Source: Lepisosteus oculatus (lineage: Eukaryota > Chordata > Actinopteri > Semionotiformes > Lepisosteidae). Taken from it: 64,000 nt of DNA. Made by a program: the position numbers and the translations under genes. The number at the start of each line of letters is the position of its first letter. Positions within the stretch are counted from its first letter, which is position 1. Shown here one piece after another: positions 1-64,000 of the stretch. A model generated the notes under the pieces. The model was given only the letters and a program-made list of their open reading frames with translations. It ran no database searches and was not told where the DNA came from. The DNA is taken from assembly GCF_040954835.1 (NCBI RefSeq), contig NC_090698.1:49362284-49426283 (forward strand), read 5' to 3'.

Positions 1-675
1 CATTTTCAAAGTTTTGATAAATTCATATTTGTAAGAATTTGCAAATACATAATAATAGATGTCATCTAAGTAAAATAGACAATACATATGTTATTACATT
101 TCTACACTCTTAATGAATTACTGTTTAACATTTTGCTCAATGCTGTTTTACATAAGAAAATGTCAGCTTTTGTATACCAGGACAAGATTTGAAATTGTTT
201 TTTTGAGACAATACATTTGTTAGAGATTCCAAATTATAATGTATTGTGACTGTTAATAACTGCTTCTTCCAATAAGTGTATTGTAAATGAATCCCTACTT
301 TATTTTTAATGGAAAGTGCCCATTGATATGTCTTTATTGCAGCATTGAGAATACTCAAATTATACAACATAATTTATGGTCACCAAAAAAATAAAACTTT
401 GACCTATTGAATGTGGAACTGCACAACCCTGAAAACATGCTTCAGCTGCACAGTCAGGTAACAGAATGTTCTTTGAAAGCACATGTCAGACAGACAGTTA
501 TTTATTGAAGAGAGATCACTGAGTCAGATTAAAGAAATGTGGAGGCTGTGAGCCAACAGGACTCTGATTTCATCGATAAAATAGTGTGACATTCAGAATG
601 TATATCTGTTCATCCTGGGTCTGCAACGAGGTATCGAGACATTGGAAGAAAGAAGGGTTTTCTCAGAACCAAATC
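1..675. other. Intergenic DNA, nothing recognised
   Basis: AT-rich sequence with only short random open frames. No exon, RNA gene or known repeat was recognised here. By the gene order known from other vertebrates, GHR could lie beyond the left edge, but none of its exons is visible. Confidence 0.5.
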
Positions 676-1055
676 CATATATTTTCTAACCGTTTTATCC
701 AATACAAGGTCATGGGGGAGCTGGACCCTATCCTAGCAAGCAACAGGCACAAGCCAGAGTACACCCTGGACAGGACACCAGCTCATTACAGGGCGCACAC
801 CGAAACAAACAAACAAACAAACAAACAAACAAACAAACAAACAAACAAGCACACATTCACATCAGGGCCAGTTTTCCCATAAACCAATTAACCCTCCATG
901 TGTTTGGACTGTGGGAGAAAACTGGAGCATCTGAAGAAAACCTTTGCGTACACAGAGAGAACATACAGCACCAACTCCATGCAGACAGCACCCCAAGAAT
1001 TGAACACAGGCAGCAGTGCTAACCACTGCGCCATCCAGTTGATTGCCCAATCAGG
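676..1055 (+). repeat. Dispersed repeat family A, full-length copy
   Basis: Starts with a stretch like 'ttttctaaccgttttatcca' and ends with 'gtgctaaccactgcgccatc'. The same blocks recur in either orientation at about 2.48, 2.89, 4.83, 28.19, 49.36 and 56.75 kb, which shows it is interspersed. It looks like a SINE or the 3' end of a LINE common in fish; I do not assign a family name. A (CAAA)n tract sits in its middle. Confidence 0.75.
803..848. repeat. (CAAA)n microsatellite
   Basis: About eleven uninterrupted CAAA/AAAC units inside the family A repeat. Likely length-polymorphic. Confidence 0.9.
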
Positions 1056-1679
1056 TAGTAAAGCTTCTAATCTAGCTAAGCAGATACAACATAATGAACT
1101 TCTTAAACATTTGCCCCTGATAGACGAGCTATGAAAGGGAAAGCATGAAGAAGATGGAGGACTTTTAACTTGAATTAAAGATGGGGGACATCAGGGAGGC
1201 CAGGTTTTATAACCAACATGTTTTTGTGCAATGATACAAAAGGAATTCTATAAAAATCATAAATGTTTTATCGCCATATTTATATAAATAAAACCTATAT
1301 TTAAAGGTTCTAGACATTTTAGATAAACTATTTTTTTTCTGTCACCCATAGATTTTAGATGATCACAACTAAAATATTGTGTGTGTGTGGGGATTGGGAT
1401 TACAGTCAAGATACCACGGTGCCACCTAGTGACATGAAGACTAATCAAGGCCTATCCATTCTTGCTTTTTGACAAGATCACAGTTCAGGTAGTTGTACTG
1501 TATATAAAACGCATTTTAATACCGTTAATATTGACTACAAACCCCGTTAAGATTAGTTACTACATGAATTAAAATGTATATTTGGCAATCTCCAGTGCAA
1601 CTCACATCAGGAGAAAGAGAAATACTTCAGAATGAAACAGTTTGATTAGTATATTCTCTCCTTCTCCAAATTTAAAGAA

Positions 1680-2200
1680 ACGCAGTGGTGGCGTTTCTTT
1701 TCCTGACAGGTGAGGCACGTTTGGTGCGCAAGCGCAGAGCCGAGGCTGACGGCTGGTCGGTGATGAACTGGGGAAGAGATATTGCTCATAGCACAAGCTA
1801 TACATAGTAGGTATGTAATGAGAATACAGGAAAATTTAAATATATTGTTTTATAAAACAGCTGGGATATGTATTGTAAGACCCCAAGAACAGCGTGGATA
1901 TGCGAAGAAGACGAATGAACAGTAGATAGTGGCCGCCAGATTTTGATTTTCTAGATATTGATATTTATGACACTTAACCTTACTAACACATTCAAGTTCC
2001 ACAAACATTAGTTTGGACTCTCAAATGCAGTATATTGGACTGAAGACACTTGCGTTGATTAAGACAGCACTCTTTCCCGTTATGAAACTGGTTTGTGACC
2101 CTAGGAGATTCACCTCCCCTTCCTGACGTAGCGCTAAAAGCGCCTGCGCTACGCTGTGTATTACAAATAAAATTAATGGGGAAGTTAGGATATACCACTT
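1680..2200 (+). promoter_or_regulatory. Probable promoter region of CCDC152
   Basis: The CCDC152 start codon lies just inside an exon that begins at a splice acceptor (3576-3577), so a non-coding exon and promoter must lie upstream. This stretch is richer in CpG than its surroundings and holds two motifs close to the NRF-1 consensus: TGCGCAAGCGCA at 1725-1736 and AGCGCCTGCGCT at 2139-2150. No TATA box was found. The exact first exon cannot be fixed from sequence alone. Confidence 0.35.
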
Positions 2201-2474
2201 ACGATAAGCAAAAGCAGCTGTTGTAATTTAAAATCTAACAGTACCGCCCATTTGGATTTGCTGATATACAGTAGGTGAGAGAAGTGTGTTTTGAAGTGTA
2301 GTCGAATGTTTATCACACGGGAAAATCTAGCCTTTTCTTGTTTACAATTATAGTTTTAAGATATAAAAAGAGAACTAAGTCCTGTGTACATGATAACTGA
2401 AGGGGGAAAATTAATTGTGTGTATACAACTCAGTGTAACAAGTGAAGATAGACAGCCCATGTTAGATGATTGTT

Positions 2475-2785
2475 GGACTTTTGTCCATATATCATCCACT
2501 TATTATCACAAATACGCTGAACACAGGCCTGTCCAAGAAACATAGGGCACAAAGTAGGACTACACCCATCAAAATCCATCGCCTAGCAGACACACATGCA
2601 CATGGGGAAAATTTAGAGATGTCAGAAAGTTTAGCCATTAAAGCCTTAGTGTGAGGAAACCAGTCACCTGGAGAAAACTCATCCGGACACAGTCAGGAGA
2701 TGCAAAGTCCATCAGATTCCACTTCAATCCGGAATTAAAATCCAGGACCAAGAGCTGTGAGGCAGCACCACCAAACATCCTATTT
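2475..2785 (+). repeat. Dispersed repeat family A, degenerate copy
   Basis: Diverged relative of the copy at 676-1055, recognisable from blocks such as 'acacatgcacatggg' and 'gagctgtgaggcagcacca'. It lies next to an inverted copy (2890-3250). Confidence 0.5.
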
Positions 2786-2889
2786 CAGCTCAAACGCATG
2801 CAGCTTTGCAGGGAGTTCTTTGTGAGAGGGTGGACTTCCTCATGCAGGCACTCCGCTCCTGTTTGAATTGGTTTTAATGCATTTTCAGG

Positions 2890-3250
2890 AAACCGGATTT
2901 TCAAGAGGTGGTGCAATGGATAGCATATGTGCCTTGGGTTTAGTTCCATAACTGGGGTGCCATCAGTGTGGGGTTTGTATGTTCTGCCCGTGTTTGGGTT
3001 GGTTTTCTCCAGATGCTCCTTTTTTCTCCCATGGTTCAAAAACGTACTGGTAGGTTAATAGTGAAAAAATAACTCTAGGTGTGCCGGTCTGTCAGTTATT
3101 GCCCGACTGTGTTTTTGTCTGTCTACCCCGCAATAGACTGGCGTCCCATCCAGGGTGTCTTCTGCCTTTTGCCCGTTTCTTGTCAGGATAGGCTACTTCT
3201 CCCCTTTGACCCTGAATTGGAAAAAACGTTTAGGAAATGGGCTGATGGGA
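2890..3250 (-). repeat. Dispersed repeat family A, inverted copy
   Basis: Reverse orientation relative to 676-1055. Diagnostic blocks are 'actggcgtcccatccagggt', the stretch with 'tgtcaggataggct', and 'tgtggggtttgtatgttct'. It lies just upstream of the first coding exon of CCDC152. Confidence 0.7.
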
Positions 3251-3577
3251 TTTTGGAATTCCCCTGTAAATATATATTAATCACCAGGCAGAATTCCTTG
3301 TGTATGGGATGGATGTGTGCAAGATGGGTGGGGCTAGGATTATACAGGAATTTTCCAGGAGGTTTTCTATCCCTTAAAAGGAGGCTGTAGGAATGGGGAA
3401 GAATCCCGGGAGTGATAACGAGGCTTGGGCTGTCTGTGACATTTGAATCAAAATTCTCAAAATACTGCCTAGTTTACATTTTCTTTTTAAAATGAGCTTC
3501 CTTTCTGTAAGAGAAAATATACTGACCACATTTTTCAAAACTGGTTTTATCTTTTTAAGTTATCAGTGCTATTGCAG

Positions 3578-6500
3578 GCAAAATGCTGAAGGGTAATTCT
3601 GTGAATCTTGACAAGCTTATCGACAGTTTCTCTCTTCTTGAGCAGGTAGGTTAAAAAGATAAGTAAAATGTACAGTATTAAAATGCTTTTTTCAAGGTGT
3701 AATTATACTGATTTTTTTCTGTATGTAGTTCAGAGATAAATTTAACCTTCACAGTGGGATTGAATACTGGATAGTTGTATTTTTTGTTCTGGGTTGTTCT
3801 TTGCCTGTGATCTAAACAGCAGTAATGTTGCCTTTAATTGCTTTTAATAAGCATTTGCAGTTGTAAGGCAGAAAGATGCCTATATGACAGCAAAAGAAAA
3901 CCACTGAGAAGCTTTTATGTAATCTTGGAGAGGGCTTGGAGATTAAAATTCCATTTGCATTTCCAGCAATATACAATATGAGTATACATTACACTACCCA
4001 ATTTATGTCACTTTACATTATCTTAGTTGAGAAAATAAATATATAACTCAACAAGTAATGGCACAGTCTGTCAAGAGCAAGTTCAATTACTGTGCATGTC
4101 CCGAAGATGAGTGGTGCCTCCGTAACTGTTCAAATGTGAGTGAACGTAGGAAAGTCGGTTTTATCAATTTAAATGAAATTATTATTTGAAAGTGAACTTG
4201 AATTGGAATTTGATTTCAATCAATTATGCAAAATGAAATTTGAATTGAGGTGCAGGAAGTGAGCCAAGCCTCATTTTTGGCAGCAAGAACTTTTACCAGA
4301 ATACACTGATATGGTCCTTGTTTTTTGTTTCCCTGATTAAATTTGTTGCAGATGCAGAATAATCATGTGAGTGATCTGTATTAGTCCAAGTGTCCAATGT
4401 AGTTTGGATTCTCATGAGGACATTCTGAATAGTGTGTATTTAAGAGGCACAATATTAAATAGATTTATGGATCTGACATAATACAGATATTTTGTTGTGC
4501 CTAAAACAAATTTGCTAGTTATACTGATGATGTTGTCCTGATTTTTAAGCAAAACAACTAGTGTATGAATTAGCTGGTCAAACACCTGATCAGAATACCC
4601 GAGTAGAGGGATGCATTAGCCATTTAAGGTATCCCTGATATCTCTATGTAATTGTTTAACAATACAATTAATAAAAACATATTATGTATTTGTCCAGAAA
4701 ATAGCTGCACTACGGGGGAAGAACAATATGTTAGAAATAAAGTTGGATGAAACCAGCAGAATTCTGAAATTAGCACAGAGTAAAGAAAATTACATGAAGG
4801 AAGGTAAGTGAGTTTACATGTGCAAGCATTTTTGTTTTCGTTGACCTGGTTTTTCTTTGGGACTTCCGGCTTCCTCCCATAGTCCAAAGACCTACTGGTA
4901 GGCTAATTGACTTCTGGAAAAACTGGCCCTGGTGTGACTGTGTCTGCCCTGAGAAGGATTGACGTCCAATCCAGGGCGTAGCCTGCCCTGTGCCCGTTGC
5001 TTGCTGGGATAGGCTCCGTCTTCCCTGCAACCCTTTATTGGATGAAGCAGTTACAAAATGGTTTAATTGCTTTTTCATGGTGTCTTTGTAATTTCCATAC
5101 TTTGTGTTTCCCTGAATTGCTATTAACGCCTGTAAAGTGTAAAGTGTGTGACGAGTGTAAAATATATACAGATCCTTCATACTTCCTTGACAGTAACATG
5201 GATGTTGCTCTTCTCCTCTTTTACTTATATCCACTGTTTTTTCCACTTTTACTTTTATCCCTGGTTTATGGCCATTGCAGTCATAAAACCTATTCCTATC
5301 CATTTTTCTTTTTGTATATCTCCATATCTTAAAAAACAGTCGGATTCGGAGGCTGTTTGTTTACTGTGTCATGTAGTTATGGAGCCATGCTAATCAAAAT
5401 ATTTAAAATGTAAAATTTAAAGTGAACTGGGACTAAATGATCACAGGTCCTGATGTAATGCAATAGCAAATACTGCATCAGGTCTAACCCACATAATAGA
5501 TTTGTCTTTAACATGTTTATACCTCAATCAGATTGTCTAGAAAGTCTGGAGACTTCTCTTCCTCTGTGTTATACAGCATGATCAGTTTTGCGGGTAGGCT
5601 AGGAAATTGTTTTAGAAAAGGAATTTATTGATAATGTCAGTAAAGAGCCTTGCACCTCATCCTTGAAATGGTCATAATCTTACTATATTTGCACAAGCAA
5701 ATTACTTCAAACATTTCAGAAGCTTAATGAAGAATGAAGAATGGTTACTGGTTGTACCATGTTTTATACTATAAAGCTGACAGTGTTATATATCTAGTAT
5801 ATTTACTGTATTTTTATACTATAATCCACATATTTAATAGATGCTTGTGATAACAAGTATCAAGTGATAACTTGTAATAACTTGTGATATTAAATTATTG
5901 GAGCATTTTTACATTGATATCTAATCTAAAGTGAAAGTTCAAACAATTTGGACAGAATTACTTTACATAATTACTCCAATTACAGTAAAATAAAAAATAA
6001 AAATTGCACTCAAAACATGATCTTGGATCTAAAATGATGTACCCTCCTGAAGGGATGTTGTGCACTCCTTGACATAACATTTGTTCATGATTAGATCTGA
6101 TAATATTTTACCAATATAATGTAGTTATATAAGCTGTAGCAGCTTTGACTAAGTCACCACTTTTTATGAATACCACAATGCAGAGAATTACCATAATCAC
6201 TTAAATGAGAGGTTCCCTTTACTACTATTAACACAGTGTACTTTTGCCTCCCTCTGGTGGATATAAAGTAGATTATCAAGGGGCTAACATTTTAAAAGCA
6301 GGAAATAACACTATCCTGAAACATCAGATCAGTGTTTTTTTATGTCTTATCATGAACAGGAATGAACATTTTCCAAGCTTTCACTGGGTAATCAACTGCA
6401 GCTTACATATTCCACCTTCACTCGAAAGGAATCAGAAACCAAAAATATCTTCCAACCTGGTTCTCCTGTCAGTAAACAATTAACTAAATTCTTTTAAAAT

Positions 6501-9500
6501 CTTTCCATTTATTTATTGCTTATTGCCTTTCACCCTGCAATTCATCAACCAGAATTCCATCCATTTAGCCTCTGTTTACATCACTCTACCGACTCTCACA
6601 TTTTTTTCTTCTGTCTTCTCGGCCTCCATGGGTGTCCATAAAAAAATTTCCTCAGGGGACAATAAAATCTTATTTTATCTCGCTTTTCTTTGTATTTCTG
6701 TCTAATTCCTCATCCTCCCCATCAGATTTCACAGCCAACATGTAGCATTTTTTCTTCTTTCATGTTTTCAGTGTGACATTCACCTTCACTTGTTTCTTTG
6801 TCATGCTAATGTCAGACTATTTTAATATTAGTTTTGCTGAGAAAAATATTCTGATGTGAATGCTTTCTTTTCCCAATGTTAAGCAGTAATTTTCATATTC
6901 ATGCATTTTTTTCTTTCAGAGAGCGCTACGTTTCAAGCCACAATTAATGGACTTCAGGAAACAATACAGCACCTGAGTTACCTGCAAGGTAAGGATAGAG
7001 CAGAGTTTTTTTAAACCAGTTTTATGATAGAAATGTTCTCTTTGTACACATCTGTAGACTTTGTAACATTTTGTTGTTTTTCTTTTTCATTTGGTTTCCT
7101 CTTATCTAATCATTTATCACTTCTGGTGATCATGTACCCTTTCAGATGAAAATAAAGAATTAAAAAGGGTCATCCATGCCTGTGAAGAAAAAAATAAAGC
7201 AAAAGATCAGGTGAAAAACATTAATATTCTTTCACTAGTATACTTTGTTCTTATTTTGTTACATATCCATGTGGTTGTAAAGTCACTTAATAGTCAGTTC
7301 AGATCAATACAGTAGACTTATTTTCATTGTAAAGTAGTACTAATATTTAATATTTGCTGTTTAATCTTTAATACTTGCTGTTTTTCTCCTGTTTATGCAC
7401 TGGTTTTGGACCTTTATTATAAGACAAAAAAAAATTCAATTCATGGCAATAATTTGCAATAAACATTTGTAGCTGTAGATTAAACACCTTATGGTATTGT
7501 ACTGAAAAGATCCAGTATTGTTTACATTACTGTGATGGATAGATCACATTTTATTGTCATTTTTATGTCAGTAAAAAAAATGCCAGACTTAGGCGTACTT
7601 TATTTTTTTGTGACTTTGAACAGTGATGCATTTTGTATCTATTAAATTTGTTTCCAAACCCATCTGAATTTGGGTTTTTAAAACAGGAACATACTACTCA
7701 TGTCGAGAGGCTAACAATGCAGATGAAAGCCATAAAGGAGGATCACAAGGTTGAGATGACTGAGGCACAGCAGGATATGAAGAGGAAGTGTAAATAAAAA
7801 TGTTTCACAGTTGCGTAGATAAAAAGGCTGTGCTGCCAATCATGTCTAATGTTCTTTCTAGAGGCAACTGGAATTCCCTATCAATGTAAAATCTGTATGT
7901 CCTGTTCTGTGTTTAGCTGTTAATATTTTGGTAGGAAATGGAATTAGAAAATAACGTTATTTTCATTTTTATGGTCATTAGTGGTGCCAGCTTCATTTCT
8001 TTGGGATATTTGTTGTTAGGAGTAACTTGTATATCATGGAGGTTGGCTCTCATGCTTGCATTTTTGCTTTTAATGTGGGAATACTTAAGCCCTCCCAATT
8101 CTCATAGTAGAACTGTCTGCCTGTAACTAGGTATTCTCTATTTCGAAAGTTTCAGAAATTCTTTTTAATAAGATACTTACCCTTTAAGGCTCTCAACTAC
8201 TGAACCCACCTGGCCCATTCATGGTTTAGTTACCGTAACTGAAAGCTATTTACACCACTGTGATAGATTAAGACTTGGACTATTAAAAATAATCAGAAAA
8301 TATTAGCATTATAACAATCTCCCTTTTGGGTTAAAGGAAAGGAAAGACTACAATTGCACGTGTTTCATAATTTCAGAAAGCAAAGAATTGCTGTGTTGTA
8401 ATAGGTTTAGAATTACCTGAGCTGTAGTAGGAAAGGGATTCTATATGGCAGTCTATTCACTTCCAAAAAAACTTTTGAAAAAAAGGTGGCTCATGACTGT
8501 TACTTTAACTACTGAATTTTATGTAAAATGAATGTAGACAATAATTGCTTAGTTAGTACAGTACAGTTCTTTTCACCCCAAAGACCTTCATTTACAGTGT
8601 CTTGCCAAATTATTCAGATAACTTCTTAAATGGTGTCCATTTTCTGAAATCGTAAAATGATGTATATACATTTTTTAAACTAACAGTTTTATTCAAAACC
8701 TGAATGCACAAACTGAAAACTTCAAAGGTTAAGATAAGTTACAGTTACAGTACATGTCAGCAGAAACTGAAGAGAAAAAACAGAAATATGCCAGTTGCTC
8801 AAGCATTCACTCCCATGAATTCAAAACTTTGGTGGAAGAATCTCTGGCTGCAATTATAGCTGCTAGTAAATCTCTACCAACTATATATTGCATACCTGCT
8901 TGATACATTTGTTGTCCATTCTTCTTGGTAGGTTTGCTTAAGCTCTCTCAAATTGATCATATATCACTTGTGGACACCAGGTTTCACAGTTTCCTACAGA
9001 TTCTCACTAGATGTCAAAACAGGACTTTGCCTGGGCTACTCAGGGATATTCACTTTCTTATTCATAAACCACGTAAGCATAGCTTTTGCCTTAGATCACT
9101 GAGGAGACGTATCCCCACATGCTGCTTCCACCATGCTTGACTATAGGAATTGTGTTGAGTAGGTGACGCCCTTTAGTGGTTTTCCACCAAAAGTAATGCT
9201 TTGCAGTTTCACCAAAAAATTCCAGATTGGACCACATAGCCTTTTGCCATGGGTTTGCAGCATCTCTTAAATGCTTTGTTGCATGTTATTTGTGGGTTTT
9301 GAGTCGGATTTAAAATATAAGCCAGCTCTGTGTTTGGGGAATTGTTAACACAATTTTCACTCACAGCAGGCATTTAACTCTGTAGCTCCTAAAAAATTGC
9401 CGTTGGCTTTGCAGTGGCATCCATCACCAGTATCCATGGCTACTCTGTTTGGAGGGAAGGCCTGACATAGGCAGTGTATGGGTTAATATCAAGAAAATGA

Positions 9501-11835
9501 TTTGATGATTGTGTGACTGTGCTGACAGGTTTGTTTTTGTATCCTTTTCCCAATTTCTAGTTTACAGTGACATTATCCCCGACTTTCTTTGAAAGCTTAT
9601 TTATACTCCAGGGTTGAATCTTTGCTTGAAATTCACTACCTGACTGAAGCTCTTAACAAAGTTGGGTTTTTATCATGAAATATGAGAACCACTGTTTTTT
9701 CACACAGAGGCCACTCAGCTAACTGTGTGGCTCATTAAGAGAATTTTGTGCACTTGAATTAATTTAGGTGTTCCACAGAAAAGGGTTTGAGAACTGAAGC
9801 AATCTTCAGACTTTTCCATTTTTCTTTCATAATAATTATCTATTTTTTCCTTTTTGGTTTTTGTTTTTAATGTGTGGAGTATGTTGTGTACATAACAAAT
9901 ATTAATTGTTGCTTCAGAATAGCATGACTGCAAGTTTTTAAACAAGACAGTATGAATACTTTGCAAGGGATTGAATACTTTTTCAAGACAGTGTAGAAAG
10001 AAGCACCTTCAAACACCTCTGTAGTGCAGTATCCATCCTGGGGATGTGCAGTAGCCATTTTGTGCCAGTGAGAAATGGTGGGAGAAAGAAGTGAGAAATT
10101 ATTGCAATAGTTGAAGGGGGAAATTTAGTTGGTCATACTGAGCATCCCTGAAGTGAAAGATCAGGACACTGGGGTTAGCAAATCCTGCTCCTACAAGTTT
10201 CAGTAATCAGTAATCAAGACAGCTCAATGACTTAACCAAAGGACTTGTACTAAGTAGTCAGGACCTCAGTTTAATATCTCACCTTGAGTACATCTTTTAT
10301 CTTGAGTAAAAAGTACAAAGGTTTAGATAATCTCTACTTAAAAATCTCAGTTGTTAATATTTTGTCTACTCTGTCCATATGTTACAATATTATAATTTCC
10401 CACTCATCTCAATAAATGTGTATATGTACATTTTTTATTTAATTGCTTTAAATAAAGTGTAGATGATATGATAACATTATTAGTTACTATTAATTTTTAG
10501 AACCCTCACATGTCAGTGGGAAAAGGTTTAGGTGTTGTTATAGTCATTTTAAACGACGGAAACTTTTTTAATAGGTTTAATTAGAAGAATTCATATAAAT
10601 TAAATTACTGTTGTAATTCCAAGAGACTGATATAATTCTAGTTTATGCTTCTTCAATAGCAATAAGAATGGTGTTAATGAAACGTATGTGTAAAGCTTTG
10701 TAAAACTCCTTTATTTTACCACTTAAGTTACAGAACAAATCTGTCATAATGTCAGTGAAGTCAGTACTTTTGTTTTGTCACTGAATTGTGTACTAACCAG
10801 CAGTATATAATATTCTCTTGCTTTTTACCTTTCTATAGTGGAACTTAAAGAGTCAGAGCTGAAAGACATAATTGAGAGGAAAGAAGGAGACATTCAAGAA
10901 CTGAAAAAGAAATTACGGGATCAAGAACGAGAAAAACAGAGTGAAATTATTAAACTTCAAATGGAGGTAAAATGCTTTTTACACAGTCTGTTGGTATTTG
11001 TTTGAATATTTATATGTGCATTGTTTAGGCTTTTTATGCTCAAGACAGTTGTGCATCTGAAGCCTTTTATGTTTTATCATGCTTGAGTCCCACTATGATA
11101 AGGATTACTCCATACGAAGAAGGACATAGTCACCAGTCCGGCCAATAGTCTGTGTAAAACTACTTTTACTTTATAATTCAGTTCAGCGCAAAGATGGCAA
11201 GAATACAGAGCACTTCAGTGAAAACACAGCAGCAAGATCCTTCCAATCTACTGCAAAACGTTTTTAAAAGGGTAAGTTGTGAGCCTCCTACTGTACACTA
11301 TTGTAAATCTATACCTTTTGCTTTTCAAGCATTATCATTAAGTAATGCTGCCTAGCTTAATTTGTTTCTCCCTAGACAGGGTGTCTAGGTGCAGATGTGT
11401 CTGGTCCTGCCTTGCACTTTATGTGCTCCAGGTTGCAATCCAGTAAATCTGCTTTTTTATTATGGCTGCATGGGTGGATCTATGATGTAAATACAGAGCA
11501 GCAGAGAAGAGATGTCTCCCATTAAAATGATATGGATTTTGTCACAGTCTTGTCACACTTTTGTCACAGGATGATGTTTAATTAAAAATGATGCCTTAGG
11601 TGTCTGACATCATTACTTATTTCAATCACTATGAAAAATTATGGATTGCGTAGAACGTCGCATAATAACGGCATATAACGTCAGAAGAGGCATATTTTTA
11701 TCAATTTCATAGAAGCTGCAGTTCATAGAAGAGGAGAAAAACAGAGAGATTGAAACCTTACGTCGTGCTGTCAGAGAGATGGAACAGCAGCTTGGATGTA
11801 CCCATGACTCCCACCCAAAAAGAAGGAAGTTTTAG
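3578..11835 (+). CDS. ccdc152: CCDC152, coiled-coil domain-containing protein 152 (8 coding exons)
   Basis: Coding exons: 3583-3645, 4698-4803, 6920-6988, 7146-7210, 7687-7789, 10839-10966, 11182-11271, 11713-11835 (TAG). All introns are GT-AG and phases join into one 248-residue frame, close to the roughly 254 residues of the human protein. Recognition rests on the N-terminal SVNLDKL, the GKNN block, the REKQ-EIIKLQ-E block and the C-terminal lysine/arginine-rich end (HPKRRKF), all like mammalian CCDC152. Glu/Lys/Leu-rich heptads predict a coiled coil over nearly the whole length; there is no signal peptide or membrane segment. The start ATG at 3583 follows an acceptor by five bases, so a non-coding exon lies upstream. 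The exon 5 donor must be at 7790 (gtaaat); the nearer-looking gtgtaa one base earlier breaks the frame. Molecular function is not known. It faces SELENOP tail to tail. Confidence 0.92.
4830..5065 (-). repeat. Dispersed repeat family A, partial inverted copy in CCDC152 intron 2
   Basis: Shares 'gatgaagcagttacaaaatg' and 'gtccaaagacctactggtag' type blocks with the other inverted copies. It starts just after the splice donor of coding exon 2. Confidence 0.65.
5066..6919. other. CCDC152 intron 2, remainder
   Basis: AT-rich intronic sequence with no recognised exon or repeat apart from the family A copy at its start. It ends in the acceptor before coding exon 3 (ttctttcag). Confidence 0.6.
8595..9993 (-). 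mobile_element. Old Tc1/mariner element in CCDC152 intron 5
   Basis: The left end CAGTGTCTTGCC and the inverted right end match over about 22 bases and are each flanked by the TA dinucleotide that Tc1 elements duplicate (8593-8594 and 9994-9995). The interior resembles the reverse strand of a Tc1 transposase gene: for example 'tgctgcttccaccatgcttg' around 9120 matches the GGG-S-MVW region in the two younger copies. The transposase is broken throughout with no usable frame, so the copy is ancient and inactive. It lies in the sense strand of an intron and should be removed by splicing. Confidence 0.75.
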
Positions 11836-12270
11836 CAGAATTATCTCTAAGACTGCAAAAAAAAAATATGAGTTAAAGTTTTATGCTCCAATGGTATTAA
11901 ATAATTCCAGAATGTAATGCTGAAGATATTCCTGGTGATACCTCAGTTATAGCATGTTGGCACAGTTTATTGAAAATATGTTATTTATTGTAGAAAGGTA
12001 TTTAAAAACGTAGAATAAGCAGTGTGCTGTATTAAAAATAAGATTTATTTGAAACATTCATAACAAGCATTACTTGTTCAGTCAATATTGGTTAACTTTT
12101 CAGCTTTCATGATTGATAGCATTTGCCATACATGTTATCAAGTATCTAGGAGGTTTGTTTTCCTAGACACTGTCATTAAGTAAGGAACATGCTATCAAAC
12201 AACACATCCATTTCTTAACTTTTAACTCATTGTCTTTCTTAACATTCTTTTGATTACTTTAATAAAACAA
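11836..12270. other. Converging 3' ends of CCDC152 and SELENOP
   Basis: CCDC152 stops at 11835. Plus-strand poly(A) candidates are ATTAAA at 11896-11901 and AATAAA at 12261-12266. Minus-strand (SELENOP) candidates are AATAAA at 12049-12044, 11989-11984 and 11971-11966. If CCDC152 uses the 12261 signal, the two mature mRNAs overlap by 200 bases or more, including the second SECIS element. Confidence 0.55.
12125..12190 (-). promoter_or_regulatory. SECIS element 2 (distal) in the SELENOP 3' UTR
   Basis: On the minus strand: an ATGA core (12176-12173) and C, then AGTGTCTAGG, an apical loop starting AAAAC, then CCTAGATACT and TGAT (12140-12137). The two arms form ten pairs including one G-U, flanked by the ATGA/TGAT non-Watson-Crick quartet, and the loop carries the required A-rich run. 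This is the standard selenocysteine insertion layout. SELENOP genes are known to carry two SECIS elements. Confidence 0.85.
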
Positions 12271-13009
12271 AATTGTGATTTCACAGACTGTTTAAGTTGT
12301 TAATACATTGAAATTAACAAAAAAAATCTTTGGCTTTTTTAAAATAGTTTTTGCATACTAGATAAGCTATATTTTAAGCCAGCCTGATCACACACCTATA
12401 AATTCCTGTTTTTGTTCCCTCCTGTTTTCTGAAATGTGCGATTCGACTAGCTTCAACTACACTAACATTGTTTGAACTCCAGGGTTAAGCTGTTAATTGT
12501 TTTTTGCTCTACCACGATATATCAAAAACGATAATATGAAATTTGCCTCAATGCAAAATTTGTGCCACATGGAAATCAAATTTTACTTTGAAGAAAAAAA
12601 AAGCTTTTATAATCACTTTGTATATTTTAAAGAGCTCTTTTTTATCTTAAACTAGTAGGGTGTTAGACTTGGAAGGTTTTAAAAGAACCTATTAAAAATT
12701 TACAAAATGTTAGAGGTAGTGACCATTATCGCTTTTTAAACTGTTCACATAATTGCCTTCTTTTCATTATTCTATTTAGGAAGGTACTGTAGTATTACAT
12801 TGTCCACAAAGTGTAAAATAAGTTCTTTGATCCCTTTTAACTTTTTGATGTTCTCATCTCTTCACAAAATTTAAGATGGTTACCTACACTACACAATTTA
12901 TAGCACAACTCTTCTTTTATATAGTTTTATAATGTTGTTACGCAGATTCTGTGCTTACAAAGTGGGTTTGATTAGTATGTCATTTGCATTGTTCCTCCAC
13001 TCTTCATTG

Positions 13010-13070
13010 CCTGGCTTCAAACAGGTACCCCTAGTGCTTAGTTTCTGCACCTGTCATCATTTAGGCAAAA
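13010..13070 (-). promoter_or_regulatory. SECIS element 1 (proximal) in the SELENOP 3' UTR
   Basis: On the minus strand: ATGA (13057-13054), then CAGGTGC, AGAAAC with unpaired AAA, GCAC, a bulge, ACCTG, and TGA (13019-13017). CAGGT pairs with ACCTG and GTGC with GCAC. It lies about 300 bases past the stop codon, as expected for the first of two SECIS elements. The internal bulge makes it a less regular hairpin than the distal one. Confidence 0.7.
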
Positions 13071-13360
13071 AGAGCATATAGTTGAAAAATGCATCAACAT
13101 GCCCTAACCACAAATAAAAAGCAGTCAATTTAATACTAGTTGGTAATAATCAAATGAGAACGTAGTCCTCTAAGGTAGGATGGTTAAGATAAAGGTGTTC
13201 TATAATTATTGTTGATCTCACGTTCTGCCAGACAGGTTGGTAATCTTAATGAATTGAATGCTGATGGTAGCAACAATGTACACAACTGGCTTGCTTTATA
13301 GAACTCCCTTTATCAGTGTGATGTTATTCCCAGGGCAGTGCAGTAGGAAAGAGAAACTGC

Positions 13361-13687
13361 TTACTGCTCCTGTCATATTCACCTCTCATTGCCTTGGGGT
13401 CAAGTTCAGGACTGCTCTGGCTGACCAGCTGCTGACGGCAGACGTCAGGCTTTGGAGGACGAGCGTCACTGTCAGGTTTCCCTGACGTGATTCCCGCCCT
13501 GCAGGCCCTGTCACTGGCAGGAAGCTGGAGGCTTTTCCTCACAGTGTCAGAAAGCTGCCTGGTCTCATCCCTCGCCGCCAAACAGCTGGCGACAGTGTCA
13601 GCATCAGCTGGAGGAAAGTAGGTCAGAAGACCCTTCTTTCCATTCTCAGCTGTACTGATGTTTTCACTTGGCTGCCCCTTTCTTTCA
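13361..13687 (-). other. Selenocysteine-rich C-terminal segment of SELENOP
   Basis: First base positions of the UGA codons (minus strand) are 13687, 13666, 13648, 13606, 13600, 13567, 13549, 13513, 13474, 13468, 13447, 13408, 13402, 13381 and 13375. Each lies in the frame entering from the histidine-rich region, and the spacing in codons was checked pair by pair. The U-C-U-H-C arrangement at residues 317-321 matches the conserved first cluster of the family. The chain ends at a TAA, not at a UGA. Confidence 0.9.
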
Positions 13688-15520
13688 TGGCCACTCTATA
13701 CGGAGGGGGAAGTCCACAACCTCCTGTTGGGATAGAAGGCTTGGGTTCTTAATTAACTGCTGCTGCTGATGTGTCTGTGAGTGCCTTTGTGTTTGGCCAT
13801 TGTTGAACTCCTGCTGTGAGCCATGATGATGCCTGCCATGGCCATGGTGATGCCCATGACTTGAATGCCTTCTGTGGCTCTGACGGCCCTCTTCACTGTG
13901 ATGGTGACCATGACCATGAGCATGAGGATGGCCATGGCTTTCAGGAGCCTCTTCAGGTTTATCTTCTGGCTTCCCTTCAGGCTTCACAGTGCTGTTGCAT
14001 GTTACAGGTAAGGATGAGCTCTACAAGAGATTTAAATTAATAAAGACTAAGGTCTGGTGTTTCATTTGGCATAAATTCATGAATGGTGATCCTCTAGGAA
14101 TTGTTTATTAAGTAAAGTATGTTCCTTTAGAAGGTACCAAAATGTGAAATTGAAAAACATCCTATTGGCGTTTGGTGTATAAATAGATACCTCTAATGAA
14201 CAGTTTCCACAGATATCCTTGCAGTACGTGTCTCTGATGGCATCCTCCACATATGACATAGTCAGCATGGAATATGGCAGCCCAAGATGATGTGTCAGAC
14301 TGCCACACCTGTCAGTGAAAAAGAGAAATTTCCCATTCCAGTTGAAAATGGTTGTTGAAACAACCATTACAAAAAAAACTATGCAAAGAGTAAAATAGGC
14401 CTAACCCTTAAATACAGTACAATTGGATTCATAGGTATACTCCTAAAAATGATGGACATCGAGAGGAAAAGTGTTCTCATTATGGAGGTACAACTATTGG
14501 ATGTATCCTTATCTAGAAAAACCTAAGACAAACAAATGCACCTGTCATAAATGAGAAAGTCATCTTTTTCTCCAGACAGGATCTTCCAAACATCTTCCTG
14601 AAGTGGGTCCTGGTCATACACCCTGATTTTCTGTGACATCTTCTTTTTGAGGACCGGATACAGGCGGTGAGACTGTTCTCCCTGGTGGTTAACAACCACG
14701 TAGGAGATGTTCACCAGACCCTGCTGCTCAAGTCTGAGGCGCAGAACATCCAATCTGTTCAAGAAAATTAGGCTGTAATTAATAACAATGTAACTTCTGA
14801 GCCCCCCATTAAAAATCATGCTTAATTTGGCTAAACAGCTAAAAAGAACTTGTAGTGCATGGCTATCATGAGTAATAAAAATCTTGCATCTTAATATTGT
14901 GATGGAGACTTGCAGGGGATATAGTTCAAACCTGATTTTGCAAGCCACAAAGCTAGTTATTCATTGTTAGGTGATGTACTGCAAGGATATGTTTTAAAAT
15001 GATTTTATAAAGAAAATGCACACTACCACATTAGCAATCCTGAGTCTTCCAATAGAAGACAAATAGTTATGTATGCATATCTATACACAACCCTGTATGC
15101 TATAGTGATTTGTAAAGAAGTTGTGAATGTTATTACACTTAGACATATTTAAACCAGAGAGGAAAAATACATTTGCATCATGACTTAATTCATAGCATTC
15201 CTTACTTTTGAACAAGATAATTTAGCTTAAACGATTATTTTGATCAGAACAATGTGTTAGAAAAGTCAAAAACGTGATTATTTGTACTGGCGTCTTGTTC
15301 ATTGCACATCAGTGTACCTGGATGCCTGCACCAAACAGAAAAGTCAGCTAGCCTGAAGAAGGGCCACCACTGTCACCCTCCCCGCCGAGTCCGTCATGGG
15401 CTGCTCGTTTCCGACGGCCCATTCTGGCGGGGTCTTACAGCGGCCGCCTCCGCCCTCGCTCTCCGCCCCGCCGACAGGCAGCAGGGCGACCGCGAGGACC
15501 AGGCTGAGCCCCGTCCACAT
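13361..15520 (-). CDS. selenop: SELENOP, selenoprotein P with 16 selenocysteine (UGA) codons
   Basis: Coding exons on the minus strand: 15520-15318, 14754-14542, 14308-14191, 14020-13361 (TAA at 13363-13361). All junctions are GT-AG and the joined frame is 397 residues if in-frame UGA is read as selenocysteine. Residues 1-19 are a signal peptide (MWTGLSLVLAVALLPVGGA). The thioredoxin-like domain has U59-L-F-C62, in the place of the family's UxxC redox motif, followed by NISYVVVNHQG and KDDFLIYDRCG blocks. A histidine-rich, metal- and heparin-binding type segment spans about residues 207-243. The tail carries 15 more UGA at residues 290, 297, 303, 317, 319, 330, 336, 348, 361, 363, 370, 383, 385, 392 and 394. 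The protein is secreted plasma selenium transport and antioxidant protein, made mainly in liver. A standard gene finder would cut it at the first UGA. Confidence 0.95.
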
Positions 15521-15600
15521 GGCTCTGGGCGCGATCGGCTTCGCCCAGCGGAGGAGGAGAAATTCGTTAGTTCAATTGCCTGACTCAGAGGCTCCTGCTG
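15518..15600 (-). other. SELENOP 5' UTR part of the first coding exon
   Basis: Upstream of the ATG on the minus strand a good acceptor, ctttctgtag, ends at 15601. The exon therefore probably starts at 15600 and carries about 80 bases of leader, joined to the short non-coding exon near 16.4 kb. The local sequence is markedly GC-rich. Confidence 0.5.
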
Positions 15601-16402
15601 CCTACAGAAAGATTTCATTTCGAAATGCGATATGATTTACCTTTAGGAGCTAATAGATATTTAGGTTACCCCCCACGAAAAATCACAGTTAACTTCAAGA
15701 TTGAATTTTGACATGCTTTTGATTCGTTGTTTTATTTTTAAGTTAAAGTGCCCTGGCACTTCTGTGATCTGTAGGAAATAAGACCATTTTATACTGTTTG
15801 GTTGCTGCATTATGAAACACATGTTTTACTTCTGTTCTTTTGCTAAAAAATGAGGTTCGCATGATTCAAACTTCTTTTGCTGTAGAAATGAACTTGAAAC
15901 ATTAAGAAAATCTTGGGGAATTATATTTTCATCAGAAAAATGCCGTGGAAATTAAAACACAGCGTTTAATAGTTGTTTTTTTAAACATATTTTAGAGAAA
16001 TAGAATTCATTTTAGATTCATGAAAATCTTTTTCAAATACTATTTGATTCACTCTGAAGAAATGAAAAAAATCGTTTTGCAGTGTAAATTCTTTTAAATA
16101 GCTTTTCCATAAAACATTTTAAAATGAGATATTATTTAATAAGATTTTTAAAAATAATTATCTGTAAATGCCACTTGTCTTATAGTCTGTCCAAAATCTC
16201 TAAATGGTGTATTACAAAGTAAATAAAATGTATCAATGCAAATCTTTGAAATAAACCAGAGACCTTAAAATACTAAAAACCATGTCTCTGACAGCTGTTC
16301 ACACATTCCAGAACATAAGGCTGTGCTAATTACCCTCACACTCTTATTTTGTTTGAACCTAATGGTAAAAATAAAACATTCATATATTTGCATTTTTCTT
16401 AC

Positions 16403-16450
16403 CTTCTCTGGAAGTCTGCACTTCAGTCTCGTCCTGTCTTCTTCTCAAGA
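16403..16450 (-). other. Probable SELENOP non-coding exon 1
   Basis: A strong splice donor (GAGAAG then GTAAGA on the minus strand) ends this exon at 16403. The start is inferred from the TATA box about 30 bases upstream. Mammalian SELENOP also begins with a short non-coding exon. The exact start site is an estimate. Confidence 0.6.
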
Positions 16451-16478
16451 AAAACAATCCCTCCTACTGCTCCCCCCA

Positions 16479-16603
16479 TTTATACCCCACTTGTTTTTCC
16501 AAGTCTGGATATAGGGCAAAGTTCAGTCACTCCTCTGTAGGCATTGGAAGACATACAATCTGTTCTTCTTTTCTGCAGATACACTGGTGGATTTCTGCAA
16601 ACA
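16479..16603 (-). promoter_or_regulatory. SELENOP core promoter: TATA box and FOX-type site
   Basis: Minus-strand TATAAA at 16484-16479 sits in GGGGTATAAATGGGG, well placed for the exon ending at 16403. Further upstream, GCAAACA on the plus strand (16597-16603) reads TGTTTGC on the minus strand, a forkhead (FOXA/FOXO) core, next to a GTTAAT half-site like that of HNF1. Liver-type control through FOXO and HNF4 factors is known for mammalian SELENOP; its use here is inferred. Confidence 0.55.
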
Positions 16604-16821
16604 TTAACAAAAACACATGTATAAAGCAGAACTAGCACAACCAACCACATTTATGTTTCACTTTTCTGATGCAGAAATTTACATTCCTGCTAGAAACTGC
16701 TGTGTCTTCATATTTTTGTTTTTCACAGAGAGGAAATGGAGAAAGGGGGCTCGTAGCACTTAGAAAAACTTAACCAATTAATAACCCACTATAACGTGCT
16801 GGGTGCTTCTAGTCTATTTAA

Positions 16822-17030
16822 ACCTAGTCCTTTAATCCAGTGCAATTGATTTTAAAAGCTATGGTTCTAAGGATGGCAGATTTTGAGAGGAAAAGTGTTT
16901 TCATTATGGAGGAACAATTAAAGTATGTATCCTTATCTAGGCAAACCTAAGGTAAACAAATTCACCCACCCTAAATGAGAAAGTCATCTTTTTCTCCCAA
17001 ACATCTTCCTTGAAGTGTTCCTAAACTGTT
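16822..17030 (-). pseudogene. Decayed partial duplicate of SELENOP exon 2 and adjoining intron
   Basis: This stretch aligns with 14398-14620, inside SELENOP, over about 200 bases in the same orientation. Shared blocks include 'gagaggaaaagtgtt', 'tgtatccttatctag' and 'aatgagaaagtcatcttttt'. It covers the intron downstream of the second coding exon, the splice donor and the last part of that exon. The donor is mutated and about 14-18 bases of the exon are deleted, so it cannot act as an exon. It lies about 0.35 kb upstream of the SELENOP TATA box. Confidence 0.8.
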
Positions 17031-17214
17031 TTGTGAAAACAGTGCAATAATATACTAATTTATTGGAGTTATTGGCAGTCACACTAAGACACTGTAGCAC
17101 CCACTGGAAAGCACTGTCTTGGTCCATGAGAACATATTTCACATAGAAGTTCAAAAGTTCACTACATATAGATTATCGGTCTATAAAAGGTGGTATATGA
17201 TGTGGTAATTGAGA

Positions 17215-17530
17215 ACATAATAAGATAAGGTTACAAAGGAGAGACAGGTATTGAGCCCATTTAGTTTGTTTGGATGCTGATTGATCTAAGGAACTTGTCC
17301 AGACGTTAGAGCATCATCATCAACAATAGGGTTGGGTATAGTGATCCAGACTCTCACAATTCTTTGCGTAAAGAAGTGCCTCCTGTTGCCAGTCTTAAAA
17401 GAACTTTCCCTTAGTTTCCACTCCTGTCATTTGGTTTGTATATCACTGCTTATCTTAAAGAAGTCTGTTGGGTTTATTTTGTTAACGACTTTAACCTGTC
17501 AGGATAGCACCTTTGTACAACATGCAAGAA
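17215..17530 (+). repeat. Dispersed repeat family D
   Basis: Contains 'gagcccatttagtttgtttg' followed by 'aagaagtgcctcctgttgcc' and 'cttagtttccactcctg'. Related copies lie at 29225-29560 and 29935-30130, and the reverse-strand tail at 24240-24475. It resembles the 3' end of a non-LTR (CR1-like) element widespread in fish; the family name is an inference. Confidence 0.6.
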
Positions 17531-20080
17531 CGGTGACAGATATTTTTTGTTGTGATATTATATATTTAGATCTAATATTGGAATAGGAAATAATAATACA
17601 AATATACAAAGAATAACAAAAATAAAAAGGAAAGAGAAAAAAGGGAAAGGGAAAATAAAGCTAACAGGAACAAAACTAAAGGGAAGGGAGATATTTTAAT
17701 ATTTTGTCAATTAAAGACAGTACTTTAAAGATAAGCAATGTAATTTAGGCGTACATTTTTCTTTAATATTAGCAAGTTAATATACCTATGTAAGGATTCT
17801 TGCTGTTCTCCTAGCCTCACATGACAGAGATTTCAGCTACAGTAAGACTCTTATCACAAGACTATGTGAAAGTCCACAGCAGTATTGTCATCTTCATTAA
17901 GTAAAGAGTAGTATAGACATTTATAAAATGGATATTCTACCATGCAGTGTAACGTGTAATGGGGAAAATACTAATGATTAAATGAATAAAACCTGAAAGG
18001 TCTAACTGAATAGGGATATTAGGGGGATATAACAAAATAACAAAAATAGGGGGGAGAGAACTTGTAATGGTGCACAATTTGTTTCATATCACAAGCACTT
18101 ACCATAATTATCAGAATATCTAAAACAATTGGGACATAAATATCAGAAAGAATCAAGACTATGTGATCACTATAAAATGAAATAGAATGTTTCGATCTAT
18201 TAGATCTGGATTAGAAAGCCTGTGTTATTACTCCAGATTAAGCACAACAGAGGTGACAGTGGGCCTCCCTGTCGAGCTATATTACAGTCTAGATCTGAAC
18301 ACATACTTTTGGGGTTTTGTATGAAGTACAAATCATATTAATAAATGAATGACCAAATTCAGAATATCTGAATCCACACTAGATAGGATGTTTATTTTCC
18401 CAACTATCTTGAAGTTCACTTCGGCACAGTTACCTGTGGTGAAGTTACCACATAGGCTACCTGGGTGAGTTACTCATGGCCTATAATTAAAGCAAAACAG
18501 AGCATAAATTTCAACATGACACTTAAAATTGTATGATATTGTCTGTATTTACCAACCTGTACATCCAATGAGAATCACATATGAGTCATTAATATCATAT
18601 ATATAATATAAAGCTTAATAAGCCAGCTTTTATTTTTTTACCAACTAGACCCTAACTCTAATTCCCTGACTGTGAACTGTGAAACCTATATGGTGATGTT
18701 CTTTTTATCTTACCTTCTGTTTGGTTTTGTATAATCCTGCTGGAAAAGAGACAATTTCAGACTGGCTTGCAAAACCTGAAAAAAAAACTTGTTGATTCAA
18801 GAACTCTGTCAATGTATCACTGAGCAGTAAGGCTGTCCATAATCTACACTTTGGACATTGTTGTGTTAAATAATATTTCTCCCCAGCTGTACTTTTAGTT
18901 GTGAAAAACACAACAGACGATATAACTCACCTCAAGGTGGTCTGATAGAAAACAGAATTTATCAACATATGAAAAACACCACCACTCTCAGATGTTCTCT
19001 GACCCACATAAAGCAGTGATTTTCTCCCTCAGCTGTAAACGTGTTACCTCTTAACGGCCTCTGAGCATGCAAACAATTTCCAACCAGATGGCAAATTTCA
19101 GTCATTCTGCCGACACGTGGGTTGTTGCTTCCTTGAATTTCTCATAATCTAATGACTGTAGTCTCAATAAATTACATAGATATATCATACAGATGTTCTT
19201 GTATGGCCTGGTAAAACTTTGGCCATGCAGTGCATGACCTGTCCTTTAACTTACCGGTTCCCTAGTTTCAGTGGAGTAGTCTGCTGATTGTTGAAGATCA
19301 GACTCAATTCTCTGAGCAAAGTCTTTCACAGATACTGATTGAAACCAGGCCGTTTTCGTTCTTTAGTGGGACACGATCAAATATTTACCTGTTCTTTTGT
19401 TATTCATTAAACACTTAGATACTAAAAACTTAATCTTAATATACTGTTTGGTCATTTCCATACTACTCAGACACTCAATAAGCCTAAATTGAAATTGAAA
19501 TAAACTTTAAATTGAAGTAATATAATATATGTGCTTATTACTGGAATGTATCCCATACATTTGTGTTAAAAAAATTAAAGTTATTTGTTTCTCTTGTGCT
19601 GTTTATGTTCTGAACGTCCCTTTGTTTGTGGTCTCCCTTATTGACTCTTCTGGCTATTATGTTGCATTCAGCCTTCCATTGTTTTGGGGACTGATTTCCT
19701 GTGCTTTGATTTCCCATAATCCTCTCTTGATTACATCGTTTTCAAATCTATTCTCTCATCCTGAGATGATCATTCTGGTCCTCTCTGTTATGCTTATCTC
19801 CTTTATGGCCTTTGCTCTTTCTGACTGTTATTCAGTCTCTCTCCCATTTCACCCATCCTATCATTTAATAAGCTGTTCTTTTTCAGATGACCCCTGAAAA
19901 ACAGACTGCATTCCTGCACTCTGCTCTCATAGAAACGTTTTTGTTTGTAGCAATATGATGGCTTATTATCTGTGCCTTGGATCTCATTTAATAAATCATC
20001 TTTTTGTACTTACATAGTATGAGTTTCTACCTGTTTGTAAATGACAATTATTGTGTAAGTTGTATTATTTTGTATATAGT
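17531..20080. other. Intergenic DNA, nothing recognised
   Basis: AT-rich DNA between SELENOP and ZNF131. No exon could be supported. An open frame at 19529-19897 codes a hydrophobic 122-residue chain with no recognisable domain and is probably chance. Confidence 0.5.
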
Positions 20081-20084
20081 ACAT

Positions 20085-20960
20085 ACAGTGCCAAAAAATA
20101 TTTACCTTTTACCCATAGTGTTCTATTGTGACACATTGCAAATAATGTTCACAAGCTTTTTTCAAATTATTTTTTTTTCTTCAACACTGTATCGGCAAAC
20201 CATTTACAGAAAATATACAAATTAAAACTTACTGATTGCTTAAGTTTTCTGCCACATAAATATCAGTACTTGGAAGAAAGTATTGCGGCAGCAATTACTG
20301 CCATGAGTCTTTTCAGATATAGACATTTGATGGATTTTCTGGCCTGTTATTCCCCACAAAACTGCTACAGGTCACACAAGCTGGTTGATGGTTGACTACT
20401 ATCTTCTAGGCTTTCCACCACTTTTCTGTTGGGTTCAGGTTAGGATTTTCACATTCACTCTCTACTTATTAATCTTGTCAGTGTGACTTTGACCTTGTGC
20501 TTTGTGTCATTGTTCTTTTAAAATGTGAATTTTCAACCCAATTTTAGATCCTTTACTTAAGCCGATTTTCCTTTTGGATTCATCTGTACTTAGTAACATC
20601 CATTTTTCCCTCAACCCTAACACCTAGCAAGTGTCTCACTCCCTGCTGATGATTAACATCCCCATAACATAATTCTGCCACTCGTACTCTTGTGTTGTAT
20701 AATTGCCTTGTAGGACAAACTCTTCTGTTTCTTGTACTCTTTTACTTATCTGTGTTTCTGTACCAAACAATTTATCCCTGACTTGTTTCAACAGCTCCTT
20801 GTTCTTTATGGTTGGCATGATATATCTTATACTATGAGGCATGGTTTGAAATTCAATATCTAACTGAAGGCACTTACAGGGCCAAATAATATTTGCACCG
20901 AAATCAAGTTAAACCACTTTGATTGCTGGGAGACAAACCATTATGTTCATAATAAATATT
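20085..20960 (-). mobile_element. Tc1/mariner remnant
   Basis: Minus strand from 20820 reads MPTIKNKELLKQVRDK, close to the N-terminus of Tc1 transposases. The region near 20660 ('acatccccataacataattc') corresponds to the conserved catalytic-domain part in other decayed Tc1 copies, so the middle of the gene is deleted. A left end beginning ACAGTGCCAAAAAATATT lies at about 20086. The right end is uncertain. Inactive. Confidence 0.5.
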
Positions 20961-21724
20961 TCCATCTGAACTTATTTAGGGCTGCTGAAGTAAAGCTGGG
21001 TTTGTTGGATAAATCTTCATTTTTGCTCGATATACAGTTATACCTTTTTGTGTTAACTTGGAGAGCAACAGAGAAATCCTCAGTCTTTGGATGCCTTAAA
21101 CCCTAGTGTTTGTATAAACATATACATCGGGACAGAATATTGTAATAAAAGCCTTTTAACTGAAAATTACATTGCCTGGCAAAGAAAAATGTTAATTCTT
21201 CTGCAGTATCTGTGTTTTATTTTTAGAACTGCAGAGATAAGTAAAAAGCACTTTGTCAAAGTGTTTACCACAGGAATCAGCTGATACATGTGACATAGGT
21301 GTGTTAATCTGTAACCCGAGACAACTACTTTGACAAAGAACAACAAAACCTTTACTAAAGCTAAATCCACAGAAAACCGTTTTAACTTTATCATAAAAAG
21401 TCATAATAAGTAAGGGGAAAAAAAACAACTGCGGTTTGAAATCCAACCGATAAGTCTGAAGCCAGTTTTTTGTAAAGCTAGAACTTTCATTTCTAAAATA
21501 AATGTCTTACAATTAAGAATAGCAATCTTGAAGAGTCTACAGTCTACTGAAATTATTCTGAGGTTCTTGGATCTAAACTTGATAACATCTTGATTCTGAT
21601 TGTATCTCGTTGTAATTATTATAGAAGACAAAATATGTATTCTCAAGTTTAGTGCATTGTACCTTGTAGACTCTCATGGAGTATCTATTTTTGCACTTAA
21701 TGATCACTAGAATGAAACCCAGCC

Positions 21725-22812
21725 AGTGTTCTTTGGATTCCAGGTGTCACACATATCCTCAATGAATCTTTAGAATATGGAATTGTTCCCTCTGTTCTTA
21801 AACAGCAGTGCTTATCTTTCTGTTAAGAAGCCAGTCTCCAGCCTTTCTCATAATTTTCATCCAGTATATAACTTACCATGTTTGAAACAAAATTCTACAA
21901 TAGGTTTGTTCAGTTACAAGCTCAATTATCTGAATCCAAACGTAATGTGCCATTTCAATCTGGATTCAGATCAATGCGGACTTTAGAAACAGCTTTAAGG
22001 ATTATTAATGAGCACCTTTGAATTGCTGACTATAGTTTTATCCTACTTGACCATGGTGCAGCCTTTGATACTGTTGATCATGCCATGTTGCTGAATAGAT
22101 TGGGTTTTCTATTATTATGGGAACTGTTTTGTTATGTTGTTTAAATTCTGTCTTCCTGATAGAAAATATACAAATGTTCTACATCTACAAATGTTCCAAT
22201 CTTAGTTTACTATCGGTGGTCCTGTATTAAGTCCACTTACTAATCTTAACGATCGAATCGTGGTGTCCTCTTTGATACAAGCCTTGCATTAATAGTGTCT
22301 AAAAATGTGTTCTTAACATGCTGAGGCATGTTCATACCTCAGCTATACAGCTCATAAATCAAACTAAAATTCATTTGCATAAATCAGCTTTTTTATCTTC
22401 CTTGGAATTCACCTCTTCTGTGGATTTCAGAATGAAAGTCAAAATACTGTTGCTCACCTTTAAGACTGAGGTTCCTGACTGTATCAATGAACTGTTATCT
22501 CCCTATGCACTTGAACAGCAAGTGTGCTCTTTGGACTCTGGCCTCTTATTAGTTCTCAAAGCGAGGCTATAAACACCAAGAGACTGCTTTCTGTTCTGTT
22601 TCTACAGGGCTGTGGAATGATGTCAGCACTTTCAAATCCTATCTTAAAGTCATGTTTTAAACTCTAGCTTTAGCTTCTTTATCATTTATTATATTACTCT
22701 TTCTATACTGTATGTCTTTTTTGTTTATTTTTTACTGCAAAAATACCTTGAGCTGATCATGGAAGGTAATACTGCATTAGAAATAATGTAAAAGTATTAT
22801 TTCTATTATTTT
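21725..22812 (+). mobile_element. L2-like LINE remnant (reverse transcriptase C-terminal part and 3' tail)
   Basis: The plus strand around 21957-22115 reads FQSGFRS, then a stretch of reverse transcriptase ending AFDTVDHAMLLNRLG, a motif of the catalytic domain of L2/CR1-type elements. Around 22430-22570 it reads RMKVKILLLTFK and LDSGLLLVLKARL, the usual L2 C-terminus, and at 22650 FKSYLKVM. The 3' end carries 'accttgagctgatcatgg', like the L2 tail. Several frameshifts and stops are present, so it is dead. Confidence 0.75.
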
Positions 22813-24239
22813 ATAAAGCTCTTCAATACATATTAGAACACGGAACAATCACTGTAAATTACTGTATATCACGTCAGGAGATGGTTCTGAATGGTGATTC
22901 ACCTCAAACACATATCCTTCTAAGTGTGATTATAACACATAAGGCTCTTAATGAACAGCTGGGTTTGCTCCCCTTCTTTACAATGTTAAATGCAGACTCC
23001 TGATATCTGTATAATTTGTATACCTATTTGGAAGCTTTGGTTTACAAATAAAGGAATGCATTTTGTAACATTTTTGTCATGGTCCTTGAGTTTACAGTCA
23101 GTAGTTCCAAGATGTCAGATAATTCATCTGCAGGTGGCACTAAATTACTTTCCTCCAGGATTTATGATTGTTTTGTCGTATCATTTGATGTCATTCCACA
23201 CATTAACAGAAACAAATAAACAATTCCCCACCCAAGTTGATTAGGAATCATTTACAGTATATTGTTTATTTCGGAAAACAAATAATGTTGTTGTCTTGTT
23301 TTCTCTTCAATTCCACTTTTAGAATAACTAGTGCATATGGGGTTAAGCTAGACCTTGAAAGGTGAAAAACTATTGACATGGATCAGTATCTGAACAAAGA
23401 TGATAGAGCTCTCTCCTTTGTCCTTCCAAATGAATAATCCTGACTAGAAATGTTTAACTATGATGGATGATTATTCAGCATTCTAAGCAAAGTAAAACAC
23501 AACACTAACATACTGTACAACACTGTCACTAAGGTCCTGCTGATTTGGTGACTAAAGGTCCTATGGCACTTTCATAAGATCAAGAGAGCTGGGTTGTTAC
23601 TTCACTCTCTGTACAATCTGAAGTTCCACCTTAACTGAACTGCTTAACTAATTGTTAATGGTGGATGAAGCTGCCTCCTATAAGTACAGTTTTCAGATTC
23701 TTTGGGATGAAAATGACTGTTTAAATCCAATAAATTAAGTAGTGGTACGTTCAACAAGGAATGATTAAACAGTAGCCCAGAGAATAAAAAGATTTATCTG
23801 TTATTTTTAATAACAAGTTAAGTAAAAACAATGTGAAGTACAGGAACTAGGAATAAAAAAAATGTGGGCCAGTGACCAGTTAATATATATTATGTAGCCA
23901 GAATAAATCAGAATATGACAGAAATGAAGGGATTTAAAATAAAAATGTCACATGCCATCACCATTAACCTAGCAGCCAAGAGCTATAGTCTAGATATAAT
24001 GAACATGAAAAGAAACATCATTCACAAAAGCAACACATTCACAAAGCTGCAATCAGGAAAATGATAACATTTTTTGTATCATATGCAATTCTTTTTCATG
24101 AACAGACACGACAAGAGTAAAATTCAAAATTTGTCATCATCCACTGTGAAAGTTACAGGCTATTATATGTTGGATACATATCTGTAATGCATGCTTTGCA
24201 TCAGGTCTCAGATATTTTCTTGTGTACATTTTCTTGTCC
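22813..24239. other. Intergenic DNA, nothing recognised
   Basis: No exon, RNA gene or repeat was recognised in this stretch. Confidence 0.45.
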
Positions 24240-24475
24240 TCTCGTAAAGCTTAGACAAGCATGTACCGTACCTGTTCACTGCTCTCTGAGCCCTAAATGC
24301 CAGACATCATCCCCAGTTCAACTCACAAGGGAGTTCTGGGAACGAAATACTCAGCTATTATCCAGGTCGATACCCTGGCTTCATTCAAGAAAAAATGGAT
24401 GATATCCTCAATTAGTTACTATCAAATGGACTAGAAGAACCTCTCTTTTGTAAACTGTCTTACAAACTTCCTTTC
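24240..24475 (-). repeat. Dispersed repeat family D, tail portion
   Basis: The end of this stretch, 'cattcaagaaaaaatggatg' through 'ctctcttttgtaaactg', is the reverse complement of the start of the copy at 17215-17530. This supports a non-LTR 3' end read in the opposite direction. Confidence 0.5.
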
Positions 24476-25840
24476 ACTGGAGCTTATGTCTAGCATTTGT
24501 GGCATCCATGGCATAACCATCTATATCTCAACTCCCAAAAAGCCTGTGTTCCATGAGCAAGATAAGAACATCTCCTGCAATGTTGTCACGTTAGGATGAA
24601 GCCACAGAGAGTGCAGCAACTGAGGTTTGTGGACTTTATTCACATTGTGCTTTGCAGTAGGGTTGCCATCAGCCATCACATTTTGACTTCCATGTCAATT
24701 GGTTGGTTGTGCATAATATTTAGCCATCATCCAGAATGTCTGAGGTCTGTCAGGACAGTCAGGGTGATCACACAACTCCTTGATTCATTGCTAGAGGACT
24801 TGAATGCACTGCTGGTGAGTCCTGCTGAGGTACTGCTCCAACCTACTGATAGCATTAAGGCGTTGTTTCCTTGATAAGCAGGGCAGACTGGTTCCTTTCT
24901 GTGTTCTTCTGATTTTGACTAGGCTTGTCGTTCAACAAGTCAAATCACCTAATCAGCTTCGCCCCATCAACTTTCTGTTTGTGTTTTTAGCGCTGATGCA
25001 AGTCAAAGTCACTCATGTTAAATGACACCAAATGCCTTTAATCAATATCCAGATGTCTACTTTTATTTTTCTAAACAATACATACAGCACAGAAAAAGGT
25101 GACAAGTAACTTTTGATGTTCAGTATATAATATGTTATATTTTGCTAGCCTGGCTGCTGCATTTCACCTTGCAAGCTTTTACATTGCTTTCTGTAATTAA
25201 ATCATGCTTTTAAGATTTTCATTATTACTGAGATTAATCTTTGAAAATGATTAAGATGTTCAATTTTTTCTCTTTATAAATTACTTAGTTGCACTGGCTA
25301 CCTGTCTTGGGGTATTGTCATGCTGAACACCACCCAATACAGTAACTACTGTATGGAAGCATTTTCCTCCAGAAAAGCAGACAAATGGTTCTGTAAACTT
25401 TAGAATTTATTCTAAACCATTGTTAGTTGCAACAATAAAGTAAAAGTAAGACAGTTACTAAAACCCAAAATATATAGGCAATATATCTTATTAAGAAATG
25501 GGATAAGAATCACACCATTAGCTGTTCTTAGCAGCTAGTGTAACCACAAACTAAATGTCCTATCTTTAAAATTGACAGTTTAAGAGTTTATGCTTTTTTA
25601 GTCAGAAAAGGAACATTTTTCAAAATGTACACAAATGTATTAGACTACTTGTGAAGTAGTCCAATAATTTCAAGATGTCTCTGAAAAGTTTCATTTAACT
25701 TTTTCGGTTAATAACCTCTGAATTCTACCGGTATCTGCCAGTGTTTTTGAAGCATGTATCAGCTGAAGCTTGAAAACTGTAGCTTTTAAAAATGCTGCAA
25801 TAATGCTGTACAGTATAGTTGACAGCTGAAGCAAGGCTGA
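24476..25840. other. Intergenic DNA upstream of ZNF131, nothing recognised
   Basis: AT-rich sequence with no supported gene. Open frames such as 24596-24874 lack any recognisable domain. Confidence 0.45.
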
Positions 25841-26600
25841 GCTGCGGTTGCCCAGCAACACCAATCAGCTCCCTCTCTCCTCTGTTTCGCTAAGGCTCCT
25901 GGGAAGCCGAGGCCCTACAGAGAAGCGACCGCCCTTTTTCTGTGGCTCGGCAGGGAAGAGGCAGAGGGAGTGCTGGGGGAGAATTAGCACCAAAAACATT
26001 TGCGAAAAGCACTGGAACCTAACGAGAGGTGAGCCTACCGATCTGTTATGTGAGTGAACTCAAGTGAGACCGGTTTATGTGACAATATGCCCGTTAAAAA
26101 GAAGATTTTTAATGCGCGATTTGATGACGTAATGTAGGTGGTCAAACAACAAACAGTGAGCTCGTCAACAGGCCTACAATGCAAATATAGCGTAATGTTA
26201 CCGCTTATTACCCTTCGATCTCCAGTAACGTGTAAAGATTCCGATATTGATACGCGCTGGTCTTATTCAGATAATAATACTTTACTCCATTTAGTGTTAT
26301 CAGTGTTTTTAATTCACTGTTCTGGAGAACGGTAAAGGGCCTTCCGCTCCAAGTCCTCGCTGAAGCTCTGCAGTGTGTGAACCGCCCACTCACGCTCCGA
26401 TTGGTCGTTTTTGTACATTCGCGACACCTCTGAACACTGTGATTGGACAATGTGAGGCAGACTGGCCGCGGTTCCTCCTGGTTTGGCAATTGTGGTTGGA
26501 TGATAGTTTGATTGACTGTGCGCTTGATCAGATGTGTTTGAACTTGTGGACGAGCCGGTGTTGAAGCCGTCTTCAAAGTTACGTTTTCCATTCCTGCGAG
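25841..26600 (+). promoter_or_regulatory. ZNF131 promoter region, CpG-rich, with X-box and CCAAT boxes
   Basis: Base composition rises sharply in G+C and CpG here. GTTGCCCAGCAAC at 25847-25859 is a full match to the RFX-type X-box (GTnRCC, short spacer, RGYAAC). A CCAAT box follows at 25861-25865, and two inverted CCAAT boxes (ATTGG) lie at 26400-26404 and 26442-26446. No TATA box is seen, as is usual for a broadly expressed gene. The distal CCAAT boxes would lie inside the first intron. Confidence 0.6.
25870..26028 (+). other. Probable ZNF131 non-coding exon 1
   Basis: A consensus donor (GAGAG then GTGAGC) ends the exon at 26028. The next acceptor is ttctctccag at 28714. The 5' boundary is not visible in the sequence and is set just after the CCAAT box. 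No ATG in this exon opens a frame into the next one. Confidence 0.5.
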
Positions 26601-27169
26601 TGCAAGATTTCTTTAAATGCGGATTTCTGCATGTGGGTGTTTTACTGATAATATGTGGTGAAAATATTATGCAACGATTTTAGGTGACGGGACATATCTT
26701 ACGTTGGTACAAATAACCTTCAGAGAAGTTGCAAATATCTCGCTTTCAGTTTTATCACGGGATTCGTGTACGGTTTGTGCACAACAATATATAATGTACA
26801 AGTTACCGCTGTTTCTCTAAAAATATATCAAATACATCTGGCACTGTAAGGAGTCTTATTTTCTCAAAATATGTCTTTTCTTTCCACGAGAGCGATATGC
26901 TGAATCCTGGAGTTATACATTAAATGGGGGAATTGGATGGGGAAACTCAGCTGTTACGTAGCACGTTAAAGAAACTGCTTTAATAAAAACACGAATAAGC
27001 TCAGTCCAGGATTTTGAGCCCACCAGCACAAAATAATTTATTCTATAAACCTTACAGCTACAGCAATTAGAGTGCGACAAGGGCCTTATCTTACTGTGGG
27101 GCATTATACTTTAAAAACGCAACCTATTTTCCCAGATAATGTAAACGTTGTATTCTATAACTTAGTGAT

Positions 27170-27600
27170 GAAAATTATACACTTTACTCTAAATGAAACC
27201 TTACGAGTGCATTATACAGTTTTAATCAAACATTATTATTTAAATTGTGAACTTTGTCTAGATGTAAATCATGTGACGTGACGACATTAACGACTAAACC
27301 ATCATCGTCTCCTCCAGCTAAGTGTTTCCTAGTTTGTATTCATGGTTTGTTTGTACTACTTGCCACAGGTAAAATCACTTGTCAGAGCCAGGTGTTTGCC
27401 CAGCTTTGAATTGCTATATCTTCAATTTTTAGAATTTCGATTGCTGCTTCATAGGCTTGCATAGCAAGCTGATTTCAGGACCTAGTTTTGATTAATTTGA
27501 TAAATCATTTTTTTTTACATTTCAACACCCCTTGTTCGTTATTATATATAAATATTGTAAACCAGTGAACTTCACAGTGCTGCTACATTCAAGCATTAAG
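27170..27600 (+). repeat. Local duplicate, copy 1 (ZNF131 intron 1)
   Basis: Aligns with 30135-30455 in intron 2. Shared blocks are 'gcattatacagtttta', 'tgcatagcaagctgattt' and 'cagtgctgctacatt', in the same order and orientation. The copies are clearly diverged. Confidence 0.7.
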
Positions 27601-27639
27601 CTGCCGTTAAGCAGAGATAAGTATTGACCTTGCCCCCTA

Positions 27640-28185
27640 AGGGAATGAGTGGACCAAAATCATGCTAGGAGAGTTCATCTTACAGCATTACAGAATCACT
27701 CGAGCCAAGATCTGTACAGATCTTTAGATTGGCACCAAATGTGCACTTGTCCATTTGTTGCGAACATAGTGAAGAATGATTCACCTCGTCATATCAGCTC
27801 TCTCCACGGCCCTTGCTTGTGCTCTTTGCACCACTGGATTTGCAAATGTGAATGGCCAACTGTGATGAGCAGTTTGTGCTGTCCAACTTGACTGTGGTTT
27901 CCCACTCTGTGGAGATTTGGGTTGAGTGGTTTTGCTGAAAATGGCTGCTCGCGCCAGGATCCACAATCCTGGAGTGTGTGCTTCTGGCCGCTGGTGCACT
28001 TTGCTGATGTCTTTCCCTCAGAGCTCCATGCTGACATCACCTTAGACACTGCTGCTTGTGAAACATCAGCAGGTTGAGCTTTCAGGGTCACTGAAGCGCC
28101 TGCAAAATGCACCTCAACAACCTTTTTCAAAATAACTGAGGTCTCCTCTTGCTGCCCATATAGGCAACATATATGACAATAGATA
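27640..28185 (-). pseudogene. Possible remnant of a transposase-like gene
   Basis: The minus-strand frame 28193-27789 reads VSQAAVSKVMSAW, then SEGKTSA and SGQKHTLQD, resembling the helix-turn-helix part of some Tc1-type transposases. No ends or target duplications were found. It may instead be chance; it sits in ZNF131 intron 1. Confidence 0.35.
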
Positions 28186-28189
28186 AAAT

Positions 28190-28515
28190 CCATCTATCTG
28201 TTTTCTAGCTGCTTTATACAATACAGGGTCGTGGGGGATCCCAGAGACTATCTTGGCAAGCAGAGGGGGCAGGGCAGGTTACACCCTGGATGGGACGCCA
28301 TTGCATTGCAGGAGGCACACAGACACACACATTCACCACAGGGTCAATTGTCCCAGAAGCCACTTTACCTACCAGTATGTCTTTGGACTGTAGGAGAAAA
28401 GATATGCAACTGCGAAGAGCACATACAAACTCCACGCAGATAGCACTCTAGGAACAGAACCCAGGGCCCTAGAGCTGCGAGGCAGATATGCTAGCCACAG
28501 CCCCATTGTGCAACA
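28190..28515 (+). repeat. Dispersed repeat family A, in ZNF131 intron 1
   Basis: Near full-length copy with 'acaccctggatgggacgcca', 'ccagtatgtctttggactgt' and a short (CA)n run. It ends about 200 bases before the first coding exon of ZNF131. Confidence 0.75.
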
Positions 28516-28714
28516 CTGTGGCAGTACATATAGCGTGCAGACATTGATTTAATCGATGCACCTTTTGTTCCGACCATATCGAGACTGCATACTGTTCTAT
28601 CTTCTACACTCTTTCAGTAGTTCGCTGGGACCGGTTTCCGATAAATGGAAACCGGGACACTGCTAACATTAGCGAGAGAAGTGCCATTTCTAATTTATTT
28701 TGTTTTCTCTCCAG

Positions 28715-31700
28715 GGAGAGTACTCAATCATGTCTGAAGAAGAGGTGGTAGAGTATGGGAGTGAATTTCCAGATCACTACAAGGTTATGCTGGACAGGCT
28801 CAATGAACAGCGGCAACTGGACCAGTTCACTGACATCACCCTGATTGTGGATGGTATGCAGTGTACTTGACCTTTATGTGAACGTTCTTTTGCATCTGAT
28901 TTGTTCACAATTTTAATTTCGTAGGCCTGCTCACTGAGCAACCAATGCAACTGTTACCCTATACCTCAATTTGAAGTAGACTTCAGGTAGCATTTTATGA
29001 AATTCCTCAAGGGTGATCCTGAGTTTCATGAACCTTTAAAGAAAGTAGGTCCAAGGTGCTGTATGTGGAAATCCTCTCTGTCTTTTAATGGGGAACAGAG
29101 GGTTTATTGTGAACATGTGTATTTCCATAAGTTAACACTGTAAATTAAAGGGAAGAAAAGGTGGTATCTCTGTTGTCAGCAGGAAATGAAGGCCAGAATT
29201 CCTAGTCAGGAGGAAATAAGATAACAAAGTTTACATACAGGAGGACAATGTTCGGCCAATCTAAGTTGTTTGGTTATAGTAATTGAATGATCTAAGCATA
29301 GTCCCCTGCTGTTTCTTGAAAGAAGCTGGTGTATCAGCTCCAACAATGTGGCTGTGTAGCTTCTTCCAAACTCCCACAACCCTTTGTGGGAAGAGGCGGT
29401 GTCAGTCTGAAATGCATTTCCCCTCAGTTTAGAGTTTTGTCCTCTGGTTCTTTATTTCATTTTTGGTTTTATCAGTTCCTTTTTAAAATTTTGAATGCAA
29501 TCCTTTTAGGTTACCCTTATTGCTCTCCTCTGACTTGATTCCAGATCAGCCTCCATAAGAACAAGTAGGGAGCTGCGTCAGCATGCGTAGGCTGCAAAGG
29601 CACAAGTTAAAGGTTTATTCCATGCTGAAAAGAGAAGAAAGGAAACACAACGTTTCGGCTGTGGAGCCTTCTTCGGGTGTCGGCTTTAGTTTCTGAGAAA
29701 ATTGTTGTAGAAGTCTCTGTTACTCTGGGTGGTGTCATAGTCAAAGGAAAAAGTGTTAAATTTCAGGTGAAAGCCTTTAAGAATGATATTGTAACACTGA
29801 CATCTGTAAAGGAATAGGAGGTGGTTAGAAAGCCTTATCTTGGAACAGGTCACTGTGAAGAGATCTGTTGAAACGTTGTGTTTCCTTTCTTCTCTTTTCA
29901 GCAGGGAATCAACCTTTAACTTCCTCCATAAGAGCATACTGGTTACAAATGAGAGGATTTAATTCGGCTCATCTAGTCTATTTAATAGTTAATAGGTAAT
30001 TGCTCCACGGATCTCATCCAGCTGTTTCTTGAGAAAAGTCAGAGTTTCTACAAAATGGCTGGGCAGCTTGATCCACACTCCCATAACCCATAGGCCAAAG
30101 AAATGTCTTCTGTTTTCTATTCCTAGGCAATTCAAATTGTACACTTTAATGTAAATGAGGCCTTACAAGAGCATTATACAATTTAAATAAATCATCCTTT
30201 GATGTTGATGATGTCTCAACATAAACACCTACATCATTTTCATAGGTAGTCTCCTCTAGCTAAGTCGGGTCTTGAGTTTTATCGAAATCTTTTTAAATCT
30301 AATTCACTCTTTCATATGTTTGCATAGCAAGCTGGTCTCAGGACCTTCAGTAGTTGTGACTAATTTGATCAATCCAAACACCTCTCCCCCCTCATCTGTT
30401 ATCATATGTAAATATGCAAGAGCGTGTGTACAGTGCTGCTACATTGAAGGTAATGCTTTGCTTTTCTGAATATCAGGCTGAACCTCTAGCAACATGTTTT
30501 GCCCACGTGATGTTAAAACTAAGGAGGATGTTCAACGATTAAATAAATATTGCTAAGCAAGTGGGATCACCCAAGAAAACTCAGGAATTCAAATACTTGT
30601 TTCCTTGCAGTACAATTTGCCTAAATCAAATGTTGATATAACAGGCGTGAGTGTATGTGGTTGCTCCTTTATTTTCATTAGTTATTAAACAAGATGTCCC
30701 AATAAAGCTGTTTTCCACAGAACACAGATTTAGGTAGTTTGCAATCATCACGGCAATGATACTTTAATTTCTACAGTTAATAATGCTAAAAAAAATACGT
30801 ACTTAAAGTGAAGTGAGAAGATTTTGCTGAACTGACTTCTAATGAAGATGCAAAGACTGCTAGTTGTATTTTAAAGGAAAGCATTTTGTTGTAAAAATAA
30901 ACATAAAATGCAAAACATAAATAATACAATGTAAAGTTTGTACATAGTATTTCAGTATGTATAGCCTAATAGATGTACATTTAAATCCAATCTGGCCTAC
31001 CACAGCAAATGTGTAGGTGACATACCTGGTCTAGTAATTTCTTATTAGTGTCCTGTGTTTATTATAATTATAATTATAATTGCTTACACTTATATAGCGC
31101 TTTTCTGGACACGTCACTCAAAGCGCTTTATAGGTAATGGGGACTCCCCTCCACCACCACCAATGTGCAGCATCCACCTGGATGATACTATTGATAGTAT
31201 GATATTATTATAAGAATATTATTGATAGTTCTTGGACTGTTGTACTGCTGAAAGAAATTTTTATTTATTCAAGCAATATTCCTTTTGTACATTTTTAGCT
31301 ATCCCACTGCACAGCTGATCAGGGGAAAAAAAAACATTTCTTCATTTGATTTAGGGGTTAATGTATGGAGGTCAGATTGTGTTAATCCAGTTGTGAAATT
31401 TAGCCAGGACTATGGGGTTAATACCCCCTACTCTTGAGAGCTATTCCATAGGATCTTGGCCTCATCTGACATACAGCATCCCTGGATACCACCTGGTGCA
31501 CGAAGAAGAGCGCCACCTGCTGGTGCACCATCACTTACACTAGCAGCCCTGTTTCTTTCCTTCCACCACTGTGTTGACCAGCTACAGCCTTGCTTAGCCT
31601 CAGAAATCTGTTGACTTCAGGCCACAAGAATGCCTGCTGAATGCTTCTGGGTGATTCCTGGAGGGTGAAAAGTTTAAAACTATTTTTCCCCACTTCACTG

Positions 31701-34700
31701 TGACCCATTTTTATTTGAGGTTGAATTAGAGGAATTCTGTTCAGGAGAATAAGTAGGAACGCAGAACTATATTTCATGGAATGGAGGGAACTATACAGTA
31801 AATAAAGTATAACAAGTGAAATTGGACAATATAGTTACTGTGTGTTGAGGCTGAAGCACAACAGTGGATATACAGTGGATATACTATAACAGTGGATATA
31901 GGGCGGAGCGGTGGCTCTGTAGCTAAGGATCTGCGCCTGTATAGTGTATTAGTATATTACTGTATAGTGACTGGAAGGTTGCCGGTTCAAATCCCACGGC
32001 CGGCAGAGGAATCCTACTCCGTTGGGCCCCTGAGCAAGGCCCTTAACCCTAACTGCTCCAGGGGCGCCGTACAATGGCAGACCCTGCGCTCTGACCCCAA
32101 GCTTCTCTCCCTGTCTCTGTGTCTCCATGGAGAAAAGCTGGGGTATGCGAAAAGACGCATTCCTAATGCAAGAAATTGTATAGGGCTAATAAAGAAACAT
32201 TATTATTACATTATTATTACAAGTGGAATCTGAATGGTTAAGTATTGAGATCTCACTAAGGGTGCATTCCTGATAACTGCAAGTGGCTAGTCCCACCACC
32301 AGAGGGCGAAAGGTGAAAGGAACTGCAAGGGAAAGACTTGGCTTCCATAGTTAGCTGTGGAGGACCAAAGAGGATGAAAGGGCTTATAGCAAGAGATGAG
32401 ATACTGGAGGCAGGAGCCTGGCAATAAGCTGGAATGAGAACCCTGATGTGGACAGAAACCGGGAGAAGGAGCTAGCGGAGAGTGCGAAACTGTCGAATGG
32501 GAGAGGGAATACCAGTAGAAGCAGGGAGGTCAGCCAGGAGGAAGTGATGCTTGTGGTCGTCCAGGGTAGTGCCCCCCCCCCCGCTCGAGGTTGTGTAGAA
32601 TAGTTTGTGAGACAAAGGCCGATTCCGAAGGGTGAGGACAGAGGGCAGGAGAGGGAGGGATCCAGTGTGATGCCAAGACCATCCTCGGAATTGTCACATC
32701 CCATTCCAGTACTGACGTGAGGTCTCACAAGAGCAGTGGTCTTCGTTGTGTGATTCTGTTGAAATTATTTTTCTTCATTGCAGATTTTGTTAAAGTGAAA
32801 CTTATAAATAATAGATCTGTCAAATTACGCGAATGAGATAGAAATTGAAGCAAAAATGATCTCTGGGAGGAGTATTGTCCTTTTCTCCCACTAGTAAGTA
32901 CTTATATGCACATTCTCCTCTGGCATTTTCTGCTTATACTTTCCACTTATAAATGGTTTGTTTCACTGAGCATGCCAGCCTTCTTTCAATGAGCTATTTA
33001 AGTAATTTACTAATATTGTTCTCATTGTCATCCTACGATCTATGTGGGTCCTAATGCCTCATTAAAGTGATAGGAACACTATACTGTAAAAAAGGCACTG
33101 TTCTTCTGATGAGATGTAGAATCAAAGTACTAACTCTCCTTGTTCATTAAAAATCCCAGGGCGTTTCTCTAATAGAGTATGGGTGTTAACTGCGGTGTCC
33201 TGGTCAAAGTTCCCCCAGCCTTTACCAAACATAGCCTCCTGATAATCCCCATCTAAGATTTGGCTTTATCGCTCTGTTCCCCCCCACTGAAAGTTGTGTG
33301 GTGTGTGGTGTGCGTTCTGGCGTACTGTGGCTGCCATCACATCATCCAGGTGGGGCTGCACATTGCACATCCAGGTGGCAGTGGAGGGGAGTCCCCATTA
33401 CCTTAAAGCGCTTTGAGTGGAGTGTCCAGAAAAGAACTGCTCTATATAAGTATAAGGAATTATTATCAATAGGAAATGTATAGTTTACAGCATTACAGCT
33501 TACTTATTCCGATTTGATGTTTTTTTACATTTGAAGTTTGTCTCTCTTTTTAACATAATGAAAGGTAATGATATTCCTTGTTTCTTCTGTGTTTCTCCTC
33601 CATCTGCAGGACATCAGTTCAGGGCCCATAAAGCTGTGCTTGCTGCCTGCAGTCAGTTCTTCTACAAATTCTTCCAGGATTTCAAGATGGAGCCTTTAGT
33701 GGAAATTGAAGGTGGGTATTTCTTAGGTCATTCATAAAAAACCCCACAAACTTGTAAAGTACTGTAACTTTCTATCGCAATTGCTACTTGACCAGTTCAG
33801 TTAACATGACATTCCATTTATATTGCAAAGGAACAAGTAATAGGTTTATTCCATGCTGAAAAAAAGAAGAAAGAGAACACAACATTTTGGCCGTGGAGCC
33901 TTCTTCAGGTGACACCTAAACCTATTACTTGTTCCTTTGCAGCCTACGCATGCTGATGCAGCTACCCACCTGAACTACTTCCATTTATGTTGTGCACTTC
34001 ATTTGTATTTAAAAAATACCTTGATGTTTTGTGTTTCGTTCTAATTACATTTTCCTCATTCATTTGCTTACATTTGGGAAAGTCCATTTCAGGTTCATCA
34101 TTTTTATTTGAATCCTTGCATGGTAAAGGAATAATTTGGAAAGCTAAACTTATATTTTCTATATCATATCGCCTTGTCACCCATGGAGAGCAATCAACAG
34201 ATGTTGAAAAGGTGGAAATACAGAAGGCTCTCCCATGGGTAATGATTTCTGTAATGTGGCTGAAACCCCTTATTCTGCAGGGTTTTCAGTTGTATAATAT
34301 ATAATAAGTATCATTAAAACACTTTAATGTAAACTTCAGCTCTTCAGTGAAATACTGGGATAGAAGTTCTGCTTTTTAAGTGTAACACTGTAATTGCATA
34401 GGGTTACATAATAATTTGGTCTAGATTGACCATATATTTTTAAAACACTTCCTCATTCCAAGTTTGATTTTAAAGATCAAAATATATTAAATATAATGTG
34501 GCTATATAGTACAATAACACAAGCCTGTTGGTATTCCAGCCCTTCAGACCATTATTAATGAAGTGGAAATAAATCCTCCTTTTGAGTCGCCGAGAATTAA
34601 GTGCACAGGAGCACTGGCAATTGACGTTAAATAATTTACCGTCGTGTCCTCTTACAGGAGTTAGTAACTTGGCCTTCCGCCACTTGATTGAATTCACCTA

Positions 34701-37700
34701 CACTGCGAAACTTGCGGTGAATGGACATGAAGAGGTCAATGATGTGTGGAAAGCAGCTGAATACCTACAAATGCAAGAAGCAATCAAAGCTCTTAACAGC
34801 AGGTATGAGAAACTATACTCTCCGAATTCCAAACGTTGGTGGCTTTGAAGCTTGGAGCTAAAGGGTTTTGTTCTTGAAAATTTTATTCCACTGAGGTCTT
34901 TAAAAAATTCAGATCACAGACATAACTAAATCCTATGTACTGCAAGAGTAATACTGCTTAAATAAGTATCTGGGGCAGGACCCAGACGTGATCACATTTC
35001 AAATAAACACAATTCGTGCAAAGATGTTTTTTTGTATTCTTCTTTTATTGTTTGTGGCTTTTTTCTTTCCAGCAACTCAACACCTTCTGTTGACCTATCC
35101 TTGAAACAATACTGGAAATGTAAAATTGAAACTGTCCTGAATCTAGTTATTAGAACAGTGTGAAATAGCATAGTGGATTTCAGCCACTTTTCCGTGATCC
35201 ATATGAAAATATGTCAGTAACTATCAGTATAAAATATGGTACTATATTAGTGACCTGCTTACTCATAATGTGCTGTGGCAGACAAGGTCATTAAAAAAGC
35301 TGTACTGGATACCATTCTGAATTGAAAGTAAATGCATCTCAAAGCTATGAGGATCATTTGGTCAGATTTAACAACTCTATACATGGAGACGATTGAATGA
35401 GGCACAGCTAGACACTTCAGACAGGTGAGAGAAAAGGTGGAAATTGTAAAAGGTGGTGTCAGAGGCACTTATTAATCCGCAGTTAGAAAAAGTCCCCTGT
35501 ATTCTTTCATAGTGCCATCTGCATGTTAAAGTAAGGAAGCCAGAATTATTTTTTTTCTCAGTAGTAAGTTAAGTTTTGAATTCAAAAGCCAGATGGCTAA
35601 AATATCTGCCAGACAGTGTGTTAGCTAATGCAAAGTAGTTTATTTTTACTTTTCTCCATGGAGATCTCAGAATGTTTTTGTATTATATCTGTGGTTACAA
35701 TTTGTAATCGATCTCTGTGTATTACATACTGGTTTTGGACTAAACAGTTTTTTTAATAGTTTTTGGCAGTATGTTTCTAATGCACTGTTGGTATTCATAC
35801 TCCACTTTGTCCTGACATATCATGGAATGAGATTTTTTAAATATTTAAGAAAATAGACGTTCCATGGTTTCACATTTTTTCTGGAGCTCAGCATATTTAG
35901 CATTTCTGACCAGTCTCTGATTATTATTGGTAATTGGTAATTATAAGATGTTGTATCACTAGAGCAACCATTTTGTTTTTAAAATAACAGACAAATCACC
36001 GTAGCCAACTGTGCTTTACTGTATGTTTTCCTGAAGTAAACCATCTAATTAAAATTACTTCAGAATAATTCACACATGTGGGTTGCAGAGAATGTAATCA
36101 ATCTGGAATGTTTATGAAAACATCTTCTTTCAAGGTTTTCAACGTAGGATCTTATTTTGGGGACTTTTCTCACAGTGTGAGCATTAATGCAACCCAGTTC
36201 TGCATTCTGCGACTGCAGCATTCTTTTTTTCTAGATTTTATGAGCTCTGACTACAGACAGCAACTTGTTTCAATGAGTTAAAATTCAGAGTGGGAAGAAC
36301 AAGTGAAGAATGACTGGGTATCTAAAAATAATATGATTTCATAACATATAAGTCAACGTAAACCTCAATGGTTTGGTCGTTGTCAGTGAGCTCATAGATA
36401 TATACTTGATGGGTGAGCCTCTGGAGAAAGCTCAGCTGGTCACTAAGACTGTGAATATTGAAGGATTTTCCTCTCCTGAACTTCAAGATGTTTGAGAAGC
36501 TGATTTCCGTAGAGGGCATGGGTTGTAATGTGACTATCAATCCTGCAGTGATGATGAAAGGTGTGAAACAATTTCAAAATGCCCACTGTCTAGGAAACAA
36601 TACATAAGGAGAATGAACAGCTCACTTAAGCATTAATAATAATATTATATACTTACATATACAATAAATGTTATGAACTCTAGTAAAACTTATGATCTCT
36701 ATGATGAATCATCACTCATCAATTCATAACTTTTCAGCAGTTGCCCAAAATTTGATTCTATATTCGGGAAACTCAAGTCCTGTTGGCTGCTCAGATTGAC
36801 AAGGACATAGGGACCAAATAAGAGGAAAGTTCGGAAGAAACATACCAGAGAAGACTTTCCGGACTTTCTAATATTTCACATACTGTACCCGTCACATTCA
36901 ATACCTGAAAGCTAAAAACAATTCAATTTAAAGCATATTCACAAAATAAGGATTTAATTGGGAATTTTTGATGTTTTAGTCAGAACTGGCTGAGATGCTC
37001 CCTTGAACAGAATATAGTGTGGTAGGTGATAGATTATTCTGTTTTCCATATTTTTTTCCATGACTCAGATATGGTCGAAATGACAAGACAACCACTGTAA
37101 ATTATGGCTTCAGTAATTGGAAGAAAGTATAACAGAAGGATGCTAGATTGTGTTGACTGCAACCCAGAGGGATGTAGCTCAGTAGAAGTGTTATAAGCAA
37201 AAGAAGATAAAGGAAGATTGGTCGGGTTCCTTGTGTGTAAATAAAGCACACAAATTAGTGCAAGAAAAATGTACTATGTTAAAAAGTGGAACAGAGGTTC
37301 TCCTTTTTACTTTTAAGACTGATTAAAGTGAAAACAGTATAAGTCATGGGAACCTTCTACCACATTTTCAAAAGCTGTTTTGCTAAAGATGAAGAAAACT
37401 TTAAAACAAATTGGAATTTTGACCATAAAAGTGCTACCTCTCCATACAATATGAACTTTTTAATGTTATAGCCTAAGTCTTGAGAATGCAAATTAGAAAA
37501 TGCAAATTCAGCACATCAGAGTTTTTTACCCTTGTAGTGTCCTACATTATTTGTGCAAAGATTATGTCATAAAAAAGCAGGATAGAATAATTTGTGGAAT
37601 AGACCTTGAACAGAAAGTAATTTTTCCAAGAGGTAATGAGAGGACATATATATTATATAGATCAGTTTGTGTATAATTAAGTACAATGGGTCGCTGTAGA

Positions 37701-40700
37701 CAAGCAAGTATATATGGGTACTGAAATGTTTATTTGATAAATGCATAGTTAGCAGGGGATTACTGTACTAAAAGCAAATCTGTCTGCCACCTCTTAGTCT
37801 CAAAGCAGTTAAGGTGATGATGAAGAGATATTTTTGTGATACTCTTTTTCAGTCCCTCAGTTAATTCTCAGGCGGAAGTACCGGTGACCGGACTTTTTTA
37901 CAAAATCCCAGATTAATTTATAACTTTGTGTATATGAATTACAATCCAAATGAGCATAATTGCATTCTGCTGAGCATGATATTGAGGGAATACATAAAGC
38001 ACAGTGGACAGCAGCACTCAGAATTACATTTATCAGCATGACGGGATTCCTTGTAATCCTTGAATGTTTAGGATTAACCTTAGTTAGCATTCAGCAATCT
38101 GAACCAATAAGATATCTCGGGATTCACGGTGTTCTCATTGTAAATTGTCTTTATAAATAACAGCACATTTTGCAGCTGTCAATTTAAAGATTTCAAAGAC
38201 ATCGGTGTGCTTACCAAGATTTTTTTTTTAATGACTGTTATCTGTACTTCCAAGGACAAACAGCAGCCCTCCATACACCGAGGTGCAGGAGTCAGCGAGT
38301 AGGAATAAGGCCAAAAAGAGGAAGATAGCGGAGACTTCGAATGTCATCACAGAGACTCTGCCCTCCGTGGAGACCGAGCCAGTGGAAATCGAAGTGGAGT
38401 TTGCTGGCAGCACCATCGAACTGGAGGAAGGGGGCATAGAGGAAGTGGTGGACATGGGAAAAGGTGTCAAGGGTTCCCAGGCCTCCTCTGATGATTCTGC
38501 ACTAGCCCTGCTGGCTGACATTACCAGCAAATACCAGCAAGGAGAGCAGACGCTCCATATAGTGAAAAAAGACGTCGAAGTCGTCGCACAAGAAGATGCA
38601 CCTACCCCTAAATCTCTGGAGAACATAGAAGTGGTGGAAGTGCAGATCTCCCACCTCAACAACCTCTTCCGGTGCGACAAGTGCGACCGCTCCTTCAAGC
38701 TCTTCTACCACCTGAAGCAGCACATGAAGGTCCACTCGGACAAGCCTTTCGTGTGCCCGCACTGCAACAAGACCTACACCCGCGAAAGCGCCCTGAAGCA
38801 GCACCTTAACTGCAACCACTTCGAGGCCGAACAGTCCCGCCGCCAGCGGCCCCAGAAGAAGATGCACGTCTGCGAGTACTGCGAGAAGCAGTTCGACCAC
38901 TTCGGCCATTTCAAGGAACATCTGAGGAAACACACAGGTGAGACCGGCTTCTCTTGCTGCTGGAGATGAGAGGAGTTCGCTGAAGAAAGTATAATTCAAG
39001 TCGCCTGGCTTTCAACAGTAGCAGTACATGCTTGAGCTTCAGTGCAAATGAACGTTTTCAGGGGGGCTTCGGAATGTTTTTAATAGTTTTTGCAGAGCAG
39101 AAAAACAAAGATTTTAAAATTTGGGTTTCGTTCACTGATGAAGTCTGAGCTGATATTTGAATTTGAACACCAGATTAAATCATTTTAAGATTTATACTTT
39201 TGTTTGATGCAGTTATCTGAAGTCTCTGGCAGAGATAAAACCCTGTTAATGTTCTAGGTGTTTATATCAGGAGAATATGGAGTGTTCTAATTAGTTTCCT
39301 TCAAGTTGATTCATAGACGTGCTGCTGAAATTTGGAAGAGGATTTGTAGTTTGGAATTGTGTCCGGCTTAGTTGTCACTTATTGTGATAAGACTGCTGCA
39401 TTTCATGGGCATGCCTCAAAGAATTTGTCTTCTTGATGGGCAAATGACAAAATGTTTCATGTTGTTCTTTTCTAGGTTGAACAGAGTACACCACTGACAA
39501 TTATGCCATAACTGTGTTTTCTAGGTGAAAAACCATTTGAATGTCCAGACTGCCATGAACGTTTTGCCAGGAATAGTACATTAAAGTGCCATATGGCTGC
39601 CTGTCAAAATGGTGTTGGTGCAAAAAAAGGACGAAAGAAGCTCTACGAATGCCAGGTACTTATTGTCAAAAACATATTTTTTTAAAACATTTAAGTCTGC
39701 AGCCACCAAACACTTGTGCACTTGCCCATAGCTGGATGGATGGTGCTAAGAGTTTTGGATACATGACACTGCATTCACTACATTGCATTTTAAATTCCCT
39801 TGGTTTCTTTTCAGTGTTCATATGATGTATGATAAAGTAAATAAAATGGAGCTATATTGGGAAGCGATAAGGTTGCCAATATGCCAGAAAAGGACTAAAA
39901 TAAGTTGACATCTGAATAGGTTTGCTTCCTTTTAGTGTTTATTTCATTCTTCCTGATTACTTTCATTTTTGCTTCTCACTAGAAAACTATTAGCGTGTCA
40001 CTGCTATGGATGTGAAACATCAGATTGTGTTGGTACCACTGTCTCTCCTTGTATGAGAGCAATACGTCTTTCGTGGATCGGCAGGCCACAGTAATTGGTG
40101 GCACTGTGGAGGATAAGATTATCTCTCTGTGATATAATGGAAACTCCAGTCTGGTATAGTTTCTGTTTCTTTTGTTTCACATTGGTTTTCCCTTTTGAAT
40201 GAAACAAATATAAAAAGTTAGTAATTTATTATGATATTTTGTGCACACATATACTGTATATATTTCTAAAAAGTAGGCAAGACTTCATATAAAGTACTTC
40301 AATGTAAAAATATGGAAACTATAATAATATGCATTTAAAAACTGCAATTTACATGTATATATTTTAAGCACTTAATTGCTACAGGGCACATTACACAAAG
40401 ACAAGGTACATAAAATAAACTGAAATAAAGATCAGAATATAGTATTGCTTACAGAATTGTTTTAAAACTTAATTAATAATAGTTAAATCGGCTGATAGAG
40501 ACTTAAATAAAATACACATATTTTGGGAAAAAATGTTTTTAAAATGTATTTGAGAACACAAGGTTATTGGCTTTGTTTTGAAATACTTGTATCATTTCAA
40601 ATATTTAACAGTTTAATAAACAGCTGATGGCCCTGCTGTGAATTAAACTGTCACAGTAAAATCATTGGAAAATCTCATTCTCCTACTCAGTTAAACACAT

Positions 40701-41731
40701 TTCTGCTGCACAAAGTTGTTGGAAGTGGTATTATAAACTGCAGAATATTGACAAGAAAATGTAGCTGTCGGTGGGAAGTATTTTTCCCCAGTGCCCTTAT
40801 ATTAATTGCTAACTGCCGTTTTGAGTTTCTTGTAATGGAGGTTTTGAAAAATGGCAAAGTAAATGTTTAATGCAATATTATTCTTCCTTAGAACTGTACT
40901 GCAGCTTTTCATAGGCTTTTGTAGAGCATATTTCCTGCAATGATTCCATTGTAAATCTTAGTCGGAGTAAATCTTGGTCTAACATGAAATCTAGGCAAGT
41001 AAACACAGAACAGAAGGTTCTAGTTTGCCTCTTCTCCCAAGTTCATCCCCGTAAGGGAATTGCATTGAAATACATTTCTGTTAGCAGCAGACAGCCAAGA
41101 AAACGTCCAACGTCATCCATCAACAGTAACGGTCTGGTCATCTCCTTCCAGCCTTACTCTCATGTCTCCTCTCTTCCAGGTGTGCAGCAGTGTGTTCAAC
41201 AGCTGGGAGCAGTTCAAGGACCACCTGGTGATCCACACCGGGGAGAAGCCCAACCACTGCACGCTGTGTGACGTCTGGTTCACCCAGCCGAACGACATGC
41301 GCGTCCACCTGCGTGACTTCCACGCCATTCACGAGAAGGTGGTGACGGAGGTGGTGATCGCCGAGCCGGGGGCCTCCGAGGCCCTGCTGGAGGAGGTGCA
41401 GGTGGAGCCGGAGCAGATGGAGGCCGGCCACGTCGTGGAGGCAGTGCAGGTGGAGACCGTCGAGGGCGAGCAGGGGAAGGTCGAAGCAGGGGTCGACCTC
41501 CGGCACGGCGAAGAGGCTGAGGAAGTGACTGTAGCCCCCGAGGAGCCGCGGGGAAGCGAGCCAGACCCGGGACAGCAGCTGCAGTTCAAAGTGGAACAGA
41601 TCTCTGGCAGTGCTGTACAGCACTACCTGGAACAGACTGTGCAGGACACAGAGGTCCCTGAGGAGCAGGAGCAGGTGGAAATACACGTAGAAGAGACAGA
41701 GATTAGTGAAGTGCAAGCAGTAGAAGTATAA
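28715..41731 (+). CDS. znf131: ZNF131, BTB and C2H2 zinc-finger transcription factor (6 coding exons)
   Basis: Coding exons: 28730-28853 (exon from 28715), 33610-33711, 34658-34802, 38255-38937, 39525-39655, 41180-41731 (TAA). All introns are GT-AG and phases fit, giving 578 residues against about 623 in the long human form. Residues about 24-121 are the BTB dimerisation domain (FTDITLIVDG, HKAVLAACS, EPLVEIEG, RHLIEFTYTAKL). A basic nuclear localisation stretch, NKAKKRKIAE, is at about 141-150. Six zinc fingers run from about 264 to 446: the first four with C-x2-C pairs CDKC, CPHC, CEYC and CPDC (the fourth ends H-x3-C), then CQVC and CTLC. The tail is Glu/Val-rich and acidic. The start ATG lies 15 bases after the acceptor and opens MSEEEVVEYG. 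Human ZNF131 is a nuclear DNA-binding repressor or activator; targets here are unknown. The last exon is notably GC-rich. Confidence 0.95.
29225..29560 (+). repeat. Dispersed repeat family D, in ZNF131 intron 2
   Basis: Carries 'ttgtttggttatagtaattg', 'ctgctgtttcttgaaagaag' and 'gcatttcccctcagtttaga', matching the copies at 17.2 and 29.9 kb. Confidence 0.6.
29603..29922. repeat. Fold-back element with about 54-base inverted arms
   Basis: The left arm (29603-29656) and right arm (29870-29922) are inverted copies of each other, containing 'gaaaggaaacacaacgtttc' on the left and its complement on the right. They are separated by about 213 bases without coding capacity. A related fold-back lies at 33829-33970. 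Such elements are usually non-autonomous DNA transposons. Confidence 0.65.
29935..30130 (+). repeat. Dispersed repeat family D, second copy in ZNF131 intron 2
   Basis: Contains 'gatctcatccagctgtttct' and 'atggctgggcagcttgatcc'. Together with 29225-29560 it flanks the fold-back element, which may have inserted between or next to them. Confidence 0.55.
30135..30455 (+). repeat. Local duplicate, copy 2 (ZNF131 intron 2)
   Basis: Partner of 27170-27600. The two copies flank the first coding exon of ZNF131 about 2.9 kb apart in direct orientation. No second copy of that exon was found. Confidence 0.7.
31070..31200 (-). repeat. Tail fragment of the 5S-type SINE
   Basis: Reverse-strand copy of the 3' part seen at 33030-33470: 'cactcaaagcgctttatagg', then 'ggggactcccctccaccacc'. 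It has an AT-rich end, 'aattataattataattgc', at its left. Confidence 0.7.
31897..32218 (+). repeat. tRNA-derived SINE, near full length
   Basis: The 5' head has a pol III box A-like stretch (GTGGCTCTGTAGCTAAGG) and a good box B, GGTTCAAATCC, at 31984-31994, the signs of a tRNA-derived SINE. The body includes 'cctgagcaaggcccttaacc' and the tail ends in (ATT)n. An inverted, 5'-truncated relative lies at 45070-45330. It is in ZNF131 intron 2. Confidence 0.8.
32219..33029. other. ZNF131 intron 2, purine-rich stretch
   Basis: About 32350-32720 is strikingly purine-rich and more GC-rich than the rest of the intron, and it contains a C11 run near 32573. It may be part of an unrecognised mobile element. 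No coding potential could be supported. Confidence 0.4.
33030..33470 (+). repeat. 5S-type SINE body and tail, 5' truncated
   Basis: Runs from 'atgtgggtcctaatgcctca' through 'aaaaatcccagggcgtttct' and 'cctcctgataatccccatct' to 'aaagcgctttgagtggagtg' and an ATTATT tail. The same body occurs behind the 5S-like head at 44.9 kb. It ends about 140 bases before the second coding exon of ZNF131. Confidence 0.7.
33829..33970. repeat. Short fold-back element
   Basis: Arms 'acaagtaataggttta' and 'taaacctattacttgt' are inverted around a core sharing 'gtggagccttcttc' with the element at 29.6 kb. It lies in ZNF131 intron 3. Confidence 0.6.
34803..38254. other. ZNF131 intron 4
   Basis: About 3.45 kb of AT-rich intron. 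No repeat was firmly recognised. One minus-strand stretch (36322-36552) has an acceptor-like start and a 70-codon frame and is described as a finding; otherwise nothing is seen. Confidence 0.55.
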
Positions 41732-42228
41732 GAAAAGAACCATGTTAGCCCTTGGTATTTCTTTTTCGGGAAGGCAATAACAATCCACTGACTCCTTTCA
41801 CCACAGTGAATATCGATAAACCATGAATTGCCTACTGAGAAAACTTGTTGGTTTAATAATTGACAGTTTCAAATATAAATATAAATAATATTTAGGATAT
41901 TTATTTTCAGACAGGATTTACTTGCTACTTAACGTACATCTTTGGAGGAGAAATTATCTTTGAATGTGTTTTTAAGTTTAATAGCTTATCGACCACACCC
42001 CTTCACTTTTCCATCGTTTCCCACTGAATGAAGAAATGGTGTCATCTGCCTTTTTTAGGTCTTGGTACAGAGCAGAGAAGTGATTGCGCTTTGCCAGTAA
42101 GATGTTTGAAGGAATTTGATGTATCCTCCCAATGGGCCTCCCCGAAGAAACCATCAATTTTAATCTTACCGTGAAATTCTCTGTGAACTCTGAAAGTCTG
42201 ATGTTGGTAATGTATGACAGATGAAGTT

Positions 42229-42234
42229 AATAAA
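42229..42234 (+). terminator. ZNF131 poly(A) signal
   Basis: AATAAA about 500 bases after the stop codon, followed by a T-rich stretch. It is the first canonical signal after the stop, so the 3' UTR is probably about 0.5 kb. Confidence 0.7.
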
Positions 42235-42259
42235 TGCTTTCTATGAAAAATATGTATAT

Positions 42260-43066
42260 GTCAGCTACATGGTATGTTTTTTTTACTCATTTGTAAAGCT
42301 GTCTGTTGCAATTAAAAACATTTTTCTTTGTTTTTAAACTTGTTGTTTGGTCAGATCTTTAAGACACAAGATCACAACAATCACTTAAAACAAGGCCACA
42401 AAATCAACAGAAACTGTTTATCCACTGCTTATCCACAAAAAGGCCTTTCTTTTAGTTTTTGTATTGTTTTGGTATGATAGGTCACAGCTGCATGCTTTAA
42501 TATTATATATGACTTTTTCATTCTTTTCTAGAAGTGCAATTAAAGTATAATCAAGAAATGTTATTGATCTATTGAAAATGGTAAAACACCTGTTTTAGGA
42601 GTAGGAGCTATAAAATATGGTGTAAAAAGAGCAAAGCACGTAGAAACAGTGTGACCTAGTTTATATTATTGTTTATTATTTGCTAGTCTGATTCCCTTGT
42701 CCAGGGTGACTTACAGTGCAGAATGTTAACATTAATTTCACTGGGGACAACAACATCCAAAAATTTAATTAGAGGATGTTTGAGATCCTAGGTGGGATAA
42801 GTCTGGCTTAACCTAGTTGGTTAGTACATAACTATCCCCCATTCAGAGAGGAAACCGAGAAGATGTGGGTAGAGGAGGGTTGCTTGAAATAAATGCAAAG
42901 AACTTGTGCTTGATACATGTGTATATAGCTAATTTCCTCAAACAGCTAGTGTGTGATTGACTTGTCGTTGTTATCCCCCCTGAACTTCAGTTAATAACTT
43001 TAAATGTAAGTTTCTCAACAAAGCATTTCTTAAACGCCAAAGCCATATTTATTGTCCTAAAACAAA
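42260..43066. other. Intergenic DNA, nothing recognised
   Basis: AT-rich stretch between the ZNF131 poly(A) signal and the Tc1 element. No gene or repeat was recognised. Confidence 0.45.
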
Positions 43067-44663
<1,597 letters not shown>

Positions 44664-44889
44664 TATGTGTGTGCAGGAAAACCTAAATTGAAAGTATTAT
44701 ACTGCAATGCATGTAAGGATGATGATGGTTACCATTGAACATTGATTAACTGATTTTATTGCCATATTCCAACAGGTCAATTTCAGTCTGTAGGGTACGC
44801 TTAACTTAATAACTTCATAATGAAAAGAAAAGTTCTGTTTTTCACAAAATTCTCTACTGACAGCTGTCTAGGCTTCATTTGCCTTCAAT

Positions 44890-45610
44890 CATGCTCAACT
44901 CAAAAAGCAGTATTACCCTGATCACAGTAGATCTGAGAAGCTAAGCAAGGCTGAACCTGGTCAGTATTGGGATGACTTTGTTGCTTCTGTAAGTAGGACC
45001 TCTAGGTGGCACTATTTAAAAATGAGTATCTCAGTGTGGTGAATGGGACTCCGTGCTGTAGGAATCTTTTGAATAGTAATAATAATAATAAATTATTATT
45101 ATTATAACAGCACTTTAATAACGCTTTACAGTTTCTTGCATTAGGAATTTGTCTTTTCGCATACCCCAGCTTGCTCTCCATGAGACACACAGACAGGGAG
45201 AGAGCCTGGGGACAGAGCGCAGGGTCAGCCATTGTACAGTGCCCCTGGAGCAGCTGGGGTTAAGGGCCTTGCTCAGGAGCCCAATGGAGTAGGATTCCTC
45301 TGCTGGCTGTGGGATTTGAACCGGCAATTTTAAATGATACTTTAAACTGATACTGTTCCTAGTACTTGCTAATTAATGACCCCTTGTCACTGTGTTTGTA
45401 AGATAGGGATGTGAACCCACCCTTAAGGTAGGTATGTAAACCTTGGTATTCTGTGGGAATTACACTTGGGCTTGCACTTTTCAGTTTCCCTAAAATGTCA
45501 TGCCTCATTTATTTGTTGAAGTAAATTCTCACTTCTCCACCTGACCTGTTGTGTAATGGGGTTGGTGGTGCTTTGGGTCATCCATGTACTGTACGTACTA
45601 CACATCCATG
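44890..45610 (+). repeat. 5S-rRNA-derived SINE interrupted by a tRNA-derived SINE
   Basis: 44897-44975 resembles 5S rRNA, with 'gagaagctaagcaaggctga' and 'acctggtcagtattgggatg' matching the internal promoter region. The body continues to about 45062, stops, and resumes at 45340 with 'actttaaactgatactg', which is where the same family continues elsewhere. The gap holds an inverted tRNA-SINE. The stretch at 45515-45580 is shared with 52165-52240. Confidence 0.65.
45070..45330 (-). repeat. tRNA-derived SINE, inverted, 5' truncated
   Basis: Reverse complement of 31985-32215: it contains 'ttgtcttttcgcatacccca', 'gttaagggccttgctcagga' and ends at the box B complement 'gggatttgaacc'. Short (TAA)n runs mark its 3' tail. 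'ttttgaat' before and 'ttttaaat' after may be the decayed target duplication. Confidence 0.75.
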
Positions 45611-48600
45611 GCGGAAGAAGTGGGTCCTTTCCTATATGCATGTGTGAGTTTCTGCATTCTTTGGCATTGAAACAAGCAATAATCATATATATAGCTAAAA
45701 AATGAACCACTTCCTTCATTTGTGATTTGAAATTAGTTTAATATCATAAGATAAAAGCTAATTTCTATGAATATACTGTCATTGGCACTCCACTAGGGCA
45801 TCACAAGTCAGGTTAACATTGCAGTTTGTTTTTAACCCAGTCAAACTGTCAACTTGGCTGTGTTTCTCACTCCTCAGCCCTTTCCAGGCGCCCTGGCTGA
45901 GGTGAACTGTGCATTTTTCCCACTACCATGTTTCCTGAATTCCCCTTTATCAACACTACCCACCTGAAGTAATGTAACAAGGATCCTTTAAGCTTTCATT
46001 GATTTATTCTTTTCATTATTATTCAGCTTCTCTCATTGTCCTTTGCTATATTGTGCTTTATTTAGGAAAAAAGGTTTTACAGATATATCAATGTCTCTGT
46101 AAAGTAAATGTTTCTAACACAAATGCTGTATGTCAAATCAATTAAGTATCAATTTGTAATTTATAAAACAATTGTAATTGTTTTCCAATACGTTATGAGG
46201 AAAATGTATATTAATATTATATAATATTATATATTATATATTAGGGCTGTGTTTGTGTTCTAGGCCCTTGCTATTATCTCCATAGCAATGAAAAGTAGTC
46301 ACCGATCAATCTTAAATATTTGATTAATCACATATAAGGATTCTTTGCTCCTGTTTAAGAGTTTATTTTTCTGATAACCACTGGATTTTTAATTAAATGC
46401 ATATCTGGAGTGATTTGAAATGAACACTGATGATTTTAAAAGAATTTGGTTTGTTAGCTTTTTGGAAATAGTAATTCATTCAAAATAAATTAGTCTACTT
46501 TCAAATTAGGACTAATTAATCTTTGTAAACGCAATTTGTGAACAGAATTGTATTTCTAGAAAGGGACGTGTGAAATGAACCTAAATTTGTATTTGAGCAA
46601 TATTTGTTCAGGCATGATAATGATAATAACCATTGCAACAGCAAAGACGATATTTTCTCATTACAAAAAGACAGGCATTATGAAATGTGTAACTAATTTT
46701 TTTCTATAAAAGCACTTGAAGCATACTCAATTCTAAAGCACATTCTTGGCAAATATTGTATATTATGAATTTGTGGCACAGAAATGTTGCTTGGTGAAGG
46801 AGCACTTTAATTATGTTGCACAGTATTGTGATAGGTGAGTACAAATTCATACACATACATATTGTTACAAATAGAGGGTTAAGCAAATACAGTGCGTCAT
46901 AATAAAAAAGTATTTTTAAAAACTAAATCACAAAAACAAAGGATCCAAGATGCTATACGCGTACAACCTTAAACATCATCACTATGTTTTCAAATAAAGG
47001 CATTTCAGGTGCCTATATAAAGTTACTTTTTACAAGCATTCCTACAGAGACGGAAACGAATTTCTCAATTATGTTATTTAATTATGCTACATAGTATTGT
47101 GATAGTTCAGTACAAATCCATAGACTATCTGCTGTTGCAGGTTTCATGGCTAAATGCACCAAAACAAAAGTAATTTGAATCGGTTAGTTCAGGCTTTACT
47201 TCTTAAAAGACCATCCCACTCACTCTCGGCTCTGTCTAAAATGCTCTATAAACGTGGAAATGGACCACACTTCAATTGTTCTAATCAAGACAAAGAATAT
47301 TTCAGTGGAACAAAAACCCCTTCTATTATCTACTCTGCAATTAATACAGCGTACAACAGTGAGTCAGAGTAGGCAGGTTATATATTTAACTATTCCCACA
47401 CTGGCTATTTGATGCTACTATCAGAGCGTGTCAGAACCTTGGAAAGCTCCAACAAGCGAGACTAGGATCTATCATCTGAGAGAGATATTTAAAGTATTTT
47501 TCCAGTGTATAACCCTTTTCTTTGTTTTGACGTGTCACTCATATCTACGACCGCTGTTCACCATTTCAAAGTGCACTACATTTATTCCAGCTGTATGCAC
47601 TTGAAATGACTATTTCTTTTTATCATACTGTAACGTCTCGTAGGTATTACTGTAGTTCTGTGTTTCCGCTGGCGACAGAAAAGAAGCCCAGCCCCCTGTA
47701 ATGTGTGATATGTTAGCTTGGTTGTCATTCACTTACTGATTCACAGCCATTCGGTTACTGTCTAGCAACGCAGTGTCAGATAACAAATTTGTCAAATGGT
47801 AAAAGGCTGTTGAAGCAAATATGTATATAAACCTCATTCACAAAAAAGTAAATGGTGCGCAGCGTGTGACTTTAATGGTCTTCATTTTTCTTGGTACACA
47901 AATTTCAACTCGGTAAGGTAAGACATTTTATTTCCATGCCATGCAAGATGTACTGTTATCTATCTGAAAATAACCTTAGGCGAAGCCAATCGAAAACAAC
48001 CCTGACGATACAGGGAGGGATCGTAATTTTTCAATATACATGATAATGCAAATGTAATTGTTGGAAATAAACTGCGGGATCAAGCCAGACGACGGTTTGA
48101 GTTGCCAGTGAAATAGGTAGCGTTACATCTCTACGTTACATGTCACCGAGCAGACATTGCAATCTCCGCATCGAAGCTGTTCTAGGTCATACTTAACATA
48201 CACGAAGTGAAGGTTGCGCAGTCTTCCAAGCTTTGCTTTTTGTGTGCAGTGGCGATGTTTTCGGTAAATTACCGATATTCGAATACATTCATTTACCGAA
48301 TAAATGATGCAGTTGCAGGTTGTGGTTACTGTCCATCCGAACGTAGACGTGAGTTAAGATGCTGAGACGTTCTTGATTGCCGAAAAGAGATGGGTTACAA
48401 ATCTAGATTTCCAGTAGTTGCACACACCTCGAATAGCAATAATGTTGGACTTCTCAATATTTTTCAGCTAGGAGAAAAATAAGAGTGTGGCAAGTCTAGA
48501 TTTGTAAAACCTCTGCTCTCTTACCTCATGCAGCCCTATGATGACCCCAACAAACACTGGATAGAATATAAAATATCTGCCAACTGCCTATGGTGATATG

Positions 48601-49354
48601 AGTTTTCTAAGGATAATACCCAAAACAAACACAAAAATGGTTCAAATTAATAAAGTGCACATGTAATTAGATATTAAAAATCTGCAAAGTGATAGTTAGC
48701 AGAGAAAGGGTAAAAATATCAGAGTAGAAATCAAAGATGTAAAAGTAAACACAAACACATACTGTACCAAGGGAATGAAGGAGATAATTGCAATTGTGAA
48801 AAGGAAAGTGAGAACAGGATTTTTCTTTTGGCAGAATAAGGTTTGTAGTCAAAAGTGTGTTTACTTTTTAATAAAAGTGGTGGGAAAAGCCTGTGCCCTA
48901 GCACAAAAGGTTCATTTTAACATTATTATCCAGGAAATTACTAATATCAAGTGATTAGATAAATCAGAGTGCAACTGATATTTAGGCCACATTGCTCAGA
49001 TGCAGATAACAGTAACTAATACACTAATCAAAAGAAGAGAATAGAATCGGGCTATAGTATAATACATACCATGAATTCAACATTTTTATATCCATTACTC
49101 AGATTACAACATAAGATTAAAAAGTCAAAGAAATGCTGGTTAGTATCTGAAGGACTATCGAATACAAAACAGGGGTATAATACTGTATATTGACTAGGAA
49201 GATTAATCATTGAAAAAATAGAAAACTAAAGAACAAAGAAAAACACACAGGAGTTACGAAGGAAAAATATCTAAAATGTTCCAGTCCTAAGAACAGAAAC
49301 AGCATTGGTTTTAGCTGCACAAGAAACCACTGAAATATACGGCTAAGATCAAGT
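45611..49354. other. Intergenic DNA with a small local duplication
   Basis: No gene was recognised. Around 46806-46850 and 47078-47122 a block reading 'agtattgtgatag' with flanking similarity occurs twice in direct orientation. About 47.5-48.4 kb has a modest rise in CpG and could hold a regulatory region, but no exon could be supported. Confidence 0.45.
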
Positions 49355-49515
49355 GTAGCATCTTTGGACTGTGGGTAAGAAACTGGAACACCCGGAAGAA
49401 CAAGTAGGAGAACATGCGAACTCAATGCAAATACAGTAGCACCCCAGGGACTGGGCCCAGGGCTTCAGTACTGTGAAGCAGGAATGCTAACCAATGCACC
49501 ATCATGCCACCCAGA
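49355..49515 (+). repeat. Dispersed repeat family A, 3' fragment
   Basis: Matches the second half of the family: 'agcatctttggactgtgggt' and 'aggaatgctaaccaatgcac'. It lacks the first half. Confidence 0.65.
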
Positions 49516-51829
49516 GTTGTTAGTGTTAATGCTTATAGTAATTAATTTATTAATTAATTTTAATATGCAATGTATTTTCAAGCTTCTTTATATCACATTA
49601 ATTATTCCCTTACTTCAAAGCTACTTTTATGCCAAAGAGGAAATGAGAAACTAAACTGTTTGGTTATTTCGTGCAAATCTGTTGATGCTTTCTCACGCAC
49701 AACAAGCCTGCAAATCTGTGATCCTGTGAGCCCGGAGTTTTCTTTTTCTCATTTGCAACCAGCAATGCATGATTTATTCACCTAAACTCCAGTCACGAAG
49801 AAACCATTCAAACCCAAAACCCCCTTTTTTATTGTGGTAAGCATGAAAAGCAGTGCTATAGTACTGGAGTAAACCTCTTAGCTCAGAGAAATGTGCTTTC
49901 AGCTGCAGTGAGTAATATTTGAAAATATTGGTAAACACATGTAAAATTGCTCAAACACTATTACTTCTCTCCAAATACCCTTTATTGATTAAACATTTGA
50001 CATTTCACTTTATTGACCTTTCTTAAGGCTTGTCATTGGACAGAACAGAACATTGGAAGAACAGCTTTAATTTATCTTTTTGCTATTAAATGACATCATT
50101 ATACAGTTAACAGGCTTTGTATTCTGACATCATGTCCATTTTCATAGATAAATTGATACTTGTAATGTTACAGAATGGACCGTATCCATGTTATTTTACT
50201 GCTGTACCCAGATAATTCCTGTTTTTATCTAAGAAAACAACACTGATATTGTATTATTTTCATTACATAAGGATCTTTTATTTTCAGTTTCAAAAAACAA
50301 ATGGGACATTTAATGCAACCTAAAAGGTTTTTGTCCATTATTGTTTAAAGATCAAGTTTCAAAATGTTGACCATGAATGTACACATACTGTATGCTTCCT
50401 CTCTCTTTCTCTTAATATACAGTAAGTTGGTAACAACATCAAATATGAGCAATAGCATTTTCCCCACCAGATATTAAATTAATACATGTGGGTTAGATTG
50501 ACAGTAGTTCAAATTCAAAACCAACCACAAAGAAAAAATGCACAAATGCAAGATGAACTCTCCCAGGTCTGATATGTGAAGTTAAAATAGGTCAAAAGAA
50601 TTGTAGCCCTGACATCGTTTGGCTCGTGTTTTTCATCATTTCACAGGAGGCAGCTCACCTTGTCAATCCTCATTTTCTTAAAAAAGGCTGTTTCAGCTAG
50701 AGAGTAGAACTTTCTTCCCTCGAAGTTCTGCGGCATTTGTTCACACAGCGCCTTATTGACTGGTTTCTGGTAACCATGGCAGAATGTTCAGTGTACTTGG
50801 CCTTTGTAAATCCCAAAGGGTTATAAAAACTGATTGTCCTTTTAGAAAAGGGAGACACAGCTGATAATTTCTTCTGTTGCTTGGTACCTGTGATAGTTTT
50901 GGTTGCTGGTGGAGAGTACATGTTGGCTTTGAAAATCGCAGTCTGGCTACAGTTAAGCAAAGGTAAGGCTTTTAATTTTGGTGTTGTAATATACTTCTTA
51001 AGAAAGGACAAATAGTTCATGCTGATCCCTTTTTTTCTTTTTTTCATTTGTTCCACTTAGAAACTGCAGGAAATCCCAGGCCTTGGCTGCCACATCAAAA
51101 GTTCCGCTGCCGATGTAAGAGAATAATTAACTTTAGAATTCATTTAGAGATTAATTAACTGTAGAACCTTACAATTCAAAGCACAGGTGCTGACCTAGTG
51201 TAACCATTACTGATTAAATATGTGCATGAAAGCTCTGTTAAAGGAGAATCTCTAATACTGTTAGAAACCTTTTTTACTATCTGCATCCATTTAGTAAATC
51301 ACTATTTGCTCTATCATCTCCTGCTGGTTGTGTGTGTTTCTACTTCCTACTGGAGCCGTTAAAAGTATTTTAGCAAACTATTCTTTGTGGAAGATGTGAT
51401 GTGGGGGAGGTCTATAGCATTGAGCCAGTGTAACTTCTCACCTTGGAAAAAGCACAGCATCCTTCCAGTTTTCTTGTCCTGTACTTTTCATTTCTGTTTG
51501 CTTTTTATGTGTTTTCAAAAGCTTGTTTTGCTGAAATAGTGAAAGAGCATTGTAAGTTAAACTTAACTACAAAGACCCAATAAAAATCACTCAAATCATA
51601 TCATGAGATGTGTTTCTATTAGGGAAAGCTGAGGTAAAGATGTCATCAACATCAAACATCGTCGAATAGTGATTTTTTTTTCCAGATACCATCAAAGATA
51701 GCAGTTCCCTAAAATGTAAAGTCTTTCAACAGCTACTTAAACCACTTACATGGGGCATACTTCTAGAATTGAAACTATTAACTGTATGGTGCACACTTTA
51801 ACTGTAATGATATGTAGACACTGGAGGTC
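49516..51829. other. Intergenic DNA, nothing firm
   Basis: The only long frame is on the minus strand, 51047-50697, 116 codons from an ATG. It is basic and Ser/Thr-rich and matches no family I recognise. It could be chance, and it is not called as a gene. Confidence 0.45.
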
Positions 51830-52300
51830 AAATCTGGATCCACCACTGTAGGGTGAATTATTCAGACCCTCGGCGAAGAATTGTTGCCTGTGCTGATTTG
51901 GCCTGTGAACATGAGCTGTCACATTCTTCTACAGCAGCAGGACATTCCAGTTTTCTAGCAGCAGTTACAAAGTGAGATACAAACTCTGATGGATCAGCGC
52001 TGTGATATTACAAATTAAGGTGTTGGAACAGAAGAGTGGCAGAAACTTTCAACATCCCAGATATTTCAGTGTCCTTTTGGATGAAATGGTAAACTTAGGT
52101 TTTGAGGTTCTGGGCTGTTATAGATCCCATGGCATGGTAAGATGTAGTGTTAAAGCTAAATCAGCTAATCTGAATTTCCGCTGTAATTCCCTTGTTGAAG
52201 TAATATCTCAATTACCCACCTGACCTGCTGTGCAGTGGGGCTGTTGGTACATACAGTTGCTGCAGCTACAGTACATGTCACCCAAGTGCTTTCTGCCAGG
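51830..52300 (+). repeat. Degenerate 5S-type SINE relative
   Basis: 52070-52140 ('tgtccttttggatgaaatgg' and onwards) resembles the middle of the 5S-type SINE body, and 52185-52245 shares 'cacctgacctgctgtgcagt' with 45530-45570. Strongly diverged, ends not defined. Confidence 0.45.
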
Positions 52301-53029
52301 GCTTATCAATCTGGATAGTGACTTTTAAGATTTACTGTTACATCCTGAAGGCTTCAACTGTATCAAGCCATTACAGAGTATGATTTATTTTCATAGAATC
52401 ATAGGAACTACTCCTTTGCTTGCTTTGAAAAATGTTTCAGCTAATGTAAAGATATCAGAAGTATTTAGGAGTTGTAAAGATAGACAAATTCAACTGAATT
52501 TTGAAGAACTAGCAAAGAAAACTGGACATATATAAGTTGGGTTTATGATCATTCTGACAACATGCAAAATGAGTACATTTATTTACTACTCATTATGGTT
52601 TAAAGAACAGACTGTTCCTTAAGTTTGCATCGCAGGTAGGAGTTGAATATTTCTGTGAAGATGGCAAAATCTGATGGCAGTTTGCAGCTTGATGCCGCTT
52701 CATCATGTCCTGAGGAATGCAAAACCTAAGCAGGAAAAAGGATAAACAGTCAAGAAAGGCCGTAAAAAAAAAACCAAAATCACGATGTGGGTTTGTAGTT
52801 TTGAAAACAGGGGCTGGTTGGAAATTGTTAGGAGCAGCATTAATGCACAGGGATATGAATGAAAAGGGAATAGAGTCGTCTTTCACAAGCGTGCACGCTC
52901 GCTGATTCCTCAGTAGGCTGCTTGCTTGTCCCTCAGCCTGAGCTATTGTGCTGAGCCTCAGTGGTTTTTCTTTTCCAGTCCTATTCTTTATTTCCATCCT
53001 GCGCGGCTCAATTAACAAACACAGGGGAG

Positions 53030-53473
53030 CTTTGTGTCACAGGGCTCTGCTGTGAGAGAGTCCTGTAAGGAGGCTCCTCTCACTCTCCAGGAGAGCCGTG
53101 CCACTCACATCCCACAACTGCTTCAGCGGTTGCGGAGATGGTGCTTCTTTGCATATTCATTCTCTATGCATCTCGCACCAGGGAGCCAAAGAGTGCTGTC
53201 CCTAATTAAACAGCCACGCAAGTCTTCCTAAGGTTTCTTTTCTGTTTTGTTCTTTTACAGTTTTTTTTTGAAGAGCAGCTTTTCTTCTGCGCGTGTTTTC
53301 CTGCTGACTTGTTGGAAAAAAGAAGGAGGACTGGGAAGGGGGACTCGAAACGAGGATTTTATCTGAGAGCTGGGTTTTCATTCCATTTCAGAGCTGTATG
53401 GGAAGTACAGTAATGCCAAGAGACCAGCCTGGTTCTCTGTTCTCCAGAGGAGATCAAACACTGCCTGGAGCTG
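53030..53473 (+). promoter_or_regulatory. Possible promoter and non-coding first exon of a downstream gene
   Basis: A local rise in GC is followed by a strong splice donor, GAGCTG then GTGAGTAAAG, at 53474. No long frame enters the donor, so the exon would be non-coding. TTTGCATATTC near 53152 resembles an octamer site. In human the next gene on this strand after ZNF131 is NIM1K, which begins with non-coding sequence; that link is only by gene order. Confidence 0.3.
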
Positions 53474-53474
53474 G

Positions 53475-56400
53475 TGAGTAAAGAAAGTTCATTTTTTCTC
53501 GGTCATGTCTTGTTGCTTATTAACCAAATGAAATATCCCAGTGGATATGGAAAGGTGAATTTCATTTTCTAGGGGGAGTTTGCCAAATCTCTTTTTTGGT
53601 TCTTATCCATATAGCCATATTTTTCTGCTTCATTCCCTTTTATCGTCATAACGGGAATTGATACTTCCAAAAACAAAACAAGTGTGTTGTCATGCTATAT
53701 CTCCAATTTGTATATGTCCAGTCTACTAAGGGAACGTAATACATGGTGTTTAAATAGTTATCAAGGTAGCCAGGGAGGATCTGGTGCTGAAAAGGAGTCT
53801 TGGGAAAAAAGGGGAACCTTTTGAAATGAGAAAAATTAGAAATGTTGAAAAACATTTGGTCCTGAGGTACTGTGGATAACAATACTAAATTGCACATGCA
53901 CAATATGCACTATTTAAAACCAAATCAAGGTTTTATGGACAAAATTATAAAGGTACACATGTTATATATTTTTTGATACCTGCATTGTGCCCAGCTAGTA
54001 TATACTTTCAGCAACAGTAAGAGGAAATGGAAGCAAGGGACCTTTGACTTCTAAATCTGTATCGTTATAATTGACGTGCTTTTGCTTAAGTTTGTTCCAT
54101 ACTTATATACATACGTCATGGGCTGAAAGGGAACTCACACTGTCCACCAAACTGTCAATTGTCTTATCCCTTCAGTAAACTACCGGTAAGAATGTTTATT
54201 AAAAGTGGAAAAAACTCAGGTGTAAGATGAGCAGAGCTGTCTACATTGATGAGAGATTAAAAGACACGTAGTTGAACCATTATGTAACAGGAAATATGTT
54301 CATCAAAAAGATGGTGCTGCTTGTCTCAAAGGCTAACTGTTTATGCAGAATGAAGAAGAAACATTACAGTATTTGTGAGCAGGAGAAATCAGCATACCAG
54401 CCTGCTTTATAATGTAAAACTCTTCCTTTCTCTGAACCAGGTTTTTCAGCACAGAGATCAGTGGAACAGAATTCATTTCTGAAACTGCAACAAACACATG
54501 TGAAGTGTTTGAAGGTTAGAGTAAACTGGGTATTCATGAGGACATCCCTTTGATTTTTTCAGGCAGCCTTTAAATAGGGCACTCAGTGAGAGAGCAGAAT
54601 TAGCACAAATAAGTGTCAATGCCCTAATTGAAGGCTGCTTTCAATGAGGCTCTAATTGGGCAGGTATTTAGGAACCCTGCTTGATTTAGAAGTTGTCAGA
54701 TTTATGGAATAAAGCGTTACAGTTTTGCCAGTGGTGACGCTTCTACTTTTCTTAAATGTCATTTGCTGCGGATGATTTGAAATTGTGTCGTTGTTATTGC
54801 TGTTCCACAGCTGTGCCCTCTCCTTATTATGGAGTTGTTAATAGGAATTTGTTTTACAGTCTCAATTTGTCTTTCAGTTTCTTACAGTATCCTGGTTTAT
54901 GGGTCTCCAGGATACCATCAGAATGTGAACTTCTGGATGAATGGGAAATTTTGAGTTAATGCTTAAAAGGCTCCTGTAAATGCAAACATAATTGCTGCAT
55001 GTAATTAATAAATATTATATCTACTATGCAAAGGTGATTGCTTTGCAGAGAAATGATCTAGGTCTAGATTCTAGATTGCTTCTAGAAATAGACAATAGAG
55101 TAAATATTAATTCCATTACAACAACATGGCAAAAAACTGTTCTGTCACACTAACTTATAAGACATAAGTCAAGCTGTCCAACTTACTGATTTATAAGACA
55201 ATATAGCAAAAATAATATGCTCACACAGACAGATGTGAAAGTAAATACAACAGCTAAGACCTTGACTAAATGGAAGTGAATTTTAAAAAAACAACAAATT
55301 TGTCATGTTTGACTAGATTTTGCATCTAAAAGGCTTCGTGCTCAGTTGCACACGTTGAGATCATTCCTTCCGTGACTACATCTAAACTCTGTGTGGGTGG
55401 AGAGTTTGTGTAAGAAATCGGAATACCACATTCAGTGCACGCAGCCATTGTATAGTGATGCATTTCTTTTTCACCCCAGTTACTTTGGGAATATTATTGT
55501 CATTGTATTTTTCCCTTCATGGGAATCCGAAATGCTCATGGGGTACAATCATTCAGTTTTGAGATTAGAACGAAGTTGTTTCTCAAATCAAAGTGCAGTG
55601 GCCTCTGGTCTGAGAAATTATTTAGTATTTACTAAATATGCGCAGATACATTTCCTTGCCTTCAGAAATAGTGTTCTTAGCTATAAATGTTTTTTTTTAA
55701 ATACTCAAAGTGCTGAACCATAGTACATGTATAATAATATAAAAAAAGTAAAAAAATAAAGGAAAATGACCACATGAAATAAAACAAAATAATACATTTA
55801 AAGCTGTTGCGCAAATATATTATTAATCACGTTGTTTAATCAAATGTTCTGTCACAGTGTCTCTAATGCATCTGGGCATTGAAATACTCAATCATACAGC
55901 TCTAGAAGGCTCTCATTCCCAATGTGCAGAGCCCTGCCTTCGGTAGAATAAGAAGACTTTAGTCTGTAGATGTCAGATTAAATGTCTAACTGTATTTATG
56001 CAATAAAGCTTTAAGGTAACCCTAAGCTAAACCATTCTGAGATATGCATGCAAGCACATAAATTTTAAAATCTACCCTAAGTTTCACAGGCAGGCAATGT
56101 GATTACATAGTACAGGAATTATATGCTAAAGAAGCAGTTTGCACATGGTCCAAGATTAGACATTGTGAAGGCTTTTGAGTACCTTGGTATGAACCCCAGT
56201 TGGTAAAGCAATAGAGTTTCAGGGTTATCTTGATGAAATAAACACATATCTGAATTTTACAACATCAGATAAACAAAACAAGGCAATTTGCTGTTAAATA
56301 GATAAACACACCTTAACCAAAGATAAACAAATCTTTCCCTCTCTGGGAATGCTACAGAGATGGAAAAAACACATCACAAATCATCCTCATGATTTTTCTC

Positions 56401-56744
56401 ATGGGCTTCAAGTGACAACATAGAAACAGAAATAGCTCCAATATTTCTAACTTCTCACAAGATTTTAATTTCAGCACTTGGTCCCAGAATTTCTGCTGCA
56501 GATCAGACATATGTTTATTATTACTTCATATTTTTGGTTGCATGATTGCTAACAATAGATTCAACACTGATCAGTGTTAAAGTGTTTATCTATTTAATGC
56601 TGATGATATGGGATGTAGTTTGATTTGTACTAGAATTAATGGTATTCTGACGTATATTTTTAATTGCACACAGAGTGGCAATGCCCCCAAATCATTTTAA
56701 GATTTAGTTAAACGTTTCCAGTATTATTAATACTATTCAACTGA
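53475..56744. other. Intergenic or intronic DNA, nothing recognised
   Basis: No protein-coding exon with a known domain was found; in particular no kinase motifs. AT-rich. Confidence 0.45.
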
Positions 56745-57025
56745 AATAAACAAGAGTGGCAGTGGTTAGAATTACTGCTTTTGCAGTGCTGGGACCCTGG
56801 GTTAAATTCCTGGGGTGCTATCTGTATGGAGTTTGTATGTTCTCCCTGGATTTTTGCCAAAGATATACTGGTAGTATACTGGTTTGTGTGTTTGTGTGTC
56901 CTGTGATGGACTGACGTTCCATCCAGGATGTATCCTGCCTTTTGCCCATTGCTTGCCAGGATAGGCTCTGGCTGTCCTGTCAGCTGGAATTGGAAGAAGC
57001 AGTTAGGAAATGGATGTATAGGAAC
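56745..57025 (-). repeat. Dispersed repeat family A, inverted copy
   Basis: Contains 'gactgacgttccatccagga', 'ttgcccattgcttgccagga' and 'gaagaagcagttaggaaatg'. Good match to the copies at 2.9 and 4.8 kb. Confidence 0.75.
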
Positions 57026-59146
57026 AGCTTTGGCTTCATGGTAAAGTCAGATTGGAAGCTGCATCTATAGTTAATAATAACCACATTTCAAAAACTTGTG
57101 TGAAGGAAAGGAAGATAGAAAGCAAATTAAACTGCTTATTGAATAGTTTCTATCATTAGCTTTTAATGGATTTTACAACCTACTTACAGTAACAGTATAG
57201 CATAACAAGTTATCCTCATTACAAGTATGGAGTTCTTGTAATATATTTGGTAGACGTAGTACCTAAAACAGTATTGAATAGTTTCTCTGGGAATTATATT
57301 GGAGTAGCACTTGCTAGTTAGTTATTGGATAGTAATGTACTAAGCGTGAAACTGTTGAACAGATGTCCACAAAAATGTAAAGTGAAGGCACAAACTGCCA
57401 AAAATTGAAAAGCGTTTTTCTTTTTTAATAAAGTTGTATCCATGGGCAAGTGAGCCCAATTTCCCTGCTGAAAAAGGTAAATCTCTACTGATAATATGCT
57501 TTTCACTGCTTGTATGTCAGTTAGCTCTTGGGCTTTAACACTGCCACCAACACCTGTTGGATTAGTATCTCTAATCTGGATCACAGATCATTTGTCAGCT
57601 AATTAATAATGTCCCTGGGCTTCAGATGCAGCTGTTGGAAGCTGCCTCAGTCCAACTGTCTGAAAAGGGCATTGTGTTGCTGTGTCAGAGAGATAGGCCT
57701 ACCACTTGAATGTTAAGATGCCAGCAAGCTGGATATTTGTTTGAGGTCCTTGCTGTTTGAATGCGTCTTCTCAGTTAATACCTTAAAGCACTTGAGAGTA
57801 ATTCAGAGCAGTCAATCTCCATGTACTGTATATTGTTCACGTTTAATACAAGTGCTTTTCAGATGGAAGGGCTCATTCAGTGCGACACAGTTGCTGCCAA
57901 ATGCATAATTAAAGGACAGTGAAAGTGCTGAAAGTTTGAAAAGGGGTCTGATAAACACAATGGAATAAAATAAAACATTTCTTTTATTAATCAGAATACA
58001 GTTTGTAAGACATAATATTCAATCTTTATCAAAGTCTGATGACTTATTACTTGCCTTTGTCAGGCTGAGAACAGGTATTTATAACCAGCCTTGCTTTGTT
58101 TAGCTACGTTTCAGGAAGTATTTAAAAAGAATGCTTTGTTTCATTCTAAATTTGGAGCCTATTTTATGTAATGGCTCTACCAAGTGTAAAACGAATGATA
58201 TACACTGAAGTGGAAGATGACCATTGAAAGTTATGTCAGCATAATGTTAAGAGATAGACTGATAAAAACTTACATCTAGGACTGAATTATTTCATTTCAC
58301 TAAAAATGATTGTTGGCATGAAGCATTTAAACATAAGGACATATAGCCATAGACAAAATCTTTCAAATATGGCTATTTGTCATATTTTCATATGCTGCCT
58401 TATATGGATTAACACAGTACAAAGATGTTTCAATGAATACTTTAAAGCATTCTCATGGTAAAGCATTTACATAAAAATAGTTACAGCTCTAGCTAATATA
58501 ATTGTCATATACAGTATGTCACTTTTCCACACTGTATCCGCTGTGCCGCAAACACATGAATCCATTAAGTTAGAAATCAAAGTTGATACAGGAACGACAC
58601 CATTCCCTCGCGATAACATATCAGGGGCAGCAGATAGAGCCTAGGTAGATGAATATAGTGTTGAGTTTATTGACAATAATAGGTGGTTTCATGTATCTAT
58701 CAGAGCTATTAGATTGGCAAACACCCTCATTCGTAGACGGGGTATTTTTAAGTCTATGTCAATGCTCATCTTGTCGGCTTCCCCTGCCATTTCCAAGAGT
58801 ATTGCACCATACACACTCCTTTTGCTAGGACATGGGGAACATACACTTTCTTGAGTGGGTGATGACCCTCAGGCACTGTTGTCCCTTTTGAAGGCAGAAA
58901 ACAACCACAGACAGGTGGCGAAGCAGACATTGGCTCAGTTTGATTCTAGCGATTGAAACACATTGAGGTAACTTGTTCTTTGACTGTTTGGAGTCTGGTT
59001 TCCTTATTTAATCAATCCTAATTTATGAAAATAAATGTAAAAAGTTTTGAAGCTGTTTTAAAAAATTGCTTTAGCAAAAATGAATTACTGCCCATATTGC
59101 AGTTGTTTCCGCAGCCTTGCTGACTTGGTTTCCTTGGATATATGTA
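57026..59146. other. Intergenic or intronic DNA, nothing recognised
   Basis: About 58550-58970 has a slightly different composition and may be an old mobile element, but no hallmark was found. Confidence 0.4.
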
Positions 59147-60776
59147 CAGTGCCTTGCGAAAGTATTCGGCCCCCTTGAACTTTTCAACCTTTTGCCACAT
59201 TTCAGGCTTCAAACATAAAGATATAAATTTTTTATTTTATGTGAAGAATCACCAACAAGTGGGACACAATTGTGAAGTGAAACGAAATCTATTGGATTTT
59301 TGAAACTATTTTAACTAATAAAAAAATGAAAAGTGGGGCGTGCAAAATTATTGGGCCCCCTTGCGTTAATACTTTGTAGAGCCAACTTTTGCTGCGATTA
59401 CAGCTGCAAGTCGCTTGGGGTATGTCTCTATCAGTTTTGCACATCGAGAGACTGAAATTCTTGCCCATTCTTCCTTGCAAAACAGCTCGAGCTCAGTGAG
59501 GTTGGATGGAGAGCGTTTGTGAACAGCAGTTTTCAGCTCTTTCCACAGATTCTCGATTGGATTCAGGTCTGGACTTTGACTTGGCCATTCAAACACCTGG
59601 ATACGTTTATTTGTGAACCATTCCTTTGTAGATTTTGCTGTATGTTTGGGATCATTGTCTTGTTGGAAGATAAATCTCCGTCCCAGTTTCAGGTCTTTTG
59701 CAGACTCCAACAGGTTTTCATCCAGAATGGTCCTGTATTTGGCTGCATCCATCTTCCCCTCAATTTTAACCATCTTCCCTGTCCCTGCTGAAGAAAAGCA
59801 GGCCCAAACCATGATGCTGCCACCACCATGTTTGACAGTGGGGATGGTGTGTTGAGGGTGATGAGCTGTGTTGCTTTTACGCCAAACATATCGTTTTGCA
59901 TTGTGGCCAAAAAGTTCGATTTTGGTTTCATCTGACCAGAGCACCTTCTTCCACATGTTTGGGGTGTCTCCCAGGTGGCTTGTGGCAAACTTTAGACGAG
60001 ACTTTTTATGGATATCTTTGAGAAATGGCTTTCTTCTTGCCACTCTTCCATAAAGGCCAGATTTGTGCAGTGTAAGACTGATTGTTGTCCTATGGACAGG
60101 CTCTCCCACCTCAGCTGTAGTTCTCTGCAGTTCATCCAGAGTGATCATGGGCCTCTTGGCTGCATCTCTGATCAGTCTTCTCCTTGTCTGAGCTGAAAGT
60201 TTAGAGGGACGGCCAGGTCTTGGTAGATTTGCAGTGGTCTGATACTCCTTCCATTTCAAGATGATCGCTTGCACAGTGCTCCTTGGGATGTTTGAAGCTT
60301 GGGAAATCTTTTTGTATCCAAATCCGGCTTTAAACTTCTCCACAACAGTATTACGGACCTGCCTGGTGTGTTCCTTGGTCTTCATGATGCTCTCTGGGCT
60401 TTCAACAGAACCTTGAGACTATCACAGAGCAGGTGCATTTATACAGAGACTTGATTACACACAGGTGGATTCTATTTATCACCATCAGTCATTTAGGACA
60501 ACATTGGATCATTCAGAGATCCTCGCTGAACTTCTGGAGTGAGTTTGCTGCACTGAAAGTAAAGGGGCCGAATAATTTTGCACGCCCCACTTTTCATTTT
60601 TTTATTAGTTAAAAAAGTTTCAAAAATCCAATAGATTTCGTTCCACTTCACAATTGTGTCCCACTTGTTGGTGATTCTTCACATAAAATAAAAAATTTAT
60701 ATCTTTATGTTTGAAGCCTGAAATGTGGCAAAAGGTTGAAAAGTTCAAGGGGGCCGAATACTTTCGCAAGGCACTG
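59147..60776 (-). mobile_element. Complete Tc1/mariner transposon with intact transposase
   Basis: A 1630 bp element flanked by TA on both sides (59145-59146 and 60777-60778). The ends begin CAGTGCCTTGCGAAAGTATT and form inverted repeats of about 215 bases that differ at only a few positions by eye, which points to a recent insertion. The single gene between them is uninterrupted. The plus strand around it shows the usual reverse-complement Tc1 appearance, as in the two older copies in this window, which have different ends and so belong to different subfamilies. Confidence 0.97.
59366..60385 (-). CDS. Tc1-type DDE transposase, intact, 339 residues
   Basis: The enzyme cuts its own element out and pastes it at TA sites. 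Residues 1 to about 110 are the paired-like DNA-binding region with two helix-turn-helix parts (KISQASNIPRSTVQ in the first) and an AT-hook-like GRPSK at about 58-62, a likely nuclear signal overlapping TRRRLIRD. The catalytic triad is D152 (in LWSDETKIELFG), D243 (in [11 protein letters not shown]) and E278 (in NPIENLW). There are 34 residues between the last two, making it DD34E, the Tc1 class. A glycine-rich box, KHGGGSIMVWACF, lies between the first two. Length matches the 340 residues usual for the family, with no stop or frameshift. It starts at ATG 60385 (MKTKEHTRQVRN). Very likely a young insertion, possibly able to move. Confidence 0.95.
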   Translation of the reverse strand: MKTKEHTRQVRNTVVEKFKAGFGYKKISQASNIPRSTVQAIILKWKEYQTTANLPRPGRPSKLSAQTRRRLIRDAAKRPMITLDELQRTTAEVGEPVHRTTISLTLHKSGLYGRVARRKPFLKDIHKKSRLKFATSHLGDTPNMWKKVLWSDETKIELFGHNAKRYVWRKSNTAHHPQHTIPTVKHGGGSIMVWACFSSAGTGKMVKIEGKMDAAKYRTILDENLLESAKDLKLGRRFIFQQDNDPKHTAKSTKEWFTNKRIQVFEWPSQSPDLNPIENLWKELKTAVHKRSPSNLTELELFCKEEWARISVSRCAKLIETYPKRLAAVIAAKVGSTKY

Positions 60777-60778
60777 TA

Positions 60779-63700
60779 TATAATAATTGTGGGCAGAGAC
60801 CAAGGACTATGACTATGGGGCAGCTGCCACTAGAGGTCACTATACAGAAGGCAATGATGGCTGTATAATTAAATTAGTTTTATTCACAACCTACTCATAA
60901 AGGTTTATTTACACCACGGGTAATAGCATTTCTGAAATTCCATTATAAAAGACAAGACATTATTAGGTTAGCCCTCGAGTATACTTAAATTATGTCTTCA
61001 CCGAGATCCAAGAGGGGGCTATAGAACAAGTTCTCTTACTGTGGCCTACTGTTATCTCTAATGGATGAGGCTTCGCCCTAAAAGAGGGTTAAGAAAAGAA
61101 TATCTCAGATATTAGGACAAACACTGGCTCTCTGCTTGCACTCCTAGTGTACATTGGACACCACTGGGAGCCTAAAGTGCTCACCTTCTTTTGAACACCA
61201 GTGAAAATCTGATTAAAGCATTTTTTAGAGCTTCGCTTCTGAGGGCTCTTGTTCGTATGTGTAAATATGTGTTTAAACAGCCTAGCCGGGTGTCTGAAAT
61301 GGCTTCAAAATTAGAACGTCTCTGTTCGTGTGCACCCTCCTGCAAATGTATCCCCCTTCTCACCTTTTAGGTTTTAATAAATGGGTTGGCTGAAAGGATG
61401 GCTTGTCCGCGGGTTTTTGAGAACCATATACGCTGAAAGGGTTTTCTGATTCTTTGTGTCGTTCTTCTCTGTTTTTTCTATTAGAATTTACTGTTTCTCT
61501 TTTGCTTTAAAATAGATGGTTTGGAAAATAGAAAGGAAATGTTACTACTTAAAACTTTTTTTAATCAACTAACTCTGGCAAAAAGTATAAGTAGTAACAA
61601 GACCCTACATGAATGTTTTGATTCCATGATTTACAAAATCCCATACAGAGTGCTGTGAAAATATATTCAGTTATTTTTCTTATGTTTATAAATTTTGTTG
61701 AAGACACTTTAATTCACCCATCCCTCGATTTACATGTAAATCATTTTTACTTTGAATGTAAAACCTTTCAACTTATTCCCTAGTCTACGTTGTGTAAAGA
61801 ACATGATTATAGAAAAATGATACAATAAAACTATTTATAGATTTAGGAATTTCTTCAGCCTATATTGTTTTCTTATGCACTTTATATATTTTAGTCTTGT
61901 ATTAAATATATTCTTATATTTTTGCATACTTTCCTTTTACATTCAAACCGTAACAAGCCCTACAGCATGTAGCCACATACCACAGGGGATCTCCTTTTCT
62001 CTTGCAAGACTAATTATCTTCAGGAAAATGTTAATTACTTTTGAATATAGGCTGTTTCTCTTTGTTATTTTTCACACGAGGGAATATTTTCTCAAAATAC
62101 CTTCTCAAAAACAATGAGTGGTGCTACCAATGTACAGTAGAGATTGAGTGATTAATAAGATATCCCTGTAGCACAAAATCCAATTGCCCACTGTAGCTTT
62201 CTGTACAAGAGATGTGCGAAGCAGTACAATAAGTAACATCATGTCAATAATTAACAATGTTTCCCAAAGGAAAAACTTGCAAATAAACTATGATTTGTGG
62301 AAAATAAATGAGTAGGCTGTCTTTTTGGGAAAAAAAAAACATATACAAGTAAATTTCCTTTTCAGATTCCAAACAAAGCAAAGTTAAGAATGGGAAATAG
62401 TTAAACACGGGAAAGTCAGTTGGTCCTGAAAGAGATTTTTCTTAGCAGGATGACACAGCTTTTCTCAGCACAAAGAGCCAACATTCACAATTGTTAGTAA
62501 TTTCTTTGGTATGTCTGTCATAGTCTATATCAAAATATGGTTGATAATAGGTGAGCTGCAATAAGACTGTTAGTGACCTTAGTTACAACAGCAGTTTCAA
62601 AAAATTAAATTGCACGCAGAGCTAGAACTTGGATGTGTATCTAGTTAGAAGACCTATTTCTGTGATATATTAATTTGTCCTTCCAAAAATGGAATTAAAA
62701 TGTGTTTTTAAAACTTTAAAAATGTAAAAACTCAGTTTAAAAAATCTTTCCTTTAATACTTTTATGTCTAGTACTGGTAGGATTGTTTTTCACAAACCAG
62801 TTGATTGCGAACTCTGTGTTCTTAATCCCGCTGTGACAGCGTCTTAGCGAGGCTTGCCAAACTGCAGATCATTGTCTTACTCTGTTTATGACATTATGGC
62901 TCATCCATCCAGCCGGCAGTGATTGTAGCTGTTCCTCTGTGGTGAGAGAAGCTTTTAGGTCAGTTATGTAACTACAATCAGGTTTTTGCAGCCATAGTGA
63001 CAGTACACACTTCAGAAGTGCTTTGTGGCTTAAACCAATCCTAGCTGCGAAGTCCAACTAGCTAGTTGAAGATTTTTTTTTTCTGGAAGACCTGAGGAAA
63101 GGAGGGCTTGACTATTGTGAAGATACACAGAGAAGTGCAGCAATAAATGTATTCCGTGTTTTCAGGAAAACCATTTAGGTTCTGGCTGAATTTGTTCTGT
63201 TCCTCTACTTTAAAAAAATTAAACGCTACTGTTCATGAGAGAAAAATCCCAAACTGGAAAGAGTGAATCTGTTAAGAAGGCAATTACTTTCATGGCAAGA
63301 AACTGATTACACTGATTTTGTTAAATTAAAATAATTTCTCCTTCTATTTGAAAGGTATCATGTGCTGACTTATACTTATGCAAGAAACCCCTCCCATTAT
63401 TTTGCATCTCATATAAATCTGATTTATAATTGGTTCATAATTTTGGAATGCAGAAAACAAGTGTGTTCCATGCATTATACCAAGAGAGTTTAGTGGTACA
63501 GGGTTACAGCTAAATGTCATGGAGCTTTTGCATAACAGGGAACTAACCCCCAAGTCTAGGTCATTCAAAGTCACAGTCTTTTTATTTAAATAATTTCTAC
63601 CCAAGAAAAAATACAAGAATGAAAAGAAAAATAGAACAAATGTTCAGCAAAGTATATGCTTTGCTGGATAAAATGTCATATTATATCATCAAAATGCTTC

Positions 63701-64000
63701 ATCCCATCCCTTCCTTACAAGGAAGAAGCACTTCTTTAAGGGCAGCTTTTGCATTCCTGATTTTAAAAAGAAAAGCAAAACTATGGAAAGCTTAGCTTTA
63801 TTAAAACTGTTGCATAATATTACAATGAAAATCTGATTAAATAAAATAGGCTAATAATAAAATATGCTAATGTGTTTTTAGGGAACTTTAGCATGAAGAT
63901 ATGTAGACAGTTTTTTTTCTTACTTCATCTTATTATTAATTAATTCTATATCAGTTTGCCCTGAAGACATATATTGTAAAATGGTATTGTTTCTGTACTT
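60779..64000. other. Right-end flank, nothing recognised
   Basis: AT-rich DNA with only short open frames. No exon, RNA gene or repeat family was recognised. Confidence 0.45.

Follow-up and report, generated by a model that had tools for sequence, protein, structure and literature searches.

The window analysed here, a stretch of 64,000 nucleotides, carries on its minus strand what is almost certainly (probability about 0.97) a vertebrate selenoprotein P gene, SELENOP/SelPa, most likely from a ray-finned fish, whose 16 in-frame UGA codons would be read as selenocysteine (Sec) through SECIS elements in the 3'UTR, with translation ending at a UAA codon. Selenoprotein P is the selenium-carrying protein of blood. 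The assignment of the locus to SELENOP with SECIS-directed decoding follows from the exon frame, the SelP_N and SelP_C domain matches, the SECIS matches and the position of CCDC152, which lies tail to tail with the gene.

Structure of the gene

The spliced frame rebuilt from the window joins four coding exons into a frame of 397 amino acids, running from an ATG at 15520 to a TAA at 13363-13361 on the minus strand, and all three introns between these exons are bounded by GT..AG. The sequence-only reading had proposed SELENOP with four coding exons, and its coordinates proved exact, the introns and the matches to both Pfam domains speaking for the same model. Upstream of the start codon, the sequence suggests a 5'UTR part of the ATG exon extending up to an acceptor at about 15601, as well as a separate non-coding first exon.

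16476-16485, minus strand: interval containing a TATAAA upstream of probable exon 1 (sequence reading)
16403..16460, minus strand: probable non-coding exon 1, upper limit approximate (sequence reading)
16402, minus strand: GTAAG, donor of probable exon 1 (sequence reading)
15318..15520, minus strand: first coding exon: ATG, N-terminus resembling a signal peptide, ULFC motif with Sec59
14542..14754, minus strand: second coding exon, N-terminal domain, SelP_N match
14191..14308, minus strand: third coding exon, N-terminal domain, SelP_N match
13361..14020, minus strand: last coding exon, with His-rich segment, tail with 15 UGA (Sec) codons and TAA, SelP_C match

With Sec entered as Cys, the protein matches SelP_N (PF04592) over residues 23-265 (E 1e-111) and SelP_C (PF04593) over residues 294-395, the UGA-rich tail (E 7.7e-13). 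Residues 207-262 hold 20 of its 28 histidines and form the His-rich middle segment. The end of the first UGA lies 26 nt before the exon junction, a distance described as conserved (PMC5133445). A PDB sequence search with the protein returned a single weak match, to the His tract (E 0.097), and tblastn with the N-terminal 178 residues found no relatives in viral or bacterial/archaeal genome contigs, as expected for a vertebrate gene.

Selenocysteine codons

The count of in-frame UGA codons agrees with the earlier claim of 16 selenocysteines, one in the redox motif and 15 in a tail closed by TAA. The first forms part of the N-terminal UxxC motif (U59-L-F-C62), and the remaining 15, all in the last exon, correspond to residues 290, 297, 303, 317, 319, 330, 336, 348, 361, 363, 370, 383, 385, 392 and 394. 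When the tail (109 codons) was shuffled base by base 5000 times, TAA and TAG were absent from 5.3% of the shuffled tails, so that an open tail is by itself weak evidence; by contrast, at least 15 in-frame TGA codons occurred in none of the 5000 (mean 1.5). The other two minus-strand frames of the tail contain 0 and 3 TGA codons and matched no Pfam family at E values up to 1. Because Sec had been given as Cys in the whole-protein search, the SelP_C search was repeated with Sec as X: the last 126 residues, which scored 52.2 bits with Sec as Cys, still scored 29.3 bits over 64 matched residues, just 0.5 bit above the cut-off of 28.8 bits. A frame that is open by chance was rejected in view of the shuffles, the SelP_C match and the frame controls. 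RNA folding around the first UGA (z -0.19) and the start codon (z -0.26) showed nothing unusual.

It could also be argued that the locus is a decayed copy whose UGA codons are real stops, as they are in the standard code, and a degenerate piece of the border between intron 3 and exon 3 does lie nearby at 16852-16997. This reading is nonetheless highly improbable, since the frame reaches its end without TAA, TAG or frameshift across three GT..AG introns, a SECIS element is present in the 3'UTR, the SelP_C match extends across the tail and all 10 human Sec positions are retained.

The 3' region and CCDC152

12995..13080, minus strand: SECIS 1 with lower helix (RF00031 match 13069-13006)
12201..12994, minus strand: stretch between the SECIS elements, 794 nt, 70.8% A+T
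12258..12263, minus strand: ATTAAA before SECIS 2 (sequence match only)
12115..12200, minus strand: probable SECIS 2 with lower helix (sub-threshold RF00031, core scan, fold)
12044..12049, minus strand: AATAAA, probable main poly(A) signal of SELENOP, 65 nt past the SECIS 2 hairpin (sequence match only)

SECIS 1 has the core AUGA..AAA..UGAA at 13060-13016 on the minus strand and is the sole gathering-level Rfam match in the window (SECIS_1, RF00031; 37.2 bits against a gathering score of 35). Its fold with flanks includes a lower helix and has a z of -3.65, which 1 of 200 shuffles equalled. This element, which the sequence-only reading had not listed, supports its identification of SELENOP.

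A second SECIS in the same 3'UTR, likewise missing from that reading, is probable, its core and fold being intact and its score lying below the Rfam cut-off. The putative element carries AUGA..AAAA..UGAU at 12176-12137 on the minus strand, and SECIS_1 matched over the whole model at 12184-12127 (30.6 bits against 35, E 0.00038) in a focused search of 11900-12400 (501 bases), in which the next-best family reached 17.7 bits; the remaining sub-threshold matches, four of five in an Rfam search that again gave SECIS 1 and 14 of 15 in the focused search, were taken as chance. The hairpin at 12176-12137 ranked first of 10 in a loose SECIS-core scan. When both strands of the window were scanned under a strict core rule, six matches at five places passed, two of these places lying in the SELENOP 3'UTR on the right strand and the other three elsewhere. 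Random 3'UTRs of equal length and dinucleotide make-up gave a core match in 0 of 300, and 43 matches in 3000. Folded with its flanks, the probable SECIS 2 forms a lower helix (z -5.60) that none of 200 shuffles equalled.

The hairpin limits set here give 86 nt for each element, close to the 83 and 81 nt of the human hairpins. From stop codon to SECIS 1 there are 280 nt, near the 254 nt given for human SELENOP, whereas the 794 nt between the elements contrast with 358 nt in human (PMC9337670) and are over twice the published vertebrate mean of 334 nt (PMC3316567). This spacing is the sole somewhat uncommon feature of the gene, and a mildly unusual one. An insertion was considered as its cause and none was seen, nothing else in the window matching the stretch better than chance. 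Use of the ATTAAA at 12258-12263 would yield a SELENOP mRNA without SECIS 2.

The 3' end of CCDC152 occupies 11182-12290 on the plus strand, with its last two exons at 11182-11271 and from 11713 and its stop at 11835. The encoded peptide is identical at 34 of 70 positions (E 2e-20) to human CCDC152, its Pfam matches all being sub-threshold. Candidate plus-strand poly(A) signals lie at 11896, 12031 and 12261, among others further on, and the overlap with SELENOP depends on which of them CCDC152 uses; of these three, only that at 12261 (AATAAA, 12261-12266) gives an RNA that crosses SECIS 2. Human CCDC152 is likewise described on the opposite strand at the SELENOP 3' end (PMC8266573, PMC5133445), and its RNA, antisense to SELENOP including the SECIS, is reported to reduce SELENOP translation (PMC8266573).

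Relation to other SELENOP genes

Human SELENOP, with 381 amino acids and 10 Sec, served as the reference for an alignment. In this alignment 10 of the 16 Sec meet Sec, accounting for all 10 human positions, five meet Cys and one meets Thr, and residues 20-178 are identical at 90 of 159 positions. The five Sec that align with human Cys agree with the pattern described for SELENOP tails, in which variation consists of Sec/Cys exchange both upstream of and within the receptor-binding part (PMC4699779). The two genes share their domains, two SECIS elements (the second here probable) and CCDC152 opposite the 3' end, and differ in Sec number (16 against 10).

The sequence-only reading had called this a high-selenium form, which holds relative to human but not among fish, in which all SELENOP genes annotated by 2015 are reported to have 15-17 Sec, within a vertebrate range of 7 to 18 (PMC4699779). 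Sixteen is thus an ordinary count for a fish, and the gene adds to a known family. Sea urchin and bivalve SELENOP are also multi-UGA selenoproteins P, with Sec numbers far above the 16 found here, sea urchin reaching 28 (PMC2397514), oyster 46 and one bivalve 132 (PMC8230778).

A close likeness, drawn from published description rather than sequence comparison, is SelPa2 of rainbow trout and Atlantic salmon, with 16 Sec in 399 amino acids (397 here), five exons of which the first is non-coding, a UxxC motif in the first coding exon and all other Sec in the last; salmonid SelPa1 has 17 Sec (PMC6301783). Unlike SelPa2, for which one SECIS was predicted (PMC6301783), the present gene has one above and one below the Rfam cut-off. 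The five-exon plan is common to SelPa and SelPb of zebrafish and medaka and would also suit the paralogue SelPb. Salmonid SelPb, however, is described with 1-4 Sec and one SECIS (PMC6301783), and a gene with 16 Sec and two SECIS matches that adjoins CCDC152 has next to no chance of being SelPb.

As an apparently intact 16-Sec SELENOP, the SelPa gene described here is of use for annotation because many records treat such genes badly: well-annotated vertebrate selenoprotein genes were put at 11% in Ensembl and 5% in GenBank, and the first Sec of SELENOP was well annotated in 24% in Ensembl (PMC12822975). The earlier expectation that an automatic pipeline would end the frame at U59 or label the gene a pseudogene accordingly fits Ensembl and GenBank better than RefSeq, which was correct for 77% of selenoprotein genes in the same source (PMC12822975). 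The gene would gain further weight if its wide SECIS spacing and a CCDC152 antisense overlap proved to regulate decoding in fish.

Probable selenocysteine decoding and its possible regulation

SECIS hairpins recruit the selenocysteine machinery, comprising SBP2 and eEFSec with Sec-tRNA. We infer that splicing joins four coding exons to a non-coding first one in the SELENOP mRNA, that its 3'UTR SECIS elements would direct the reading of the 16 UGA codons as selenocysteine up to the UAA, and that the product would be secreted, its N-terminal domain with the UxxC motif being followed by a His-rich segment and by a Sec-rich tail that would carry selenium to tissues. Under a model supported in PMC5133445, in which SECIS 2 acts mainly on the first UGA and SECIS 1 on later ones, the two elements would here divide the work in the same way.

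Decoding may also often end at UGA 59 or at one of the first UGA codons of the tail, giving a main product with far fewer than 16 Sec. We consider this a serious possibility, at somewhat under even odds, the presence of two SECIS elements rather favouring processive decoding; such termination would qualify the SELENOP explanation without replacing it. A more speculative and rather unlikely proposal is that this lineage tunes the decoding of its 16 Sec by omitting SECIS 2 or by masking it with CCDC152 antisense RNA. The idea arises from the 794-nt spacing, the ATTAAA between the SECIS elements (12258-12263) and the plus-strand AATAAA (12261-12266), and, if true, would extend antisense control of the human type to fish.

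Flanking sequence

Exons with Pfam BTB and C2H2 matches lie at 33-42 kb of the window and presumably belong to ZNF131. Synteny around SELENOP is described as conserved from zebrafish to human (PMC6301783). The segment 16852-16997, upstream of the SELENOP promoter, repeats in direct orientation and decayed form the border between intron 3 and exon 3 (14428-14573; 117 of 146 positions identical) and is the remnant of a partial duplication. A Tc1/Sleeping Beauty-like transposon at 59141-60782 has an uninterrupted frame of 350 amino acids and 227-nt inverted ends that are 97% complementary. A second Tc1-like element, at 43062-44668, has 146-nt inverted ends, also 97% complementary, and frames at 43536-44228 that, judged by eye, resemble a transposase.
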